From Bacteroidales bacterium (GTDB lineage: Bacteria; Bacteroidota; Bacteroidia; Bacteroidales; F082): a DNA stretch of 64,000 nucleotides. The position numbers were made by a program, and so were the translations under genes. Where the stretch lies: NCBI GenBank assembly GCA_017632935.1, contig JAGBQJ010000001.1, positions 62,001 to 126,000 of the forward strand, read 5' to 3'. The notes beneath the pieces are model-generated. The model was given only the letters and a program-made list of their open reading frames with translations, was not told the origin of the DNA and made no database searches. The stretch's first letter is position 1. The number at the start of each line of letters is the position of its first letter. Positions 1 to 64,000 of this stretch are shown piece by piece.

Positions 1-1
1 G

Positions 2-2926
2 GGCTACTGGGTCAACCTTGACAACCCCTACATCACCTTCACCAACGACTACATCGAGACCCTGTGGTTCCTGCTCAAAGACCTCTACAACAAAGGTTTG
101 CTCTATAAGGGCTACACCATCCAGCCCTACTCCCCCGCCGCTGGCACCGGCCTCAGCTCGCACGAACTGAACATGCCTGGATGTTACCGCGATGTTAAGG
201 ATCTGACCTGCGTGGCGCTCTTTAAGCTGAAGCCCTCGCAATTCGAGCAAGGCAAGGATGGCTTCAACAGCGAAATCCCCACCTACGCCATCGCCTGGAC
301 AACTACCCCGTGGACTTTGCCGAGCAACACGGCCTTGTGCGTCGGTCCCAACATCGACTATGTCCTTTTGAAGACCGTGCATCCTTACACCGAGGAGCCT
401 TGCCAAATCCTGATGGCCAAAGCCTTGGTGGAGACGATGTTCAAGGAAGTCCCCGAAGTCATCAAGGAATACAAGGGCGTAGAGCTGATTGGCCTCGAGT
501 ATGAGCAACTCATCCCGTGGGTCAACCCAGGTGAAGGTGCCTTCCGCATCATTGGCGGCGACTATGTCACCACCGAGGATGGTACGGGTATCGTCCACAT
601 TGCCCCGACCTTCGGCGCCGACGACAAGCGCGTGGCCGCCGCTGCGGGCATCCCGCCCCTGCAGATGATCGACAAGGACGGCAAAGCCCAGCCTATGGTC
701 GACCGCACGGGTAAGTTCTGGCGCATCGAAGACCTCGACCCCGACTTCGTCAAGAACTGCATGGACGTGGAGGCCTATCGTCCCTACGCCGGACAGTTTG
801 TGAAGAACGCCTACGACCCCACCAAGACCGAGAAGGACAAGAGCCTCGACGTCGACATCGTGGTGATGCTAAAGGAAGAAGGCAAGCTCTTCAAGAGCGA
901 GAAACATACGCACAACTACCCACACTGCTGGCGCACCGACAAACCCGTGCTCTACTATCCCCTCGACAGCTGGTTCATCAAGACCACGGCCCTCAAAGAC
1001 CGCATGATTGAACTCAACAAGACCATCAACTGGAAGCCTGAAGCCACTGGTAGCGGCCGTTTCGGCAACTGGCTGGAGAACCTCGTCGACTGGAACCTGT
1101 CGCGCTCGCGCTACTGGGGCACGCCGCTGCCCATCTGGCGCACCGAGGACGGCAAGGAAGAGATCTGCATCGGCAGCGTCAAAGAACTGCGTGCCGAAAT
1201 CGAGAAGTCCATCAAGGCGGGCTTCATGAAAGAAAACCCGTATGCCAGCGATGACTATACCAAGTTCGACCTGCATAGACCCTATATCGACGGCGTCATT
1301 CTCTGCTCTGCAAGCGGCAAGAAGATGTTCCGTGAGCCCGACCTCATCGACGTGTGGTTCGACAGCGGCGCCATGCCTTACGCCCAATACCACTACATGG
1401 GTGACAAGACAGGTCTCCCCTTCCCTGCTGATTTCATCGCTGAAGGCGTTGACCAGACCCGTGGCTGGTTCTTCACCCTGCATGCCATCGCCACGATGTG
1501 CTTCGACAGTGTGGCCTATAAGAACGTCATCTCCAACGGCTTGGTGCTCGATAAGAACGGCAACAAGATGTCAAAGCGTCTCGGCAACGCCGTCGACCCA
1601 TTTGGCGCCATCGAGAAATACGGTGCCGATGCCGTGCGTTGGTATATGATCACCAACTCGCAGCCTTGGGATAACCTGAAGTTTGACGAGGCCGGTGTGG
1701 ATGAAGTGCGCCGTAAGTTCTTCGGCACCCTCTACAACACCTACGCCTTCTTCGCCTTGTATGCCAACATCGACAAGTTCGACTATAAGGAGGCTGACCT
1801 CGACATCAACGCGCGTCCCGAGATTGATCGTTGGATCCTTTCGGAACTCAACTCTCTCATCCTCGAAGTGGACAATGCTTACCAAAGCTACGAGCCTACC
1901 CGTGCAGGTCGTGCCATCGCTGACTTCGTCGACGCCCACCTCAGCAACTGGTACGTGCGCCTCTCGCGCCGCCGTTTCTGGAAGAGCGAGGACAACCAAG
2001 ACAAGCTGTCGGCCTACCAGACCCTCTACACCTGCCTCGAGACCGTGGCACGCCTCATGTCGCCCATCGCTCCCTTCTTCAGCGAGCAGCTCTACCGCGA
2101 CCTGAACAACGTCACGGGCCGCAACAAGGCCGAATCCGTCCACCTGACCGACTTCCCCGAGGCAAACAAGACCTTTATCGACAAGGCCTTGGAGGAACGC
2201 ATGGAGATGGCACAGCTGGTCTCCTCGCTGGTGCTCTCGCTGCGTAAGAAAGCCAACATCCGCGTGCGTCAGCCCCTGTCGAAGATCATGATCCCCGTCA
2301 AGGACGAGAACATGAAGACGCAACTCGAGAAGGTGTCGCACCTCATCATGAGCGAGGTCAACATCAAGGAGATTGAGTTCCTCTCGGCCGACAACAACAT
2401 CCTGGTGAAGAACGTGAAGCCCAACTTCAAGACCTTGGGCAAGAAGTACGGCAAGCAGATGAAACAGATCCAGGCCTACTTCACCAACATGAGCCAAGAG
2501 GAGATCCACGACTTCGAGAAGAACGGCGGCACCCACCTCAACGTGGACGGCGTCGACGTCGAGTTGACCCTCGAGGATGCTTTGATCTCTACGCAAGACA
2601 TCCCCGGCTGGGCCGTCACCTCCGAAGGCGACCTCACCGTGGCGCTGGATATGACCATCACCGTCGAGCTGATGCAGGAAGGTCTGGCCCGCGAGATCGT
2701 GAACCGCGTGCAGAACCTCCGCAAGACCGGTGGCTTCGAAGTCACCGACCGCATCGAACTGCTCATCGAGAAGAACGAAAAGACCAACAACGCCGTTGCG
2801 AAATTCGGCGACTACATCTGCAACGAGACCCTGGCCACCATCACTGAAGTAGATGCCTTGGAAGGCATTGAGGCTGAGGAATTGGTGGAAGGCGTAAATG
2901 TGAAATTGATGATAAAGAAGAAATAA
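2..2926 (+). CDS. ileS: Isoleucyl-tRNA synthetase, 5'-truncated by window edge
   Basis: Charges tRNA-Ile with isoleucine in the cytoplasm. The reading frame is open from base 2, where it reads GYWVNLDNPYITFTNDY, a conserved part of IleS just after the HIGH motif, which lies outside the window. Visible are the CP1 editing domain (TTPWTLPSNTAL at about 298-336; GDYVTTEDGTGIVHIAP at about 559-606), the DVWFDSGAMPYAQ and EGVDQTRGWFF segments, and the KMSKR loop at 1565-1579. The anticodon-binding domain and a C-terminal region follow. The C-terminus has no obvious Cys4 zinc finger, as in the long IleS type common in Bacteroidota. The enzyme appears intact to its stop codon. Identification is very secure; only the start is missing. 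Confidence 0.98.
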   Translation, partial: GYWVNLDNPYITFTNDYIETLWFLLKDLYNKGLLYKGYTIQPYSPAAGTGLSSHELNMPGCYRDVKDLTCVALFKLKPSQFEQGKDGFNSEIPTYAIAWTTTPWTLPSNTALCVGPNIDYVLLKTVHPYTEEPCQILMAKALVETMFKEVPEVIKEYKGVELIGLEYEQLIPWVNPGEGAFRIIGGDYVTTEDGTGIVHIAPTFGADDKRVAAAAGIPPLQMIDKDGKAQPMVDRTGKFWRIEDLDPDFVKNCMDVEAYRPYAGQFVKNAYDPTKTEKDKSLDVDIVVMLKEEGKLFKSEKHTHNYPHCWRTDKPVLYYPLDSWFIKTTALKDRMIELNKTINWKPEATGSGRFGNWLENLVDWNLSRSRYWGTPLPIWRTEDGKEEICIGSVKELRAEIEKSIKAGFMKENPYASDDYTKFDLHRPYIDGVILCSASGKKMFREPDLIDVWFDSGAMPYAQYHYMGDKTGLPFPADFIAEGVDQTRGWFFTLHAIATMCFDSVAYKNVISNGLVLDKNGNKMSKRLGNAVDPFGAIEKYGADAVRWYMITNSQPWDNLKFDEAGVDEVRRKFFGTLYNTYAFFALYANIDKFDYKEADLDINARPEIDRWILSELNSLILEVDNAYQSYEPTRAGRAIADFVDAHLSNWYVRLSRRRFWKSEDNQDKLSAYQTLYTCLETVARLMSPIAPFFSEQLYRDLNNVTGRNKAESVHLTDFPEANKTFIDKALEERMEMAQLVSSLVLSLRKKANIRVRQPLSKIMIPVKDENMKTQLEKVSHLIMSEVNIKEIEFLSADNNILVKNVKPNFKTLGKKYGKQMKQIQAYFTNMSQEEIHDFEKNGGTHLNVDGVDVELTLEDALISTQDIPGWAVTSEGDLTVALDMTITVELMQEGLAREIVNRVQNLRKTGGFEVTDRIELLIEKNEKTNNAVAKFGDYICNETLATITEVDALEGIEAEELVEGVNVKLMIKKK

Positions 2927-2928
2927 TG

Positions 2929-3030
2929 CCTCTGGCTTCTGGCTTTTGGCCTCTGGCAATCTCAACAGAAGGGGAAACCCTCCTTTTACATGGAACTGCC
3001 AGTAGCCAGCAGCCAATAGCCAGCAGCCAC
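2929..3030. repeat. Imperfect inverted repeat of low-complexity words
   Basis: The ileS-dksA gap carries CTGGCTTCTGGCTTTTGGC-type words on the left and GCCAGTAGCCAGCAGCC-type words on the right, roughly self-complementary around a small inner hairpin at about 2971-2997. No ORF is supported here. It could act as an mRNA hairpin between ileS and the next gene, but no T-run marks it as a terminator. Confidence 0.6.
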
Positions 3031-3055
3031 TGAATAACTGAACAACTATACTACC

Positions 3056-3445
3056 ATGGACACTAACAAGAAAGAACCCCAAGTGCGCTATTCCGACGAA
3101 GACCTTGAGGAATTCAAAGCACTGATACTCGAAAAACTCGAACAGGCAAAGAATAGTCTGGAGACCTTACAGGCCAACCTCTCTGGTGGCGAACACAGCA
3201 CCGACGACACCGCTCCCACCTTCAAGGTGTTGGAAGACGGCTATGCCGTGGCACAGAAAGAAGAGAACGCCAAACTCGTGGCCCGTCAGGAGAAGTACAT
3301 CCACAACCTCGAGCTCGCCCTCATGCGCATCGAGAACAAGACTTATGGCGTGTGCTGCGAGACCGGCCGACTCATCCCCAAGGAAAGGCTCCGCTGCGTG
3401 CCCATCACCACCCGTTGCTTGGACGCTAAACTGAAGAAAAAGTGA
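3056..3445 (+). CDS. TraR/DksA-family zinc-finger regulator
   Basis: A 129-aa protein with an acidic coiled-coil-prone N-terminal half and a C-terminal TraR/DksA segment (YGVCCETGRLIPKERLR). Family members bind the RNA polymerase secondary channel and modulate initiation, often with ppGpp. Cysteines are at 100, 101, 114 and 121, so the four-Cys zinc site is arranged somewhat differently from E. coli DksA. Bacteroidota homologs often have reduced cysteine sets. The stop overlaps the GTG start of lspA by 4 nt, so the two are probably translationally coupled. The family call is firm; the regulon cannot be judged. Confidence 0.9.
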   Translation: MDTNKKEPQVRYSDEDLEEFKALILEKLEQAKNSLETLQANLSGGEHSTDDTAPTFKVLEDGYAVAQKEENAKLVARQEKYIHNLELALMRIENKTYGVCCETGRLIPKERLRCVPITTRCLDAKLKKK

Positions 3446-4083
3446 AAAAGCAAGGCAGCCGCGGCCTTGTCTGGTCGTTTGTGGTGATTCTTCTCGTCTT
3501 ACTCATTGACCAAATCCTCAAGATCTGGGTCAAGACCAGTATGACCTTAAACCAAGAGACACCTATTTTAGGGCATTGGTTTAACTTGTTATTTGTCGAG
3601 AACAACGGCATGGCCTTCGGCTGGCTTGGTGGCGGCGGATGGTGGAAGCTGGCGCTGAGCCTCTTCCGTATTGTGGCCATCGTCGCCCTGTTCTGGATCT
3701 TGATCCGTCAGGCGAAGAAAGGCACCAAGTTCGGCGTGCTGTTCGGCCTCGCCCTCATTACGGCAGGCGCCATGGGCAACATCATCGACAGCGTGTTCTA
3801 CGGCCGCATCTTCAGCGAGAGCACCTTCACCCAGGTGGCGACGCTCTTCCCCGACGGAGGCGGCTATGCGGGCTGGCTGCACGGCCGCGTGGTCGACATG
3901 CTGTATTTCCCCATCATCGATGTGGCAAAGGAAAACGCCTCATGGCTGCCCGATTTCTTTTTTGGCCCCGATGGGCATTTCATTTTTTTCCGACCTATCT
4001 TCAATTTCGCTGACGCGGCCATCACCATTGGAGTGTTTTATATGCTGCTCTTCCAGTGGAAATGGTTAAAGACGTTGAAATAA
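3442..4083 (+). CDS. lspA: Lipoprotein signal peptidase (signal peptidase II)
   Basis: An inner-membrane aspartyl protease that cleaves prolipoprotein signal peptides ahead of the lipidated cysteine. The 213-aa protein has four hydrophobic segments, the VENNGMAFGW motif, the GNIIDSVFYG motif with catalytic Asp116, and NFADAAITIG with Asp191, the two family aspartates. The loop between them (about residues 120-180) is longer than in E. coli LspA, as is usual in Bacteroidota. The start is GTG at 3442, inside the 4-nt overlap with the upstream regulator gene. No in-frame ATG gives a full first membrane helix, which supports the GTG start. Confidence 0.95.
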   Translation: MKKQGSRGLVWSFVVILLVLLIDQILKIWVKTSMTLNQETPILGHWFNLLFVENNGMAFGWLGGGGWWKLALSLFRIVAIVALFWILIRQAKKGTKFGVLFGLALITAGAMGNIIDSVFYGRIFSESTFTQVATLFPDGGGYAGWLHGRVVDMLYFPIIDVAKENASWLPDFFFGPDGHFIFFRPIFNFADAAITIGVFYMLLFQWKWLKTLK

Positions 4084-4093
4084 TCTGTCAACA

Positions 4094-4161
4094 GGCTTCA
4101 GAAAACATGTCATCCCTACGCTGGCATGTGCGGTGGCTTGGGATCTATGCTTTCTGAAGCC
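4094..4161 (+). repeat. Hairpin repeat R1 (REP-like family)
   Basis: A core reading TCATCCCTACG then GGGATCTATG is enclosed by a perfect 11-bp stem (GGCTTCAGAAA at 4094-4104 and TTTCTGAAGCC at 4151-4161). It belongs to an eight-copy family between 4.1 and 15.0 kb. Confidence 0.85.
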
Positions 4162-4172
4162 GTCAAATAAAG

Positions 4173-4451
4173 TTACTCAAACAAATCTCTTCTTTCAGGA
4201 TTCATAGTATCTATCAGTCTTTCTTTTTCTACTCTAGATAGACTCTTTATCACCTTTTCCTTTTCAATGGCCTGATCTATCAACCCAAATTCTTCATAAT
4301 ATACCAACTTATGGCACTTATACCTTGCCGTAAAAGCAGAACCACTACCTTCCTTATGCTCTCTAACACGCCTGTCAAGGTTGTTTGTGACTCCCGTGTA
4401 TAAGGCTCTGCCATTAGCGCTTTGCATCATATATACCCAATACGTTTTCAT
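4173..4451 (-). CDS. GIY-YIG domain protein (URI-type small nuclease)
   Basis: A 92-aa single-domain GIY-YIG protein starting MKTYWVYMMQ. The motif pair appears as VYM and LYTG (17-20), followed by the conserved Arg of the NNLDRRVREH segment and a downstream Glu-rich helix (EKEKVIKSLSR). Family members are metal-dependent endonuclease domains; small stand-alone ones have no established host function. It stands alone, on the opposite strand to lspA. Hairpin repeats R1 and R2 flank it in inverted orientation, so the gene plus repeats could have moved as a unit (inference). Confidence 0.9.
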   Translation of the reverse strand: MKTYWVYMMQSANGRALYTGVTNNLDRRVREHKEGSGSAFTARYKCHKLVYYEEFGLIDQAIEKEKVIKSLSRVEKERLIDTMNPERRDLFE

Positions 4452-4466
4452 ATCTCTTATCTAACC

Positions 4467-4522
4467 GCCTCCCATAGATTCCAATCCAACACACATGCCC
4501 ACGTTGGAATGACATGGGAGGC
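4467..4522 (-). repeat. Hairpin repeat R2 (inverted copy)
   Basis: Same family as R1 but on the minus strand. The outer stem is GCCTCCCAT (4467-4475) with ATGGGAGGC (4514-4522). The core differs from R1 in a paired way: TCATTCC faces GGAATC here, where R1 has TCATCCC facing GGGATC. Confidence 0.85.
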
Positions 4523-4535
4523 TAGCACATACCCA

Positions 4536-4565
4536 TAAAAAAGGGCGCTCAATTGAGCGCCCTTT
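4536..4565 (-). terminator. Rho-independent terminator of mutB
   Basis: Read on the minus strand, a perfect 20-base palindrome (GGGCGCTCAATTGAGCGCCC) is followed by a T-run. It lies a few bases after the mutB stop codon. Confidence 0.9.
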
Positions 4566-4572
4566 CATCATT

Positions 4573-6714
4573 TTATGCCTGTTTGCGGGCTGCAATCAGC
4601 AGATCCAGCATCTTGATGGCTGAGTCGCTGATGACCGTGCCGGGACCGAAAATGGCCACAGCGCCGTGGTCGTAGAGGAACTGATAGTCCTGCGCGGGAA
4701 TCACGCCACCCACGGTGACCATGATGTCGGGACGACCCAGCTTCTCCAACTCCTCGATGACCTGCGGCACGAGGGTCTTGTGACCAGCAGCCAGCGAACT
4801 CACGCCCAGGATGTGGACGTCGTTCTCCACGGCTTGCTTGGCGGCCTCAGCGGGCGTCTGGAACAGCGGTCCCATATCGACGTCGAAGCCGATGTCGGCA
4901 TAACCGGTAGCCACCACTTTGGCGCCACGGTCGTGACCGTCCTGACCCATCTTGGCAATCATGATACGCGGACGGCGGCCTTCCAGCTTGGCGAACTCAT
5001 CGGCCTTGCGGCAGGCTTCCTCGAATCTTGCATCGTTTTTCGTTTCCATAGAATATACTCCAGAGATTGAACGGATAACTGCTTTGTAACGACCGGCGAC
5101 CTTCTCGCAAGCCATAGAAATCTCACCCAAGGAAGCGCGGCACTTGGCAGCTTCAACGGCCAAGGCAAGCAGGTTGCCCTCGCCCGTCTCAGCGCACTTG
5201 GTGATGGCCTCAAGGCAACGCTGCACGTCGGCCTCGTTGCGGTTGGCGCGGAGTTCCTTCAGACGCTTGATTTGCGACTCACGCACAGCGGTATTGTCCA
5301 CCTCAAGGGTCTCAATCGGGTCTTCGTGGTCGAGGCGGTACTTGTTGATGCCGACGATGGTCTCGCGGCCTGAGTCGATCTTGGCCTGCTTGCGGGCAGC
5401 GGCCTCTTCGATACGCATCTTGGGCAGACCGGTCTCGATGGCCTTGGCCATACCACCCATAGCTTCCACCTCCTGGATGTGACCCCAAGCGCGATGAGCC
5501 AGAGCATGGGTGAGGCTCTCCACATAGTAAGAACCTGCCCACGGGTCAACCACACGGCAGACGTTGGTCTCTTCCTGGATGTAGATCTGGGTGTTACGGG
5601 CGATACGGGCGCTGAAGTCGGTGGGCAAGGCGATGGCCTCGTCCAAGGCATTGGTGTGCAGCGACTGGGTGTGACCCAGGGCGGCACCCATAGCCTCGAT
5701 GCAGGTGCGTGCCACGTTGTTGAACGGGTCTTGCTCGGTGAGCGACCAGCCGGAGGTCTGCGTGTGGGTACGCAATGCCAACGACTTGGTGTTCTTCGGG
5801 TTGAAGGTGCTCACGATCTTGGCCCACAGCATACGGGCAGCGCGCATCTTGGCAATCTCCATGAAGTGGTTCATGCCCGAGCACCAGAAGAAGGACAGAC
5901 GCGGCGCGAAGGCATCGATGTCCAAGCCAGCCTTGACACCGGTGCGGAGGTAATCCCAACCGTCGGCCAAGGTGTAAGCCATCTCGATGTCGGAGGTGGC
6001 ACCGGCTTCCTGCATGTGGTAACCCGAGATGGAGATGCTGTTGAACTTCGGCATGTTCTGCGAGGTGAACTCGAAGATGTCGGCGATGATACGCATCGAG
6101 AACTCAGGAGGATAGATATAGGTGTTACGTACCATGAACTCCTTCAGAATGTCGTTTTGGATGGTACCTTGCAGTTCTTCGTACTTGGCACCCTGCTCCA
6201 AGGCAGCGACGATATAGAAGGCCAGAATCGGCAACACAGCGCCGTTCATGGTCATGGAGACGGACATCTTGTTCAGTGGAATTTGGTCGAACAGGACCTT
6301 CATGTCCTCGACGGAGCAGATGGACACACCAGCTTTACCCACGTCGCCCATGACGCGCTCGTGGTCGGCGTCGTAGCCACGGTGGGTAGCCAGGTCGAAG
6401 GCCACTGAAAGACCCTTCTGACCGGCAGCAATGTTACGGCGGTAGAAGGCGTTGGATTCTTCAGCGGTGGAGAAACCGGCATATTGGCGGATGGTCCAGG
6501 GACGCATCACGTACATCGTGGAGTAAGGTCCACGGAGGAAGGGGGCGATACCAGCGGCATAGTTGAGGTGCTCCATGCCTTCGAGGTCTTTTTCGGTATA
6601 GGCGGGCTTCACCATGATATGTTCGGAAGTCTCCCAGTTCTCGCCGTTCGGCAGGATGATGCCGTTGTGCTTAGGTATAGCGTTGATATTGATATCTTTA
6701 TAATTGGGTTTCAT
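4573..6714 (-). CDS. mutB: Methylmalonyl-CoA mutase large subunit
   Basis: The adenosylcobalamin-dependent subunit that interconverts succinyl-CoA and (R)-methylmalonyl-CoA, the rearrangement on the succinate-propionate pathway. The 713-aa protein has the N-terminal TIM-barrel mutase domain ([23 protein letters not shown]) and a C-terminal B12-binding domain with the DxHxxG motif at D592-H594-G597 (base-off His594), plus the GGVIPAQD and FGPGT segments. Length and motifs match the family, so it should be active. It lies downstream of mutA in the same orientation, 110 nt apart, and ends in a strong terminator. Together they form the heterodimer usual in Bacteroidota. Confidence 0.97.
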
Positions 6715-6740
6715 CGTTTAATCCTTTCTTTTTTAATGCT

Positions 6741-6826
6741 GAATGTAGAATGCAGAATGCAGAATTAGGGCAAAGCCCAGCGTCGCATCGCGACATTCTG
6801 CATTCATCATTCTTAATTCTGCATTC
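6741..6826. repeat. Inverted repeat of GAATGCAGAAT-type words
   Basis: The mutA-mutB gap is filled by GAATGTAGAATGCAGAATGC words on the left and ATTCTGCATTC / TTAATTCTGCATTC words on the right, forming a long imperfect hairpin. It touches the 3' end of mutA. It probably folds in the mutAB mRNA; any effect on the subunit ratio is inference. Confidence 0.65.
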
Positions 6827-8675
6827 ATTTTGTTATACCTAATTGCTTTTGGAACTCCGTTAAGGTCTCAAGCACATTGCTCTTGACGTGGATGAAATAC
6901 TTCAGGCCAGCCTCTTTGAGGATGTCGGCGGTGCCTTCGGGGTTACCGGCGAGCACCACGATGGTCTCGTTTTTCAACTCCTCATAGATCTTGAGGGCGT
7001 TGCCTTCGCCGTATTCTTCATCTGACGAGCAGATGACCAAAATCTCGGGCTTCACCTCGCGGGCGGCGGCGATGCCTTCGTCCAAGGTCTTGAAGCCAGG
7101 GTTGTCCACTACCTGGAAACCGGCGCAGGCGAAGAAGTTGGAGGCGAAGTTGGCGCGGGCCTTACGCATGGCGAGGTTGCCGTAAGTGAACATCCAAGCC
7201 ACGGGACGCTTGTGATCCTGAGCGTAGACGTCGGTGGCGAAGCGCAGCTTCTCGAACTGCTGGGCGGCGCGGAAGGTGACGATGGTCTCGACCTCGGCTT
7301 TCTCGTCGCGGCGGTCGTCGGCCTCAAACACCCAAGGTTCGGGGTTGAACTTCATTGTCTCGGTGAAGTTCGGGAACTGGTTGGTACCGAGGATGGTCTC
7401 GCGGCGGGTAGCCACGTTGCTGAACTTCTTGGCAGCGCTCTCCTTGATGAGGCCTTGGATCATGCCCTTGCGGACGGCTTCGAGGTAACCGCCTTCGTCT
7501 TGGATTTTGTTGAACAAGTCCCAAGCGGCAACAGCCAGGCTCTCGGTGAGGTTCTCGATGTAGTAGGAACCTGCAGCGGGGTCGGCCACCTTGTCGAAGT
7601 GAGCCTCTTCCTTGAGGATGAGCTGTTGGTTGCGGGCGATACGATCGGCGAAGTCTGTGGGAATCTCAAACGGTGTGTCGAACGGCATCACGGTGAACGA
7701 GTCGACGCCACCGAGGACGGCTGACATCGTGCCACTTGTGGTGCGCAGCATGTTGACATAGGCGTCGTAGAGGCTCATGCCCAGCTCCGCGTTGGTGGCG
7801 TGGATGTGCATCTTAGAATTTTCTTCCTTACCACCATAAGCCTTTACGATGTTAGCCCACAGCAGGCGATAGGCGCGCAGCTTGGCCAGCTCCATGAAGT
7901 AGTTCTGACCCACGGCGAGGTTGAAGCGCATCTTGGGCGCGATCTCATCGATGGTCAGGCCCTTCTCGGTGAGTTTGTCGAGGTACTCGGCACCCACGGC
8001 GAGGGCAAAAGCCATCTCCTGCACAATGGTGGCACCGGCGTTGGTGAACACATGGCCGTTGACGCCGATGGTCTGGAAGCTAGGCATTTCGGCTTTCACC
8101 ACGATATAGCCCAACTCCATATCGGCACCCTCGTTGATGTACCACACGCCACGGCGCAGGTAACGTGTCAGCGGGTCGTAGTTCAACGAACCTTTGATAC
8201 CCGGCACCTTTGACAACATCTCCAGCAACGGCAGGTGATACTTGTTGTTGTAGAAGTTGATTTCCACCGCGTTCTGGTCGATGCCGTTGAGCAGGGTCGA
8301 GATGGCGATGGTGTCGTAAGGCTTGTCGTACTCCAGCTTGTAGCCTATGCTGTTGGCCCCACGGCTGATCGCGTTGAGGGCAATCTTGTTGGCCTCATGC
8401 ACGTCTTTCACGGTGATGTCCTGACGAACGAGCCAGGTGTTGCCTTCGGCTTTGTTGCCACGGACGTAAGGAAACTCGTTGGGGTTCTGCCCCGTCCACG
8501 GGATGTCGGCCAGGTTCTCGGCACGGTAGTAGGGCCTCACGTTGAAGCCTTCGGCCGTACGCCAAACCAGTTTCTTGTTGTAGTCTGCCCCTTTGAGGTC
8601 CTTCTCAATGACAGCTTCCCATTCTTCAGTCGTCACGGGAGGAAATTCCTCAAAGAGTCTCTTTTTTTCTTCCAT
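6825..8675 (-). CDS. mutA: Methylmalonyl-CoA mutase small subunit
   Basis: The non-catalytic partner of MutB in the heterodimeric mutase. The 616-aa protein has a mutase-fold N-terminal domain (VRGNKAEGNTW, GVNGHVFTNAGA) and a C-terminal domain related to the B12-binding fold that lacks the DxHxxG motif (RKARANFASNFFACAGF occupies that place). This is the family's usual difference between the small and large subunits. The start at 8675 (MEEKKRLF) follows a clear Bacteroidota-type promoter at 8728-8756, so mutA is the first gene of the mutAB transcript. Confidence 0.96.
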   Translation of the reverse strand: MEEKKRLFEEFPPVTTEEWEAVIEKDLKGADYNKKLVWRTAEGFNVRPYYRAENLADIPWTGQNPNEFPYVRGNKAEGNTWLVRQDITVKDVHEANKIALNAISRGANSIGYKLEYDKPYDTIAISTLLNGIDQNAVEINFYNNKYHLPLLEMLSKVPGIKGSLNYDPLTRYLRRGVWYINEGADMELGYIVVKAEMPSFQTIGVNGHVFTNAGATIVQEMAFALAVGAEYLDKLTEKGLTIDEIAPKMRFNLAVGQNYFMELAKLRAYRLLWANIVKAYGGKEENSKMHIHATNAELGMSLYDAYVNMLRTTSGTMSAVLGGVDSFTVMPFDTPFEIPTDFADRIARNQQLILKEEAHFDKVADPAAGSYYIENLTESLAVAAWDLFNKIQDEGGYLEAVRKGMIQGLIKESAAKKFSNVATRRETILGTNQFPNFTETMKFNPEPWVFEADDRRDEKAEVETIVTFRAAQQFEKLRFATDVYAQDHKRPVAWMFTYGNLAMRKARANFASNFFACAGFQVVDNPGFKTLDEGIAAAREVKPEILVICSSDEEYGEGNALKIYEELKNETIVVLAGNPEGTADILKEAGLKYFIHVKSNVLETLTEFQKQLGITK

Positions 8676-8727
8676 GTTGATTTATTTAATTGATATTCTT
8701 GAATTGCTTTCCTATTCAAACCATCTG

Positions 8728-8756
8728 CAAAGATAAGAAATAAAGCAATTATGCAA
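8728..8756 (-). promoter_or_regulatory. Predicted mutAB promoter
   Basis: On the minus strand a -7 box TATCTTTG (8728-8735) has a TTG (8754-8756) 18 nt upstream. This fits the Bacteroidota primary sigma pattern. The mutA ATG lies about 50 nt downstream. Confidence 0.6.
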
Positions 8757-8784
8757 GAATAAAATCAACGGAAAGGTTAAAAAA

Positions 8785-8845
8785 GGCTTCAGAAAGCATG
8801 TCATCCCTGCGCTGGATGTGCGGTGGCTTGGGATCTATGACTTCA
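8785..8845 (+). repeat. Hairpin repeat R3
   Basis: A family copy with the core TCATCCCTGCG then GGGATCTATG. Its left arm matches R1 (GGCTTCAGAAAGCATG) but the right arm (CTTCAAGAAC) does not pair well, so the outer stem has decayed or recombined. Confidence 0.75.
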
Positions 8846-8872
8846 AGAACTATTGAATATGTTTTTTGCACT

Positions 8873-8927
8873 GCCTCCTATAGATTCCCGCTCACGCACA
8901 TGCCCTCGTTGGAATGACATAGGAGGC
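8873..8927 (-). repeat. Hairpin repeat R4 (inverted copy)
   Basis: Minus-strand copy with outer stem GCCTCCTAT (8873-8881) and ATAGGAGGC (8919-8927). It forms an inverted pair with R3, 28 bp away, between fcl and mutA. Confidence 0.85.
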
Positions 8928-8933
8928 TGAATC

Positions 8934-9875
8934 CTACCTTTCTGCTCTCATCGGATTATGTAGGAAATCATCATAAGCGAGCCTGATACCGTCTTCCAGC
9001 TCGGTCTTGTAAGTCCAGCCGAGGGCTGCGGCCTTGCTGACGTCTAAAAGCTTGCGCGGCGTGCCGTTGGGACGACTGGTGTCCCACTTGATTTCGCCTT
9101 CGTAGCCAATGACCTTGGCCACCAGCTCTGTCAAGGCCTTGATGGTCAGCTCCTTGCCCGTACCTGCGTTGACGGTCTCGTTGCCGCTGTAGTGGTTCAT
9201 CAGGAAGACGCAGAGGTTGGCGAGGTCGTCCACATAGAGGAACTCGCGCAGCGGCGAGCCGTCGCCCCAGCAGGTCACCTCCTTCAAGCCGTTGACTTTG
9301 GCTTCGTGGAATCTTCTTATCAATGCGGGCAAAACATGGCTATGTTCGGGGTGGTAGTTGTCGTTGGGACCGTAAAGGTTCGTAGGCATCACCGAGATAT
9401 AGTCCGTGCCATACTGTCGGTTAAGGAACTCACAGTATTTCAGGCCACTAATCTTTGCCAAGGCATAGGCTTCGTTGGTCTTCTCGAGCTCACCTGTGAG
9501 CAGGCACGACTCCTTCATGGGCTGTGGCGCCATGCGGGGATAGATACACGACGAGCCAAGGAACTCCAGCTTCTTGCAGCCGTTCTTCCAAGCGGCGTGG
9601 ATGACGTTCATCTCGAGGGTTATGTTGTCGTACATGAAATCAGCAAGAGCACTCTGGTTGGCGACGATGCCGCCCACTTTGGCTGCAGCGAGGAAAACGT
9701 ATTCTGGCTTCTCCTCCGCGAAGAAGGCTTCTACCTCATCTTGCCTAGTGAGGTCAAGCTCTTTATGGGTTCTCGTGATGATGTTATTGTAGCCCTGCCT
9801 CTGAAGTTCTCTCACGATGGCCGAGCCCACCATCCCACGGTGCCCGGCGACGTATATTTTACTGTCCTTCTGCAT
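8934..9875 (-). CDS. fcl: GDP-L-fucose synthase
   Basis: Epimerises and reduces GDP-4-keto-6-deoxymannose to GDP-L-fucose with NADPH. The 313-aa extended SDR has the nucleotide-binding motif GHRGMVG (11-17), the GSSC serine region (S108/S109), and the catalytic Tyr137 and Lys141 in YALAK. It follows gmd by a single base on the same strand, so the two are co-translated neighbours in the aminotransferase-gmd-fcl operon. Full length and intact. GDP-fucose would feed glycan or O-glycosylation pathways. Confidence 0.96.
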   Translation of the reverse strand: MQKDSKIYVAGHRGMVGSAIVRELQRQGYNNIITRTHKELDLTRQDEVEAFFAEEKPEYVFLAAAKVGGIVANQSALADFMYDNITLEMNVIHAAWKNGCKKLEFLGSSCIYPRMAPQPMKESCLLTGELEKTNEAYALAKISGLKYCEFLNRQYGTDYISVMPTNLYGPNDNYHPEHSHVLPALIRRFHEAKVNGLKEVTCWGDGSPLREFLYVDDLANLCVFLMNHYSGNETVNAGTGKELTIKALTELVAKVIGYEGEIKWDTSRPNGTPRKLLDVSKAAALGWTYKTELEDGIRLAYDDFLHNPMRAER

Positions 9876-9876
9876 C

Positions 9877-10959
9877 TCAATCCTCCATATGTGCTTTCAA
9901 ATACAGTTTCTTCACGAACCTCATATCATGCTCGACCATGATTTTAACCAACTCCTCGAACGAAGTCTTCCTCGGATTCCAGCCGAGGAGGGTCTTCGCC
10001 TTGGTAGGGTCGCCGAGCAGCTGCTCCACTTCGGCGGGACGGAAATAACGCGGGTCCACCTCGACCAGCACCTTGCCCGTAGCCACGTCGATGCCTTTCT
10101 CATCAACACCTTTGCCTTCCCAGCGCAATTCGATGCCGACATGCTTAAAGGCCAAAGTGCAGAATTCGCGCACCGTGTGACACTCACCCGTGGCGATAAC
10201 GAAATCCTCAGGCTGCTCTTGCTGCAGGATGAGCCACATGCACTCGATGTAGTCCTTGGCATAGCCCCAGTCGCGGAGCGCGTTGAGGTTGCCGAGGTAG
10301 AGCTTGTCCTGATAGCCTTGCTTGATACGGGCGGCTGCCAGCGTGATCTTGCGTGTGACGAAAGTCTCGCCGCGACGTTCGCTCTCGTGGTTGAAGAGAA
10401 TGCCGTTGGCGGCGAACATACCATAGCTTTCGCGGTAGTTCTTCACAATCCAGAAGCCGTATTGCTTGGCCACGCCATAAGGCGAACGCGGATAGAACGG
10501 TGTCGTCTCTCTTTGCGGCACCTCCTGTACCTTACCGAAGAGCTCAGATGTGGAAGCCTGATAGATCTTGCATTTTTTCTCCAAACCCAAGATACGAACA
10601 GCTTCCAAAAGACGTAATGTACCCACGGCATCTGCCTCAGCAGTGTATTCAGGACAATCGAACGAGACCTTTACATGGCTCTGCGCGGCGAGATTATAGA
10701 TCTCTTCAGGTTGCACCTTTTGGATGATACGCACGAGTGATGACGAGTCGGTCATGTCGCCATAGTGCAGGGTAAGCAGGCGTTTGTTTTTCATGTCGCG
10801 GACCCATTCATCCAAATAAAGGTGCTCAATGCGGCCCGTGTTGAACGACGATGAGCGGCGGATGATGCCGTGTACCTCATAGCCTTTCTCCAAAAGAAAC
10901 TCGGCAAGAAAAGAGCCGTCTTGGCCTGTGATGCCGGTGATTAAAGCGGTTTTTGACAT
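9877..10959 (-). CDS. gmd: GDP-mannose 4,6-dehydratase
   Basis: Converts GDP-D-mannose to GDP-4-keto-6-deoxy-D-mannose, the first step to GDP-fucose. The 360-aa extended SDR has GITGQDG at 9-15, the catalytic Thr137 and Glu139 in STSELFG, and Tyr161 and Lys165 in [23 protein letters not shown] is diagnostic of Gmd. It lies immediately downstream of the aminotransferase gene, with the stop and start one base apart, and is followed by fcl. Confidence 0.97.
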
Positions 10960-10960
10960 A

Positions 10961-12259
10961 TTATTCTATCGCTTGTTTGATGCAGTCTACAATATAATGC
11001 ACATCCTCGTCGGAGACATAAGGCCCTGCAGGCAAACACATACCCACTCTGAAAACAGCTTCACTTACCCCATTCACGTATGCCGGACAATGCTTATACA
11101 CAGGCTGCTTATGCATAGGTTTCCAAACTGGACGCGCCTCGACGCCAGCCTGATCCATAAACACTCGCAGCGCCTCAACATTGTCATTAGGTTGGCAATC
11201 TGTTGTAGCCGAATCTGCCACATGTATCACACCCGCGGCACCACCCACGGCACCTTGCACGATGGTCTTGTAAGCATTCTCCTGTCCCTTGATCTTTAAC
11301 GAAGGGTCAAGGGTTATGGTGACCAACCAGTAGTTGCTATCGTACTCGCCAGAGGATGGCTGCGCATGCACCTTAATACCTGGCACATCGGCCAACAAAT
11401 CTTCGTACATCTTCTGTACGTGTTTATGATGGGCGATATGGTCATTGACCACTGTCATCTGACCGCGACCAATGCCTGCGCAGATGTTGCTCATGCGATA
11501 GTTGTAACCGATCTTTTCGTGCTGATAGTAAGGATAACTTTCACGATACTGCGTCGCATACATCATGATTTCGCGCCACTCATCCTCGTTGGAGGTAATC
11601 AAGGCGCCACCACCAGAAGTGGTAATCATCTTGTTACCGTTGAAGCTCAACACGCCATATTTACCGAAGGTGCCCAGCACCTGTCCTTTCCAACGGCTTC
11701 CGAAGCCCTCGGCGGCATCCTCGACAACAGGAATGTCGTAGCGGTTGGCGATTTCCATGATGCGGTCGACATTATAGGGCATACCGTACAATGCCACAGG
11801 CACAATCGCCTTGGGTTTCTTACCTGTCTTGGCAATACGGTCCTTGATGGCCTCTTCCAGCAATTCAGGATCCATGTTCCAGGTATCCTTCTCGCTATCG
11901 ATAAAGACGGGAGTTGCGCCAAGATAGGTAATCGGATGTGAAGAGGCGCAGAAAGTGAAACTTTGCACACAGACCTCATCGCCAGGCTTCACGCCACAGG
12001 CAATCAGGGCGAGATGGACGGCGGCTGTACCAGCTGATAATGCCACGACCCTTTTGTTTAACGGGTTCTCATTGCGGTCCTCATTGCGGGCTTGACCCGC
12101 AATCTCATTAACAAATGACTCCAAGTCGGCTTCAAATCCGTTGACATTCGGGCCCAGCGGCACCACCCAATTGGTGTCGAAGGCTTCCTGGATATACTTT
12201 TGTTCGAGACCTGCGTCGCTCATATGAGCTAGGCAGAGATAGATACGTTTACGTTCCAT
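10961..12259 (-). CDS. DegT/DnrJ/EryC1/StrS-family sugar aminotransferase
   Basis: A PLP-dependent aminotransferase of 432 aa, starting [14 protein letters not shown]. It has the [11 protein letters not shown] substrate segment, the EDAAEGFGS aspartate region and PLP-lysine Lys200 in [14 protein letters not shown]. Relatives aminate 4-keto nucleotide sugars; the exact sugar cannot be read from sequence. It is first in an operon with gmd and fcl. About 16 residues (51-66, [16 protein letters not shown]) interrupt the usual run from the acidic helix to the VVALSAGT strand. They are encoded by an intergenic-type palindromic repeat, so this looks like an in-frame repeat insertion. The active site appears intact. 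Confidence 0.93.
12065..12111. repeat. Palindromic repeat inside the aminotransferase gene
   Basis: CATTGCGGGCTTGACCCGCA lies in frame within the aminotransferase gene, preceded by a second partial word (TCTCATTGCGGTCC). Related palindromes lie in non-coding DNA at 15234-15260 and 19180-19203. It keeps the frame open and adds about 16 residues. Confidence 0.75.
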
Positions 12260-12284
12260 TGTTTTATACTATTGTTTTACGAGG

Positions 12285-12316
12285 CAAAGATAAAGAAAAA
12301 GGTGATAAGCGGACAA
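12285..12316 (-). promoter_or_regulatory. Predicted promoter of the aminotransferase-gmd-fcl operon
   Basis: A minus-strand -7 box TATCTTTG at 12285-12292 with TTG at 12314-12316, spacing 21 nt, lies about 26 nt upstream of the aminotransferase ATG. The spacing is at the long end, so this is moderate evidence. Confidence 0.5.
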
Positions 12317-12352
12317 AAAAATACGGCCAGCCCCTTAGAGGGGCCAGCCGTA
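12314..12352 (-). terminator. Terminator overlapping a gene's 3' end
   Basis: On the minus strand the stem TACGGCTGGCCCC pairs with GGGGCTGGCCGTA and is followed by TTTTTTT. The stop codon of the lipoprotein-like gene (12335-12337) sits in the loop, so the last codons form one arm of the stem. Confidence 0.85.
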
Positions 12353-12799
12353 ACGCTTCTTCAATAAGAAGAATCCAGCACATAATAGTAGCACTAACAA
12401 GGGCACGATCCAGAGCCAGTATCGGTGACGCGGCCCTTCGACAGGCTCAGGGACCGCTATCCCTTCTGAGGTTATCTCCTCCCGTTGCCGCGACACTGTG
12501 TCAGTGCGCTGCGCCACCGCTACCAATGTCGTGGCTGACTGCTGCTCGCGGCTGACCTCGGCACGCGCCGCCTTGAGACGGACCGTAGCCGAGGAGCCAC
12601 CTTCGGCAGGGAGGCTGTCGGCCCACCACTCCACGACGAGGTCGTCGAAACGGATGCTGAACTGCTGCCAGAGCGTGTCGCTGAGGCTCAGCTGACGCTC
12701 CTGACGCTGCGCCACGGCAAGGGTCTCGACTCGCTGACGCTGGCTGCTGCAGGCGGTGAGGGTCAGGAGGAGAATGAGGAGCATTGCGACTAAAGGCAT
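12335..12799 (-). CDS. Small lipoprotein-like membrane protein of the amidase cassette
   Basis: Unrecognised family. From the ATG at 12799 it is 154 aa. An N-terminal hydrophobic stretch ends in a lipobox-like LTAC (Cys17), then comes a charged, helix-prone middle (RQRVETLAVAQRQERQ) and a C-terminal membrane segment (WIVPLLVLLLCAGFFLL) with a basic tail KKRYGW. Amidase partner, lipobox and coiled segment recall phage lysis accessory or spanin-like proteins, but that is inference. The start is uncertain. An ATG at 12784 is also possible, and the frame is open further up to an ATG at 12871 through repeat R5, which would add an Arg/Lys-rich leader. The peptide AVPEPVEG is the translation of a mobile palindrome. 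Confidence 0.55.
   Translation of the reverse strand: MPLVAMLLILLLTLTACSSQRQRVETLAVAQRQERQLSLSDTLWQQFSIRFDDLVVEWWADSLPAEGGSSATVRLKAARAEVSREQQSATTLVAVAQRTDTVSRQREEITSEGIAVPEPVEGPRHRYWLWIVPLLVLLLCAGFFLLKKRYGWPL
12434..12454 (+). repeat. CCCTTCGACAGGCTCAGGGA repeat within coding sequence
   Basis: An imperfect palindrome related to copies at 19219-19243 and 22315-22340. Here it lies in frame within the lipoprotein-like gene and encodes PEPVEG, just before the C-terminal membrane segment. Confidence 0.75.
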
Positions 12800-12846
12800 G
12801 TCATCCCTACGTGGGCATGTGGGGGGCTTGGGATCTATGCCTTTAG
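12790..12846 (+). repeat. Hairpin repeat R5
   Basis: A perfect 10-bp outer stem, CTAAAGGCAT (12790-12799) with ATGCCTTTAG (12837-12846), around the family core. It lies between the amidase stop and the lipoprotein-like gene, and its left arm contains that gene's candidate ATG. Confidence 0.85.
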
Positions 12847-12857
12847 CGGCAATGCCT

Positions 12858-13367
12858 TTACGGCCTCCCATACTCACTGTCGGCGTCGAAGCAGGGACAG
12901 GACGTGTTGTTGAAGTGACGGTGACCATAGACTTTCGCATTAGGATACTTCTTCTGTAGCATGCCGATGAGCTCGCGGAGCGCCTCCTTCTGCTCGGGCG
13001 TGCGCGTGTCGGCAGGACGACCCTGGGCATCGAGGCCACCGACGTAGCACACCCCGATGCTGTGGGCGTTAAAGCCCTTGCAGTGTGCCCCCTGGCTGGC
13101 CTCAGGACGCCCGGCATGCACCGTCCCGTCCAGGTAGACCACATAATGGTAGCCGATGCCCTTCCACCCCCGCGCCTTATGCCAGCGGTCGATGTCGTCG
13201 ACGATCACCGCCCTGCCGAGCGGCGTGGCGGTGCAGTGGACGATGATGGCGTCGATGCTGCGCTCATCGGGAGGCAACACCACCTTGAGCGCCATCAGGG
13301 CCAGGCCGGCCACCAGCATGCCCCCGATGAGGACATACTGGACGGCCTTGCTCAGACGAGGACTCAT
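12858..13367 (-). CDS. N-acetylmuramoyl-L-alanine amidase, T7-lysozyme-like
   Basis: A 169-aa zinc amidase predicted to cleave the MurNAc-L-Ala bond of peptidoglycan. The N-terminal hydrophobic segment (VLIGGMLVAGLALMAL, about 11-27) should anchor or export it. The amidase_2 domain shows zinc ligands His44 (IIVHCT), His149 (YGHRH) and Cys157 (SCPCF), with Tyr73 in GYHYV. The lysine that precedes the zinc cysteine in T7 lysozyme is Thr155 here, so activity may differ. Its start overlaps the HU-like gene stop by 4 nt. Amidase plus HU-like pairs recur beside surface polysaccharide loci in Bacteroidales (established). Their role is unclear. Confidence 0.9.
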   Translation of the reverse strand: MSPRLSKAVQYVLIGGMLVAGLALMALKVVLPPDERSIDAIIVHCTATPLGRAVIVDDIDRWHKARGWKGIGYHYVVYLDGTVHAGRPEASQGAHCKGFNAHSIGVCYVGGLDAQGRPADTRTPEQKEALRELIGMLQKKYPNAKVYGHRHFNNTSCPCFDADSEYGRP

Positions 13368-13885
13368 GCCTCGTCCTCCTCGTTACGGTTCAGGCCAGCG
13401 GAGCCGCGGCGCACCTTCTTGTAATACTTGAAGGTCTTCACGCTGCCGTCACTGCGGTTGCCCACCACATCCTCGCCTGCGATGTCGTAGATGCCGTCGA
13501 ACTCGAGGGTGACGGCCTCCACCTCGACCTTGAGCTGGGTGCAAGGCAGGAAGCGCACGTTCAGCTTGTGGAGCTGCTCGATGCCCACCTTGTCGATGTC
13601 GGCCTCCGAGATGCCGCTCGAGGTGAGGGAGAAGATGCCTAGGTTGGGGAACTCCACCGAGTGACCGTTGAGCAGGAAATTTTCGATGCACTGCGCCAGG
13701 GCGACCATCGACGCGCTCAGATAGGCCTTCGGCACAACAGAGTTGGCCACACAGTAGTTGACGATGTCTTCAGCATTCATGGTGGTGTAGCGCACAGGGC
13801 GAAGCACGTAGGCCAGGCCAGTGGTGCCGCTACCATTCAGGTTAAAAACAGGCTGTTGTTGAGCCTTAACTAAAATTTTTGACAT
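13364..13885 (-). CDS. HU-family-like DNA-binding protein
   Basis: A 173-aa protein of the long HU/IHF-like type. It opens MSKILVKAQQQPVFN, and a HU-like helical core (about 35-75, MNAEDIVNYC through AQCIENFLLNG) leads into the GHSVEFPNLGIFSL strand. A C-terminal extension ends basic (KYYKKVRRGSAGLNR). Such proteins probably bind and bend DNA; no specific target is known. It is the gene directly upstream of the amidase, with a 4-nt overlap. An inverted pair of hairpin repeats separates it from the DUF5675 gene. The family call rests on the fold pattern and the recurring amidase neighbour. Confidence 0.8.
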   Translation of the reverse strand: MSKILVKAQQQPVFNLNGSGTTGLAYVLRPVRYTTMNAEDIVNYCVANSVVPKAYLSASMVALAQCIENFLLNGHSVEFPNLGIFSLTSSGISEADIDKVGIEQLHKLNVRFLPCTQLKVEVEAVTLEFDGIYDIAGEDVVGNRSDGSVKTFKYYKKVRRGSAGLNRNEEDEA

Positions 13886-13928
13886 AATGTTTAATGTTTT
13901 GATAGTTAATAGCCCAGTACTTGCAGGA

Positions 13929-13992
13929 CTCAGCAGTCATGTCATCCCTACGTGGGCAGGCGGGGAAAGGCATGGGGTCTATGGCTGCTGAG
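13929..13992 (+). repeat. Hairpin repeat R6
   Basis: Outer stem CTCAGCAGTCAT (13929-13940) with ATGGCTGCTGAG (13981-13992), one wobble position, around the family core. It forms an inverted pair with R7 upstream of the HU-like gene. Confidence 0.8.
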
Positions 13993-14011
13993 GCCGTCCA
14001 ATAGGTTCTTG

Positions 14012-14085
14012 ACCAGCCAAACCGCCGCGCTCAGATTCCTTGCTCACCCACCTGCCTCTGCGGGAATGACATGCGCGGCTGGCCC
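14012..14085 (-). repeat. Hairpin repeat R7 (inverted copy)
   Basis: Minus-strand copy with core TCATTCCCGCAG then AAGGAATC. Outer arms GACCAGCC...CCGCGC and GCGCGGCTGGCC pair with a small bulge. The 13886-14094 gap holds R6, R7 and nothing else I can support. Confidence 0.7.
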
Positions 14086-14094
14086 ATCCAGTAC

Positions 14095-14652
14095 TCACAA
14101 CGTCTGCAGGATATAATCCTTAAACACAACCCTATCGGGACTAAGCGCGGGGGCCGCCACTGCGGGGAGGAGCGTCACCGGGCCCGTGGTGGGCTCCACC
14201 CGCAGGCGGAAGTCGCCGTGGTTGGCACGCAGCGCGGTGTAGTAGTCCAGCAGACGTTCGAAAGCCTCCACAGGGCGGTAGAGCCTACCCTCGAAAGGAC
14301 GCTCCTCGTAGCCCTCAGGGCTGAGGTAACCCAACAGGAGGTCGCCCTTGGTGTGGCCCGCCACCGAGCCGTTTTTGGCATAGAAGCAGAGACGAGGCCT
14401 CGACTTCAGGTGGGGCAGTGTCCAACATTGATACCTCATCTCAGCATCGTAACCGTACACCAGTGGGTAAGTCCCTGATGGGATGCAGGTCTGCCCCTTC
14501 ACCCGAGGCTGGCCTGGAAGGCGCCAGCGAGGCTCCAGCGTTATACAAAGCAGGTGGCCCTGAGGGTCGCTCAGCCGACCCACAGTGCAGTCCTCATAAA
14601 ACTGCACGCGGGTCAGCACAAGCGTGGCGGCCTGCCGTCTCATGGCTGCCAA
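14095..14652 (-). CDS. DUF5675-like protein
   Basis: A 185-aa protein with the DUF5675 signature layout: VGRLSDPQGHLLCITLEP near the N-terminus, KGQTCIPSGTYPL, and a central RLCFYAKNGSVAGHTKGDLLLG. DUF5675 proteins are found mostly in phages and phage-like cassettes and have no established activity. The gene overlaps the stop of the upstream OB-like gene by 13 nt, so they are coupled. It belongs to the HU-amidase cassette. No signal peptide or membrane helix is seen. Confidence 0.75.
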   Translation of the reverse strand: MAAMRRQAATLVLTRVQFYEDCTVGRLSDPQGHLLCITLEPRWRLPGQPRVKGQTCIPSGTYPLVYGYDAEMRYQCWTLPHLKSRPRLCFYAKNGSVAGHTKGDLLLGYLSPEGYEERPFEGRLYRPVEAFERLLDYYTALRANHGDFRLRVEPTTGPVTLLPAVAAPALSPDRVVFKDYILQTL

Positions 14653-14933
14653 GGCTGGATGGCGGTGGCGTAGACGTCGTTGCCGTACATCTTCTTGCCG
14701 TCCTTCTCAAAAGAGAACACGCGCACGATGTAGTCGACGGCCACGGGACTGCCCACGGCGGCGGCATAGAGGGTGAGGTCGCCGCTGACGGTCACGGCCA
14801 GCTCCTCGGGGTAAGGCTCGTCGGCGAGCGCCATGATGTGGAGCACGCACTTCACGTTAACTTGCCCGTTCTTCTTCTCAAACTGTTTCACTTGGGTGGC
14901 GTCTTTGATGACGCCAAAGATTTGTTTTTTCAT
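14640..14933 (-). CDS. Small OB-fold-like protein (DUF3127-like)
   Basis: A 97-aa protein, MKKQIFGVIKDATQVKQFEKK, followed by alternating strands (VNVKCVLHIMAL, ELAVTVSGDLT, PVAVDYIVRVFSF) and an aromatic GKKMYGNDVYATAIQPW end. The pattern resembles DUF3127, a short OB-fold family thought to bind nucleic acid. The call comes from motif spacing only. It is the first gene of the cassette running leftwards to 12335. Hairpin repeat R8 lies just upstream. Confidence 0.55.
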   Translation of the reverse strand: MKKQIFGVIKDATQVKQFEKKNGQVNVKCVLHIMALADEPYPEELAVTVSGDLTLYAAAVGSPVAVDYIVRVFSFEKDGKKMYGNDVYATAIQPWQP

Positions 14934-14973
14934 GGTATAATACTATTAATAATACAAAACCCAGTACAAACCG

Positions 14974-15029
14974 GCTGCGCATGTCATCCCTACGTGGGCT
15001 CGTGCGGTGGCATGGGATCTATGCGCAGC
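14974..15029 (+). repeat. Hairpin repeat R8
   Basis: A perfect 9-bp outer stem, GCTGCGCAT (14974-14982) with ATGCGCAGC (15021-15029). It is the rightmost copy of the family in the window. Confidence 0.85.
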
Positions 15030-15363
15030 GACATACCGATGCTCGAGCTTCGGAGCCGCAAACATACTAATACCCTCATCAGTGGGTTGGGGTTTTGCCA
15101 TTAATGCACCATGAAATTGTAGGGTATTGTGAATCAAAAAGATAAAGGATGGCTTAGGGCGCTTAGCGCGCAGCCTAGGCCATCCTTATTTACCATTATT
15201 TCACCCTACTCCTCTACCCTTACGCTCCTTAGCGTCATCGCGGACTTGATCCGCGATCTCCTAAGCGACAGGAAATCCTTTTAGCGCAAGGGATTGTGCG
15301 CCTGCCCTACTCTCAACTCTACACCTACCACTACTCTACACTCTAAACTCTACACTCTAAACT
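15030..15363. other. Gene-free stretch with repeats
   Basis: No supported gene. It holds a terminator-like hairpin (15145-15187), a palindrome TCGCGGACTTGATCCGCGA (15238-15256) of the type also found inside the aminotransferase gene, and a low-complexity run of CTCTACACTCTAAA words at about 15307-15366 that abuts the stop of the next gene. Confidence 0.6.
15145..15187 (-). terminator. Hairpin terminator downstream of the 379-aa gene
   Basis: AAGGATGGC (15145-15153) pairs with GCCATCCTT (15179-15187) around a GC-rich inner hairpin. On the minus strand it is followed by TATCTTTTTG. It lies about 180 nt after the stop of the 379-aa gene. Confidence 0.6.
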
Positions 15364-16503
15364 TCAAACTCCTTTCTTCCACTCCACGATGAGGTCCGTG
15401 ACAGTGGCCTCCAAAGCAGCATCCAACTCCGAGGTGTACTTACCATAGGCACCATAACCTCCGATGAAAAAGTAGTTGTCGACATTCTTGTCGGTGAAGG
15501 TCTTACGCAGCGGAGCCACGGCGCGGAAAGTGAAGACGTTCTTGTTGAACATGATGCCGAAGAGGTTGTAGGCCAGCTTGATGTTGAAGGGCCCCTGAAG
15601 GGTGGGCTTCAGGAAGGCGGCGTTCAGGTCGGGCTGGTGGCAGAGGCTGAGGACGAGATCGGGGAAGCGGTCGTGGTATTCGGGGCGCACTTCGTCGTGC
15701 ACCTTTTTGGCGAGGGCGAGCCACCACTGCTCAAGTTGTTCCTGGGTGTCGTCGGTCTTGAAGGCCGACAGCTTGTCGAGTTCATCGCGGAAGAGCTGGT
15801 AGGTCATGAAGAGGCGGAAGAACTCGTAGAGGCAGGCCTTCTCACGCAACTCGCGGCGGTGTTTGTAGAGTGTGGGAGCAATGACCTGAGGGATGAGCTG
15901 GCCGTTCGCGCTGATGTCGTCGGGCAGGATGTCGTCGGCCTTGAGGGCGCGGGTGACGGGGTGTTCAAGCAAGTCGTTGGTGGTGCTTTCGAGGGCGTGG
16001 TTGAGGATGCGGCGGCGCGAGTCGAGGCGGGTGGGCATGCCGACGAGGGTATGGACTTCGGTCTCGTGAAGCATATAGGGCCATTTCTGGGTGATGAAGG
16101 TGTCCCATGCCGTCTGGTAACAGGCCATCATCTGGGCCAGGTCGGGGTTGTTGAGGCGCGAGTCGGCTTCGGTAAGGAGGCTCTGCAGTTTCTTGAGGCT
16201 CTTGTAGTGCTGATCGGAAAGATAGGGCTCGTTTCGGTGTTGGTTGACCCAGTCCTTGATTTTCTTCTTGAGCGTGATGAAGTTGGTGAAAAAGACGGGG
16301 TCGACAGGGAAGAACGCGTTATTGGACTGGATGACGTCGAGGGCGGCGTTAAGGAAGAGGATGACATTTTGTATCTCCACGAGGAGGCTACGGGCATAGG
16401 CCTTACGGCCTTTAGGGGTGGTGTAGAGGGAGCAGCCCATGGAGAGGTTGAGCACCAGGGTCTCGACCCGTTCCTGCAAGGTGTAGGATTCGTTTGTTTT
16501 CAT
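15364..16503 (-). CDS. Unrecognised 379-aa protein
   Basis: I do not recognise a family. The protein is soluble-looking and mostly helical, with no signal peptide or membrane segment. It has a basic, charged N-terminal third (KKKIKDWVNQHRNEPYL), an acidic middle and an aromatic, glycine-rich end (NYFFIGGYGAYGKYTSE). Two short aromatic or proline blocks (AAFLKPTLQGPFNIKLAYN and VFTFRAVAPLRKTF) look conserved in style. It is monocistronic with GC-rich codon usage like region 1, and its long ORF with consistent third-position bias supports a real gene. It is the last core-like gene before the AT-rich region. Confidence 0.75.
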   Translation of the reverse strand: MKTNESYTLQERVETLVLNLSMGCSLYTTPKGRKAYARSLLVEIQNVILFLNAALDVIQSNNAFFPVDPVFFTNFITLKKKIKDWVNQHRNEPYLSDQHYKSLKKLQSLLTEADSRLNNPDLAQMMACYQTAWDTFITQKWPYMLHETEVHTLVGMPTRLDSRRRILNHALESTTNDLLEHPVTRALKADDILPDDISANGQLIPQVIAPTLYKHRRELREKACLYEFFRLFMTYQLFRDELDKLSAFKTDDTQEQLEQWWLALAKKVHDEVRPEYHDRFPDLVLSLCHQPDLNAAFLKPTLQGPFNIKLAYNLFGIMFNKNVFTFRAVAPLRKTFTDKNVDNYFFIGGYGAYGKYTSELDAALEATVTDLIVEWKKGV

Positions 16504-16659
16504 GGCTGTATATTTTGATGATTATAAACATGGTGGAAAAGCAAAAAAAAGCTTGCGAAGATAAGGTTTTTTTTTGAGAAATTCCAGTGTTTTGCATGAA
16601 AAAGACCTAATTTACAATGATTCCAAAGAAGAAGACAGGGTACATCAAAAACCGGGGAG

Positions 16660-16732
16660 ATATGGGTATAAACTTTTTTACACCCACCTCAAAAAAAGTT
16701 TAGATATGGGTCTTAACTTTTTCGGGGGTGGG
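16660..16732. repeat. AT-rich direct and inverted repeat
   Basis: GATATGGGTATAAACTTTTTT is echoed about 44 bases on by GATATGGGTCTTAACTTTTTC, and AAACTTTTTT is inverted as AAAAAAAGTTT between them. The rest of 16504-16751 holds no supported gene. The composition changes from GC-rich to AT-rich here. Confidence 0.55.
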
Positions 16733-16751
16733 GCTACTGGGAAAAGGGCAC

Positions 16752-16786
16752 AAAAAAAGCGGACCCGACCAAAGTCGGATCCGCTA
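16752..16786 (-). terminator. Terminator of the mqsRAC-like operon
   Basis: On the minus strand AGCGGATCCGAC, loop TTTG, GTCGGGTCCGCT and a T7 run form a textbook Rho-independent terminator. It starts 24 nt after the chaperone stop codon. Confidence 0.92.
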
Positions 16787-16809
16787 TATCATTTACAAAA
16801 GACTATTCT

Positions 16810-17259
16810 CTAATCCACCATGGATACCGCACACTTCTCGACAAGTACTTTCATAGGAATCAAAGGAATAGGATATTTCTCCAAAGGACCATTTTTTGTC
16901 TCTTTGTACACAATACCCCGCAATGTTCCAAAGGATGCGTTAACCAATGTGGGGATGACATCAAAAGAGAAGGTAATGGCGTTATTACTTTTGTTATACG
17001 TGAGAATGTCTTCCAAATTGTCGACCAAAAAACAAACCACGCACTCGGCCTGGAATAAATCCATATTCTCAAATCTGTATTTGATGGCTACAGTGACGGA
17101 TATGGTTTTTTTGATCAGGCTGATTTCTGCATTGTCCTTAAATTGAAACACTAGTGTATTTCCCGAAAGGCCTGACAAATTCTTGCCCCCGCAGTTATTG
17201 TTGACAGATGTTTCCTCTATAGATTGGATTCTGATATTGACTGATTTTTCTTTTTCCAT
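16810..17259 (-). CDS. SecB-like chaperone of a toxin-antitoxin-chaperone system
   Basis: A 149-aa SecB-fold-like protein. Beta-rich strands (ISVTVAIKYRFEN, AECVVCFLVDNL) lead into a C-terminal block SFGTLRGIVYKETKNGPLEK then YPIPLIPM, the pattern of Bacteroidota SecB-like proteins. In known toxin-antitoxin-chaperone (TAC) systems such a chaperone folds and protects an aggregation-prone antitoxin. It is third in an operon behind an MqsR-like toxin and an MqsA-like antitoxin, 6 nt after the antitoxin, with a terminator behind it. The call rests on the C-terminal motif plus context. It has no sign of being the general SecB. Confidence 0.75.
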   Translation of the reverse strand: MEKEKSVNIRIQSIEETSVNNNCGGKNLSGLSGNTLVFQFKDNAEISLIKKTISVTVAIKYRFENMDLFQAECVVCFLVDNLEDILTYNKSNNAITFSFDVIPTLVNASFGTLRGIVYKETKNGPLEKYPIPLIPMKVLVEKCAVSMVD

Positions 17260-17265
17260 AATGAA

Positions 17266-17856
17266 TTAAGCCATAATAAATGATTGTTGTTTTGGAACCC
17301 TATTCCACCTGCTAACAGTATCTTCTTTATACTCTGAATTGATTGGTGCCATCACAAACCACCAATCAGAAGCATAGTTTTCGTTATCGACCAGAAAAGA
17401 AAGACGGCAAGACCACGCTTCAAGGATTTTGACAATTTTTTCATACTCTTTTCCCTTCAATTGATTCTTGGCCATGTCAACATACATTCGAAAGACATCC
17501 GCATTTTTAATAGTGGCTATCATCCTTCCTATGTTTTTGGTCGGCATTTCACCGTTTTCGTACAGGCCATATTGATTGTCGCCGATACCCAATATCTTCG
17601 ACATGGTTGTCGCCGACAATCCATATTGTTCACGTATGGCCTTGATCTCTGCAGGAGCAGGGATGCCGTATTTTTCCCTATATTGGGAATAAATCTGCTC
17701 AAGGCCCCATGCATCGGTTTCATCATCGGTGAAAGCGATGCCTGTGTCGTCGCAGCGATAATAACGACGAGTATAGTCAAATTCTTCGCCTCGGTAAGTA
17801 GTAGTCGCTTTTTCTTCGACAAGGGTGGCGTGACCACTGGTAAACGGGCTGTTCAT
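17266..17856 (-). CDS. MqsA-family antitoxin with long C-terminal extension
   Basis: A 196-aa antitoxin. The N-terminal part (MNSPFTSGHATLVEEK, TRRYYRCDDTGIAFTDDE) corresponds to the MqsA/YgiT zinc-finger region, but the CPxC pair is absent (SPFTSG occupies the place and one Cys remains). A helix-turn-helix follows at about 78-115 (IREQYGLSATTMSKILGI, then NQYGLYENGEMP). E. coli MqsA is about 131 aa. Here about 50-60 extra residues, rich in aromatics (SDWWFVMAP, SRWNRVPKQQSFIMA), match the idea of a chaperone-addiction segment. The HTH should autoregulate the operon. It overlaps the toxin by 4 nt (ATGA). Confidence 0.85.
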   Translation of the reverse strand: MNSPFTSGHATLVEEKATTTYRGEEFDYTRRYYRCDDTGIAFTDDETDAWGLEQIYSQYREKYGIPAPAEIKAIREQYGLSATTMSKILGIGDNQYGLYENGEMPTKNIGRMIATIKNADVFRMYVDMAKNQLKGKEYEKIVKILEAWSCRLSFLVDNENYASDWWFVMAPINSEYKEDTVSRWNRVPKQQSFIMA

Positions 17857-18233
17857 TGTTTATCCTCCTTTGTTTTTAATGGATAGGTAAGTCTAAATTT
17901 TGCAATATGGAAGGAAATGCACACATTGGGTTGGTTGAGTATGGCATTGATAAAGATCTTGATGTAAACCTCTTGCCCCTTGATTTGTTTGCCGAACACC
18001 CAAACATCGTTTTGTCCAGGATAGTCGTTTTTATCCGGTCCTTGGCAATAATCCTCCGTATCAAGGGACAAAACATAGTTTTTCCTGTCGTTTTGAGTAA
18101 TATCCAATGCGGTTAAAGTGTCGATATTATTCGGTTTGCTATCAACATATACTATGCCGAACAATTGCGCCCTTTCCTTAAACTCCTTCAAAAACGCATT
18201 GACCTCTTCTTTTGTGGCTTGGTTGTTCTTCAT
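17853..18233 (-). CDS. MqsR-like toxin
   Basis: A 126-aa protein whose C-terminal two thirds follow MqsR: an alpha/beta start (NAFLKEFKERAQLFGIVYVD), LTALDITQNDRKNYVLSLDT, then DVWVFGKQIKGQEVYIKIFI, which corresponds to the TGQVYLKITV strand of E. coli MqsR, and a final SFHIAKFRL strand. MqsR is a ribosome-independent mRNA interferase with RelE fold. The active-site Lys, Arg and Tyr cannot be assigned with certainty by eye. It is first in the operon, before the antitoxin, the reverse of most type II systems but typical of mqsRA. A predicted promoter lies just upstream. Confidence 0.8.
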   Translation of the reverse strand: MKNNQATKEEVNAFLKEFKERAQLFGIVYVDSKPNNIDTLTALDITQNDRKNYVLSLDTEDYCQGPDKNDYPGQNDVWVFGKQIKGQEVYIKIFINAILNQPNVCISFHIAKFRLTYPLKTKEDKQ

Positions 18234-18250
18234 TTCTACAAACGGGGTTG

Positions 18251-18280
18251 CAAAGATAATTCAATTTTTTGATTCGGCAA
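18251..18280 (-). promoter_or_regulatory. Predicted promoter of the mqsRAC-like operon
   Basis: A -7 box TATCTTTG (18251-18258) has a TTG (18278-18280) 19 nt upstream on the minus strand. The predicted transcript start lies about 10 nt before the toxin ATG, so the toxin leader would be very short. Confidence 0.6.
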
Positions 18281-18405
18281 TAGATTTATATAAAAATTCA
18301 ACGAATTCGTTTGATATTTTATAAAAATATGAATTTTTGTCAGACAATCGGAATTAATGTCACGAATTCATGTCAAAAATGTAAGAGGAATGGAATTTGA
18401 CAGTT

Positions 18406-18504
18406 GTGAATAACGGGAAACACTCCTGCGGTTGTCCAAACCGGATGTCAAACCCGAAGGCATCGGACAAGCCTTCACCAAGAACCCCTGAAAAGGCAGG
18501 GTAA
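18406..18504 (+). CDS. Possible small Cys/Pro-rich ORF
   Basis: A GTG-started frame of 32 codons (KHSCGCPNRMSNPKASDKPS then PRTPEKAG) ends 9 nt before the ATG of the interrupted GIY-YIG gene on the same strand. It has a CGC cysteine pair and a basic, proline-rich tail. No family recognised. Support is the tight spacing and the orderly composition only. Confidence 0.35.
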   Translation: MNNGKHSCGCPNRMSNPKASDKPSPRTPEKAG

Positions 18505-18513
18505 CGAATGCCT

Positions 18514-18768
18514 ATGGCGAAAAAAGACACCTATTAGTACGAGCTACATGACGGTCACCGTACCGTTTACGTCGGAACCACCAAGGATCCAGAACGTCGC
18601 AAGGCCGAACATCAAGCTGACGGTAAAGAATTCACCAAGATGGCCATTATTGGTGGCCTCTCAACAAGCGAAGGCGCTGGCAAGTGGGAAGAGGAAAGAA
18701 TTGATACCTACAAGCGTAATCACGGTGGTGAAAGGCCCAAGTACAATCAGAATGATTCGGGCAAGTAA
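18514..18768 (+). pseudogene. GIY-YIG protein gene interrupted by an amber codon
   Basis: The frame from the ATG at 18514 reads MAKKDTY, then TAG at 18535-18537, then YELHDGHRTVYVGTTKDPER and on to TAA at 18766, 84 sense-length codons in all. After the TAG the GIY-YIG features are intact: VYVGTT, the ERRKAEH helix and a lysine/glutamate-rich tail ending GGERPKYNQNDSGK. The single stop sits where homologs would have an ordinary residue between the first strand and the motif, so a one-base change (for example from TAC or CAG) explains it. It is either a fresh pseudogene, a sequencing error or read-through. The next gene on this strand is KTSC-like. Confidence 0.7.
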
Positions 18769-18852
18769 CCACCCGTCAGGTAACGGCACCAGCCTTGAAA
18801 TGGACCGGGTTAAACTTCGAAACCACAGTAGAAGGAACAGAAACAATCATGA

Positions 18853-19071
18853 ATGATTAGTATCTACAAAAACTTAGGTGGCAATTCTGGAGTCAGGGCC
18901 TACGAGATTATGCCTGCTTCCATTAGAGTACAATTTGATGGAGGCAGATGGTATAGTTACAGCTATTCGAAGGCAGGTCACATGCATGTTGAAAACATGA
19001 AAGCACTTGCATTAAGAGGAATCGGTTTGTGCTCTTACATCCAAAGGAATGCCAAGTATCTGTACGACTGA
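18853..19071 (+). CDS. KTSC-domain-like small protein
   Basis: A 72-aa protein. MPASIRVQFDGGRWYSYSY, then AGHMHVENMKALALRGIG and SYIQRNAKYLYD, match the KTSC layout: a short strand with a substitution-tolerant serine region, an aromatic Y-x-Y strand, a helix and a terminal aromatic-basic segment. KTSC domains are small and of unknown function, sometimes fused to nucleases or lysyl-tRNA synthetase-like proteins. It follows the interrupted GIY-YIG gene by 84 nt on the same strand, with a terminator 18 nt downstream. It is among the few plus-strand genes in the island. Confidence 0.65.
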   Translation: MISIYKNLGGNSGVRAYEIMPASIRVQFDGGRWYSYSYSKAGHMHVENMKALALRGIGLCSYIQRNAKYLYD

Positions 19072-19088
19072 TGTCGTATTATTATTAC

Positions 19089-19121
19089 GAAGGAGGCCAA
19101 ACTAGGCCGCCTTCTTCTTAC
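19089..19121 (+). terminator. Terminator after the KTSC-like gene
   Basis: GAAGGAGGCC, loop AAACTA, GGCCGCCTTC with one mismatch, then the T-rich TTCTTACTCTT on the plus strand. Confidence 0.75.
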
Positions 19122-19138
19122 TCTTGTAATGCCTTACA

Positions 19139-19518
19139 ACTCCCACCCTCCACCAGGCTGGGTGCGCGGGCCACGGCCGATTGCGGAACAAGTCCGCAAT
19201 GATGTGCGGGGATGGTTCGACCCTTCGATAAACTCAGGGCTCACTAACCGCGCCCGCTTTGTGCGATGGGTCCGATGATGTCGGCCTAGACAATCAGCCA
19301 AGCCGTCTTCTTTTTCAAACAGCGGCCGTCCGATTAGGACAGGCCGCCGTCTATTAAATTAGATTTACGAAAGATTTGACTCCGTCGAACGCAGAGCGTT
19401 TGCTTCCCTATTCCCATCCGTTCAATCCGTGCCAATCCGTGTTCAAAAAAACCTCCGCAATCGAAGATAAGGTGGAGCGAAGATTTATGATAGATTTAAT
19501 AATCCGTACAATCGATTG
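19139..19518. other. Gene-free stretch with nested repeats
   Basis: No gene supported. It holds: repeat copy A (19139-19290; partner at 27218-27312), containing two further palindromes (19180-19203 ATTGCGGAACAAGTCCGCAA; 19219-19243 CCCTTCGATAAACTCAGGG); a hairpin CAGCGGCCGTCC/GGACAGGCCGC (19321-19346) repeated at 28154-28180; and the word CCGTTCAATCCGTGCCAATC (about 19418-19447), repeated at 27060-27089. Confidence 0.65.
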
Positions 19519-20919
19519 TCATTTCTTAATAATAATCCAATATCCCTCTTTACGACCTCCTTCGCGAATCAGCAGACCTTTTTCGCGAAGTCGTTTGGTA
19601 TGATAATACACGCCATCGGGTGTCAATCCACACAAACGAGCTAGTTCTTCTGTCGTTACCTTGGGATTCTCTGAAATGAAACCAAGAATCTTTTCCGTAG
19701 TCTTTTCCGTAGTCTTTTCCGTAGTCTTTTCCGTAGACACCGTACTCCCGTGCTGCCTAATCGTAGCATACACCATAAAACCATTCTGCCGATACTCAGG
19801 AGCTGGGCATCCTGCCTCCTCCATCTCACGGTACATACGGTCAACACCTTCGCCAAACTCTTTAACCAACCTATATTCGTGCATATATGCCGCAATCTTG
19901 GGGTTGCGCGAGAAATGCGTGTTGCGGATATTTGCAGGTCTGACCAGTCCCGGAAAGATGCCCGGACTCTCCACCGTGATATGGTCATCGAAAATCTTTA
20001 CTTGAATGTCCGTGCCAAGAATGCTATAGTCGCGATGGCAGATGGCATTCACGCATATCTCTGTCCAACAAAACTCCGGATACTGTTCGTCCGTCTTGAA
20101 CAACCCGTCCGCGCCCAGATAAGTATGCTCCTTCACTTGTGTCCTCACAAATGCCAACGCATTTTGTGCCATTGTACGGATAGGGCCTTCAAACATCTCA
20201 TCCTTGACGACATTCATCTCGCGTCCCACTTTGGCCTCTGTCCCTTCATAGCGGATAACACGCACCCTGGCTCTCGGGAAAAACTTCTGAGGATTCTTGC
20301 CGAACAGCAGCACCGCTGCACCAGTCAAATACTCTTTAGTGGAACCATGAAAATCCTCCACTTGTGCGATAAAACCATTCTCACGAATAAATGCATCCCA
20401 TCCTTTGCGATAGTCGAGCCTCTGAAGATAATCATCTATCAGGCCCTCGTCCAAGTCCTCTTTCTTTGCGTCATGCACCGGGGCATTCTCATAGAAGCGT
20501 TCTCCCTTGGCATACACCAGTTGCATCCGTTGCTCGAAGTTCAGCTTCTTTGATTTGTCACCCACGCGGTAATAAACCTCGTCCGCCTGATTCGCATGCA
20601 CCTTCATGCTGGCAGCAACACGTAGCAGGATGATATGATTCGGTTTCCCCTTGCTATCCGTCACCTCCATGTATTCTGGAGTAGTGGGTATAGAAGGCGC
20701 ACAATAATCATACGAAGCCCTGAGCAGGTCATTCAAATGATTCTGCATACCGTCAACACCAGAAAGTTCACCATCATCCTCAACGCCTAAGGCCACTGTG
20801 CCCCCATCAGCGTTTGCAAACGCAATGAGAACAACAGCCAAGCCCTTGGCATCAATCTTCGCACTCTTTCGGTCGAAGATTTGGAATTCCGTTGTCTTCT
20901 GTATATACTCCAGCGTCAT
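19519..20919 (-). CDS. AlbA_2 / RecG-like ATP-binding regulator
   Basis: A 466-aa protein of the AlbA_2 (Schlafen-like) group often annotated as transcriptional regulator or RecG-like. The N-terminal AlbA_2 domain spans about 1-130 (TEFQIFDRKSAKIDAKGLA, AFANADGGTVALGVEDDG). An HATPase_c_4-like region follows at about 230-400 (ICVNAICHRDYSILGTDIQV, SPGIFPGLV, EFGEGVDRMYREM), then a winged helix at about 415-466 (VTTEELARLCGLTPDGVYYH). A 12-bp tandem repeat encodes KTTE units in the linker. Such proteins occur widely in accessory and defence regions, and a few act in phage defence. Monocistronic. Function not settled. Confidence 0.85.
   Translation of the reverse strand: MTLEYIQKTTEFQIFDRKSAKIDAKGLAVVLIAFANADGGTVALGVEDDGELSGVDGMQNHLNDLLRASYDYCAPSIPTTPEYMEVTDSKGKPNHIILLRVAASMKVHANQADEVYYRVGDKSKKLNFEQRMQLVYAKGERFYENAPVHDAKKEDLDEGLIDDYLQRLDYRKGWDAFIRENGFIAQVEDFHGSTKEYLTGAAVLLFGKNPQKFFPRARVRVIRYEGTEAKVGREMNVVKDEMFEGPIRTMAQNALAFVRTQVKEHTYLGADGLFKTDEQYPEFCWTEICVNAICHRDYSILGTDIQVKIFDDHITVESPGIFPGLVRPANIRNTHFSRNPKIAAYMHEYRLVKEFGEGVDRMYREMEEAGCPAPEYRQNGFMVYATIRQHGSTVSTEKTTEKTTEKTTEKILGFISENPKVTTEELARLCGLTPDGVYYHTKRLREKGLLIREGGRKEGYWIIIKK
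19691..19738. repeat. Four-unit 12-bp tandem repeat
   Basis: TTTTCCGTAGTC repeats four times and encodes TEKTTEKTTEKTTEK between the ATPase-like and winged-helix parts of the AlbA_2 protein. Because 12 is a multiple of 3, unit gain or loss would change linker length without a frameshift. Confidence 0.9.
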
Positions 20920-21329
20920 AATAGATTCTCTTTTTCAATAATAACGATTCTTTTCCCTCATTTATTTTTTCTATAAATAACCATGAACCCTTAATCGTGA
21001 ACGTGAACTAAATTTCGTGAACCGCTACTAACCGTTAACCACTAACCATAAACCAAGAAAAACATGGGCAGTGCAGGCTGTGTGGATTGACCTATGTCCT
21101 TCCAGAACGAATAATTCCGATAGTAATAGCAATTCAGCCACACCTTGTCGGGATAGATGACTGTGTCGTTATACTCCACCGCTATGTCTTGCGCGTCGCG
21201 CGGGTTTCTTTGCTGCTATTTTGGGCGACACAAAATCACCGCCTCAAACAACCAGAAAAGGTCAACTCTCATTGTTTCATTATCAACTCGGTTTTGTAAA
21301 TTAAATCGTAAGTGGTAAGACGAAAGCAA
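20920..21329. other. Gene-free stretch before the ASCH gene's 3' end
   Basis: Contains short repeated words AACCGTTAACCACTAACC (about 21026-21050) and a remnant of a sugar transferase gene (21096-21235, listed separately). Nothing else supported. Confidence 0.6.
21096..21235 (-). pseudogene. 3' remnant of an initiating sugar transferase gene
   Basis: On the minus strand this piece matches the 3' part of the complete sugar transferase gene at 38216-38884 (positions about 38277-38410). By my count about 90 aligned bases carry six differences, including the shared run TTATACTCCACCGCTATGTC. It encodes a degraded version of AVEYNDTVIYPDKV...YYYRN and has indels at its 5' end (TCGCGCGGGTTT for TTGCGGGTGTCG). 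Neither ATG nor stop is preserved. It and the intact copy lie in the same orientation on both sides of the 17-kb defence block. Confidence 0.85.
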
Positions 21330-21707
21330 CTATATCTCATCAATATAGCAGAAAGACTGGGGAGCATGAAAGCCCACGATCCTCACGTAAGGGTTCACGG
21401 GGTTCTCGTAATGAATCAGGTTCTTGATTTCTATGGCGTAGCCCTCCGATCGGCCATTGAAATAGCCGTCGAAAAACCGTTTGCTAATGCCAGAGTATTT
21501 CTTGGTTTGCCGCCACATCTGCGAGGGTTCCGATGCCAGAATCTGAGCCACCTCAAACTCCCCTACAATTCTGCTTACCGGTGCAGAGGCGTAGATATAC
21601 ACCTTTTTCACCGGCTGCTTGAAAACGCTCTTCCTGTATTCAAATTTTTTCTTTCCGGCCAGTATTTCCTCCACAAACTGTGGCTTAATCGATAAAATAG
21701 CGTTCAT
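21330..21707 (-). CDS. ASCH/PUA-like domain protein
   Basis: A 125-aa protein with the ASCH opening MNAILSIKPQFVEEILAGKK then KFEYRKS, followed by VKKVYIYASAPVSRIVGEF, the SIxPxxxxxIxxGxKxxExR pattern. ASCH domains have a PUA-like beta-barrel expected to bind RNA or modified bases; several act in translation-linked or defence contexts. The ATG overlaps the 3' end of the GNAT gene by 23 nt. It is the last gene of the five-gene operon beginning with the Mrr-like nuclease at 26924. Confidence 0.8.
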   Translation of the reverse strand: MNAILSIKPQFVEEILAGKKKFEYRKSVFKQPVKKVYIYASAPVSRIVGEFEVAQILASEPSQMWRQTKKYSGISKRFFDGYFNGRSEGYAIEIKNLIHYENPVNPYVRIVGFHAPQSFCYIDEI

Positions 21708-22764
21708 CTGCTTTCCCTAACTTAATGATTTTCTTAAATTGCTCGTCCGTCAGCTGCAGCAGCGACGGACGGGCCTGTGCGTCCAATGCGCCGCCTTCTA
21801 CCAGGTCTTTCCTGATGGCCCGCTTGCTGAAAGCCACGTTATACAGCATCTTTATTACCACCAAGTTCCTTTTCGAGCGAAACCACTGCCGACGGTCACG
21901 CTCGGGAAATACACTATATTGGGTGTAACGCATAAACTCTTCCTCGGTCTTGAAGTCCCACCATTTCTTCACTTCCATCACCGTGCACACCGTGGTCACC
22001 ACAGCACGATACCAAGCCCTGCCGGGTTCATCGGTGGTGCGATAAATCACCACCAGGTCGCCAAACATCATCTGGGCGCATTCGGGATTCCAACTGATGT
22101 AAATCTTATAGATGCCGTTAGTAGGGGTGCAATCCTGTACCATGTCGTAGCTCTCGTTTTTCAGTATCGAGTCGGGAAACAGAGGAGTGTGCCACATCGG
22201 GTAGATACCCAACAGCCATTTCCTCTTACCCTCGGTTTTCATGCGTGGATAGTCTTCCAGCAAATGTCCTTCCACCGCCCTCATATCCTTCACCATCACC
22301 CATTCACTGGTTGCCCCTCGTTCTGAGCTCGTCGAAGGGTGGGGCTTGTCAGCCTTGTGGTTAAACCCGAATCGACCGAACAGATGTATAAGATATTGTA
22401 GTTCCTCGGTCGGAAAGATGGTCACATACACCTCATCCACGTTTTCGGCCATGGCCCTGTCCATGATTTTCTTCATGAAGCGTTCGCCACGGCGCGTGCC
22501 GCGGCTCAGCAACTTGAAGGTGCCCACCTTCAGTCGTTTCTTGGCTGGCAATATAGGAACCACATCGGTCACATCATCCGTTTCTACTTTCAAGTAGAGG
22601 AAATCAGCCACGTGGCCTTCCGCATCGTGAAACACGTAAGCCTCAGCACCTTGGGCAGCTTTCTTCGTGTACCACTCCGAAAATTCCGGGTACGCCGCCT
22701 TCAACGAATCGAAGAACGGATCCGCCAAGTCGATATCTTTGAATGGAGCTAATTGGATGTCCAT
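21685..22764 (-). CDS. GNAT acetyltransferase with C-terminal PUA/EVE-like region
   Basis: A 359-aa two-domain protein. The N-terminal half is GNAT-like: VADFLYLKVE, then KRLKVGTFKLLSRGTRRGER as the acetyl-CoA loop region, then VDEVYVTIFPT and a helix with LFGRFGFNHKAD. The C-terminal half (about 185-330: YPMWHTPLFPDS, MFGDLVVIYRTTDEPG, AWYRAVVTTVCTV) resembles a PUA/EVE-like barrel. Such fusions sit beside ASCH proteins in other Bacteroidota (general knowledge). Substrate unknown; RNA or tRNA is plausible. A repeat-derived peptide, HPSTSSERGATSE, sits between the domains. Fourth gene of the operon, 24 nt after the methylase-like gene. Confidence 0.75.
   Translation of the reverse strand: MDIQLAPFKDIDLADPFFDSLKAAYPEFSEWYTKKAAQGAEAYVFHDAEGHVADFLYLKVETDDVTDVVPILPAKKRLKVGTFKLLSRGTRRGERFMKKIMDRAMAENVDEVYVTIFPTEELQYLIHLFGRFGFNHKADKPHPSTSSERGATSEWVMVKDMRAVEGHLLEDYPRMKTEGKRKWLLGIYPMWHTPLFPDSILKNESYDMVQDCTPTNGIYKIYISWNPECAQMMFGDLVVIYRTTDEPGRAWYRAVVTTVCTVMEVKKWWDFKTEEEFMRYTQYSVFPERDRRQWFRSKRNLVVIKMLYNVAFSKRAIRKDLVEGGALDAQARPSLLQLTDEQFKKIIKLGKADERYFID
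22315..22340 (-). repeat. Palindromic repeat encoding PSTSSERG
   Basis: The minus-strand reading ACCCTTCGACGAGCTCAGAA is a member of the CCCTTCGACAGGCTCAGGG family (also at 12434 and 19219). It lies in frame in the linker of the GNAT/PUA-like protein. Confidence 0.75.
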
Positions 22765-22788
22765 TGTGTTATGATTTATGTTAGAACT

Positions 22789-24444
22789 TTACTCCCTCCC
22801 AAAAAGATTCATATTAAAGTCCTTGCGACCTTCTTCCAATTCTTCCTCTGCTTTTTGGGCTTTATTGATATATTTCTGTAACTCCTTGGCCATTGCCTTT
22901 TGTTCTGCCAGTTCCGGTAAAGGAATCACAACAGACAAGAAATCGCTCATCGACAATCGCGACAAAACGTATGTGCGTTTGTTCATAGCTTGAAGCTGTT
23001 CTAATACAGGGTCACTTGTTAACACCATCATAAGATAGTTCAAATCAACCCTTTTTTTATCGATTTCATATAAATAGAAATCCTTCGTTACCAAAGCGCC
23101 ATCTAATTCTTTTGCAGCAAAGCCCACTCCACCCATATCAGCCTCAAACGAAGAAACAACCAAGTCATTGGGGTGCACCACAAACATTTTCTCTGCAAAT
23201 GCACGGCCATATTCAATGCGCTTTACATCCACTCCCATACCCCTGCGTCTTACTCTTAATACTTTGTACTCTTTGTCGGGCTTTGTCACAGCTTTATTTC
23301 TCCTGAGTGTAAGAATCTCTTTAAGTGTAACGGTAGGGTATTTTTTCCCTATCCCATCACGAAGGAATAAAAGTGTAATGTTCCAATTCTCAACATTTGA
23401 GAAACTAAAAACTTTACAAGAAGCGCTTTCTAATGGGAGCTGGTTTGAATAGACAAACGCACTTACCTGCGAAACAGCATCCTTAATCTCAGATTCAGCC
23501 AAACCGCCTTTGAGCAGTGTAGCACTGCACTGTCTGAAATGCGAATTCCGTCCCGAGTTCTTTAGGAAAATAACCTGAAATGAATTCTTGGAAGAATGTC
23601 CCGAATATGCCACTTCATCAAATCTGGTGATATTTAGAATTTCGGATTTATTCAACATGATTTGTCTGAAGTTTCTTTTGGCACGCTTTTCCATCAAGCC
23701 AGAAGGAACGATGATAGCGGCAATACCATCTGGATTCAGTCTTGTCAGTATTTTCTCGATGAAAATCTCTTCTATTTCCCGATAATCATAGGTGGGCCGC
23801 TCCCAATTAGCGCCAATCTCACTGAGCACTTGCCGTCTTGTTGGAATATGGGCGACTATACAGTCGTATCCTGCAACAGGGACTTCGTTCGCTTTCTTTG
23901 CAAAGTCCTCACAAGTAAATGTGTCTTCGTCGTAGCCATATATCATTAGTGCCAATTTGGTAGTATTCACCATTGTCCGACTGATGTCATTACCATAAAG
24001 CTTAATTTTGCCACTTTTTTGGCAATAAGCTTCAGCCAACGAACCACCTATGCCACAGCAAGGGTCAAAAACACTTTCAATGCCATTTAAGTCTAGCACG
24101 TTGAACACATATTTTGTCAATATGCTTGGCGTTGAATAATCACTGATATTCCCTCCAAAATTCTCTTGGAGAAACTCCGTAAACGCCCGTCCCAGTTCAT
24201 GTTTTTCGCCATAGTCAAAACAATATGGTTCGAGCGAGGTATAGACCTCATCAAATGTTTTGGATTTAATGACTTTTTCGCTCCACCCTGCAAACGAAGA
24301 TAGCGACGCACCTAGTTTTACCACCAACACCTTGCACAATTCTTCTATACAGGCTTCTTGTGAAAGCCTTTCTAACCTCTTAATCGTTGCAAGGCACCGA
24401 TTTAGAGTGTTCCTAAAGTTCTGTATATAATCGTATTCCACCAT
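22789..24444 (-). CDS. N6-adenine methylase-like protein with HsdS-like domain, motif IV degenerate
   Basis: A 551-aa protein. The N-terminal two thirds follow a type I HsdM fold: a helical head, SAM motif I FDPCCGIGGSL (126-136), then GNDISRTMVN and PDGIAAIIVPSGLM. The C-terminal part (about 375-535) looks like one HsdS target-recognition domain (VHPNDLVVSSFEADMGGVGF, LSMSDFLSVVIPLPELAEQK). Motif IV should read NPPY/F after the CIVA strand, but HIPT occurs at 199-202, so adenine methylation is probably lost. The SAM-binding loop is kept. It lies 8 nt after the OLD-type ATPase gene. It may serve as a DNA-recognising sensor rather than a methylase (inference). Confidence 0.8.
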   Translation of the reverse strand: MVEYDYIQNFRNTLNRCLATIKRLERLSQEACIEELCKVLVVKLGASLSSFAGWSEKVIKSKTFDEVYTSLEPYCFDYGEKHELGRAFTEFLQENFGGNISDYSTPSILTKYVFNVLDLNGIESVFDPCCGIGGSLAEAYCQKSGKIKLYGNDISRTMVNTTKLALMIYGYDEDTFTCEDFAKKANEVPVAGYDCIVAHIPTRRQVLSEIGANWERPTYDYREIEEIFIEKILTRLNPDGIAAIIVPSGLMEKRAKRNFRQIMLNKSEILNITRFDEVAYSGHSSKNSFQVIFLKNSGRNSHFRQCSATLLKGGLAESEIKDAVSQVSAFVYSNQLPLESASCKVFSFSNVENWNITLLFLRDGIGKKYPTVTLKEILTLRRNKAVTKPDKEYKVLRVRRRGMGVDVKRIEYGRAFAEKMFVVHPNDLVVSSFEADMGGVGFAAKELDGALVTKDFYLYEIDKKRVDLNYLMMVLTSDPVLEQLQAMNKRTYVLSRLSMSDFLSVVIPLPELAEQKAMAKELQKYINKAQKAEEELEEGRKDFNMNLFGRE

Positions 24445-24452
24445 AGTCTTGT

Positions 24453-26147
24453 TTACAAATCCAACACTTTAATAATTTCCTCCAACAGAGGCCAAAAGCC
24501 CTCATATACTTTAATGTCAAAAGTAGCCTCATGGAAATGATTAAAAATATAATTCTTTATTGCGGTTTCCGCCGCACTCATCCTCTTTATCTCATTGTAT
24601 TTCGGGAATCCCGTAATATTGAAATCCGGTATGTTTTCATCTTTTCCTTTATAGCATGATTCGGGGAAATAGTCTTCCACCAAGAAGTCGTGATTAATCG
24701 TACGGTTATAGATGTTGGCATACAACCTGCTATCAATCTTTCCCCTCAGCTCTTTGTGACTGTCCAAAAAATCATTCAACTTGTTTTGTGCATCCTTTCC
24801 AGCCTGGTCGTTGTCGAAAAGGAAAAGTATCTTATCATAGTAATCGGCGATGGGGAGTAATGAGTTTTCCAAGAAAAAGTCAACACCGCCAGCCCCATTC
24901 ATGCAAAAAGCAGCGGCTTCCTTTTTTAACTTCACCACTTGTGGATACTTTTCTTTTAATCGCTCAACTGCCTGCTGTATATACAAGATGTCGCTCTTCC
25001 CCTCGGTGATGAAGACTTTTTTTCTAAATGAAAACAAAAAGCTATCAAAGAATGTGATGTGCTTGCCCGAAAGATTCCCTACAACATCCGACCACTTCTG
25101 CTTATTTGGGAAACCGTCCATCACCGTTTCCACAGCTTCGGGCTTCATCATACTAGTCATAATTGGCGAGTGGGTCGTCATCAACGTGTATCCTTTTGCC
25201 GAAGCAATTAAGTCAAGGATGTTTTTCTTGGCTGTCACATCCACATGGGCATCAGGTTCATCCAATAGGTACACTGTTTGTTCATCACCCAAAATTCTGG
25301 TCATAAGCATCATCAGTATCCTTTTCTTATGACCTTCGCTAAGGTTCGTCAAAGAGAGTCCCGTATCTGTTTTTATTTCTATTGATCTGACAGCTTTCTT
25401 CATTTTTACCCCCAACTCCTTATTCTCTTCAGGCATTGCGAGCGCATAAAGCAAATAATAGAGTCGTCTGCACTTGGCCAGTTCATCATCACCCACTATA
25501 CCCAGATTGGTAGTTTTGATGGCCCTCATGTAGAGATCTGGTTGTTTCAGAGTTTCCAACAATTGCACTGCATTGGCATCTTTGTAACCTTTAGCGTTTT
25601 CATCTATTTCCACTTCAACTTTGATTCTGTCAAGTGGTATTTCTTTGCCCCATAGTTCCTTGACAAAATCTTTAACCTCATCTTGTTCAGAGCATAGAAG
25701 GGTGATGAGCGCTATAGCCCATTGGTATCTGTTTACGTAAAGTATCGTTGGTTCGTCCACTGCGTTCATTTGTGTGTTTCCGAAGTACTTTACGTAACTA
25801 TGCTTCATGTACTCTTCCCACAAACGATGATCTTCACCGCTATAGCATACTATCAGTCTCTTTGGGAGATCGAAGACTTCTTTGGCTACTTCGTTGGTTC
25901 CGCCTTTAAACAAGAGATTAGTGCCGTCAAATTCAACTTGCTTTTCATCATCCAATCTGAGCTTATAGCTAAATTTTGGGTCTTGCCCTTCAATCAAATG
26001 GCAACAGACTGCGGCAACGGCTTCCACCCAATTACTTTTCCCTGAGCCGTTTTCACCTACCAAAGCCGTGTAGCCATCATCAGAGAAAAACAAACTTCCC
26101 TGTTGAATATTCTTATATTCGTCGATATACAAACTTGTTAGCTTCAT
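24453..26147 (-). CDS. OLD-family ATPase with TOPRIM nuclease domain
   Basis: A 564-aa protein. Its AAA/SMC-type ATPase has Walker A GENGSGKS (31-38), signature LSEGHKK (269-275), Walker B TVYLLDEPDA (291-300) and the switch His326 in TTHS. It is followed by a TOPRIM domain with Glu382 in TEGKSD and the acidic pair Asp445/Asp447 in LFDNDQAG. All key residues are present, so ATPase and metal-dependent nuclease activity are expected. OLD proteins act alone (P2 Old) or as the GajA subunit of Gabija. No GajB-type helicase is present here. Upstream partner: Mrr-like nuclease 21 nt away. Downstream partner: methylase-like protein 8 nt away. Confidence 0.92.
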   Translation of the reverse strand: MKLTSLYIDEYKNIQQGSLFFSDDGYTALVGENGSGKSNWVEAVAAVCCHLIEGQDPKFSYKLRLDDEKQVEFDGTNLLFKGGTNEVAKEVFDLPKRLIVCYSGEDHRLWEEYMKHSYVKYFGNTQMNAVDEPTILYVNRYQWAIALITLLCSEQDEVKDFVKELWGKEIPLDRIKVEVEIDENAKGYKDANAVQLLETLKQPDLYMRAIKTTNLGIVGDDELAKCRRLYYLLYALAMPEENKELGVKMKKAVRSIEIKTDTGLSLTNLSEGHKKRILMMLMTRILGDEQTVYLLDEPDAHVDVTAKKNILDLIASAKGYTLMTTHSPIMTSMMKPEAVETVMDGFPNKQKWSDVVGNLSGKHITFFDSFLFSFRKKVFITEGKSDILYIQQAVERLKEKYPQVVKLKKEAAAFCMNGAGGVDFFLENSLLPIADYYDKILFLFDNDQAGKDAQNKLNDFLDSHKELRGKIDSRLYANIYNRTINHDFLVEDYFPESCYKGKDENIPDFNITGFPKYNEIKRMSAAETAIKNYIFNHFHEATFDIKVYEGFWPLLEEIIKVLDL

Positions 26148-26168
26148 CTTCCGCTTGAATATTGTTTG

Positions 26169-26924
26169 TTATATAGTCAAATAATCTGTAATGTGAGACT
26201 CAAAGCGCATTCTATCAGAATAATCAAACTTCCAGTCTTCAATTGGGTTTTTAGCAAACAGTTCTTCAAACTCTTTGATACCTTGAGACATCACTTTTTT
26301 AAGATAATCAAATAAACTGTTAAAGTCATCAAACTGGAAGCCTTCTATTACAATAGCATCTTTAGGATTATACGCCCCCATTTCCAGACCTCCGATTAAC
26401 ATGTAGTGTGGCAAATATTTATTCTGAAGACTGATATACTGATTCTTTGCGCCATCTGAGAGTTTTTCAACTGGGACATCAAGAATATCCGTATATACCG
26501 ACAGCGGGGCTCCAATCTTTATTATTTCTCGAAATCGGTTCTTCAACCATTTATGAGCAATCATTTCAATAAAGCCGTCCCAATTCTTTAGTATTACATT
26601 TGAGCATTTTGCCGCCTCTATAGCACCTTTCTGATACCCATTCTTTGAAATAAAGATTCCAAACATTGAACCGGAGTCTTGAACAACAGTTCTAAAAGCG
26701 TGTATCTTTTCTTGTGAAACAGGCGCATTCCAATATTTGCATTCACAAACGAACTGTTTCAGCATTTCGTCATCTGTCATTGCAAATACATCAACCTCAA
26801 CCTTGCCTCTCACAAGTTCAATAGTCTTGGCTGTTTCTGCCTGGTACCCTGCTTGGTTCAGGTATTTACAAACCTTGTCTTGCAAGTCTCGCCAATCTGT
26901 AGGTATTTCTTTAGTAATAATCAT
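26169..26924 (-). CDS. Mrr-like PD-(D/E)xK restriction endonuclease
   Basis: A 251-aa protein with an N-terminal Mrr_cat-type nuclease: a helical head (DWRDLQDKVCKYLNQAGYQ), then KVEVDVFA with acidic Asp45, then VCECKYW with Glu61 and Lys63, and a following Gln (Gln71). It continues through GIFISKNGYQKGAIEAAKC, an Mrr/RecB-like helix-strand. The C-terminal about 130 residues are unassigned. Mrr proteins cut methylated or foreign DNA. It is first in the operon with the OLD-type ATPase, and its promoter must lie in 26925-26990. The catalytic triad is intact. Confidence 0.85.
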   Translation of the reverse strand: MIITKEIPTDWRDLQDKVCKYLNQAGYQAETAKTIELVRGKVEVDVFAMTDDEMLKQFVCECKYWNAPVSQEKIHAFRTVVQDSGSMFGIFISKNGYQKGAIEAAKCSNVILKNWDGFIEMIAHKWLKNRFREIIKIGAPLSVYTDILDVPVEKLSDGAKNQYISLQNKYLPHYMLIGGLEMGAYNPKDAIVIEGFQFDDFNSLFDYLKKVMSQGIKEFEELFAKNPIEDWKFDYSDRMRFESHITDYLTI

Positions 26925-27114
26925 AGATAATTGTCGTTGTTGTCCATAATCTCACTCTATAAATTATTATGTCTCATTAATATCCTTCACAAGAACTTTC
27001 AAACAATCTTCAATATTATCGTCTCTCGACATGTCAAGATTCTTAATTCCAAATCCTCCTCCGTTCAATCCGTGCCAATCCGTGTTCAAAACAAACATCA
27101 TCCGTGTTCTAACC

Positions 27115-27210
27115 TCACCTCGTCGTATATCCCCCATCCACCACCAGATTACTCCCCGTCACTCATCTCGAGGCATCGCTCAAGAGATTGATGCAGGCAT
27201 TAGCAACGTC
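27115..27210 (-). pseudogene. 3' remnant of an SDR (ketoreductase) gene
   Basis: The minus strand reads VDVANACINLLSDASR, TGA, VTGSNLVVDGGYTTR and a stop. This is the C-terminal signature of FabG-like SDRs (compare DIANGCIYLLSDAARWVTG in the intact gene at 41932). The TGA replaces the usual TGG tryptophan. Only the last 30 codons remain. Confidence 0.85.
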
Positions 27211-27386
27211 CACGGGCTCCTCCCACCCTCCACCGGGCTGGGTGCGCGGGCCATGGCCGACATGGCGGGGAAGCGCCCGCTTTGTGCGTTGGGTCCGATG
27301 ATGTCGGCCTTGATTCTTCGGTTCATTGACTCGCTTTGCTTCGTCGAATCTTCGATTTCTCATCAAGGAGAAGGAACAAAAACCTT

Positions 27387-27473
27387 CTACCCCTTCATCA
27401 TCCTCCCCACCAGCTTCGTAAGCACCTGCCCTGGGCCGCACTCCACAAACTCCGTCATGCCGTCGGCGAGCAT
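27387..27473 (-). pseudogene. 3' remnant of a FabD (acyltransferase) gene
   Basis: The minus strand reads MLADGMTEFVECGPG, QVLTKLVGRMMKG and then TAG (27387-27389), the C-terminal FabD motif (compare VTEFYECGTDDTLQKIVKRM in the intact gene at 45939). Only about 28 codons survive. They lie against the toxin gene's 3' end. Confidence 0.85.
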
Positions 27474-27476
27474 CAA

Positions 27477-27800
27477 TCATTCACGTTCTGCCAACACTTC
27501 CTCAATTCTGGAATCATCACGCCGATTATTCCAAAAAGAAAGCACGAAAATCGTTTCATTATCGTGACAATAAATGATTGACGAATTCCGCATCCGAAAA
27601 ATCCTCACTTCGTTTCCTTTAAAGAGAAGATCCTTATACCGCATTCCCATCTCTGGAAACTGTGTCAACCTTTGGACACAATCTTTTGACTCAGCATACA
27701 AGCCTTCGGACGCTCGTTCCCCAAACTCACGAAACACATAATCTACGGTCTCGTTTAATTCCGCTTGTGCCTCTTCAAGCCATTTATGCCTTAAAGCCAT
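27477..27800 (-). CDS. ParE/RelE-type toxin
   Basis: A 107-aa toxin from the ATG at 27800 (MALRHKWLEEAQAELNETVD). The frame is open further upstream, but this start overlaps the antitoxin by 17 nt and removes an unconserved leader. The ParE/RelE layout is present: an N-terminal helical hairpin, RLTQFPEMGMRYKDLLFKG, then EVRIFRMRNSSIIYCHDNET and VLSFWNNRRD. ParE toxins poison gyrase and RelE toxins cleave mRNA. The ending WNNRRDDSRI is closer to ParE-type plasmid-stabilisation proteins. Second gene of the pair, downstream of the antitoxin. Confidence 0.85.
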   Translation of the reverse strand: MALRHKWLEEAQAELNETVDYVFREFGERASEGLYAESKDCVQRLTQFPEMGMRYKDLLFKGNEVRIFRMRNSSIIYCHDNETIFVLSFWNNRRDDSRIEEVLAERE

Positions 27801-28068
27801 AACGGGATTGGATTTGTGCGAACACCTCATCACCATCAACGAGCTTGGCAGTACCGTCCTCCAGGCTTTGAAGGCGCTGCTTTACGATGGCGTACATTTC
27901 CTCATCGGTGTAAGAGCAAGGTGGAACAAGGCGTTTTTCCGTAGCAACCTGGATAAGAGCCGCCTCAAGCTGCTGTTCCAACCAGGCTTGCAACGCCTCG
28001 TCATCAGGAAAGATAGGTCTCACCTGTTCTATCAGCGTATCGTTGATTTTTATTGTCCTCGTGCACAT
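27784..28068 (-). CDS. Antitoxin of the ParE-type pair
   Basis: A 94-aa protein. The N-terminus (MCTRTIKINDTLIEQVRPIF) has a short strand then a helix, as in ribbon-helix-helix antitoxins. The middle is acidic and helical (DDEALQAWLEQQLEAALIQV). The C-terminal part (DGDEVFAQIQSRYGF) fits a toxin-binding tail. It precedes the toxin with a 17-nt overlap, the normal order. A predicted promoter lies just upstream, and autoregulation by the pair is expected from the family. Confidence 0.8.
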   Translation of the reverse strand: MCTRTIKINDTLIEQVRPIFPDDEALQAWLEQQLEAALIQVATEKRLVPPCSYTDEEMYAIVKQRLQSLEDGTAKLVDGDEVFAQIQSRYGFKA

Positions 28069-28087
28069 AGTAGGTTATTATTTGCTG

Positions 28088-28118
28088 CAAAATTATACAA
28101 AAAACCAAAGTCCCGCAA
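28088..28118 (-). promoter_or_regulatory. Predicted promoter of the antitoxin-toxin pair
   Basis: A -7 box TAATTTTG (28088-28095, minus strand) with TTG at 28116-28118, spacing 20 nt, about 20 nt before the antitoxin ATG. Confidence 0.5.
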
Positions 28119-28153
28119 GTCTTTTGGTTTGCCAACATTTGCTTCTTTTCCAA

Positions 28154-28182
28154 ACAGCGGCCGTCCGATAAAGACAGGCCGC
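28154..28182. repeat. AGCGGCC hairpin, second copy
   Basis: AGCGGCCGTCC, loop GATAAA, GACAGGCCGCT, flanked by CAAA and TTT. It is near-identical to the hairpin at 19321-19346. It lies just after the stop of the 615-aa HNH gene on the minus strand and may terminate it, but no strong T-run follows in that direction. Confidence 0.6.
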
Positions 28183-28189
28183 TTTAGCC

Positions 28190-30037
28190 TTACAAATTAT
28201 GCAACTTGGCATCGCTAACCGCCAAATACCTTCCGTCGCCCAAAGACACATGATAATAGAGTTGCCTGACCGTGCGACGATCCATGATCTTCTTTAAAGT
28301 CACAGGAGCCAAGTCGGTTCCTTTAGTAAAACCTTGCAGCTTTTCATCAGCTGCAGCCATGACAATCTCTAACATGTAGTCCCTTAAGTGATAATCAATG
28401 CAGAAATAATCCCCAATCTTGATGTATGCATCAAAATCCTCCAATTTGACCATAGCCTCAAAACTAAAATCAAAGTAGCTCAGTCGATTGGCTGAATCAG
28501 AGAAATTGATATCAAAAACAAAGCGCGCAGTTGAAGTCCCTCGGTCAAGCAGGCAAACCATCTTTCTATAATTCACAGAAACCTGCAGGAGGTCTTCCGT
28601 TGTAACCGGAAACGACGACCTACGTTCGAACAACACGTTGGACACGGCTTCCACCGAGATACCTTCTGGCGAAAATGACGGAAAGACCTCTTCTTCTACA
28701 TCTTTTTTGGGTTTTTGATAACGCATAAACACGGGATCGGTCTTGGGTGGAATTTGAACACGCGGGTCACCCGGGAGCACTTCCCACATGCTCCAAGGCG
28801 AAGCCAACGTAAACTCCGAAGCATCTTCCACTTGCCACCGGCCACCATAAGGACTGATAAACTTCGCCAAATGGTCTATTATAGCATCATAAGATTTGAA
28901 TCGGCCTTTATCTACATCCACTTCTGGTAAAACAAACAAAAAAACGGCATCCAGTATATGAACTATCGCCGTGCAATAAGGTTCGGTGCCCGAATGCATA
29001 CTCAAAAACAGGTCAACCGTGGGTTGGCTTATGCTCTCGCGGTCATAGGTGGCCAAATATGGAGGCAGCTCGCTATCCAAAACCGAACCATTTATCCATC
29101 CTATCGTCTCGCCGAAGTGAACCATTTCATCCGTGGGCAGCAAGTCGATCACTATTTTACAAAGTGATTTGTATATCCCTTGATGAGTGACGGTTTCCGT
29201 CGTCTCCAGTTTCACCACATTTGGTTGACTCAAATCTTTGCCTTTCAGCAGACCATCGTCTTCTATGTATAATATGGCTTGATTGTTTTTATCCCCTCGT
29301 ATGACAAAACCCCTGCCGTCGACCGAAGGCACCATCCCGTCAGTCTTCGTCAAAATGCCGCCCATCGCACGTCTGATATCCAAATAGTGCGTCAAATTAC
29401 TCTCCAACTTTGACAGTCTGTGGTTGCACTTGTCACACTCCTCATTGCAAAACAACAATTTATTGCCCAGTCCCTCAGAAACAGCATGAGCCACATCCTT
29501 AAAGGTAACTTCTGGCATCTTTCGACCACAGAAACGGCACACTCTCTTGGCTTTGTTACCCTCCCCAACCGCCGTGCGAATGCCATCATAACCAAAAGCA
29601 AAATGCCTATAACCGGTTGACAAGGCTCCCCATTTCAACAAATACGATTTGTGGATGACACTTTCATCCTCGCCTGTCTCCAGCCCCTTTGTCTTCAAGA
29701 CAGCCAACTGTTTATTCATTGTAGGAGCATCCTCCGAAACGATTCTAAACACATCGCCATCTTGGAGCGCGTTGAGATAGGCCATTAGCTGTTTTACACG
29801 CGGAAATGCAGGAGCGACTTCAGATTCTAACATAGAACAAAACGACGACGATGCCCCGCTTTTAAACACAAACTCGCCCGTAAAAGGGCTACCCTCCACA
29901 CACATTTTCGTTGCCGACAAACCTGCCAACACTTTATCGAAGATGTCATCAGTCAGTGACGACAAGTCTATTCGCTCTATTTTTCTTCGTAGCGAATAAA
30001 GCAATAGGGTTTTCGATGCAAATTCAAATGGGTTCAT
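28190..30037 (-). CDS. Large HNH-type nuclease-like protein
   Basis: A 615-aa protein with one recognisable module: RVCRFCGRKMPEVTFKDVAH (Cys167, Cys170, His184), then LLFCNEECDKCNHRLSKLES (Cys201, Cys204, Asn205, His206). This is the zinc-HNH pattern of HNH_5-type endonucleases. The rest is not recognised: about 160 residues before it, and about 390 after it rich in beta strands and containing a DRRTVRQLYYHVSLGDG end. No membrane segment. It stands alone between the ParE-type pair and the Septu-like operon, which suggests a single-gene defence nuclease (inference). The codons are AT-rich like its neighbours. Confidence 0.7.
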   Translation of the reverse strand: MNPFEFASKTLLLYSLRRKIERIDLSSLTDDIFDKVLAGLSATKMCVEGSPFTGEFVFKSGASSSFCSMLESEVAPAFPRVKQLMAYLNALQDGDVFRIVSEDAPTMNKQLAVLKTKGLETGEDESVIHKSYLLKWGALSTGYRHFAFGYDGIRTAVGEGNKAKRVCRFCGRKMPEVTFKDVAHAVSEGLGNKLLFCNEECDKCNHRLSKLESNLTHYLDIRRAMGGILTKTDGMVPSVDGRGFVIRGDKNNQAILYIEDDGLLKGKDLSQPNVVKLETTETVTHQGIYKSLCKIVIDLLPTDEMVHFGETIGWINGSVLDSELPPYLATYDRESISQPTVDLFLSMHSGTEPYCTAIVHILDAVFLFVLPEVDVDKGRFKSYDAIIDHLAKFISPYGGRWQVEDASEFTLASPWSMWEVLPGDPRVQIPPKTDPVFMRYQKPKKDVEEEVFPSFSPEGISVEAVSNVLFERRSSFPVTTEDLLQVSVNYRKMVCLLDRGTSTARFVFDINFSDSANRLSYFDFSFEAMVKLEDFDAYIKIGDYFCIDYHLRDYMLEIVMAAADEKLQGFTKGTDLAPVTLKKIMDRRTVRQLYYHVSLGDGRYLAVSDAKLHNL

Positions 30038-30164
30038 GGCCTTCTAATATCGAAAGAGTATCTTGGTGCATCCGTTGCGTTGTGAAAAAACCGCATATAA
30101 TAATATTCGTTATTATGAACACAAAAAACAAATTGTTAAAATTAACTCTTGTGTTTTTCAAATT

Positions 30165-31016
30165 CTATATTCTGTTATAAAACCAGTGATACAATAAGAA
30201 AGTTTTCCAGTAATCATCTTTCATGAATTTGCAAAGAATCTTGGAGTCCGCCTCCGACTGGTCCTCTTTCTTAAATAACACTGTCATCAAAATCTTTGAC
30301 CGGAGGTTTCTGTCGCCTACACAAGTTACCAAAACCTCATAATTCTCACTGGCAAGCAGACGCCACAACTTCCTGATATCCTTCAGGTTCTGGCAGTTCA
30401 ATCTCGTGTGCACGATGGTCTGACGGTACTCGTCAGGATAGGCACAGTTGGCGTTGGGCTGCATTGTGCCATCCTCCATATAGGTGATTTCATCCCTAAC
30501 ACTCGCGATATAGAACATTGGATACACAAAATCATTCCCTCGTTTGTGGTTACAACACTGGGACGTCCCATTTTTGTCCGGAAATGTCCCATCGCAAGAG
30601 GCCATAAGGTTTTCAAACGTCACCGTATGCGGACATGGCGGTATGGCTATGTTTTGTACACCTGTAAAGTCTGCGGTTCGTATTAATTCCGCGTCTGTCA
30701 GTGAATGCACACCCAAAGCAGTATATCTGCCAAACTCTTCAGCAGAAGCACTTTGTGGTATGACATGCTCCAACGTTACCTGTTGATTTTGATAGCTCAA
30801 ATCCCTCATGCAATAACAGCAGTAGTTGTCCTGCGAGGCCAATGCCAATCGCAGTATTGCATCTTTTGCGCCCGAATCACCAAAGTTTCCGTCGTAGTCA
30901 ACGTTTTGATAATGATAGCTTCCATTTGCATCGTCTATACGGCAATGGCTGTTCAGATAGTCATCTGTAATGCTGTGTCCAGCTTGGATAAGTGCATCCT
31001 TATCGACGTAGTTCAT
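30165..31016 (-). CDS. HNH nuclease subunit of a Septu-like system (PtuB-like)
   Basis: From the ATG at 31016 (MNYVDKDALIQ) the protein is 283 aa. The frame is open back to 31073, but the nearer start gives a 17-nt overlap with the ATPase stop. HNH features: NYCCYCMRDLS (zinc Cys pair), VTLEHVIPQSAS (catalytic His), FENLMASCDG, and CCNHKRGND (Cys pair, His, Asn region). This order matches the HNH component of Septu and similar ATPase-HNH systems, which cleaves DNA or RNA after activation by the ATPase. It is translationally coupled to the ATPase. The residues look complete. Confidence 0.8.
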   Translation of the reverse strand: MNYVDKDALIQAGHSITDDYLNSHCRIDDANGSYHYQNVDYDGNFGDSGAKDAILRLALASQDNYCCYCMRDLSYQNQQVTLEHVIPQSASAEEFGRYTALGVHSLTDAELIRTADFTGVQNIAIPPCPHTVTFENLMASCDGTFPDKNGTSQCCNHKRGNDFVYPMFYIASVRDEITYMEDGTMQPNANCAYPDEYRQTIVHTRLNCQNLKDIRKLWRLLASENYEVLVTCVGDRNLRSKILMTVLFKKEDQSEADSKILCKFMKDDYWKTFLLYHWFYNRI

Positions 31017-32388
31017 TGCCCATATCCTTTCTGCGTTCGGCAAGAAGCTTATCCAGGTGGCTTTCGTCACCATTGAGTTTTTCCAACAGCAGTGCCCTCA
31101 CATTTCTTGATTGTTCAGCCATACCACCTTGTTCAAAGAAAGCGAGTGTATTCAGCAGGTTGTCAATCTCAACATTTCGAGCATCCACGCCCATTATATC
31201 CTCCACGCTAGTATTATAGTCTAAACCATAGACATCTCCTACAACCGTGGGCTGCTTGTTCTCTTCCATCCGGATGATGCGGCTTTCACCATTGCTGACC
31301 TCTAAATTAGAGATAACCATTGCTGAATGTGTGGAAACGATGAACTGCACCTTGGGAAATGTCTTGTGGAGCACGTTCATGACATCCTTCTCCAATTCAG
31401 GATGCAAATGCAGGTCTATTTCGTCTATGATGACAACACCTTCTGGCTCAACATCCTGATTCAAGACATAGGCCCGATAGGCCATATCAAACACGATGGA
31501 ATACAAACGGCGATAACCTGCAGGCAAGTTTTCAAGCAAGGCATCCGAGCCGTCTTTGAAGTGCAGTCGCATCCGATAGCCGCTATTGGTCTGCGCAGAA
31601 CTGAAGTAATCAATTTCCTTACCCTGATCTTTGATGCCCGGAAGACGGGACACAAAATCTTTCAAACGACTCTCAACAAATTCTATCTCCGCCATTGGAG
31701 CTGCCGTGATACTATTAATTCTTTCTATTTCTTTTTCATTGTTTTCCGAGACTGCCCTCGACATTAGGGTATAGAAAGGTTGCACACGGTTAATGCAGTT
31801 GCAAATACGAATCTCCCAAATGGAAGTGCAAGCCGCTTCATCGTCCCATTGATAGTATCCGAAGTTGCGAGGCAACACTCCATTGTTTACCTTGTCAAGG
31901 ACTTTCTTTACGACATTTGCATTGATATGAGGATATGAATCAGAATAATACGCCAACAAAGGGAGTGGCGCGCCATTCACTTTCCATTCGTGCATAAAAG
32001 ATGCAAAAGCCTCTTTGTAATATCGTTGGTATAATGCGGCATTTGTCTGATTTCTCCTATATAGTTTCCATGCCAAATCCACATCACCGTATGAAGCATC
32101 AGCCTTGATGCTTGCATCTTTAACTGCCTCCCTCGTTTTGAAGTCAAAGCGATAATCTTCCTCCTTAAAGCCACGAACATTCAGGGTATTATTACCTTGC
32201 GAAAGAAACTCTTTACCCAGCGAACGGTCATTGGAGAAGATAAAGCTCAGGGCTTTGTGTATGCCATGAACCAATGTGGTCTTGCCTGCACCATTCCTGC
32301 CAATCAACACATTCACGCCCGAAGAGAACTGGCATTTGAAATGTTCAAAGCACCTGAAGTCCTTTATTTCAATTTCGTTAAGTCTCAT
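31000..32388 (-). CDS. AAA/SMC-type ATPase of a Septu-like system (PtuA-like)
   Basis: A 462-aa ATPase with N-terminal FRCFEHFKCQFSSGVNVLIG, Walker A GRNGAGKTT (30-38), LPAGYRRLYSIVFDMA as the signature-like region, Walker B GVVIIDEIDLHLHPE and the switch His in VSTHSAMV. This is the compact OLD/RecF-like ATPase paired with HNH proteins in Septu. It lacks the TOPRIM domain that the OLD protein at 24453 carries. The C-terminus (KLLAERRKDMGNEL) overlaps the HNH gene. A possible -7 box TATTTTTG lies at 32442-32449 on the minus strand without a clear -33 element. Confidence 0.85.
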   Translation of the reverse strand: MRLNEIEIKDFRCFEHFKCQFSSGVNVLIGRNGAGKTTLVHGIHKALSFIFSNDRSLGKEFLSQGNNTLNVRGFKEEDYRFDFKTREAVKDASIKADASYGDVDLAWKLYRRNQTNAALYQRYYKEAFASFMHEWKVNGAPLPLLAYYSDSYPHINANVVKKVLDKVNNGVLPRNFGYYQWDDEAACTSIWEIRICNCINRVQPFYTLMSRAVSENNEKEIERINSITAAPMAEIEFVESRLKDFVSRLPGIKDQGKEIDYFSSAQTNSGYRMRLHFKDGSDALLENLPAGYRRLYSIVFDMAYRAYVLNQDVEPEGVVIIDEIDLHLHPELEKDVMNVLHKTFPKVQFIVSTHSAMVISNLEVSNGESRIIRMEENKQPTVVGDVYGLDYNTSVEDIMGVDARNVEIDNLLNTLAFFEQGGMAEQSRNVRALLLEKLNGDESHLDKLLAERRKDMGNELRR

Positions 32389-32523
32389 ATATCCTTATAT
32401 TTTTATGGATACACGACGCATCCTATTAACAATACACTTCGCAAAAATAAAGATTTCCTGCTAATCACATTACATTCGTTAGCGATTATTCTAGGAATTG
32501 TCATCTAATTCTACTATCCTGAC

Positions 32524-32712
32524 CTAATCGGTCATTTTATTTTTGTTCTTACAACAAAGCCGTTTGAAGCCTCTTTCTATGCTGCCTCGGCCTGTCACTG
32601 TCCCATCATCCTTTCTGCCAAAAGCGCAATGTTGGTAGTAAAAACCATAAAAATCATACTCCAAGAACGGTAAACTTTGGCTTAATTCGGATAAACTAGG
32701 TGTTTTTGCCAT
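32524..32712 (-). CDS. Possible small protein, 62 aa
   Basis: Starts MAKTPSLSELSQSLPFLEYD, has an aromatic stretch (FYGFYYQHCAFG) and a basic tail (ERGFKRLCCKNKNKM). No family recognised. It lies alone between the Septu-like ATPase gene and the next pair, with gaps of about 140 nt each side. It could be a real small gene or a remnant; codon usage is uninformative at this length. Confidence 0.3.
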   Translation of the reverse strand: MAKTPSLSELSQSLPFLEYDFYGFYYQHCAFGRKDDGTVTGRGSIERGFKRLCCKNKNKMTD

Positions 32713-32857
32713 CTCTATAGTTTTAGAATTCCCCCGAATTTTACTTTTCTACGGCTTTCGGGATTCTTTTCTAAATAATGAAAACACAAATAATTATTGA
32801 ATCGACTATCCTTTTATTATAATATTCTTAGTAATTAACGACAATCCCTAATTCTAA

Positions 32858-33868
32858 TCAAATCTCGTATAACTCCAAGTATTCTTCCAAAACCACGACA
32901 AGTAGTTTCTTATCACCATCTGGCAGCCAGCGCCAACGGGTTACTGGGGTATTTATCTTGATTATTTCCACACCTTTGCGGTTAAGCAGTTGAAGACCGT
33001 TCTCATACTCAACGATATTACCTATCTCAACAGGCTCAACTGCAATCAACTTTTTTTTCGTCCCTTCAAATTCCATCAAGGGTTCTTTTCGGATTGAACG
33101 TTGGCTTCTATACAAGGGATAAACCTCAACTCCTTTATTGGTTATTCTAGAAATACTGCTGAAACTTTCCGTCCCTGCGATTGCCTCCCATTTGCTTTGC
33201 ATGATGGATCCAAAATCATAATCCCGAATGTAAGTTCTTATGGCAACACCATTATTTAGTCTTGAAAGGGCAAATTCGTGAAAGTGTTTGTTAAGATTTT
33301 CATCTGTAGAATAAATGCTTCCTTTCTTAACATAACGCGACCGAATGGCCTTTTTTGTGCTTACTGTATATATGTTACCTTTAACCTTTTTTAACCCTCT
33401 TGTCTGTACGTCCTTTGATAAGTTAATTTCATACAAGCCATCTTCACCAGTAGAAATGGCAAGCTGCATTCCATTATAGTTTGCAGTCAACGACAAAGGA
33501 GGGCAATCCCAAACTCGCAGAGGTCGGCTACTCGTAAAATAACGAGATTGTCGGTATGCGTCCATTATGGCACTACCCCTATATAATCCAGTTTCTACTG
33601 CCGTGTATAAATAGCCACCAACAAATGCGGTGTCTGTCGGGAACATTCCGCCTGTCACCTCAACAGGCAGACCTTTCCTAAAACGTTGGAACGCCTTTAT
33701 ACTACCATGCATTGCTGTAGAGTTAGGCACTAATCCCATGGTATGCTTGATGGCATCCCAATCATATACACTGAGAACACCATCCATATCCCAAAGGTAC
33801 AGGTATCCTTTGTATAGCTGACAGTCAAAGAAGTCGCCTTTAATCTTATAAAGTTTATATGGTTTCAT
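32858..33868 (-). CDS. Unrecognised repeat-strand protein of a two-gene unit
   Basis: A 336-aa protein without a recognised family. It is built from recurring short strand-turn-strand blocks with aromatic and GLY motifs (KGYLYLWDMDGVLSVYDWD, GGYLYTAVETGLYRGS, TGEDGLYEINLS, KKGSIYSTDENLN), as in beta-propellers. No signal peptide or membrane segment. Propellers usually act as protein-interaction or sensor platforms. Its ATG overlaps the stop of the 172-aa gene by 4 nt, so the two are co-translated. Sitting between Septu-like and papain-like/DUF3800 pairs suggests a defence or anti-phage role (inference only). Confidence 0.65.
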   Translation of the reverse strand: MKPYKLYKIKGDFFDCQLYKGYLYLWDMDGVLSVYDWDAIKHTMGLVPNSTAMHGSIKAFQRFRKGLPVEVTGGMFPTDTAFVGGYLYTAVETGLYRGSAIMDAYRQSRYFTSSRPLRVWDCPPLSLTANYNGMQLAISTGEDGLYEINLSKDVQTRGLKKVKGNIYTVSTKKAIRSRYVKKGSIYSTDENLNKHFHEFALSRLNNGVAIRTYIRDYDFGSIMQSKWEAIAGTESFSSISRITNKGVEVYPLYRSQRSIRKEPLMEFEGTKKKLIAVEPVEIGNIVEYENGLQLLNRKGVEIIKINTPVTRWRWLPDGDKKLLVVVLEEYLELYEI

Positions 33869-34383
33869 AACGATTTTATCTTTCCTCCTTTAATCTTACT
33901 CATTGTTGCCTTTGTGATAAATTTTGCGTCACGCCACTTTTTCAAAACATGATCAAGCGGTTTATCTTGCGGCTTCTTAAAATCCGCAGGATAACCATGC
34001 CATAGTTTTGCGTTCCCTTCTTCAAATATGCATATCCTAACACTAATCTTCCTATTTTCCAAAACGCCTAACTCTTCCAAACTGTTGTTCACTACATAAA
34101 GTCCCCATCCCCTTCCATTAGGCGACAGCAAACGACTATACTTTTTATTTTTGTATTTAAAGCTTTCCTGTCTTACCCAATCATTCTGCAAAGCATCTTT
34201 AAATAAGAGAAACTCAAGATCTTCTGTTATTATGGCTTTCCATTGACTCTTTGAACCTGTCCCGTCACGATGTTTCTTGTAAGGAGAATAAGTACAATCG
34301 TAAACCTCCGACTGACCAGGGTCAGTTTTTTTAATAATATGATGGTTAAACGTATATTGTTTTTGGGCTACAGGATTTGCCAT
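33865..34383 (-). CDS. Unrecognised 172-aa partner protein
   Basis: A basic protein opening MANPVAQKQYTFNHHIIKKT. Strand-rich middle (KAIITEDLEFLLFKDALQ, GWGLYVVNNSLEELG, KISVRICIFEEG) and a lysine-rich end (KKWRDAKFITKATMSKIKG). No catalytic motif that I recognise. The net positive charge would suit nucleic-acid binding, but there is no direct sign of it. It is first in a two-gene unit with the propeller-like protein, 4-nt overlap. About 310 nt of decayed sequence separate it from the DUF3800 gene. Confidence 0.6.
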   Translation of the reverse strand: MANPVAQKQYTFNHHIIKKTDPGQSEVYDCTYSPYKKHRDGTGSKSQWKAIITEDLEFLLFKDALQNDWVRQESFKYKNKKYSRLLSPNGRGWGLYVVNNSLEELGVLENRKISVRICIFEEGNAKLWHGYPADFKKPQDKPLDHVLKKWRDAKFITKATMSKIKGGKIKSL

Positions 34384-34459
34384 AAATACAATCTTTTTAT
34401 GATTTTGCAGTTTTGCAATAAGTTAATAGTTGAAGTAGCCATCAATATTGATTCTTCCT

Positions 34460-34669
34460 CTAATACTGTTCACTTAAAGCAAGTAATTCCTTAAACATCC
34501 CCAACCTTGGCTACCTCATTTCCCCTGCATTCATTAGTTTTCCTCCTCTCTTGAGGAAATGCACCATCAACTTTTCCTCATCGTAATATTTTAACGGATT
34601 TCAATGATTCGTTTCGATGAACTCTTTCATCTCTTTGAACCTTGTCATCCATCGTTCGTCTTGCGTCAT
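34460..34669 (-). pseudogene. Remnant of a helicase-associated (HA) domain
   Basis: The minus strand from ATG 34669 reads MTQDERWMTRFKEMKEFIET then NH, stop, NPLKYYDEEKLMVHFLKRGG then KLMNAGEMR, stop, PRLGMFKELLALSEQY, stop. The spacing of Trp, Tyr, hydrophobic helices and the LMNAGEM...R...FKELL end resembles helicase-associated domain repeats from Bacteroidota helicases. Two in-frame stops and no upstream helicase show it is decayed. It accounts for most of the 34384-34697 gap. Confidence 0.65.
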
Positions 34670-34697
34670 AAAAAGTTTTTTTCAACCATTCAAGAAT

Positions 34698-35762
34698 TTA
34701 CTCTCCATGCAGTTTCTCCACGATAAAATCCAATGGATCTGAATCATTGCTTGTGTCCACTGCTCTCGAAAGATAATCAGAAGATGATGGCATAAGCGGA
34801 TAGCACGGGAACTGCAACAATTTACTGGCTTTCAATTCTTGCTGAAACAGTTCCAAGCCCTTTGTTCCTGTTAACGAAAAAGCCACAGCACTCGCCACAA
34901 TATCTGCAATTTGAACACCAAAGTTCGTGGCAGAATCAACAAAGGTCATGGAATAAATCTGAGGAGGAAAAGTCGCTTTCCTCGTGTCATAACCTACAGA
35001 TTGATAGCCATCAATTGAAATCAACTTGTTAATTAAATCTCGCTTGGCATACAATTGCTTCGAGTCATCGGTTATGACATCAATCTTCACATTATGTCTT
35101 TTATGCCAATGGTCTGTCAAAACGAGCAGTGATGACAGCGTAATATCCAAACAATATTTTTTGTCGTCTGTCAGAATAATATCCAGCATATCTTGTGACG
35201 GTAGCATCCAACATAAAATATCCTGAAATCCTCCATTTGTCATGGCGCATAGGATATTCACTGTCTCATAGAAGTCATCTATACTCTCTTGCGTCTGAGT
35301 TCGCATCATTTTCTCAAATCCAATTTTCAGATCGCTTACGTATGACGCAATTGTAGAATTTGATTCAGACGCATTCTCTGCAAAAGTATATAAACAATTC
35401 GCCATTATCACATTCGAGCGTCCCTTATACAGGTTTTCGTTCAGGCGGTACTTCATAAATGGCTCAATCAACATATCCACCATAAAAGCATAGGTGGCAA
35501 ATGTTTTATCCACGATTTGGAATGTGACATGATTCTTATCAAGCAACGGATGCCCCAGCAATCGTCTTATTGCATCCCTTCCTTGCCACTGGCTCTTGAT
35601 ATTCATGAAATGCAACTCATTGCCATAAGCCACATCTTTCTGTATTTGTTGCAACTCATCATCAGTATAGCATACCGAGGATAAGACAAAATATGGCTGC
35701 ACCTGATTGGTTATGTTCGAACCAGTGTTACCCGCCTCATCAAAATACACCTTTGGAATCAT
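34698..35762 (-). CDS. DUF3800 (RNase H-like) protein
   Basis: A 354-aa protein with the DUF3800 signature: YFDEAGNTGSN at 7-17 (acidic Asp8-Glu9), ELHFMNIKS, VITDDSKQL and FVDSATNFGVQIADIVASAV near the C-terminus (the GxQxAD element). DUF3800 is predicted to have an RNase H-like fold with conserved acidic residues. It is common in defence islands and often encoded beside another enzyme. Here the upstream neighbour, 4 nt away, is a papain-like protein. The acidic set looks complete, so nuclease activity is plausible (inference). Confidence 0.8.
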   Translation of the reverse strand: MIPKVYFDEAGNTGSNITNQVQPYFVLSSVCYTDDELQQIQKDVAYGNELHFMNIKSQWQGRDAIRRLLGHPLLDKNHVTFQIVDKTFATYAFMVDMLIEPFMKYRLNENLYKGRSNVIMANCLYTFAENASESNSTIASYVSDLKIGFEKMMRTQTQESIDDFYETVNILCAMTNGGFQDILCWMLPSQDMLDIILTDDKKYCLDITLSSLLVLTDHWHKRHNVKIDVITDDSKQLYAKRDLINKLISIDGYQSVGYDTRKATFPPQIYSMTFVDSATNFGVQIADIVASAVAFSLTGTKGLELFQQELKASKLLQFPCYPLMPSSSDYLSRAVDTSNDSDPLDFIVEKLHGE

Positions 35763-35766
35763 GGTC

Positions 35767-36768
35767 TTATTCCTCTTCTTCTGTCAAACCATGGAAGAAA
35801 AAGTCTATCACTCTTTCTGCCACTGCCATTCTTCTCATTGTAAAATCAGTCAAGTTCTCATATAATTCCGTAAACAACCTAACCACCTTCAAATGACCAA
35901 ACATTTTCATGTCCTGCAACAGCTGGAAATGGCAAAACATATATCTCATCAATTCCGGCTGTGATGTTTCCATTATATCTCGTGCTGCTCCTAAAACACT
36001 TTTTCCATAGTACTGCACAAACTTAGCCAAATCATAGTGTTGCGGCATACGGTTTTCTTCCTCTTTCCATAAATCCAAATATCCAGATTCCGTAAGGATT
36101 GTAGCCAAAACCTCATCATATTGCTGGTTCTTGATAACAAAATCCTTCAATTCATTTATCTCCTGAATATCTGCATTCGTTGCTTCCCTTGCTTTTTGTA
36201 AAACGGTCTTTATTATTTCATGCTGTTTTGTCAGAACAGATTCGCTGTTAGCCAATTCCAGATCCTTTTCATTGGCCTCTCTCAAAACATCGTCCACTTT
36301 TACCAGCAAGTCCGACGTCAATAACTCTTCGGGGCTACAGAAATTCGGGTTCTCGACTAAATGAATTCCTGATTTTTCAAACGCCTGGGCCACAAATCTT
36401 GTACAAGTCTGACGACGCAAATTGCCTGGACGATATTTCTCAGAGATAATACCCTTTGCATCATCAATTGAATACAACATGCCCACGTTCATCCTGGCAT
36501 TCAGAATTATATTATCTAATACTTCCGGGGCAACTTCATCTTTTAACCTTAGCACACAAACGTATTCTTTATTCTCAACAAGTCTCCGTTGAAGGTTAAA
36601 TGATATAACAATATCGTCAGCTTCAAGGCAACTGCCACCACCAACATACAAGATGGCATGTGAATAAGTACTGTGAGAAAACTTCCTCACAAGTTCGCTT
36701 GTTTCATTATCTGACTTTTCGAGGATTATATCACCTCTCTTCAGTTTGTTCAGATTGAATACATACAT
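35767..36768 (-). CDS. YiiX/permuted NlpC-P60 papain-like protein
   Basis: A 333-aa protein. The N-terminal about 150 residues form a permuted papain-like (YiiX/NlpC-P60) domain. LKRGDIILEKS opens it, His37 lies in SHAILYVGG, acidic Glu49 follows in CLEADD, and Cys122 is in QTCTRFVAQAFEKSG. The remaining 180 residues are helical with no recognised domain (long acidic helix around 160-215; helical block ending RVIDFFFHGLTEEEE). Such domains include amidases, proteases and acyltransferases. No signal peptide, so it acts in the cytoplasm, unlike cell-wall NlpC/P60 enzymes. It is followed 4 nt later by the DUF3800 gene, forming a two-gene unit. Confidence 0.75.
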   Translation of the reverse strand: MYVFNLNKLKRGDIILEKSDNETSELVRKFSHSTYSHAILYVGGGSCLEADDIVISFNLQRRLVENKEYVCVLRLKDEVAPEVLDNIILNARMNVGMLYSIDDAKGIISEKYRPGNLRRQTCTRFVAQAFEKSGIHLVENPNFCSPEELLTSDLLVKVDDVLREANEKDLELANSESVLTKQHEIIKTVLQKAREATNADIQEINELKDFVIKNQQYDEVLATILTESGYLDLWKEEENRMPQHYDLAKFVQYYGKSVLGAARDIMETSQPELMRYMFCHFQLLQDMKMFGHLKVVRLFTELYENLTDFTMRRMAVAERVIDFFFHGLTEEEE

Positions 36769-36780
36769 ATACTAACCTTT

Positions 36781-37113
36781 CTAAATCATTATCAACAAGC
36801 TCAAAATGTCTTCTTCCCTTAGCGGTTCCCACTTGCCGTTCTTACGTTCCATCAGCACGGTTCCTGATTCTTTGGCATACACTCTGTGCCATCGCCCGGC
36901 TGGCACATCCATTGCTACAACAGAGCCATTGGGCGAAAGTTCAATGCGCTCTGTGCATTTTCGTTCCAACTCATCGAAGAACTCTTCCACCAGATAGCCA
37001 AGCAAGCACACAACCGTTTCCGATGTATACTTGTGCCCATGTATGGGCGTTTCACTCCCTGGCTCAATGGTGTTCAACATGCGTCGAGAGTCATCCTTTT
37101 CGCTATTGCGCAA
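36781..37113 (-). pseudogene. WbuC-like cupin, N-terminally truncated
   Basis: The frame encodes RNSEKDDSRRMLNTIEPGSE then TPIHGHKYTSETVVCLLG and VPAGRWHRV, the WbuC cupin pattern; WbuC genes sit in O-antigen and capsule loci. Upstream in frame, FRQSYDL continues the family pattern, but a TGA ends the frame 12 codons before the TTG at 37113. The first roughly 20-30 residues of the family are missing and no ATG is available. Most likely a 5'-truncated relic; a TTG start at 37113 is the alternative. It lies 12 nt upstream of the papain-like gene, so it could carry that operon's leader. Confidence 0.65.
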
Positions 37114-37173
37114 GTCATAGCTCTGCCGAAAACCACCACATACTTCTCATTTCCCGCCAGCCATATCACCAGC

Positions 37174-37300
37174 CTACTTTATCTCCACCAACCAATCATT
37201 CTTAGCAAACATCCTGCCATATTCAGGCTGCAACATCTTTGGGTTACTTTTTCAATTTTCAACCATTGCAGGAAGGCTTTAGGCAGATTCACATCAGCCT
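37174..37300 (-). pseudogene. Remnant of an unidentified gene
   Basis: The minus strand shows VNLPKAFLQWLKIEK in one frame. It continues after a frameshift as NPKMLQPEYGRMFAKNDWL then VEIK and TAG (37174-37176). It reads like the end of a globular protein. Family unknown. Confidence 0.4.
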
Positions 37301-37310
37301 CATAACCGAA

Positions 37311-37336
37311 TAAAAACTCCGCTTTGGCGGAGTTTC
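37311..37336 (-). terminator. Rho-independent terminator
   Basis: On the minus strand AAACTCCGC, loop CAAA, GCGGAGTTT, then TTATT. It follows the NeuD-like remnant and separates the polysaccharide operon from the island. Confidence 0.8.
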
Positions 37337-37386
37337 AATTGCTGGGATAATAAGTAGAAGCCTATTAGAAGATTGGACAAAGGTGT

Positions 37387-37620
37387 CTATTCTTTAATTT
37401 TCAACACCCGCGCCGGCACCCCCACAATTACCACATTCTCAGGAACGTCTCCCACAACAGCAACTCCTGCTCTTATTGTACACCAATTTCCAATGTTAAT
37501 ACATGGGATAACAGAAGCCCCAACACCTATCAAAGTTCCTTCCCCAACATGAACCTGACCACACAAGGTCGCATGAGAAGCAATATGGCAATAGTCGACG
37601 ATGACACAGATTAATTTGCA
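37387..37620 (-). pseudogene. 3' half of a NeuD/PglD-like acetyltransferase
   Basis: The minus strand reads VDYCHIASHATLCGQVHVGE then GTLIGVGASVIPCINIGNWC and ends VGVPARVLKIKE, TAG (37387-37389). These are left-handed beta-helix hexapeptide repeats like those of the intact NeuD-like gene at 46894. The N-terminal nucleotide-binding half is missing; homology stops near 37620. This is a truncated copy at the tail of the polysaccharide operon. Confidence 0.85.
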
Positions 37621-37695
37621 AAGTTAATTATCACATGTTTTTTAGTTCTCCAACCCTGCAATTATCTTCCTATACCTATCCAACGTGTTGATAAT

Positions 37696-38235
37696 CTATC
37701 CCTCGTCATCCACCACAGAAATACCTCCATTCTTAATGGCAGTATGCCATTGTGTCGCTTTCGGGAACTTGCGTTTCTGGTCCATCAGGTACGGCACAGG
37801 CAGGAAGCCTTCAACGAACACTTTGTAGAAACCTTCGGGGGTGTAGAGATTGGGCACTGCCTTTTCCATCAAAGCGATGGCGTCTTTAGCCTCGTTATAC
37901 AAGGCCTCTTCACGATATTTGACTTCCGTATCATACTTCATGTTCGGAACCTTGCCCAAAGCACGGGCAGTGCGGTATTCATGAAGGGCATTGAGCGTGA
38001 TACGAATGCTGTCCTTAATAATAGGTGGGGTTGCCAATCGGACTGCCTCGCTGTAGTTCACCACATGGATAATCGCTGGGCTGTTGTCGTTTTCTGGTTC
38101 AAGGTCGTCCATCAAGCATGTGACGGCTGCCAACTGCACTTTGGCTTCCTCCAAGTCAGAAGCAAAATAGTCCAAACCGGCACGTGACTGAAGACTGACA
38201 TGGAAGGTGTCGTCCTCAAATTCTCTCCCCTGCAT
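37696..38235 (-). CDS. Unrecognised 179-aa protein overlapping the sugar transferase gene
   Basis: The frame begins inside the last 20 nt of the sugar transferase gene. It reads EDDTFHVSLQSRAGLDYFAS, then helical blocks (IKDSIRITLNALHEYRTARA, KYREEALYNEAKDAIALMEK) and PEGFYKVFVEGFLPVPYLMD near the end. I do not recognise the family. The abrupt N-terminus, with no leader and a start inside another gene, suggests the tail of a larger protein whose 5' part was replaced when the polysaccharide operon was inserted or rearranged. The composition is more GC-rich than the operon itself. It could still be expressed by coupling. Confidence 0.5.
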   Translation of the reverse strand: MQGREFEDDTFHVSLQSRAGLDYFASDLEEAKVQLAAVTCLMDDLEPENDNSPAIIHVVNYSEAVRLATPPIIKDSIRITLNALHEYRTARALGKVPNMKYDTEVKYREEALYNEAKDAIALMEKAVPNLYTPEGFYKVFVEGFLPVPYLMDQKRKFPKATQWHTAIKNGGISVVDDEG

Positions 38236-38884
38236 ACTCCATCTTCCTCCCCAGCACCGTGCAAAAGATCATCTTTATATCCTTGACAAACGAATAATTC
38301 CGATAGTAATAGCAGTTGAGCCGCACCTTATCAGGATAGATGACCGTGTCGTTATACTCCACCGCTATGTCTTGCGCGTTGCGGGTGTCGCCTTCTTTCT
38401 GTTTTTGGGCTACATACTCGGCCATCATCTCATCCTCTAAGCGATATTTCAGTGTTGCTGGTCCCGTTATTCCAGGTCTAAGTTTCAGTACATCCCTGTC
38501 ATCCCCTTCCAGCTTGTCGGCATAGCCGGGAACATCTGGGCGGGGACCGACAAAACTCATATTACCAATGAAAACATCCCACAACCCAGGTAGTTCGTCC
38601 AATTTATAATGCCTCAAAGTGGCTCCAAAAGGTGTAATGCGGTTATCGCCAGCCACACTTACACAGCTGCCACTATGATTCACTGTCATTGTACGAAACT
38701 TATGGCATTTAAACAGTTTGCCACCTTTGCCCACTCTTTTCTGAACAAAAAACGCCGGTCCTCCGGGCATTTTGACCTTCACTAATATTGCCACTATCAG
38801 TAAGATAGGCCACAATAAAAGTAGGGCTACGAAAGATACAATCCGGTCAAAAAGGAACTTTAAAATCATAATATTCAAAATCAA
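38216..38884 (-). CDS. Initiating sugar transferase (bacterial sugar transferase family)
   Basis: A 222-aa membrane-associated phosphoglycosyl transferase that loads the first sugar phosphate onto undecaprenyl phosphate. An N-terminal reentrant hydrophobic helix (IVSFVALLLLWPILLIVAIL) leads into the catalytic core: FVQKRVGKGGKLFKCHKFRT, then LRHYKLDELPGLWDVFIGNM and SFVGPRPDVPGYADKL, the PF02397 motifs with the catalytic DE pair (Asp-Glu in KLDELP). C-terminal VEYNDTVIYPDKVRLNCYYY is the segment duplicated as a relic at 21.1 kb. It is last but one in the operon. The small monotopic form (no WcaJ multi-TM domain) is typical of PglC-type enzymes. Confidence 0.93.
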   Translation of the reverse strand: MILNIMILKFLFDRIVSFVALLLLWPILLIVAILVKVKMPGGPAFFVQKRVGKGGKLFKCHKFRTMTVNHSGSCVSVAGDNRITPFGATLRHYKLDELPGLWDVFIGNMSFVGPRPDVPGYADKLEGDDRDVLKLRPGITGPATLKYRLEDEMMAEYVAQKQKEGDTRNAQDIAVEYNDTVIYPDKVRLNCYYYRNYSFVKDIKMIFCTVLGRKMEYAGERI

Positions 38885-38888
38885 ATAT

Positions 38889-39473
38889 TCACGGAAGAAT
38901 TTCTAAAAGGATCTCGTTGTTTGGCATTTCCTTCAAAATCTTAATCTGGCTGGCTGAAATAGCAGATTTATAGGAGGCTACATTATCCTTTGACACCGAC
39001 TCATATAAACGCAAGCCAATACCAAAACCAAGGTCATTAAGTATCTTGTTCATGGCCGTACCAAGCCCTTTGTTTCTATAGCTTACATCCACCATTCTTC
39101 CACGGAATCCCGTCCCATGGAAGAAACTTCGGTTAAAACAATAACCAGTAATTTGCTCATTGCTCTTATCCATCAGCACGTATGCAAGAAAAGCCTTATT
39201 CCGTTGCAGACGTTTGATCGACTTGTCATCAAACCCGTGTGGTTTGAAATAAGTAAAGGCATCTTCTGGCTGACGGTCGAAAAACTCCACCAGCTTCTCC
39301 GTAGAAATATCCTTTATTGGCAATAATTTATACCCCTCTGGAATATAAGAAAAAACGAAATCCTTTACTTTCTTCCCATATTTCCATGAAAAAAGCACAG
39401 AATTCATCATTTCTATAAAATCCCACAGCCATCTCATTTTATCTCTTAATATATGTGCTAGTTTGTATAACAT
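38889..39473 (-). CDS. GNAT-family acetyltransferase
   Basis: A 194-aa protein. After an N-terminal helix (LRDKMRWLWDFIEMMNS), the GNAT core shows LAYVLMDKSNEQITGYCFN then GFRGRMVDVSYRNKGLGTAM, the acetyl-CoA loop (RNKGLGTA), and a C-terminal VASYKSAISASQIKILKEM helix. It probably acylates an amino sugar or a glycan in this pathway; the acceptor is not readable. It lies 4 nt upstream of the sugar transferase gene in the same operon. Confidence 0.8.
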   Translation of the reverse strand: MLYKLAHILRDKMRWLWDFIEMMNSVLFSWKYGKKVKDFVFSYIPEGYKLLPIKDISTEKLVEFFDRQPEDAFTYFKPHGFDDKSIKRLQRNKAFLAYVLMDKSNEQITGYCFNRSFFHGTGFRGRMVDVSYRNKGLGTAMNKILNDLGFGIGLRLYESVSKDNVASYKSAISASQIKILKEMPNNEILLEILP

Positions 39474-39476
39474 AAA

Positions 39477-40361
39477 TTATATGTTTTTTGCTGGGGCAAC
39501 AGCCCAGTCTATCTTCTTTTCTACCTCGGATATATTACAAAATGTCATCTCGTCAAGCAGTCGGAATAGCTTTTTCCTGTTCCCTTTCACGCCAACATTA
39601 AACTTCAGATAGCGTAAATAACGAGCCTTCTTTGTTCCCGGTTCTTCAAAGTATCTTTCATAGTCCTCTTTTGACATAACACCAGAAACAACAGGCAATA
39701 AATCACCCAAATGGAAATATGTCATTGAGTATGGTGCTCTTTTCATTTCCTTTTTAATGAAAGAATACGGAAAGAATCGGAAATACCCTCCACCAGAGTA
39801 AGCCATATCTTTACCTAAAACCTTAGTCGTTGCTATCGGATACTCATGAATCTCTATGCCATTGTATCTTACAACTGTTGGTTCCATTTTTGAGAACTCT
39901 GGAAAACCACCAAAATCGCGCGATGCAGGGAAAACAGAGGCGTCACGAGTGATGCCATTAGCGGCCAACACCTCAAAAGCCCATTTATTGGAACTACCTA
40001 TCGAGAATGCAGGTGCCCGATAGCTTAACACTTTCTTGCTAATACACTGCTCCAAAGCATCCACGGCCGCATGAGTATCCTCCATGGCCTCTTTGTATGT
40101 CATTTTATTCAACCATTTATGGATATTGGAATGGCAGCCAATCTCGTGTCCTGCTGCATCTATCTTCCGAACTACCTGTGGGAAATAAGTAGCCATTTTT
40201 CCAACACAGAAAAAAGTACCTTTTAATCCAGCAGATGAAAGTTTTTCCAATAGCTCTTCAAGTAAGCGATCATATTCAGCATACTTTGTTTCTTTCGCTC
40301 CAAAATACGCTTTCTCTATATACCATTCTTCTATATCAAACGATAAAACCGATGTATTCAT
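39477..40361 (-). CDS. Polysaccharide deacetylase (NodB/DUF3473-type)
   Basis: A 294-aa NodB-homology protein: SFDIEEWYIE near the N-terminus (metal Asp), GTFFCVGKMA, AAGHEIGCHSNIHKWLNKMT (metal His pair HSNIH), SYRAPAFSIG (catalytic Arg) and a C-terminal NYHLGD-like end (TYFHLGDLLPV). It matches the group often found in exopolysaccharide loci with PEP-CTERM or XrtA-type deacetylases. It would remove N-acetyl groups from a sugar or lipid-linked intermediate. No signal peptide is seen, so cytoplasmic action on lipid-linked or nucleotide-linked sugar is plausible. It sits between two GNAT genes. Confidence 0.88.
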   Translation of the reverse strand: MNTSVLSFDIEEWYIEKAYFGAKETKYAEYDRLLEELLEKLSSAGLKGTFFCVGKMATYFPQVVRKIDAAGHEIGCHSNIHKWLNKMTYKEAMEDTHAAVDALEQCISKKVLSYRAPAFSIGSSNKWAFEVLAANGITRDASVFPASRDFGGFPEFSKMEPTVVRYNGIEIHEYPIATTKVLGKDMAYSGGGYFRFFPYSFIKKEMKRAPYSMTYFHLGDLLPVVSGVMSKEDYERYFEEPGTKKARYLRYLKFNVGVKGNRKKLFRLLDEMTFCNISEVEKKIDWAVAPAKNI

Positions 40362-40372
40362 ACTATTATCAT

Positions 40373-41203
40373 TTATGCTACATCAAAATCCATTAACTGG
40401 TAAAACAGATTATCCTTTGTCATCATTGGCAGACTGCCACCTGTAAGATCCCGAAAAATCAAATTGAATGGCGAATGTTTGATGAATTTGGGAACCTTAA
40501 CATACGACCAAGGTAATTTCGCACCCAAACCAACATACAATTTAAGCTGAGGGAAGAAAGGTTTATAGTTATTATTGTCTGATATTTGAACTTGAGATCG
40601 TGTTGGCAATGTTCCCATATATGTTTCAACACCAGTTCTGAATTGTCCCAGAACGCAATTACCCACTTTCCTATACTTACCTTGTGAAAATCTCCACGCT
40701 AAAGCTTCCTCAGACCAATAACGGCGATATGTCTTTTCACCATCTCCACATATCTCTGTCCCGAATCCCATCATAACATTCAAACGTGTTATAAAAGAAA
40801 AACCACAATGTCGAACAAATACTGGAAAACTATTTCCATTGGCCAATCCATATACAAACGCATAACCTTGTTTAGTTGCTTCTTCAATGGCCATATTTGT
40901 CAAACCAGACAAAAGCCCTTTACCTCGATAATCTGGATGAGTAACAACCGACATCTCTCGCATACATTTGACGACATGTCCATTTACGAGCATTTTTTCC
41001 GGTTCTAGCGATATATGAGCGATCATTCTTCCTCCGTCGAAAGCATTACATGAAATTGCTTGTCCATCTGGATTGTCAATAAACAAATGCTGGAAAAAAT
41101 CCTTATTGAAATGAAGACCCCGTTCCTTATATACCTCATTCTGGAGACAAACCAATTTTTCCATCATGTCTTCATCGTGTAACACACATAATACTGTTTC
41201 CAT
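40373..41203 (-). CDS. GNAT-family acyltransferase
   Basis: A 276-aa protein with an N-terminal GNAT domain: DGGRMIAHISLEPEKML, VKCMREMSVVTHPDYRGKGL then LSGLTNMAIEEATKQGYAFV (acetyl-CoA loop HPDYRGKGL), and FPVFVRHCGFSFI. The C-terminal about 120 residues are divergent. Its length and layout suit enzymes that acylate an amino sugar or glycan. With the adjacent acyl-chain genes it could use the ACP-bound acyl group (inference). Confidence 0.8.
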   Translation of the reverse strand: METVLCVLHDEDMMEKLVCLQNEVYKERGLHFNKDFFQHLFIDNPDGQAISCNAFDGGRMIAHISLEPEKMLVNGHVVKCMREMSVVTHPDYRGKGLLSGLTNMAIEEATKQGYAFVYGLANGNSFPVFVRHCGFSFITRLNVMMGFGTEICGDGEKTYRRYWSEEALAWRFSQGKYRKVGNCVLGQFRTGVETYMGTLPTRSQVQISDNNNYKPFFPQLKLYVGLGAKLPWSYVKVPKFIKHSPFNLIFRDLTGGSLPMMTKDNLFYQLMDFDVA

Positions 41204-41273
41204 ATAAAGAACTTTCTTTTAGGTTTGAATTATCGAGCAATTAACTCTCAATTTAATATAAAAGTTATTTTCA

Positions 41274-41957
41274 TTAGTGTTTTTCAAAATAACTGATATA
41301 AAACTGTTTCATTTCAAATAACATGAAGCAATCCCCATGTCCCGGAAACACAATAGTTTTCTCTGGAAATTTCGAAAAAATCGTATCAATAGTTTGCCTT
41401 AATTCAGTTTTAGAAGCACCATATCTCTTTTTCAGCACAGGTTTAGTGTCCTTAATCATTGTATCACCCGTAAAAAGATAATTTTCAAAATAGACACACA
41501 TACCTTTGTCAGTATGCCCTTTGGCTTCAAAAAAACGAATGGGGTAATCGTCCAATGTTAGGGACATATCATGATCCTCAACAAGATAGTCAACATTACG
41601 AATACTATAAGTCGTTTCGTCGTTGTAATACAATTTGTTGAAGTAATTCAGTTCTTGAGCGACCCATTTTGCAGTTTTTACTGTAGAAACAACCAAAGCG
41701 TTAGGAAAATATGATTTCAAATAGTTTGTGCCCCAACAATGGTCAAAATGTTCATGAGTAAGAATAATAAACTGTAAACATAAACCTTTATTAACTATAT
41801 AGTCCTTCAATTCCGTTTGTTCTTTAGAACCCGGATCTATGACGATACAGTTTTCGCTCCTATTCCCAATTAGAAGATAAGCATTAGAAGAGACTGGTTT
41901 GTTAATAAACCTAATCACTTCAATAGTACCGTTATTGCAAAGTATATCCACCGTCAA
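41274..41957 (-). CDS. Metallo-beta-lactamase-fold hydrolase
   Basis: A 227-aa glyoxalase-II-like hydrolase: NAYLLIGNRSENCIVIDPGS, the zinc signature ILTHEHFDHCWG, EAKGHTDKGMCVYFENYLFT (His of motif 3), GDTMI, and GHGDCFMLFE near the end. Such enzymes hydrolyse thioesters. Within an ACP/KAS gene set it may be an acyl-thioesterase or proofreading hydrolase (inference). Its start overlaps the SDR gene by 26 nt. Confidence 0.85.
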   Translation of the reverse strand: MTVDILCNNGTIEVIRFINKPVSSNAYLLIGNRSENCIVIDPGSKEQTELKDYIVNKGLCLQFIILTHEHFDHCWGTNYLKSYFPNALVVSTVKTAKWVAQELNYFNKLYYNDETTYSIRNVDYLVEDHDMSLTLDDYPIRFFEAKGHTDKGMCVYFENYLFTGDTMIKDTKPVLKKRYGASKTELRQTIDTIFSKFPEKTIVFPGHGDCFMLFEMKQFYISYFEKH

Positions 41958-42675
41958 TTGTAAAAATACTTCCAGTCACCCAACGAGCAGCATCCGAAAG
42001 CAAGTAAATACATCCGTTAGCAATATCAGAAGGTGTCCCAAAACCCAGCGGATGGCGTTCGGCATAGAACTTCAGGAAAGCATCCTCTTCAATGGCACCG
42101 CTGCTCAATATGCTCGACGGCACAAAGCCAGGCTGAATGCAATTTACACGCATCTCCTGCTTCGACACCTCCAAAGCCATAGCCTTGGCAAATGAGTTGA
42201 CCGCACCCTTGGTGGCCGAATATAGCGAATTGCCCACCTTCACGTTGAATGTGGAGACCGATGAGATGAACACCACTGATCCACCATGATTCAACTTCTT
42301 CTTCTTCAACAGACGGCTGCAAATCTTGATGTCGCCCATGATGTTGGCGTTGAAAATCTCGGTCATAGCCTCTTCACTGATGTTCTTCACGGGCATGGTC
42401 TTGATGATGCCGGCACATAGCACCACACCGTCCATCACGGGCAATTCATCCACCAGCGCGTTTATATCGTCTGTGCTGCACAGGTCGGCCTTATGAATCA
42501 CATGCCCCTCACCTTCCATCTGGGCAAGGGTTTCGTTCAACCGCTCCTCGTTGCGTGCCATCAAGTGGACTTTTGCACCCATCTTTGAGCAGTCGATGCA
42601 GATGCCACGTCCAATGCCTGACGAGGCACCTGTTACCAATATAGTTTTCCCTTCAAGGGAGAATGGATTAAACAT
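41932..42675 (-). CDS. SDR ketoreductase 1 (FabG-like)
   Basis: A 247-aa classical SDR with TGASSGIGRGI near the N-terminus, NADP-binding ARNEERL, FISSVSTFN (catalytic Ser), and YSATKGAVNSFAKAMALEVS (Tyr and Lys). C-terminal end DIANGCIYLLSDAARWVTG. Likely reduces a 3-oxoacyl thioester made by one of the KAS III enzymes. It is 2 nt after KAS III copy 1. The second SDR in this cluster is 249 aa. Confidence 0.88.
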   Translation of the reverse strand: MFNPFSLEGKTILVTGASSGIGRGICIDCSKMGAKVHLMARNEERLNETLAQMEGEGHVIHKADLCSTDDINALVDELPVMDGVVLCAGIIKTMPVKNISEEAMTEIFNANIMGDIKICSRLLKKKKLNHGGSVVFISSVSTFNVKVGNSLYSATKGAVNSFAKAMALEVSKQEMRVNCIQPGFVPSSILSSGAIEEDAFLKFYAERHPLGFGTPSDIANGCIYLLSDAARWVTGSIFTIDGGYTLQ

Positions 42676-42677
42676 AA

Positions 42678-43760
42678 TTATAAATACATTAAATCTGGAA
42701 CAATTATTTTATTCGTATGAATGCAACCTGAACCAAGTGAAAAGCCGACTCCAATTGTTGTCATACACAATGTTAAAGGTCTGCTTTCCAATTCTTTCTT
42801 CAAATTTGTTACCATCAATAGTGGTATAGTAGCACCACTTGTGTTTCCAAACTCATGGATATTATATGGACACTTTTCTGGTTCAAAACCCAGTTTTTTT
42901 CTCAATTTTTCCATTAAAAATTTGTTGGCCTGATGGATTAACATATAGTCTACTTTTTCTTTATCCAAATTGATTCGTTCCGATAAAGCCTTGAAATTAC
43001 GTGGAACATTGAACATGGCAAAAGAAAAAACATCTGTCCCATCCATCTTCTCGTGCAATCGTGTCCTTCTTATTCCATCACCACAATCTTCATACTCAAA
43101 AGAATGTGCATTCGTAGGATTGCGACTCCCGCCATCTGGCACTATTACAGAAGCTCTTCCAGAACCGTCAGTCATATAACTGAAATCCATTTGATCATAG
43201 TCATCATCTTCTGTATATTCCAAAGCCGTAACCGTACCCGCATCTCCAAGTAAGAGATACATGCTTCTGTCTTCATAACTTGCGTATTCTGATTGAGTGT
43301 TGCCCACCATTACCAAGGCTTTTTTAATTGTACCATTTTGAACGATACTGCCTACGGTCCCCATTCCTAAGAGATATCCAGAACAACCCAGTGTTATATC
43401 AAAAGCAAGACAGTTTTTTGTTATTCCCATCTTGTCCTGTAAAACACATGCTGTCGCGGGAAGACGGTAATCTGTTGTGTGAGAAACGAAGACCAATAGA
43501 CCTATCTCATCCTTACTCCATCCCAAATCAGCTATCAGTTTTTCCGCTGCTTTTTGACATAAATCTGATGTACAAATTGAGCCATCATGAATAGCACAAT
43601 GTCTTCGCACAACGCCAGTTGTTTGGATATATTTTTCAATTTCTTCTTGAGGAATTCTCGTGTAGTCCTTGTTTTCTTCCACACGTTCAGGAACACAAGC
43701 GGCAATTCCTCTAATTTTCACGTGTTTAATACTAAGTTCCGCCATAATGTTATAATTCAA
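42678..43760 (-). CDS. KAS III (FabH-like) copy 1
   Basis: A 360-aa thiolase-fold condensing enzyme. The catalytic Cys is in ITLGCSGYLLG, the His in LIHQANKFLM and the Asn in FGNTSGAT, the Cys-His-Asn triad of 3-oxoacyl-ACP synthase III. Such an enzyme condenses an acyl-CoA starter with malonyl-ACP. An in-frame ATG at 43745 (MAELSIKHV) avoids the 11-nt overlap with the upstream gene and may be the real start. The extra copies and the ACP argue for a dedicated acyl pathway rather than housekeeping fatty acid synthesis. Confidence 0.9.
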   Translation of the reverse strand: MNYNIMAELSIKHVKIRGIAACVPERVEENKDYTRIPQEEIEKYIQTTGVVRRHCAIHDGSICTSDLCQKAAEKLIADLGWSKDEIGLLVFVSHTTDYRLPATACVLQDKMGITKNCLAFDITLGCSGYLLGMGTVGSIVQNGTIKKALVMVGNTQSEYASYEDRSMYLLLGDAGTVTALEYTEDDDYDQMDFSYMTDGSGRASVIVPDGGSRNPTNAHSFEYEDCGDGIRRTRLHEKMDGTDVFSFAMFNVPRNFKALSERINLDKEKVDYMLIHQANKFLMEKLRKKLGFEPEKCPYNIHEFGNTSGATIPLLMVTNLKKELESRPLTLCMTTIGVGFSLGSGCIHTNKIIVPDLMYL

Positions 43761-44817
43761 TCAATTCTGGACAAACTATTTTATTTGTTTTGAGCCTTAC
43801 AACGCCCCATGTAAAACCGACACCTACAACAGACAATAACATTGTTAATGGTTTTGTTTGTAGTTGCTCACGTATGCGAGAAACCATCACCAGAGGAATG
43901 CATGCGCATGAAGTATTGCCGAAATCCTCGATGGCAAACGGTACTTTGTTTTTTTCATCAATTTTAAGTTTCTTATCCACAATTTTCATAATTTGAAGAT
44001 TTGCCTGATGAAAAAGAAAATAATCCACATCTTTATCCCTATCAATTCCATAGTGTTCCATGAATTCATTCATTACCTTTGGTCCTTGCTTGATAGCAAA
44101 GGGGAAAACATCTAGACCATTCATATTTCCATGAATTCTTGCTCTTTTAATACCATCGCCATAGTCCTCATAGATAAATGATTCTAGAGTAACTGGATGA
44201 CGGAACCCGCTATCGGGTGTAATTGTTACCAAGTGGAATGACCCATCTGTATGAGAGAGGCTATCCAATGCTGGAGCATTGTCATCGTACTCCAAAGCAG
44301 ATGCGGTTCCAGCATCTCCAAACAATGGCAAACGGCTTTTGTCATAGGGCGAAGAAGTGCGATAAAGAGTGTCTCCTACCAATAACAAGGCTTTTTTAAT
44401 TAGTCCATGATTGGCACTAATTAGACTTGACAGGACCGTCAGCCCATGTAAATAACCGCAGCATCCCAATGAAATATCCAGAGTGAAACAATTGGTTGAC
44501 AAGCCTAATCTATCTTGAAGAATACAAGATGTTGCTGGTGTTCGATAATCTGGTGTTGTGGAAACAAACACTAAAGCATCAATGTCTTTACGTTCCCAAT
44601 GCAACTCTTCTATTAGTTTTACGGCCGCTTCATAGCATAAATCAGATGTGCAAACACTTTCGTCTGCAATATGCCTCCTAAAAATGCCAACTTGTTCATT
44701 AAATTTTTGAGCCTCTTCTTGAGTAAATAGGGATATATCCTCTGTTCTTAAAACAGTTTTTGGTACACAGGCGGCCACCCCTCTAAATGCCACCTTATCC
44801 ACTGTGAAATATGCCAT
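43750..44817 (-). CDS. KAS III (FabH-like) copy 2
   Basis: A 355-aa paralog of the neighbouring KAS III. The triad is intact: Cys in ISLGCCGYLHG, His in FLFHQANLQIM, Asn in FGNTSCACIP. The two copies are related but clearly diverged, so they probably extend different starters or act at two successive steps. Upstream (50 nt) is SDR 2. The pair KAS III + SDR occurs twice in the cluster, which suggests two extension or reduction rounds, or a heterodimeric synthase (inference). Confidence 0.9.
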   Translation of the reverse strand: MAYFTVDKVAFRGVAACVPKTVLRTEDISLFTQEEAQKFNEQVGIFRRHIADESVCTSDLCYEAAVKLIEELHWERKDIDALVFVSTTPDYRTPATSCILQDRLGLSTNCFTLDISLGCCGYLHGLTVLSSLISANHGLIKKALLLVGDTLYRTSSPYDKSRLPLFGDAGTASALEYDDNAPALDSLSHTDGSFHLVTITPDSGFRHPVTLESFIYEDYGDGIKRARIHGNMNGLDVFPFAIKQGPKVMNEFMEHYGIDRDKDVDYFLFHQANLQIMKIVDKKLKIDEKNKVPFAIEDFGNTSCACIPLVMVSRIREQLQTKPLTMLLSVVGVGFTWGVVRLKTNKIVCPELIEL

Positions 44818-44866
44818 AATATTGTATTTTTGAAATTATCTCGATTATGATTCTATTATTTATAAT

Positions 44867-45616
44867 TTATAATGATTTTCCACCATCTACTACAAGACAA
44901 GTCCCGGTAACCCAAGCTGCTGCATCTGACAAGAGATAAACAACACCCCAAGCAATTTCTTCAGGCTTTCCATACCGTTTCAATGGATATGAGTTGATGT
45001 CGTTTAGTTCATGTTCCTCGTCTAGTTTAACACTCTGCATTAACTTCGACTGAACCATTCCTGGCATAATGCAATTACATCTAATTCCTTTTGGCGCCAA
45101 ATCAACAGCAGCATTACGCATAAAGCCATTAATGGCACTTTTGGAAGCAGAATATAAAGTTCTGCCTATCGACTCAATATATGTTCCAGAAATTGATGAA
45201 ACGAAAACTATTGAGCCGTTTTTCTCGATTTTTTTCTTTTTTACTAACTTTTGAGTAAGCATGATAGGAGCAAACGTATTCACTTTGAACACATACTCCA
45301 AATCATTTTCTTTTATAAAAGGCGTCATTACAACTTTTGTTGTACCAGCATTGCAAACCACTCCATTTAAATCCGGCAATTGCTCCACCAGTAAATCTAT
45401 ATCAGTCGTTTTGGATAAATCGCCCAAAATTTGGATGTGCCCTGTACCATCCAACATATTGTAGGTATTGTTAAGTTCTTCGGCATTGCGGGCTGTGATA
45501 CATAAGGTAGCTCCCAGTCTTGAACATTCTATGGCCGTTGCCCTTCCTAAACCAGAAGAAGCACCTGTAACAAGAACCCGTTTTCCAATTAAAGAGTACG
45601 GATTATAGTCAATCAT
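44867..45616 (-). CDS. SDR ketoreductase 2 (FabG-like)
   Basis: A 249-aa classical SDR: VTGASSGLGRATAIECSRLG, FVSSISGTY (catalytic Ser), YSASKSAINGFMRNAAVDLA (Tyr and Lys), and AWGVVYLLSDAAAWVTGTCL near the C-terminus. It is the partner of KAS III copy 2, and a strong hairpin (45632-45663) separates it from the ACP gene upstream. Likely role: reduce the 3-oxoacyl-ACP made by the condensing enzyme. Confidence 0.88.
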   Translation of the reverse strand: MIDYNPYSLIGKRVLVTGASSGLGRATAIECSRLGATLCITARNAEELNNTYNMLDGTGHIQILGDLSKTTDIDLLVEQLPDLNGVVCNAGTTKVVMTPFIKENDLEYVFKVNTFAPIMLTQKLVKKKKIEKNGSIVFVSSISGTYIESIGRTLYSASKSAINGFMRNAAVDLAPKGIRCNCIMPGMVQSKLMQSVKLDEEHELNDINSYPLKRYGKPEEIAWGVVYLLSDAAAWVTGTCLVVDGGKSL

Positions 45617-45631
45617 AATTCATCGTTTAGG

Positions 45632-45663
45632 TATGGGGTGTCAAATATATATGACACCCCATA
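45632..45663 (-). promoter_or_regulatory. 12-bp perfect hairpin between the ACP and SDR genes
   Basis: TATGGGGTGTCA (45632-45643) and TGACACCCCATA (45652-45663) form a perfect stem with an 8-nt AT loop. On the minus strand it lies just after the ACP stop codon and is followed by ACCTAAACG, not a T-run. It therefore looks like an mRNA-stabilising or attenuating hairpin rather than a full terminator. Confidence 0.7.
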
Positions 45664-45673
45664 ATAAATACAT

Positions 45674-45901
45674 TTACTTTGCCTCAATTAGGTTATAAAG
45701 CTCCTCAATGGTTGAGCATTTCTTAAGCTCTGACCCGGAAACGGACTTATCCATTTCCTCGTCAACCATTGAGATAACCGACAAAGCAACCAAAGAACCC
45801 CACTCGTCGAGAGTACTGTACTTTGTTTCAGGGGTAAAAACCTCTGCAGGGGTGTCATCGAACTGTTCTGCGAACAAACTTACAAATTCTTCTAATGTCA
45901 T
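45674..45901 (-). CDS. Acyl carrier protein
   Basis: A 75-aa acidic protein with an ACP helix pattern. The attachment serine is Ser36 in DEWGSLVALSV (the DSL motif reads WGSL). C-terminal KKCSTIEELYNLIE matches ACP helix IV. It carries the growing acyl chain on phosphopantetheine for the KAS III/SDR enzymes. It lies between FabD and SDR 2. The GSL variant and the operon placement mark it as pathway-specific, not the housekeeping AcpP. Confidence 0.9.
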   Translation of the reverse strand: MTLEEFVSLFAEQFDDTPAEVFTPETKYSTLDEWGSLVALSVISMVDEEMDKSVSGSELKKCSTIEELYNLIEAK

Positions 45902-45938
45902 AATTTTTAAATTTAAATGTTAATAAAAATGTGAATTA

Positions 45939-46877
45939 TTATTCTTTTACAATTGAATAATCCTCAACTTTCCCTTCATAAAAGGGTGTGTGAACTATAG
46001 AAGTAACTAATGATTCCGGTGTCATGCGCTTCACAATCTTTTGGAGTGTATCATCAGTTCCACACTCATAAAATTCAGTCACACCATTCTTCACCATATT
46101 TAATGTAATGTTAGTCCATTGCACAGGATAGGTCATCAGCTTTATCTGATTCTCCAAGATTTCCTTAGGATCAATATGAGGCAAGCCGTCCGCATCCTGA
46201 TAAATTGGTACTCGTGGCGTCATAAAATGAAGTTTCTTCAACTCTTCAGCAAGTATTGCACCTTCCTCTGCTGAATTAGGAGAATGGCCTACTCCTTTTT
46301 GTGGCAAAACTAAAGCACGCTTTGCACCCATTTCTTTCAGCACCTTACAGGCTTTCTTCACCGAAGCCCTTGCTCCTGTAACAACCAATTGTCCGGGTCC
46401 ATTATAATTGGCAATGTATAGGTTCTCACCATCCTCATCGCCAACCTGCTTTAGAACGTTTAGAACTTGTTCTTCTGGTATTCCAATGATAGCACCCATT
46501 GCACTTGGATGTTTCTGAAAAGCCTCATAAAAAACTTCGCCACGTTTTTTTATGAAAGGAACGGTTTCGTCAAATGACAATGCGCCAGCAACCACGAGGG
46601 CGGCATACTCACCAAGAGAATGCCCAGCTGTACAATCTGCTTTCAATTCATCCTGACCCAACGCAAGTGCACACTCATAAATAAAAATACCCATTTGAGT
46701 GTAGCGCGTGTCCATTAATACCTCTTCATTAGCAGTAAAAAGGAAATCCGAGAATCGATCGCCTAATATTTCATTAGCTTGTTCAAAGATTGCCCTTGCT
46801 TTGGGAAAGTTATCATACAAATCCTTTCCCATTCCTTGTTTCTGGCTACCTTGGCCAGAAAATATAAAAGCCTTCAT
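45939..46877 (-). CDS. Malonyl-CoA:ACP acyltransferase (FabD-like)
   Basis: A 312-aa acyltransferase: FIFSGQGSQKQGMG at the N-terminus, the nucleophile Ser87 in AGHSLGEYAA, and the His of GVGHSPN at about 199. It loads malonyl units from CoA onto ACP and is first of the acyl-chain genes after the NeuD-like acetyltransferase gene. The C-terminal VTEFYECGTDDTLQKIVKRM is the segment seen as a relic at 27.4 kb. Presence of a private FabD implies the pathway does not rely on housekeeping malonyl-ACP supply. Confidence 0.92.
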   Translation of the reverse strand: MKAFIFSGQGSQKQGMGKDLYDNFPKARAIFEQANEILGDRFSDFLFTANEEVLMDTRYTQMGIFIYECALALGQDELKADCTAGHSLGEYAALVVAGALSFDETVPFIKKRGEVFYEAFQKHPSAMGAIIGIPEEQVLNVLKQVGDEDGENLYIANYNGPGQLVVTGARASVKKACKVLKEMGAKRALVLPQKGVGHSPNSAEEGAILAEELKKLHFMTPRVPIYQDADGLPHIDPKEILENQIKLMTYPVQWTNITLNMVKNGVTEFYECGTDDTLQKIVKRMTPESLVTSIVHTPFYEGKVEDYSIVKE

Positions 46878-46893
46878 TTTATTTAGTATTATT

Positions 46894-47526
46894 TTATTTT
46901 AATAATTTAGCAGGATTACCATATACGGTAGTACCTGCTTTTACTCTTTTAATTACAAAACTACCAGCAGCAACATGTGCGCCATTTTCGACGACTATAT
47001 TATGATTAATAATCGCACCAGTGTGAACAATAGCATTATTCTCTATTGTAACACCTCCGATACAAACCACATGGGTGTCAATCCTAACATTATTTCCTAG
47101 ATGACAATCATGACCGACAACTGAATATGCTTGAATAAGACAATGCTCGCCAATTACTGTATCAGCGCCAATAGAGGCAAATTGTCCAACAAGACAACCA
47201 GCTCCTAGATTAACATTGTTTCTTATAATGGCTGTTTTATGAATTAATGATTGAAACTCTCCTCCCTTAGATTTAATAATGTCGTTTGTTTTATTTTTAT
47301 AGATAATGCTACCTAATGAGTTGATGAAAACATCATCTTCTTGAATATCATAATCTCCGATAGTTCCAAGAATTGGCGGATAGTTGTCAAATCCATCTAA
47401 TGCGTGAACATTATCATCTAAATATCCTTTTATGGTAAAAGTTTCGTTATATCCAATCGATTCTTGGGCATAACTGTACAGAGACCTTCCCATCCCACCA
47501 GCACCAATAATTACTAGTTTTTTCAT
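46894..47526 (-). CDS. NeuD/PglD-family sugar O/N-acetyltransferase
   Basis: A 210-aa protein. The N-terminal nucleotide-binding-like part (MKKLVIIGAGGMGRSLYSYA) is followed by left-handed beta-helix repeats (GAGCLVGQFASIGADTVIGE, CLIQAYSVVGHDCHLGNNVR). C-terminal GNPAKLLK. The catalytic His is likely in the VGHDCHLG loop. Family members acetylate amino sugars such as UDP-4-amino or sialic-type intermediates. It overlaps the upstream glycosyltransferase gene by 4 nt. Substrate unresolved. Confidence 0.85.
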   Translation of the reverse strand: MKKLVIIGAGGMGRSLYSYAQESIGYNETFTIKGYLDDNVHALDGFDNYPPILGTIGDYDIQEDDVFINSLGSIIYKNKTNDIIKSKGGEFQSLIHKTAIIRNNVNLGAGCLVGQFASIGADTVIGEHCLIQAYSVVGHDCHLGNNVRIDTHVVCIGGVTIENNAIVHTGAIINHNIVVENGAHVAAGSFVIKRVKAGTTVYGNPAKLLK

Positions 47527-48641
47527 TTTCTTGTTGTTATATCATTATAAATTCGATTAATTACTCCTTTATTGTCATTTTTTAATTTCATGTAGTATTC
47601 TCTGCCCGCTAACATCATTTCGTGAGCTTTTACGGGATCTGAAACCATTTTCAATATGGCATCGGCTAATTCTTGGGGCGCGTTTGGATTAACTAAAAAG
47701 CCAGTAACCCCATCGTGCACAATATCAGGAAGCCCGCCTACATTAGTAGAAACAATAGGGCAACCATATTTAAAGGCTTGACCTGCACCACCTAAGTTTT
47801 CCTGGTGTGAAGGTTGTACAGCTGTTGCCAATTCGGGATATATTTCTGGTACATTTGTGCGTGTGCCACAAAAAATAACATGGTCCGTTTTCTTTTTGGC
47901 ATATTCTTTCAATTTTTGTTCATATTTGACAGCACCGTTCCATGCGCCACCAATACACAAACCATAAATGTGTGGGTTGGCTTTAGAAGCTATAGCTATA
48001 GCATCAATAAAATCTTCGTGCCCTTTTATGCCATTTTTTTCTCCAATATACCATCTGGGCGCATACATATAAGAAACCATACCTACCATCAAAGCATCGT
48101 CGGGTAATCCTAATTCGTGACGTAATTTTTTTTCATCTTTAGCGAACACCACATCTTCCAAAGGTGTACCTTGGTAGTAAGCCAAAAACACACGATTCTC
48201 ACTAATGCCTCTATCTATGTAAGCTTGACAACTAGCACGACAAGCACCGGCCCAATAGTCTTTTTTTTGAGCCAAACATAATTCTATTGTGGTAGGTATT
48301 TTAAACAACGAAGTAGGTCCAGGTAATTGATATAAGCGAGGTGTAGAATCTTTCCTTAATGCCATGCGCATAATCAACGTGGTCAAATAAAAATGACTGT
48401 GGATTACATCTGGCTTAACTTCGTCAACAATTCTCCTTAATGATCTTATGGTTTTATATGGTCTTTTTAATGAATATTGTATGTCATGAACTTGGATTCC
48501 AGATGCATAGTACGACTCTGTATATCTACCACCTATGGGCATTGCAACATGTACCTCAAAACCATCCTTAAGAAGATCCCGCATTTGTTGGAGAGCCCAT
48601 TCAGCACCAACAGATGTTTTAACCAATTGTAACACTCTCAT
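47523..48641 (-). CDS. GT4-family glycosyltransferase
   Basis: A 372-aa GT-B enzyme. N-terminal Rossmann part (MRVLQLVKTSVGAEWALQQM), VIHSHFYLTTLIM, and C-terminal donor domain with AVQPSHQENLGGAGQAFKYG and VSTNVGGLPDIVHDGVTGFL, the GT4 motif with the EX7E-type acidic pair. Retaining glycosyltransferase; it would add one sugar of the repeat unit on the cytoplasmic face. Donor and acceptor are unknown. 4-nt overlap with the NeuD-like gene. Confidence 0.9.
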   Translation of the reverse strand: MRVLQLVKTSVGAEWALQQMRDLLKDGFEVHVAMPIGGRYTESYYASGIQVHDIQYSLKRPYKTIRSLRRIVDEVKPDVIHSHFYLTTLIMRMALRKDSTPRLYQLPGPTSLFKIPTTIELCLAQKKDYWAGACRASCQAYIDRGISENRVFLAYYQGTPLEDVVFAKDEKKLRHELGLPDDALMVGMVSYMYAPRWYIGEKNGIKGHEDFIDAIAIASKANPHIYGLCIGGAWNGAVKYEQKLKEYAKKKTDHVIFCGTRTNVPEIYPELATAVQPSHQENLGGAGQAFKYGCPIVSTNVGGLPDIVHDGVTGFLVNPNAPQELADAILKMVSDPVKAHEMMLAGREYYMKLKNDNKGVINRIYNDITTRK

Positions 48642-48644
48642 GTT

Positions 48645-49949
48645 TTAATATGAATATTGATTTATAAAATTATCATATACTTCTTGTCGGATTCGCTCGT
48701 TGCTATGATTTCTTACTCCACATTCAAATGCCTTTTGGGCATATTGTTTTACCAAATCATCATTACATAGCAATTTCATCTTTTCGACGATCTCATCTAA
48801 TGAAGTCGCTACTATAGCAGCGTCTTCATCAACCAAGTATTCAATAGGTGCAATTGTTGAAGGACCAACGGCAAATATGCATTTTCCACTGCCTAAATAA
48901 TCAGTAATTTTTGTAGAAAAAGATAATCTTGCAGCATTTTTAAACTTTTTCTCAAATGATTCAACAAAGACAACCACATCATACTGTGCAATCGTTTCTT
49001 CCACCTTACTAAATGGCACAGGTTTCTGTAAATTGACATCTTTTGTTACTGTCAATTTTCTTTTTTCACTATCATTTAGGCTATTTGTAGTGTAAATGTC
49101 TAACGTCAATCGGGTTTCCTCGACATTAAACTCTTTAATAGCATTAGCCATCGCAATCAATGAATAAATCCTTCCATATATGACTTGACCCATATAAACC
49201 ATCCTTAATGGCTTATGAGGATTCAATGGCTCAAAATGCTTTTTAGAGAAATCGATACCTTTAGTAATGAAAACGCTATCAACTCCAAAAGCCTTGTCAT
49301 ACTCTTTTTTCATCTTGGGGCTTATAACAAATACTTTTTTGCACTGACCAACAACCTCTCTAATTGATTTACGCAACCTTGATTTATAAAAATGAGCTAT
49401 AGGGCCTTTGTCTTCATCAATGTATGTATAAGCATCGTCCATTAAAAACACACCAGCTGGCTTATTACACGTTCTTATAACATACGATGCTATTTTATTC
49501 ATCAAAACTAAAGGAGATCCAAAAAACCAAATCACATCGGGGTTGAAATCCGTAATAAAATGCTTTAACTCTTTTGTCTTCCAGCCATTCAATCCCCACA
49601 GCATTTCTCTAAGCCAAGTATAAATATGCGAACGATGTCCACGAACATAATTCATGGTTTTTTCTTCTTGTTCAATAGTTTTCTCATCAAAATATGTAAC
49701 ATTTCCTGAACTCAAATCTAACCTTTTACCCGTCTTGATTCTCCACCGATATAGTTTTTTAACTAATGCTATTTCAGATATTTGATAAAAAAACCTACAA
49801 TAATTGGATTTCGGCTTTTTTGATTCAATATAAATGCACGCTGTCCTTTCTGGATCAGCACCCATAAACAAATTGCTGACCGTACTAGAAGCGCCTTTAG
49901 TGTCATCCCATGCCCCTCGTACGATTACTAAAATTTTAGGCTGTCTCAT
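48645..49949 (-). CDS. GT-B glycosyltransferase
   Basis: A 434-aa protein. The N-terminal part (KILVIVRGAWDDTKGASSTV, FNPDVIWFFGSPLVLMNKIA) and C-terminal domain (VVFVESFEKKFKNAARLSFS, KITDYLGSGKCIFAVGPST) fit a GT-B glycosyltransferase of GT4 or a related family. No membrane segment. Its start overlaps the Wzy-like gene end by 14 nt. Its donor and linkage cannot be assigned. The SFSTKITDYLGSGKCI region is typical of the donor-binding site in this fold. Confidence 0.8.
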   Translation of the reverse strand: MRQPKILVIVRGAWDDTKGASSTVSNLFMGADPERTACIYIESKKPKSNYCRFFYQISEIALVKKLYRWRIKTGKRLDLSSGNVTYFDEKTIEQEEKTMNYVRGHRSHIYTWLREMLWGLNGWKTKELKHFITDFNPDVIWFFGSPLVLMNKIASYVIRTCNKPAGVFLMDDAYTYIDEDKGPIAHFYKSRLRKSIREVVGQCKKVFVISPKMKKEYDKAFGVDSVFITKGIDFSKKHFEPLNPHKPLRMVYMGQVIYGRIYSLIAMANAIKEFNVEETRLTLDIYTTNSLNDSEKRKLTVTKDVNLQKPVPFSKVEETIAQYDVVVFVESFEKKFKNAARLSFSTKITDYLGSGKCIFAVGPSTIAPIEYLVDEDAAIVATSLDEIVEKMKLLCNDDLVKQYAQKAFECGVRNHSNERIRQEVYDNFINQYSY

Positions 49950-51153
49950 TATTATTTACTTTGTATTCAAATGATAATATTCCAATCGGCATCAGCACAG
50001 TATAAACCAACCATCCTTCACTACCAAACAAACCCTTGTTATACAAAAAAACAAAGCCCACAATAACACCAACAAAGAAAAACGCCCTTGCTAATTTGGT
50101 GGTATACAACTTATACATTTGCCTGAAAATGGCAATAAACATCATGATAAACGGCAATGCCCCAACCAAACCCATGCCTCCAAGACGATCAAGTAAGGAA
50201 GAATGTCCTCCAGAAACCGATGAGCCAAAAATAGGATTGCTTATAAAACCTCCTTTTGAAACATCATGAAAATCCATTCTACCAGTAATAGAGCCGCCAG
50301 TTAACTGCCCTTGTAACATAGAATCACGGAAATCGTTAAGTTTGAACTCAACGGGGGTTCCTTCAAAAGCCGGCATTATCCAATCAATAAGTGAAATGAA
50401 AACACCCGCTTTATACATTATATACAACAACAATGCAAGGATACCAAAAATGAAAAAGAAAAGGAGATTACTCTTATCGGAATAAAAAATGGTAAAAACG
50501 ATACAAGCTATCATCACTAACAAACTTGTCGTAACAAATGTGTCATAAATCACAAAACACAATACGGACAAACCTGCGATGGCCAACCATTTTTTCCCTA
50601 CATTGACTGCTTTTGTAACATAACACATGACCGGAAGGAAAAAAGTATATGCATGCATAAGCGTATAACCCGGAAGCCCCGGAACGGAAAAGCTCTCCTC
50701 GTTTTGCTCCATCAACGCTTCTCGTATAGAATTGTAGCTCAACATCAAGGGCAACGTCACTATAAAAGACGCATATAGTATAATTACCGACCAACGAACC
50801 AGCTTTCGATTTAATTCAATATCTTTCAAATATAGTAAAATGCAAGCCATGCTCAAGGAAGGAAGTATGAAAGCAAGCTCAATAAGAATCTTTCTCGAAT
50901 CGGCCAATTTTCCAATACCAACGGTCAGAGGACGACCCAACATCAAGTTAAACAACAACACAAAAGCGTATATCAAAAACCAATAAAAAGCCTTGTTTGC
51001 AAAAGCCTTAGGATATAATATCAGCATGACAGCAACAGCAAACATACTCGGTAACCATACTGGAATGTTGAAAGTATCAGCAAACAGCGGAAAAATTGTA
51101 TAAAAAATATACAATAAAGCAGTGATAAGAAATATCCTTTTTTTAGCGTGCAT
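49936..51153 (-). CDS. O-antigen polymerase-like membrane protein (Wzy-like)
   Basis: A 405-aa integral membrane protein with about ten hydrophobic segments, e.g. IFLITALLYIFYTIFPLF, AVMLILYPKAF and LLFFFIFGILALLLYIMYKA. A large hydrophilic loop at about 255-330 holds GSSVSGGHSSLLDRLGGMGL, the usual topology of Wzy polymerases and O-antigen ligases. In a Wzx/Wzy pathway it would polymerise lipid-linked repeat units in the periplasm. The position between glycosyltransferases and the presence of a flippase support polymerase over ligase. Sequence conservation is weak in this family, as usual. Confidence 0.8.
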   Translation of the reverse strand: MHAKKRIFLITALLYIFYTIFPLFADTFNIPVWLPSMFAVAVMLILYPKAFANKAFYWFLIYAFVLLFNLMLGRPLTVGIGKLADSRKILIELAFILPSLSMACILLYLKDIELNRKLVRWSVIILYASFIVTLPLMLSYNSIREALMEQNEESFSVPGLPGYTLMHAYTFFLPVMCYVTKAVNVGKKWLAIAGLSVLCFVIYDTFVTTSLLVMIACIVFTIFYSDKSNLLFFFIFGILALLLYIMYKAGVFISLIDWIMPAFEGTPVEFKLNDFRDSMLQGQLTGGSITGRMDFHDVSKGGFISNPIFGSSVSGGHSSLLDRLGGMGLVGALPFIMMFIAIFRQMYKLYTTKLARAFFFVGVIVGFVFLYNKGLFGSEGWLVYTVLMPIGILSFEYKVNNNETA

Positions 51154-51156
51154 TAT

Positions 51157-52362
51157 TTAAATTGTGCTTGAACGATACAATGCGATATATTTTTCGTAGT
51201 TCGATTTTTTCTCAAAATGGCCTGATGCCCATTGTCGGCATTGCTTTGTCAAAGAATCTTTGCCTTGTAACCGTACTTCAAGAACTTTCCCCCATAAATC
51301 CTCGTAGTCTCCCGTTGACACAGCGAAGCCACATTCTCCATCGACAGTTTCTTTACTTCCCGTAGCATCGTATGTGACCACGGGTGTCCCACACGCTTGG
51401 CACTCCAGATTCAGACTACTCAAAGTGTCTTCTCTCGAACAATTCACAAAAACATCAGCCATCGAATACAACTCTGCCATCTCCTTAGGGCTTTTTGTAT
51501 AACCTATCTGCACAAAATTTGATGGAAGCGCATTGTTGGTCTGGGTACAACCAAACAGCACCAATACCATGTCATCGGACATTCGGGAAACGAAATAATC
51601 TAATGTAGGTTTGTTGATGGGCAACAGCCATTTTGAGGCTGGACCCAAAATCACAAACTTGTTTGCTATACCCAAGTCTTTTCTTTTGTCTGAAACAGAT
51701 GGAGAAAAGATATTTAAATCAAAACCATTATGAATGAATGTAATGTTCAGGTCTTTCAACAAGGATTGTTTCATCTCATTGGCAATCCACTCGGATGCGC
51801 CCACCATGGTCAATCGAGGGATAGCACTCAAATATTGTTTCCTGTCTTTGAGAACGGATTGGGTTCGGTCAAAGAAATAGGAGGGTATCTGTCTCCATTT
51901 CGGGCATTGCCCACATCCCGTTTGCCAACGCTGGCAACCTATGGAAGCATAATGCATACATCCACCTGTGAAATACCAGCAGTCATGCATGGTAATCACT
52001 GTAGCAATATTATGCTTTGCCAAATAACGCAACAGCATATTCAGGTGAATATAATTGCTGTGCAAGTTGTGCAAATGGACAACATCGGGATTGACTTTAT
52101 CAAGCCATCGCAGAAACTTCCAAGTGGTCAACCGGTTAAAATAGGCCTGTTTGCCGAACACGCGGCTTATCAAGGCATGCCATTTGGCGGTCAGTTTGTT
52201 GCCAATACGATAACCTCGAGGCACTTCTTTGTCTGGCCCATCGGTTATAGAATAAGCGACATAGCACTCTATCCCATGAGCTTCGCAGCACGATTGTATC
52301 CCCTTGACAATCGTACCTGTACTCTTGCTGCCATAAATGGCATTGATTTGAACGACTTTCAT
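51157..52362 (-). CDS. GT4-family glycosyltransferase
   Basis: A 401-aa GT-B glycosyltransferase. MKVVQINAIYGSKSTGTIVK opens it, DVVHLHNLHSNYIHLNMLLR is the acceptor-side loop, and the C-terminal donor part holds VFVNCSREDTLSSLNLECQA then CGTPVVTYDATGSKETVDGE, the GT4 acidic motif. Opening and motifs recall colanic-acid WcaC/L-type enzymes. A Cys-rich patch (CMHYASIGCQRWQTGCGQC) may bind zinc. Retaining transferase; sugar unknown. Shares one base with the upstream GNAT gene. Confidence 0.9.
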   Translation of the reverse strand: MKVVQINAIYGSKSTGTIVKGIQSCCEAHGIECYVAYSITDGPDKEVPRGYRIGNKLTAKWHALISRVFGKQAYFNRLTTWKFLRWLDKVNPDVVHLHNLHSNYIHLNMLLRYLAKHNIATVITMHDCWYFTGGCMHYASIGCQRWQTGCGQCPKWRQIPSYFFDRTQSVLKDRKQYLSAIPRLTMVGASEWIANEMKQSLLKDLNITFIHNGFDLNIFSPSVSDKRKDLGIANKFVILGPASKWLLPINKPTLDYFVSRMSDDMVLVLFGCTQTNNALPSNFVQIGYTKSPKEMAELYSMADVFVNCSREDTLSSLNLECQACGTPVVTYDATGSKETVDGECGFAVSTGDYEDLWGKVLEVRLQGKDSLTKQCRQWASGHFEKKSNYEKYIALYRSSTI

Positions 52363-53339
52363 TAGAATGTGTCAATATCTAAAAACGATATAGCCCAATT
52401 TTTCGGATTCAGGCATATCTCTCGCATTTCATCCGTCACAACCTTGACACCATGGAACAAAAAACGTTTGCCTCCACGATAATGACATTCTCCCATTAAT
52501 TCGAAAAGAGGATGTGACAACGTGAAGTAACCGATGATCCTATCGGGTTCTTCGTGTTTGCGCAATGCTTTTTCCAGTTTTTTAAGATTCTCTTTCGTAT
52601 AGTCATAAAGGAAGAAATCGCCCAAGGTTAGTATTTTGATGCCACACTCTTTGTAACTGATTTTATAGATTGCACAACCAACGCCCTCCACTTGGAACAT
52701 CTTGATCCCGTTGCCAGATTTCATGCGCCACTGAAATGTTTCTGGTGTATAATCAACATGTATCAATTCTTTCCCTTGAAACCACTTATTCCGTGCATCA
52801 AGTAAGCGACTATCTATTTCATGGACTTCTGTTTCGAGGTCTTCCCTAACTTGACCATGCAACTTACGAATGTCAAATTTGGTCTTTTTCAAGATATTCA
52901 ACGGACGGGCATATTTATCAAACAATGCCAATGATTCAATATAGACCCATCCCAATTTTTCATAAGCGTTTTTCGAGGCTTGTACACTAATGTTATAAAC
53001 AAGTTCTCCACCCTTCTCATTGAAAAAATCATTGAGAAAAGCCTGGTTGAGTTTTAAAAACAAGCCTTGTCTGCGACAACTGTCATGGATGCAAGAGTCA
53101 GCAAACTGAACACAATTCAACTTTCGTGAACCATAGAAAACCGGCATAAAGAAAGAGGTTCGACTTCCAACAATCTTTCCTTCTTTCTCGGCACAATAAC
53201 TAACACCGGTTGATTCACGAAGCACAAAATTGGCTTTTTGTTGATGTATGGCTTTCAGTTCGGGCCAAACCTCACAATATAATTGCACCAATGAATCAAC
53301 ATCAGCATCTGTCACTTTTCTTATGATGAAATCTCCCAT
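52362..53339 (-). CDS. GNAT-family acyltransferase, 325 aa
   Basis: A protein with an N-terminal GNAT domain: MGDFIIRKVTDADVDSLVQL, ENRG-like FADSCIHDSCRRQGLFLKLN (acetyl-CoA loop RRQGL), and NISVQASKNAYEKLGWVYIE. A second half of about 150 residues is less conserved and could be a second GNAT-like fold. The long two-part form is seen in enzymes that transfer larger acyl groups or amino acids (FemX-like). It could use the pathway's own acyl-ACP; that is inference. Overlaps the downstream GT4 start by one base. Confidence 0.75.
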   Translation of the reverse strand: MGDFIIRKVTDADVDSLVQLYCEVWPELKAIHQQKANFVLRESTGVSYCAEKEGKIVGSRTSFFMPVFYGSRKLNCVQFADSCIHDSCRRQGLFLKLNQAFLNDFFNEKGGELVYNISVQASKNAYEKLGWVYIESLALFDKYARPLNILKKTKFDIRKLHGQVREDLETEVHEIDSRLLDARNKWFQGKELIHVDYTPETFQWRMKSGNGIKMFQVEGVGCAIYKISYKECGIKILTLGDFFLYDYTKENLKKLEKALRKHEEPDRIIGYFTLSHPLFELMGECHYRGGKRFLFHGVKVVTDEMREICLNPKNWAISFLDIDTF

Positions 53340-53342
53340 GTT

Positions 53343-54104
53343 TTAATGAATAATTGTTTCCCAAACATTAAAGTATCCGTTTAGTTTCGCCTTGAATACG
53401 CCAAAGGTTTCGTCATTGCTGATACCGTTACGTCCAAAAATGATACGGCCGTTTTGTTCGTAACTGTACATCATTGTACTAGTATAGATCCGTTTGTAGT
53501 TGGTTTGAGTTGTAAGGTATTCATGCGATTTCTCGGAACAGCTTCCATATGGATAGCAGAAATCCAAAGGCTCGTAACCCAATTCCTTTTGGAATATTTC
53601 ATTGGCCTGAACAAACTCCAATTGTGGATCAATGTCCTTCATATCAGCCACATGAGGATGGGTGAAGGTGTGAACACCAAATCCAACCCAACCGCTATCG
53701 TGCATCTTACGCACCAAATCCCAAGTCAGATAATCTTTATTTTTTTCGATTTCACTAATGGTGAGATAAATATTATATTTGATGCCCAACGACTTCATGA
53801 AATCGAAGATCTCTGTGTAATTCGATAACCAGCCATCATCAAAAGCAATAACCACTTTTTTCTTTTCGAACTTCTGGTTGTCCTTGTCATCCAGTTCGTC
53901 AAATCGTAATGTCGTATATCCATTTTTAGCGATATATTCCATCTGTTGTTTGAACACCTCAATATTTGTCTGCATAAAGGATTGACCTTCGCCTTTCACA
54001 ATGTCATGATAATAGATAACATTGACAAATTTGTTCTTTCCTACATTCAAACGACCAACTACGGGAATAATATGATTATAAATGAAATGTTTTACATAAT
54101 TCAT
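53343..54104 (-). CDS. Polysaccharide deacetylase (NodB-like)
   Basis: A 253-aa NodB-fold protein. VIYYHDIVKGEG and VVIAFDDGWLSNYTEIF carry the DD metal/catalytic pair; GVHTFTHPHVADM is the HTxxH metal motif; CYPYGSCSEKSHEYL follows (the Arg of motif 3 is replaced by Tyr-Pro-Tyr-Gly as in PgaB/IcaB-like enzymes). No signal peptide. It would N-deacetylate a sugar in the repeat unit. It is the second deacetylase in this operon. Confidence 0.87.
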   Translation of the reverse strand: MNYVKHFIYNHIIPVVGRLNVGKNKFVNVIYYHDIVKGEGQSFMQTNIEVFKQQMEYIAKNGYTTLRFDELDDKDNQKFEKKKVVIAFDDGWLSNYTEIFDFMKSLGIKYNIYLTISEIEKNKDYLTWDLVRKMHDSGWVGFGVHTFTHPHVADMKDIDPQLEFVQANEIFQKELGYEPLDFCYPYGSCSEKSHEYLTTQTNYKRIYTSTMMYSYEQNGRIIFGRNGISNDETFGVFKAKLNGYFNVWETIIH

Positions 54105-54110
54105 AATGAA

Positions 54111-55103
54111 TTATTCTATTCGTATTTTTCTAACATTAAACTTATACTTGGGTTGACCATATTTATGATAAATACCTAAGCCACTAATTTTAAATAACAA
54201 GAAATCAAATACATATCTAATTTTACAAAACAATGATGTTGTATATGTACTATCATAAATCTTTTTTAGCTGGTGATTGTACAACGGTTCTTCTATATGG
54301 GGCTCAAACCTTTTGTTTTCACTAAGACTTAAGTTATCATATAAATTCTTCGTCTTGACCGTACCTCCATGTATCCCACTCCCATCTTGTCCGTGATTCT
54401 TCGCCATGGGTTCTGTCGGGAACAAACAATATTGTTCATCAATAGGTAAAAACTTCGGCATCACATCTCCGTATACCCTACCTTCTTTCAGCATATGAAT
54501 AATTGAAGCGCCTTGATATACTTTTGAAGTGAATGCATCAAAAAATGACATTTGATCAAGAAACTGTTTCAAAACCTCCAGACTTCTAAACTTCTCAACT
54601 TTGTCACGACGCTTAAACCACTGAGCATACCCCCAAGCATTGAACCTGGGATATGTATATACATTATTCTTGAGAAATGAAGTATCGACTCGTTTAAAAC
54701 CACATACGGCATAAATACTGTCATTGTCTTTGGTGTATTGCAAGCCCCAATTAGCATACTCCAAGAAACATGGTGCCACCTCGTTGTCATCTTCGCTGAT
54801 AATATAACACTCATAACCTTGCTCACGTACATAACTGTACATTCTATTACAATTCTCTATTACACCAAGATTATGGTCTGCTTGTAGAATAGTAATTTTC
54901 TTAAAACCAGAAATCGCCGGAAGATACTCCTTGATTTGATTATAACCAAAATGGTATTTTTCCGATGGTGGGAAGTCTAACCCTATTACCAACTCGGACT
55001 GGTTTGCGTAAGTACACCTGGCAAATGACTCAACGCAGCATTTAAAATGCTCATATCTGTTGAGTGTGGGAATTAGTATTGGGGCGAAATTATCAATTTC
55101 CAT
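54111..55103 (-). CDS. GT-A fold glycosyltransferase (GT2-like)
   Basis: A 330-aa protein: APILIPTLNRYEHFKCCVES at the N-terminus, a Rossmann-like core with ITILQADHNLGVIENCNRMY, and the metal-binding IISEDDNEVAP (DxD-like EDDN). WGYAQWFKRR follows in the acceptor region. This is a GT-A layout close to GT2 or GT13-like families. It would transfer a nucleotide-activated sugar to the lipid-linked chain. Nearest neighbours are the deacetylase (7 nt) and another GT2. Exact donor unknown. Confidence 0.85.
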   Translation of the reverse strand: MEIDNFAPILIPTLNRYEHFKCCVESFARCTYANQSELVIGLDFPPSEKYHFGYNQIKEYLPAISGFKKITILQADHNLGVIENCNRMYSYVREQGYECYIISEDDNEVAPCFLEYANWGLQYTKDNDSIYAVCGFKRVDTSFLKNNVYTYPRFNAWGYAQWFKRRDKVEKFRSLEVLKQFLDQMSFFDAFTSKVYQGASIIHMLKEGRVYGDVMPKFLPIDEQYCLFPTEPMAKNHGQDGSGIHGGTVKTKNLYDNLSLSENKRFEPHIEEPLYNHQLKKIYDSTYTTSLFCKIRYVFDFLLFKISGLGIYHKYGQPKYKFNVRKIRIE

Positions 55104-55116
55104 TATATTACGGTCT

Positions 55117-56010
55117 TTATTTAATCTTAGAATACACGTTTTTAATCAACCTATTCCCACGGCAGAAGTTTACAAAACGTTTGTGCCAAACTTCTTTAAC
55201 GCTGTATTTAGTTATAGTGGACGTTTTTTCAATCAATTTTTGTTTGGAGGTTTCGTTTATATAACCTTTCTCAAAAGCCCAATCAATATCAGCTTTGAAT
55301 TGCTGAAAATTGCGTTTGTTTCCTTCTCTTGTAGGTATAGAAGCGGAAACATTATTTCCGTGTACTCTTCTGAGTAAAACAGGTTCGCGTATATAACATA
55401 TTGAACCAATCATTAGACTACGTAAATACAAGAAATAATCTTCAGCTTTAGCATAGCTCAAAGGGGGGAATGAATCCACCACAGAGCGACGCAATGCCCG
55501 CGAATCACCAGAGAAGCAGCCTATATTATATCTCAGGTAGTCATTCAATGTTAATATTGTGAATGTGTGTGGTCGAAAACATGTTTTCTCGTAATCAATT
55601 TTCGGATTCAGGTTCTCATCAGTTGCTTGGGAGAGGAAACTTAACGAAGCTATCTCGGGAAATCGCTCAAAAAATTCCACCGACATAGTTGTACGATTGG
55701 GTAATGATTTGTCATCACCGGCAGCAAGCAACACAATATCGCCATGGGAAATTTCATAAAGGACCTTGTTGACATGCCTGGCAATGCCCATGTTCTGCTG
55801 GTTCTTATTGACAATAATACGATGGGGACCTTTATATGCGGCCACAAACTCATCTATTTTCTGTTGTGTTCCGTCTTTTGAGCAATCGTCGGAAACGACA
55901 ATTTCCAAATTCTCATAATCTTGCCCAACAGCTCCTTCCAAAGCATCCTGGATATAGTTCTCCTGATTGTAAGAGAATATGCAGAATGAGACTAAAGGTT
56001 TATTATTCAT
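55117..56010 (-). CDS. GT2-family glycosyltransferase
   Basis: A 297-aa GT-A enzyme: LVSFCIFSYNQENYIQDALE, VSDDCSKDGTQQKIDEFV, LLAAGDDKSLP (DxD-like GDDK), and SGDSRALRRSVVDSFPPL then YAKAEDYFLYLRSLMIGSIC (ED of the acceptor loop). A short basic C-terminus (NRLIKNVYSKIK) may touch the membrane. Inverting transferase typical of polysaccharide loci. It overlaps the flippase gene by 4 nt. Confidence 0.92.
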   Translation of the reverse strand: MNNKPLVSFCIFSYNQENYIQDALEGAVGQDYENLEIVVSDDCSKDGTQQKIDEFVAAYKGPHRIIVNKNQQNMGIARHVNKVLYEISHGDIVLLAAGDDKSLPNRTTMSVEFFERFPEIASLSFLSQATDENLNPKIDYEKTCFRPHTFTILTLNDYLRYNIGCFSGDSRALRRSVVDSFPPLSYAKAEDYFLYLRSLMIGSICYIREPVLLRRVHGNNVSASIPTREGNKRNFQQFKADIDWAFEKGYINETSKQKLIEKTSTITKYSVKEVWHKRFVNFCRGNRLIKNVYSKIK

Positions 56011-57506
56011 TTTCTGGATATTTTTAATGCTTTGACCAAATCCTTTTCTTCTTTGTTAAACGTAAAGCAGTATGCAATAACGAAATATATAAGTGTATAG
56101 ACGGCAACAACTCCAAACAGCTTGAACCAACTATCTATTGTTACCATCCTGACAAGGAAGAATGATAAAATGGAAAAAGTAGCTAAAATAGGCAGAATTT
56201 TTCCATGACACTCCTTAAAAAATCGTCCCATATTTAATTTTAAATTATTCTTATAGAAAATGTTCAGCCAAATGATGTAAACGATTAATCCGATACCTGT
56301 TCCAAAGCCGGCGCCCAAAGCGCCCAAAGAACGGGCGCAAATGGTTGCAAGACCAAAACCTATCAATGAAGTAACAAATATTAGACTTCCAGTATAACGA
56401 ACTTTGTTTTCAACATAAACCAAATCATTGGCTATCTGTTCTGTGAGTAAAATGGGCTGGATAGCTATACCACATATCAAAATATAATAGGCATTTTTAA
56501 AAGCATCGCCTACCCATAGGTGGATGAACTGACTTCCAAATATACAGAAACCTGAAAATATGAGCCAAATAATATAAAGTTGAATACGACCCACCTTAAT
56601 CATTAAATCTCCTATTGATTCCCTATCTTGATTAAGCGCCACACGCGCCACCTTAGGCAGGAACAAACCATTCAAGGCAGATGACAAGATGTAAATCATA
56701 CCATCCAAAGACACACTTAGCGCAAACACTGCTATCTCTGTGCTATTTGAAACGATACCAAGAATGGTCGGTATCAGTGAAATCCTAAGACGTTGTGCTA
56801 AACTGATACCAAATGTCCACATGGAGAAAGAAAACACACCTTTCAATTCACCCTTGTCATAGTAACCCCACTGGATTTTCAGCTTCGACTTACGCTTGAA
56901 AACAATGAACTTCAGGAAGGATGTCAGCAAAGCAACAGCTCCATTAATCAGGACAAGGGCATAAACATCTGCACCCATTAAAAGAGCAACACATACCAGC
57001 ACGACCGTCCCCACCCTGTTCACCATTTCCAGCAGTTTTTCTTCAACGAAAAACTCGTAGGCAAGCATGGCACCTGCCATGGGCTTGAACATGAAGTTGA
57101 GGATGCTGAATACTGCCGCTATGATATAAAGCCCTTTGAGCGTATTGATTTCGCTGGGATTAAGCCCCGTGAAAATGTTAGAAATGAAGAAGTAGCAAAC
57201 AAGGAGCACCAGGAATATCACCGCATCGATGATGAGGTAAACACGAGTGGTGAGACCTACCATCTTCGCCACTTTATCCTCATTATTCTCCGCTCGGTAT
57301 TTTGCAATAAATCGCTGTACGGCCTGGTGCAATCCAAAATCCATAAGGAAATACGAGATGAAGGACATGATCAGACTATAAAGACCATAGTCCGACATGC
57401 CTATTTGCCGTATCATCCAAGGAGTATAGAAAAAGGATATCGCAATGTTTACAAATATCGAAACATACGATATGATTGCTCCTTTTCCTATGTTGCCAAC
57501 TTTCAT
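56007..57506 (-). CDS. wzx: Wzx-like flippase
   Basis: A 499-aa polysaccharide transporter with about 12-14 hydrophobic segments (e.g. AIISYVSIFVNIAISFFYTP, FLVLLVCYFFISNIFTGL) and the PST/MATE layout, including DYGLYSLIMSFISYFLMDFG near the N-terminus. It flips lipid-linked repeat units to the periplasm. With the Wzy-like protein and the initiating sugar transferase it defines a Wzx/Wzy-type export route. The other components (Wza, Wzc) are not in this window. 4 nt separate it from the aminotransferase gene. Confidence 0.93.
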   Translation of the reverse strand: MKVGNIGKGAIISYVSIFVNIAISFFYTPWMIRQIGMSDYGLYSLIMSFISYFLMDFGLHQAVQRFIAKYRAENNEDKVAKMVGLTTRVYLIIDAVIFLVLLVCYFFISNIFTGLNPSEINTLKGLYIIAAVFSILNFMFKPMAGAMLAYEFFVEEKLLEMVNRVGTVVLVCVALLMGADVYALVLINGAVALLTSFLKFIVFKRKSKLKIQWGYYDKGELKGVFSFSMWTFGISLAQRLRISLIPTILGIVSNSTEIAVFALSVSLDGMIYILSSALNGLFLPKVARVALNQDRESIGDLMIKVGRIQLYIIWLIFSGFCIFGSQFIHLWVGDAFKNAYYILICGIAIQPILLTEQIANDLVYVENKVRYTGSLIFVTSLIGFGLATICARSLGALGAGFGTGIGLIVYIIWLNIFYKNNLKLNMGRFFKECHGKILPILATFSILSFFLVRMVTIDSWFKLFGVVAVYTLIYFVIAYCFTFNKEEKDLVKALKISRK

Positions 57507-57510
57507 TCGC

Positions 57511-58617
57511 TTAGAAATTGTTTATCAGTTTCACAATCTGTTGTATTTCATCATTTGAAATAGCAGGTCCTATCGGTAAACTCAACTCGGCATCTGCAAC
57601 CTTTTCTGTAATAGGCAGGCTTATTTTATTCCACTCCTTATAGCACTCCTGCTTATGGGGTGCAATCGGGTAATGAATCACTGTACCTACACCATTCTGC
57701 TCTAGATAATCGTGAAGAGCATCGCGTTTGCCATCAGCAACAAGTATCGGGAACAGGTGGTAAGCATTCTGTGCATCAGGCAGACGATCAGGCAACGACA
57801 CTATCGGATTGTTGATATGGTCATAATAATAGTTAGCCACAAGCTTGCGGTGGGCATTATCCTCAACCAAGTATTTCAGTTTGACATCAAGCACTGCTGC
57901 TTGGATTTCATCCAAGCGGCTATTACGACCAGCATATTTGAACACATATTTTTTCTGCGAGCCGTAGTTGGCCAAAGCGCGAACAGCGGCAGCCAGTTCA
58001 GGGTTATTGGTGGTAACAGCACCCCCATCACCCAGCGCACCAAGGTTCTTGCCTGGATAGAAACTATGTCCTGCTGCATCACCAATGCTTCCTGTAGTAC
58101 GGCCATCTGTATGCTTGCAGCCATGGGCTTGTGCGTTGTCCTCTATGAGTTTCAGATTGTACTTCTTACAAAGCGAACCAATCTTCTCAGTGTAGGCATT
58201 GCGGCCATAGAGATGTACAATAGCAATGGCCTTTGTACGCGGAGTGATAGCAGCCTCAATGAGGTCATCATCAATCTCCAACGTATTGAGTTTAGGCTCT
58301 ACAAGAATGGGTTTCAAGCCATTCTCTGTAATGGAGAGAATGGTGGCAATATAAGTGTTTGCAGGAACAATCACCTCATCACCTGGCTGCATGACACCCA
58401 TCTCAATGTAGGCACGGAAAATCCAGATGAGGGCATCCAAACCATTGGCGCAGCCAATGCAATACTTGGTTCCTATAAACTTGGCATAGTCCTCCTCAAA
58501 GCGTTCGTTCTCCTTGCCTTGGAGATACCAGCCATTGTTTACTACTCTGGTTACTGCTTCATTAATCTCTGCACCATGCAGGGCCGTAACGTCTTTTAAT
58601 GAAAGAAACGGAATCAT
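57511..58617 (-). CDS. Sugar 3-aminotransferase (FdtB/QdtB-like)
   Basis: A 368-aa DegT-family PLP aminotransferase: [67 protein letters not shown] and the PLP Lys190 in [26 protein letters not shown] is the pattern of FdtB/QdtB enzymes that aminate dTDP-3-keto-6-deoxyhexose. Direct evidence for that reading is the FdtA-like isomerases and a hexapeptide acetyltransferase next to it. Product would be dTDP-3-amino-3,6-dideoxyhexose (galacto or gluco not distinguishable here). Confidence 0.9.
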
Positions 58618-58656
58618 TTATAACTATATCTATTTTTAATTATCAAATCTCAATTA

Positions 58657-59115
58657 TTAGAAGTCTACTTTTCTATAGAATCTTGCAGGATTACCTAACC
58701 ACAATTCGCCTGGTGGCACATCCTTAGTAACCACAGAACCTGCACCCACAAAAGCACCTTCACCTATGATAATACCAGGCAGCACAACACAACCTGCTCC
58801 AATAGTGGCACCTTTGCACACTTTTGTCTTTAGTAGCGTCCAATCCTTATTCTTAGAGCGAGGATACCTATCGTTGGTGAAGGTCACGTTGGAACCTATC
58901 ATTACATTGTCCTCCAACTCAATGCCGTCCCATACCTGAACCCCGCACTTGATGGTGACATTATTACCAATCTTCACATCGTTCTCTATAAAGCAATGCG
59001 AACAGATGTTCACGTTTTCCCCTATCTGTGCCCCAGGTAATACTACACAATACTGCCAGACATTTGTGCTGTCGGGTATATTCTTATTTTGGCAATCTGC
59101 CAATCTATGTATCAT
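58657..59115 (-). CDS. Hexapeptide-repeat sugar acetyltransferase (FdtC/QdtC-like)
   Basis: A 152-aa left-handed beta-helix protein, [20 protein letters not shown] then repeats ([40 protein letters not shown]) and [20 protein letters not shown] at the end. It matches the short QdtC/FdtC and WxcM N-terminal acetyltransferases that N-acetylate dTDP-3-amino-3,6-dideoxyhexose. It sits between FdtB-like and FdtA-like genes, completing the 3-acetamido sugar set. It overlaps the next gene's stop by 4 nt. Confidence 0.88.
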
Positions 59116-59534
59116 AGTTCCTCCCTAAATTTTATAAATTCATCATAATCACGAATATAGTCTTCCACCTGATAGACCTCAGAAGCCAAAACCATCGCAA
59201 CTGCACCAGAGGAAAAATCAACAAGGTTGCGCCATAGACCTGGCTTGACATAAAGCCCTTGATATGGTCGATTCAGGAAAAAAGATCGTTTGCTTTTGCC
59301 ATCATCAAGTGTTACGGTAAAAGACCCAGAAGCAGCTATTATCAGTTGTTCCAACTCCTTATGGGCATGGGCACCACGACCCTCACCACCCGGTATATCA
59401 TAGAGGTAATACACTCTCTTGACATCAAAAGGAAGTGTCGTCCCATTTTCAACCACGGAGAGATTACCCTTACGGTCGCTATGATGCTTGTCAAGCTCAA
59501 CCATCGTACAGTCGAATACACTATATTTCCCCAT
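59112..59534 (-). CDS. FdtA/QdtA-like 3,4-ketoisomerase, copy 1
   Basis: A 140-aa cupin: VERGNL-like [17 protein letters not shown] then [20 protein letters not shown], with the HAHK pair His56/His58 where FdtA has its catalytic histidines, and [20 protein letters not shown]. It isomerises dTDP-4-keto-6-deoxyglucose to the 3-keto isomer ahead of the FdtB-like aminotransferase. Retains the canonical motif, so it is the better candidate for the active isomerase of the pair. Overlaps copy 2 by 14 nt. Confidence 0.9.
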
Positions 59535-59931
59535 TTTGCTTCATTTTTAAGAATTCATCATAATCGCGGACATAGTCTCTCACATCGTAATGTGTAGAAC
59601 CGAATTCCAATGCCAAAGAGTTGGTGGAGAAGTTCTCTATTACTCGCCACCATCCAGCAGGGACATAAAGACCATAGTAAGAACGATTCAAAGTGAACCG
59701 CTGTTTGTTCTTTCCATCATCCACAACAACTTCAAATGCACCTGACAGTGCAATGATAAACTCTTCGTTCTTATGAAAAGCATGACCGCCTCTACTCTCG
59801 CCTCCTGGTACATCATAAATCCAGTATGTCCGTTTAATCTCAAACGGAATATGGTTCAGTTGTTCCACAAAAGAAAGGTTCCCTCGTGGATCAGCGAACT
59901 TTGGTAAAGTAATAACCTTAGGTTCGATCAT
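59521..59931 (-). CDS. FdtA/QdtA-like cupin, copy 2
   Basis: A 136-aa paralog: DPRGNLSFVEQLNHIPF, YWIYDVPGGESRGGHAFHKN, VPAGWWRVIENFSTNSLALE. The key motif reads GHAFHK (His50, His53) rather than HAHK, a one-residue insertion that shifts the second His. It may have a different stereochemical outcome, act with copy 1 as a heterodimer, or be inactive. Tandem FdtA-like pairs occur in other Bacteroidota. The family is certain; the role is unresolved. Confidence 0.85.
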   Translation of the reverse strand: MIEPKVITLPKFADPRGNLSFVEQLNHIPFEIKRTYWIYDVPGGESRGGHAFHKNEEFIIALSGAFEVVVDDGKNKQRFTLNRSYYGLYVPAGWWRVIENFSTNSLALEFGSTHYDVRDYVRDYDEFLKMKQNGEI

Positions 59932-59946
59932 ATTATTTCACTTATT

Positions 59947-60420
59947 TTAATAATCTATTATGTTTTGTTTTTCCATGACAATCCATTTACCATCCTCTTC
60001 AACTGCTTTAAAACAAAGCTTTTCATATAATTTCACCGCAGAAATATTCTCTTTTCTTACTTTTAATTTTACAATTTTAAGCCCAAGTTTGTTAAAAGCA
60101 TAGTCAAGAATGAGTTGTGAAGCTTTCTTTGCAACACCCTTTCCCCAATAATCCTTATTTCCAATGAATATGTGGTAGTGCGCAGAATAGCCATCTATAT
60201 CAGTTAAATAAATATTACCAATATATACGCCATCAACCAAGATTGCACAACGGTAATCATTCGGGTTCGCTATTACTTTGCGTATCCAACCAAGTTCAGA
60301 TTCTATTGTAATCTCGTGGTCGTAGGTGTTACCAGTGTATTTAAACACCTCTGGATCATTACGCCATTGCACTGAAGTGTAGGCATCCTGCTCTTGAAGT
60401 GGTCTTATTATTACTTGCAT
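59947..60420 (-). CDS. GNAT-family acetyltransferase (RimJ/RimL-like)
   Basis: A 157-aa GNAT protein: MQVIIRPLQEQDAYTSVQWR, YKGxx-like CAILVDGVYIGNIYLTDIDG, FIGNKDYWGKGVAKKASQLI (acetyl-CoA loop DYWGKGVA), and ISAVKLYEKLCFKAVEEDGK. The form is common for N-acyltransferases of amino sugars such as WecD- or PseH-like enzymes. It is upstream of the FdtA-like genes and could acylate a 4- or 3-amino sugar nucleotide. Its start overlaps the next gene by 10 nt. Confidence 0.88.
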   Translation of the reverse strand: MQVIIRPLQEQDAYTSVQWRNDPEVFKYTGNTYDHEITIESELGWIRKVIANPNDYRCAILVDGVYIGNIYLTDIDGYSAHYHIFIGNKDYWGKGVAKKASQLILDYAFNKLGLKIVKLKVRKENISAVKLYEKLCFKAVEEDGKWIVMEKQNIIDY

Positions 60421-61361
60421 ATTATATCAATTATACGTTTCATGTTTTTAGCATCGTACCGCTGGTCTATTGGTATAAAAACAGTGCGTTCCGCTAATAG
60501 GTATTCCAAATCATTAGGCTCGCACCACTCAAATACATTTGGCCAGTATGTAGCCACAAAAACCTTTTCTGCAATAAGTCGTTTCTTTAATTCCTTATCG
60601 TCAGTTAGATATGCATAAACCATTGGGATCGTATTCTCCGACAGTGAGAATTTGAGTTGGTTAGTTGCATTAAGTTGTTTATCAAGGTATAACCAATTCT
60701 TCCTCCTTTGAAGTGCTGAAACCTTGTAGTCGATGCTCTGCATTAAGCGATGTGTTAGGTTAGACATCAGCTTTATCGGCTGTCCAACAAGTGTTTTGGT
60801 TAACTTCTGAAAATCAGTATAACCCGTTTCTGCTCCAAGGTCAATTCGTTTTACAAGGAAATCAACCCTGTCGTATGATACATCTTGTTCTATTTCCTCA
60901 TCCAGTAACTTGTCAGTATAAAGATAAGCACCGTCGGGAACGCCAAAGAACTTACGGCAAGTATAGAAGGAATCTATACCAGCAATAGGTTTTGCATAAA
61001 AAGCTTGTGTATTATCCACAATCAAGCGTTCTCCGTATTGTCCTGCCAAAACCTCAACATAACGCTGCTTAAAGCCGTAATAATTTACATATAACAGAGC
61101 CTCGTCATTTTTAAGTATAATTTTCTCACTTATCTCCAGATTAATATCAATATGATAAAACGCATAAGTGACTCCCAGTTTTTGGAAGGGCTCCAAAATC
61201 ACCGCACAAGTATAATAGGGGATATAGACCTTTTTATACCCCCTTGCCTTTAGTATATATTCCAGGCAATTCCGCCCAGTATTAAGGCTGAGGGCATACT
61301 TGTGATATTCCTCCCTCAAGGGGAGTTCCAAACTGAAATAGCCGCCTATGGGTTCCATCAT
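60411..61361 (-). CDS. Divergent DegT-like PLP protein
   Basis: A 316-aa protein with an aminotransferase-like layout: SLNTGRNCLEYILKARGYKK, IPYYTCAVILEPFQKLG, RLIVDNTQAFYAKP (Asp that pairs with PLP) and Lys137 in FYTCRKFFGVPDGAYLY, in the place of the PLP lysine. It is shorter than DegT enzymes, and its substrate-binding segments diverge. It sits with an ATP-grasp gene (4-nt overlap) and a VioA-like gene, so it may work on the same amino sugar. An active role as aminotransferase is plausible but not certain. Confidence 0.65.
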   Translation of the reverse strand: MMEPIGGYFSLELPLREEYHKYALSLNTGRNCLEYILKARGYKKVYIPYYTCAVILEPFQKLGVTYAFYHIDINLEISEKIILKNDEALLYVNYYGFKQRYVEVLAGQYGERLIVDNTQAFYAKPIAGIDSFYTCRKFFGVPDGAYLYTDKLLDEEIEQDVSYDRVDFLVKRIDLGAETGYTDFQKLTKTLVGQPIKLMSNLTHRLMQSIDYKVSALQRRKNWLYLDKQLNATNQLKFSLSENTIPMVYAYLTDDKELKKRLIAEKVFVATYWPNVFEWCEPNDLEYLLAERTVFIPIDQRYDAKNMKRIIDIICK

Positions 61362-62566
61362 TCTACGTTGACTTTAATGTATTGTGATAAGTTTACCAAC
61401 ATGCTATCACACTCTTGGCGGTTTACAAATCTAAGAAAAACAGAGCCTATTGCATTATTCGCACCATGAAAAGCCTCTACTGGAGCACCAAAAGCAGGGT
61501 AGATTGCCTCGCTGATGACATGGTTATTCTGGAAGGTCTCGTCATAGGAGATACCTTGATATGTTCCTGCTTGTAGAGAATGAATTATATCATTCACATA
61601 GCAACCATCATATTGTGGCATATTAATAATGCCCGGAATGGGTTCGCCAACTGCTTTCAGCACTTCGGCTTCAATCAAGTCGATACCAGTACCTATACGT
61701 TGGAGTTCAGCAATTCGGTTTCCACCAGCACGAGGAGACACTTCCATAATATAAGGCTTGCCATTTTTGCAAAGGCGGCTCTCCACATTATAAAGACCTG
61801 TGCCGCAATGCAACAAGGTCAGCAACCTTTGCAATTCACTAGTGAGGTAGTCCTGATGCTTCTGCTGCATGGTAGATGGCCATATTTCCAATGCTGGCGT
61901 ATAAGGGTTAGCAGCATCCTTGTCAAATAACTGGTCGGAATAGTCGGCATATACCAATTTACCACCTACACTGAAACAATCTGCGCTGGACTGGTAACCA
62001 TCCAACTCCAAGAAATCTTCTATGATGAAATGGCCATTGTGAGACTCATTCAACGCATGTGCAATGGCTTGGGGCAAATCTTTCGGGTTATCCACTCGCG
62101 TTACTCCTTTGCTACCCGCAGAGTCCACAGGCTTGACAATCACAGGCCTGTTGAAAAAATCAAAATCCCTTAAAGCATCTTCTGCATTCTCGTAACCTCT
62201 TGCGTTAGGTACATTAAAACCATTATCTGCTAAGAAACGGCGGAAGCGAGATTTGTCCTGTAAGGTGCATGCGGCTTCATATGAACAAGTGAAGGGTAAA
62301 CCAATCTGCTCTGCAACGTAGGCTGCAGACACCACACCTGGATCGACTGCATAGGAAAGAATGCCGTCAATTTTGAGCTCTTGCGCCAGCTTCAACACAG
62401 TTTCTTTGTCGAGTATGCTCACATTATGATATTCGTCGGAATACTTGTGGGCGATGTTATCAGGAAGATAGTCCACCGTGATGACATGAATGCCGTGCTT
62501 ATGCGCAGCCTCAATAGCAGGAAGCAAATAGCGAATGCCTCCAAGGAGCATCAGTTTTTTTTGCAT
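61358..62566 (-). CDS. ATP-grasp ligase
   Basis: A 402-aa ATP-grasp protein. N-terminal LMLLGGIRYLLPAIEAAHKH; ATP-binding core RPVIVKPVDSAGSKGVTRVD (the Lys and glycine-rich loop); HFIIEDFLELDGYQSSADCF; and the metal-binding GKPYIMEVSPRAGGNRIAEL (Glu/Asn). It belongs with carboxylate-amine ligases such as those that make amide bonds with amino acids or acyl acids. Beside a VioA-like aminotransferase it could attach an amino acid or other carboxylate to an amino sugar (inference). Starts 16 nt inside the VioA-like gene's 3' end. Confidence 0.9.
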   Translation of the reverse strand: MQKKLMLLGGIRYLLPAIEAAHKHGIHVITVDYLPDNIAHKYSDEYHNVSILDKETVLKLAQELKIDGILSYAVDPGVVSAAYVAEQIGLPFTCSYEAACTLQDKSRFRRFLADNGFNVPNARGYENAEDALRDFDFFNRPVIVKPVDSAGSKGVTRVDNPKDLPQAIAHALNESHNGHFIIEDFLELDGYQSSADCFSVGGKLVYADYSDQLFDKDAANPYTPALEIWPSTMQQKHQDYLTSELQRLLTLLHCGTGLYNVESRLCKNGKPYIMEVSPRAGGNRIAELQRIGTGIDLIEAEVLKAVGEPIPGIINMPQYDGCYVNDIIHSLQAGTYQGISYDETFQNNHVISEAIYPAFGAPVEAFHGANNAIGSVFLRFVNRQECDSMLVNLSQYIKVNVE

Positions 62567-63678
62567 TGTCCTTTATTTTCAACGAGGTCTAATACTCGGT
62601 TTATGTCTTCATTACTCAGTTCGTGGTGCATAGGCAGACAAATAACTTCGTTAGCCAGACGAGTTGCCATTGGCAAATTCTCAGGTGCTGCACTTGGAAG
62701 ACCACGATAAGTGCTGAATGTACTAATCAATGGATAGAAATATCGGCGACCAAAAACATTTGCCTCACGCATCTTGAAATAGAGCTCGTCACGTGTTGCT
62801 CCGTACTCTTTAGCGTTGATGAAAATTGGAAAATAACTATAGTTGTGACGCACTCCAGGCATATCATCGAAGAAACGGATGCCTGGAATATTGCGAAGAG
62901 CTTCACGATACTTTTGAGCCACTTTTTGTCTATTGGCAATAGCTTTATCTACTTGTTTCAAGTTCAATAATCCGTATGCTGCACGAACTTCATCAACCTT
63001 ACTATTGATACCAGGTGCAACCACTTCTGTTTCGCCTGCAAAACCAAAATTCTTAAGATAATCAATGCGTTTCTTGGTCTGCTCGTCATGCATCACCAAG
63101 GCTCCTCCTTCAAGGGTGTTGTAAACTTTAGTGGCATGGAAACTGAGTGTAGCCATATCACCAGCGTTCAACACACTTTCACCTTCCACTTCTACGCCAA
63201 AGGCATGAGCTGCATCGTAGATAACCTTCAGACCATACTTGTCAGCTATCTCTTGAATACGTTTCATTTTCACCGGCTTGCCGTAGCAATGCACGGGCAT
63301 AATGGCCGTAGTTTTAGGCGTGATGGCGGCTTCAATCTTATCAGGGTCAATACCACAGGTTTCCTCCTCAATATCTACGAAAACTGGACGACAACCATTC
63401 CACCAGATGCTGTGGGTTGTGGCCACAAAGCTATACGGTGTGGTTATTACCTCACCTGTGATGCGTAGTGCCTGCAATGCAGTCAGCAATGGTAGGGTTC
63501 CGTTAGTAAACAGACTGATGTACGGTACTTTCAGATACTCTGCAAGAGCCTTTTCCAGCTGTTTGTGGAACTGGCCGTTGTTGGTAATCCATTTGCTTGC
63601 CCAAATCTCTTTGAGCATCTCGTTAAACTCACCCAAGTCTGGCAATAACGGTGAGGTAACTGTTATCTGTTTCTCCAT
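62551..63678 (-). CDS. VioA-like dTDP-sugar 4-aminotransferase
   Basis: A 375-aa DegT-family enzyme: ITVTSPLLPDLGEFNEMLKE, GEVITTPYSFVATTHSIWWN, VIYDAAHAFGVEVEG (PLP Asp), and Lys184 in TLSFHATKVYNTLEGGALV. SFHATKxxNTxEGGA is typical of VioA-type dTDP-4-amino-4,6-dideoxyglucose (Qui4N) aminotransferases. RmlB, immediately upstream, supplies the dTDP-4-keto-6-deoxyglucose substrate. The gene is intact. Function as a 4-aminotransferase is well supported; the stereochemistry at C4 is less certain. Confidence 0.88.
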   Translation of the reverse strand: MEKQITVTSPLLPDLGEFNEMLKEIWASKWITNNGQFHKQLEKALAEYLKVPYISLFTNGTLPLLTALQALRITGEVITTPYSFVATTHSIWWNGCRPVFVDIEEETCGIDPDKIEAAITPKTTAIMPVHCYGKPVKMKRIQEIADKYGLKVIYDAAHAFGVEVEGESVLNAGDMATLSFHATKVYNTLEGGALVMHDEQTKKRIDYLKNFGFAGETEVVAPGINSKVDEVRAAYGLLNLKQVDKAIANRQKVAQKYREALRNIPGIRFFDDMPGVRHNYSYFPIFINAKEYGATRDELYFKMREANVFGRRYFYPLISTFSTYRGLPSAAPENLPMATRLANEVICLPMHHELSNEDINRVLDLVENKGQCKKN

Positions 63679-63686
63679 TATTGCAA

Positions 63687-64000
63687 TTATCTATTACTAT
63701 ACATGTTGGCGTAATAATTCTGGTATTCGCCCGAGGTAACATTGTCGAGCCACTCCTGGTTGTCCAAATACCATTTCACAGTCAGTTCAATACCTTCCTC
63801 AAACTGGAGACTTGGCTCCCATCCAAGTTCCTTCTGAAGCTTGGTGGAGTCGATGGCATAGCGCATGTCGTGTCCGGCACGGTCAGTGACATAGGTAATC
63901 AAATCCATATCCTGACCTTCAGGGCGACCAAGAAGACGGTCCACCGTATTGATAACCACTTTGATAATGTCGATATTCTTCCACTCATTGAAACCACCGA
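63687..64000 (-). CDS. rmlB: dTDP-glucose 4,6-dehydratase, C-terminal part (cut by window edge)
   Basis: The frame is open through the window end and reads GGFNEWKNIDIIKVVINTVD then RLLGRPEGQDMDLITYVTDR and GHDMRYAIDSTKLQKELGW, diagnostic of RmlB's C-terminus. RmlB dehydrates dTDP-glucose to dTDP-4-keto-6-deoxyglucose, the shared precursor for rhamnose, Qui4N and 3-amino-3,6-dideoxyhexoses. Only the last about 104 codons are in view; the catalytic YxxxK lies beyond the edge. It stands upstream of, and probably transcribes through, the whole operon to about 37.7 kb. The rest of the rml genes would be to the right. Confidence 0.95.
   Translation of the reverse strand, partial: GGFNEWKNIDIIKVVINTVDRLLGRPEGQDMDLITYVTDRAGHDMRYAIDSTKLQKELGWEPSLQFEEGIELTVKWYLDNQEWLDNVTSGEYQNYYANMYSNR

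What the first reader, a model, noticed from the sequence alone, without database searches (positions are those of the whole stretch)
21330..26924. Mrr / OLD-TOPRIM / dead-methylase / GNAT-PUA / ASCH operon: possible undescribed defence system
Five minus-strand genes are packed with gaps or overlaps of -23, 24, 8 and 21 nt: Mrr-like nuclease, OLD ATPase with intact Walker and TOPRIM residues, an HsdM-like protein with an HsdS-type recognition domain but HIPT for NPPY, a GNAT/PUA-like protein and an ASCH protein. Established systems with OLD proteins (Gabija with a GajB helicase, PARIS with a separate TOPRIM protein, stand-alone Old) do not have this set. Inference: the methylase-like protein recognises a DNA state without modifying it and licenses the two nucleases; the last two genes may act on RNA or tRNA.
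Basis: partly seen in the sequence, partly recalled or inferred. Interest (0 to 1): 0.78.

Follow-up and report, generated by a model that had tools for sequence, protein, structure and literature searches.

The report
OLD nuclease with a dead methylase
A bacterium carries a run of probable DNA-defence genes whose core descends from a family in which a DNA-marking enzyme is paired with an OLD-type nuclease, but here the marking enzyme has lost its active site, and a separate, already described toxin-antitoxin-like pair follows in the same run.

Summary
The five genes, their spacing (-23, 24, 8, 21 nt) and the HIPT motif are real, but they are not a conserved five-gene unit. (1) OLD plus the methylase-like gene belong to a recurring family: in 13 of 13 full-length OLD relatives read, an HsdS-type gene sits directly before OLD (fused to M in 3); an N6-methylase precedes it in 12 of 12 with sequence in view, all with NPPF. 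The window OLD groups with five of them (89/96). Its M::S protein is short, with one recognition domain; it keeps the SAM motif and has lost motif IV. (2) The GNAT/ASCH genes are the described GNAT-EVE/ASCH pair (PADLOC PDC-M11; GevT toxin/GevA antitoxin in one phage record), found without window-type OLD or Mrr in 15 of 15 places tested. (3) Mrr relatives stand without OLD in 3 of 3 places read; Mrr may replace a PD-(D/E)XK domain that M has lost. Best reading: a derived M-S-OLD restriction-like system with a pseudo-methylase as sensor, plus an acquired toxin-antitoxin pair. No second copy of this form was found, and remnant decay is not excluded.

The parts
26169..26924 (-). Mrr-like PD-(D/E)XK protein, 251 aa; D45 and E61-x-K63 present
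   Evidence: Pfam Mrr_cat 9e-14; alignment with three homologues
24453..26147 (-). OLD-type ABC ATPase with C-terminal TOPRIM, 564 aa; GENGSGKS, LSEGHK, LLDEP, EGKSD, DNDQAG
   Evidence: groups with M-S-OLD relatives
22789..24444 (-). Fused, shortened HsdM-HsdS-like protein (M::S), 551 aa; motif I DPCCGIGG kept, motif IV NPPF replaced by HIPT, one TRD (about 368-530), no HSDR_N_2 domain found
21685..22764 (-). GNAT-EVE protein, 359 aa (PADLOC PDC-M11A; homologue of GevT, annotated as toxin)
   Evidence: PADLOC 4.1e-121; 42.1% identity to the GevT place of phage PhiR47_2 by tblastn; alignment of 11
21330..21707 (-). ASCH protein, 125 aa (PADLOC PDC-M11B; homologue of GevA, annotated as antitoxin); 23-nt overlap with GNAT-EVE
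   Evidence: the same 23-nt overlap in 8 of 14 pairs measured

Best explanation
OLD and M::S form a derived member of an M-S-OLD restriction-like family. In ordinary members M-S should methylate adenine at its own sites (M keeps NPPF) and the OLD ATPase-TOPRIM protein should be the nuclease that takes the place of HsdR (inferred from domains and gene order, not assayed). In the window M::S has lost methyl transfer and the N-terminal nuclease-like domain but keeps a SAM-binding motif and one target-recognition domain. I infer that it acts as a reader of sequence or methylation state that holds or releases the OLD nuclease, and that the separate Mrr-like protein supplies the PD-(D/E)XK activity found at the N-terminus of M in most relatives. 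Host DNA would be spared by another cellular methylase or because the system fires only on a phage cue. The GNAT-EVE/ASCH genes are an acquired toxin-antitoxin-like pair that keeps the run in the genome or acts as a second, growth-stopping layer. Shown: gene content, the OLD/S/M pairing in relatives, the loss of motif IV, the occurrence of the last two genes on their own. Inferred: all activities.
For: S directly before OLD in 13 of 13 full-length OLD relatives read, M in 12 of 12 with sequence in view (motifs in 73, 110). All 12 M proteins have NPPF (11, L102), the window HIPT. Window and 13 relatives keep Walker A, DEP, EGxxD and DxDxxG. Window OLD groups with L079, L080, L052, L030, L078 at 89/96. 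M::S keeps 39 of 95 residues invariant in 12 relatives, among them D127, P128, C130, G131, G133 of motif I and D153. Its S part matches 12 distinct S proteins (11 of M-S-OLD loci, 1 of the OLD-less L033) ahead of one other, and its best Specificity model, PDLC03148, is the best model of the 4 relatives' S proteins scanned. Of the 12 M proteins 8 keep D and E-x-K in the N-terminal domain; hhalign aligns that domain with the Mrr set over the D...ECK core (probability 65%, E 5.9e-5 for this one comparison). The host genome has three other N6_Mtase loci, one weak.
Against: No second genome with the dead M::S or the Mrr-OLD-M::S order was found, so conservation of the derived state is unproven. Gene order differs (OLD first here, last in all 13 relatives). 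The window OLD has a long branch (1.67) and its group is below the tool's starred level; the M tree puts the window on a branch of length 10 with an unsettled bootstrap. The best PADLOC model for M::S as a whole is MADS mad2, and for OLD a Septu PtuA model, PDLC00293 (PDLC00293 is also the best for relatives' OLD). The S protein of L030 does not reach 1e-3 with the S part. Three of 12 M proteins have a degenerate N-terminal nuclease motif and L049 lacks the domain, without a window-type Mrr nearby, so the domain may be dispensable and Mrr need not replace it. The library was built from loci fetched by similarity. No structure could be predicted.
Confidence: 0.45

Rival explanations
1. Decaying locus: an M-S-OLD system lost methylation and is drifting towards a pseudogene; the packing with Mrr and the toxin-antitoxin-like pair is the usual crowding of a defence island.
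For: M::S is very diverged (end branch 10 against a median of 0.43) and keeps only 39 of 95 family-invariant residues; Mrr and GNAT-EVE/ASCH occur without OLD elsewhere; the OLD profile finds only G135 among 172 other genomes of the family, and no close M::S relative is among them.
Against: All five frames are open and tightly spaced; OLD keeps all checked catalytic motifs; motif I is largely kept while motif IV is lost; an active OLD nuclease without protection should be selected against (inference).
Confidence: 0.27
2. The five genes act together as a modified-DNA-dependent (type IV-like) system: M::S, EVE and ASCH read modified bases, and Mrr and OLD cut.
For: EVE binds modified bases and ASCH is predicted to (PMC7641849 passages); Mrr_cat domain present; methylation motif lost.
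Against: GNAT-EVE/ASCH occurs without window-type OLD or Mrr in 15 of 15 places and is annotated as toxin-antitoxin in one record; the set does not recur.
Confidence: 0.13
3. It is a MADS-like (methylation-associated defence) locus.
For: PADLOC mad2 is the best model of M::S (3.2e-21), mad5 also hits it (8.8e-11), and mad3 hits OLD (1.5e-21).
Against: NCBIfam MADS2 scores 43.6 bits against a cut-off of 720; no mad model is the best for Mrr, GNAT-EVE or ASCH; OLD has a TOPRIM part beyond the mad3 match.
Confidence: 0.05
4. M::S is an active methylase with an unusual motif IV.
For: SAM motif largely kept.
Against: 12 of 12 relatives have NPPF; in the window the Asn and first Pro are replaced and T follows instead of the aromatic residue.
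Confidence: 0.05

Closest known systems
Type I restriction-modification (HsdM/HsdS)
   Same: M and S homologous; the 3 relatives' M proteins scanned as separate or fused genes and the 2 have PADLOC MTase_I PDLC03018 as best model, the 4 S proteins Specificity_I PDLC03148
   Different: OLD ATPase-TOPRIM follows instead of HsdR; in the window the methylation motif is lost and S is reduced to one TRD fused to M
Septu (PtuA/PtuB) beside M-S genes
   Same: L103 and L123 have M-S followed by PtuA-PtuB; L101 has HsdR-Abi-M-S-PtuA-PtuB-Mrr_cat; the window OLD's best PADLOC model is a PtuA model
   Different: the window ATPase carries TOPRIM motifs and has no PtuB beside it
OLD classes 1-3 (Old, Gabija, retron)
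   Same: ABC ATPase plus TOPRIM architecture
   Different: no GajB-type helicase and no reverse transcriptase among the neighbours scanned, not stand-alone; the passages of PMC10568477 that I read name no class tied to HsdM/HsdS, and the term HsdM does not occur in that text
PARIS (AriA/AriB)
   Same: OLD-type ATPase and TOPRIM
   Different: TOPRIM fused to the ATPase here (two-gene make-up of PARIS: passage of PMC12839542)
MADS
   Same: methylase, ATPase and S components, as the PADLOC and NCBIfam model names say
   Different: far below the NCBIfam cut-off; further mad genes not seen in the run
GNAT-EVE/ASCH pair (GevT/GevA; PADLOC PDC-M11)
   Same: genes 4 and 5 match over their length, with the 23-nt overlap seen in many pairs
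   Different: stands at the end of the OLD run; [quoted passage not shown]

Membership tests
M-S-OLD group (defined here) | OLD ATPase-TOPRIM adjacent to an HsdS-type protein | tested here: met
M-S-OLD group (defined here) | order M, S, OLD | tested here: not met
   window has OLD before M::S; all 13 relatives have OLD after S
M-S-OLD group (defined here) | active N6-methylase motif NPPF | tested here: not met
   HIPT
M-S-OLD group (defined here) | OLD sequence groups within the set | tested here: inconclusive
   grouped at 89/96, below the tool's starred level, on a long branch, root drawn at the midpoint
GNAT-EVE/ASCH (PDC-M11, GevT/GevA) | GNAT-EVE protein with an overlapping or adjacent ASCH gene | tested here: met
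GNAT-EVE/ASCH (PDC-M11, GevT/GevA) | toxicity neutralised by the ASCH protein | not testable with these tools
   only the annotation of one record and a prediction
Gabija | GajB (UvrD/PcrA/Rep-like) helicase beside the OLD gene | tested here: not met
   neighbours are Mrr and M::S; no such helicase among 19 window proteins scanned with Pfam
PARIS | separate AriB TOPRIM gene | tested here: not met
   TOPRIM motifs lie in the OLD protein
Septu | PtuB HNH gene beside the ATPase | tested here: not met
   the PtuA/PtuB pair is another locus at 30165-32388
MADS | MAD2 at family cut-off | tested here: not met
   43.6 bits against 720
Type I RM | HsdR translocase-nuclease in the locus | tested here: not met
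   none among 19 window proteins scanned with Pfam; rest of the genome not searched for HsdR
Type IV Mrr restriction | Mrr_cat domain | tested here: met
Type IV Mrr restriction | cleavage of modified DNA | not testable with these tools
   needs an assay

The most novel reading that the evidence does not exclude
A restriction-like system whose methylase has become a non-catalytic sensor of DNA or methylation state: an M-S-OLD system that stopped marking self DNA and now uses a pseudo-methylase to gate an OLD-TOPRIM nuclease, with its lost nuclease domain replaced by a stand-alone Mrr.
Probability: 0.25. Interest if true: 0.72.

Novelty: new variant of a known kind. Interest (0 to 1): 0.5.

Why it matters
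The M-S-OLD pairing ties OLD nucleases, whose recognition step is poorly understood, to a methylation-based self/non-self module, and the OLD review passages I read do not name it. The window adds a natural experiment: the same effector with a methylase that very probably cannot mark self, which makes the question of how OLD effectors tell self from foreign directly testable. It also shows how a GNAT-EVE/ASCH pair can stand at the end of a defence run and look like part of it.

Tried and rejected
Five-gene conserved unit: rejected. Frameshift artefact at motif IV: no other frame gives NPPY. Viral contigs with single window proteins (M::S, GNAT-EVE, OLD, Mrr): no relatives. Phage records: no match for OLD or Mrr, 2 partial ones for M::S. 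Solved structures: for OLD the listing is of ATPases of other systems (retron Ec83 ATPase first; PtuA, AriA and an OLD-family entry, 6p74, lower down), for M::S six HsdM/HsdS-type chains, for GNAT-EVE nothing significant. A second draw from the order (M::S) gave 1 of 281 other genomes, the L079 one.

Limits of what was read. Of 13 viral loci I read L102 and L103. Of 19 I read 13; L115 and L118 lie on the contigs of L103 and L102; L129 and L131-L133 were not read. Of 40 plasmid records with a Mrr match I read 2, and the one genome. Of 31 plasmid records with a GNAT-EVE match I fetched 10, of 16 phage records 1, and of 6 genomes the wider surroundings of 4. Of the 23 other genomes with an M::S match I read only G135 and G095; the rest match over the M part only, in frames the size of ordinary HsdM. 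Dropped before counting: L033 (G095; M-S without OLD), L101 and L103 (no TOPRIM seen), and the second OLD-like gene of L051.

Papers. Seen as passages: PMC7641849, PMC12839542, PMC10853773, PMC10568477; otherwise listings only. Searches for PDC-M11 and for the MADS gene names found no paper; GevA/GevT gave 10,526 papers, of which the 10 listed are unrelated; OLD with HsdM/HsdS or specificity subunits gave listings in which I saw no M-S-OLD system. The ABC-ATPase classification cited in PMC12839542 for RM-like ABC systems is not held under the identifier that I tried from memory, so an earlier description there cannot be excluded. What I say of MADS rests on model names alone.

Full report
Observation. 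The five ORFs, their strand and spacings are as described. Pfam and PADLOC assign Mrr_cat, an OLD-type ATPase with a weak Toprim match, an N6_Mtase plus Methylase_S protein, a PDC-M11A protein with a weak EVE match, and an ASCH protein matching PDC-M11B. Motif IV of the methylase-like protein reads HIPT, and the other two frames there give no NPPY. The stretch has lower GC than the flank at 1-16 kb.

The OLD/M::S half belongs to a family. Searching 394 other genomes of the phylum with the window OLD gave 2 hits at E <= 1e-25; a profile gave 1 of 172 other genomes of the family and 5 of 392 of the order, one of them seen before. With a Flammeovirga plasmid, four long matches from the species genomes and one viral contig, I read 13 loci with full-length OLD relatives: L030, L031, L032, L046, L049-L052, L077-L080 and L102. 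In 13 of 13 an HsdS-type protein lies directly before OLD; in three (L032, L050, L077) it is fused to M. In 12 of 12 with the sequence in view an N6-methylase precedes or is fused to it; in L078 the contig ends 44 nt beyond the S frame. Twelve of 12 M proteins have NPPF (11, L102). The window and the 13 relatives keep Walker A, DEP, EGxxD and DxDxxG (the window's DEP is read because the pattern first met another DEP); the ABC signature pattern was not matched in L050. Window-type Mrr, GNAT-EVE or ASCH is present in 0 of 13 of these stretches (5.6 to 21.8 kb, tblastn E <= 1e-3).

The window form is derived. Its OLD is about 25-33% identical to the others and groups with L079, L080, L052, L030 and L078 at 89/96, below the tool's starred level, on a long branch; the tree holds 12 relatives, without L102, and is rooted at the midpoint. 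Its M::S protein keeps 39 of 95 residues invariant in the 12 relatives, among them most of the core of motif I and D153, but at motif IV the Asn and first Pro are replaced and T follows. Its end branch is 10 against a median of 0.43, with an unsettled bootstrap, so its exact placement is unsure. By phmmer its S part matches 12 distinct S proteins, 11 of M-S-OLD loci and one of L033 (which has no OLD), ahead of a single other at 5e-6; the S protein of L030 does not reach 1e-3. Its M part matches M-S-OLD methylases first (best L049) and ordinary HsdM proteins close behind. That library was built from loci already chosen by similarity, so this is only supportive. As whole proteins the best PADLOC models are mad2 for M::S and PtuA PDLC00293 for OLD. 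OLD comes before M::S in the window and after S in all 13 relatives.

Mrr. Of the 12 M proteins of M-S-OLD loci, 8 keep D and E-x-K in the N-terminal HSDR_N_2-type domain (7, L102; L033 keeps them too), 3 fused ones have a degenerate E-x-K, and L049 has no match to the domain; neither has the window M::S. The stand-alone Mrr has D45 and E61-x-K63, and a profile comparison aligns the two over the catalytic core (65% probability). That Mrr replaces the lost domain is an inference, and L049 shows that the domain can be missing without a window-type Mrr in the 11.9 kb held. Mrr homologues stand without window-type OLD or M::S in 3 of 3 loci read (L068, L069, L088); in L068, whose E-x-K is changed to G-x-K, a short AAA ATPase gene and fragments of an ATPase of another kind follow. 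A different Mrr_cat protein, not matched by the window Mrr at 1e-3, follows HsdR-Abi-M-S-PtuA-PtuB on a Pseudoalteromonas plasmid.

GNAT-EVE/ASCH. [quoted passage not shown] No PIN domain was found in the window protein. A phage record names the pair GevT toxin and GevA antitoxin. In 15 places tested with tblastn the ASCH homologue is present in 15, and window-type OLD or Mrr in 0; an N6-methylase lies near in L045 and L084 by blastp, and one is annotated in L099. The 23-nt overlap of the window is found in 8 of 14 pairs measured: 8 of 10 close homologues (L041 has 11 as annotated, L047 a gap of 76) and 0 of 4 longer proteins from the order (26, 71 and 11 nt overlap, and a gap of 5; starts there are my longest-ORF calls). 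The pair differs in GC from OLD and M::S. I therefore treat it as a separate module.

Wider picture. M-S of this family is followed by PtuA-PtuB in L103 and L123. In the 12 further viral loci read neither OLD nor PtuA was seen in the stretch shown; several end early, and in L119 only M is in view. So M-S looks like a modification unit coupled to different nuclease effectors or to none. PMC12839542 (passages) says that coupling of OLD-type ABC ATPases with various nucleases was reported before in RM-like systems and cites a classification that I could not read; the novelty of M-S-OLD itself is therefore uncertain.

Mechanism. Domain content suggests that M-S marks self and OLD cuts unmarked DNA in ordinary members. 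In the window, marking is very probably lost. The most likely role of M::S is a reader that gates OLD; self-protection would come from another methylase (three other N6_Mtase loci in the genome, one weak) or from infection-triggered activation. The main rival is a decaying remnant. None of this was assayed.

Noticed in passing
window 30165-32388: PtuA/PtuB-like (Septu) pair on the minus strand, upstream of the finding; best PADLOC PtuA 1.3e-56 and PtuB 2.9e-19.
   Followed up: no
window 28190-30037: 615-aa protein with a weak HNH_5 match, below Pfam's cut-off, and no PADLOC match.
   Followed up: no
window 27477-28068: ParE-type toxin gene with an overlapping upstream gene that matches an antitoxin family only weakly.
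   Followed up: no
window 17266-18233: Pair with weak MqsA and MqsR matches, both below Pfam's cut-offs.
   Followed up: no
window 19519-20919: Schlafen/AlbA_2 plus RecG-C-terminal-type protein downstream of the run.
   Followed up: no
window 27160-27480, minus strand: Apparent remnant of an SDR dehydrogenase gene between Mrr and ParE, judged by eye from the translation; it resembles part of the gene at 41932-42675.
   Followed up: no
L101 1-10486: Pseudoalteromonas plasmid run HsdR-Abi-HsdM-HsdS-PtuA-PtuB-Mrr_cat.
   Followed up: partly
L103 4404-10012 and L123 9010-14937: M-S followed by PtuA-PtuB in viral contigs.
   Followed up: partly
L051 11841-13979: A second, 712-aa OLD-like gene directly after an M-S-OLD set, with a DUF4357 match near its C-terminus.
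   Followed up: no
L033 7851-13708: M-S pair followed by a putative methyltransferase and another gene, without window-type OLD.
   Followed up: no
L116-L128: M-S pairs with no OLD or PtuA seen beside them in several viral contigs, as if phages carry the modification unit alone.
   Followed up: no
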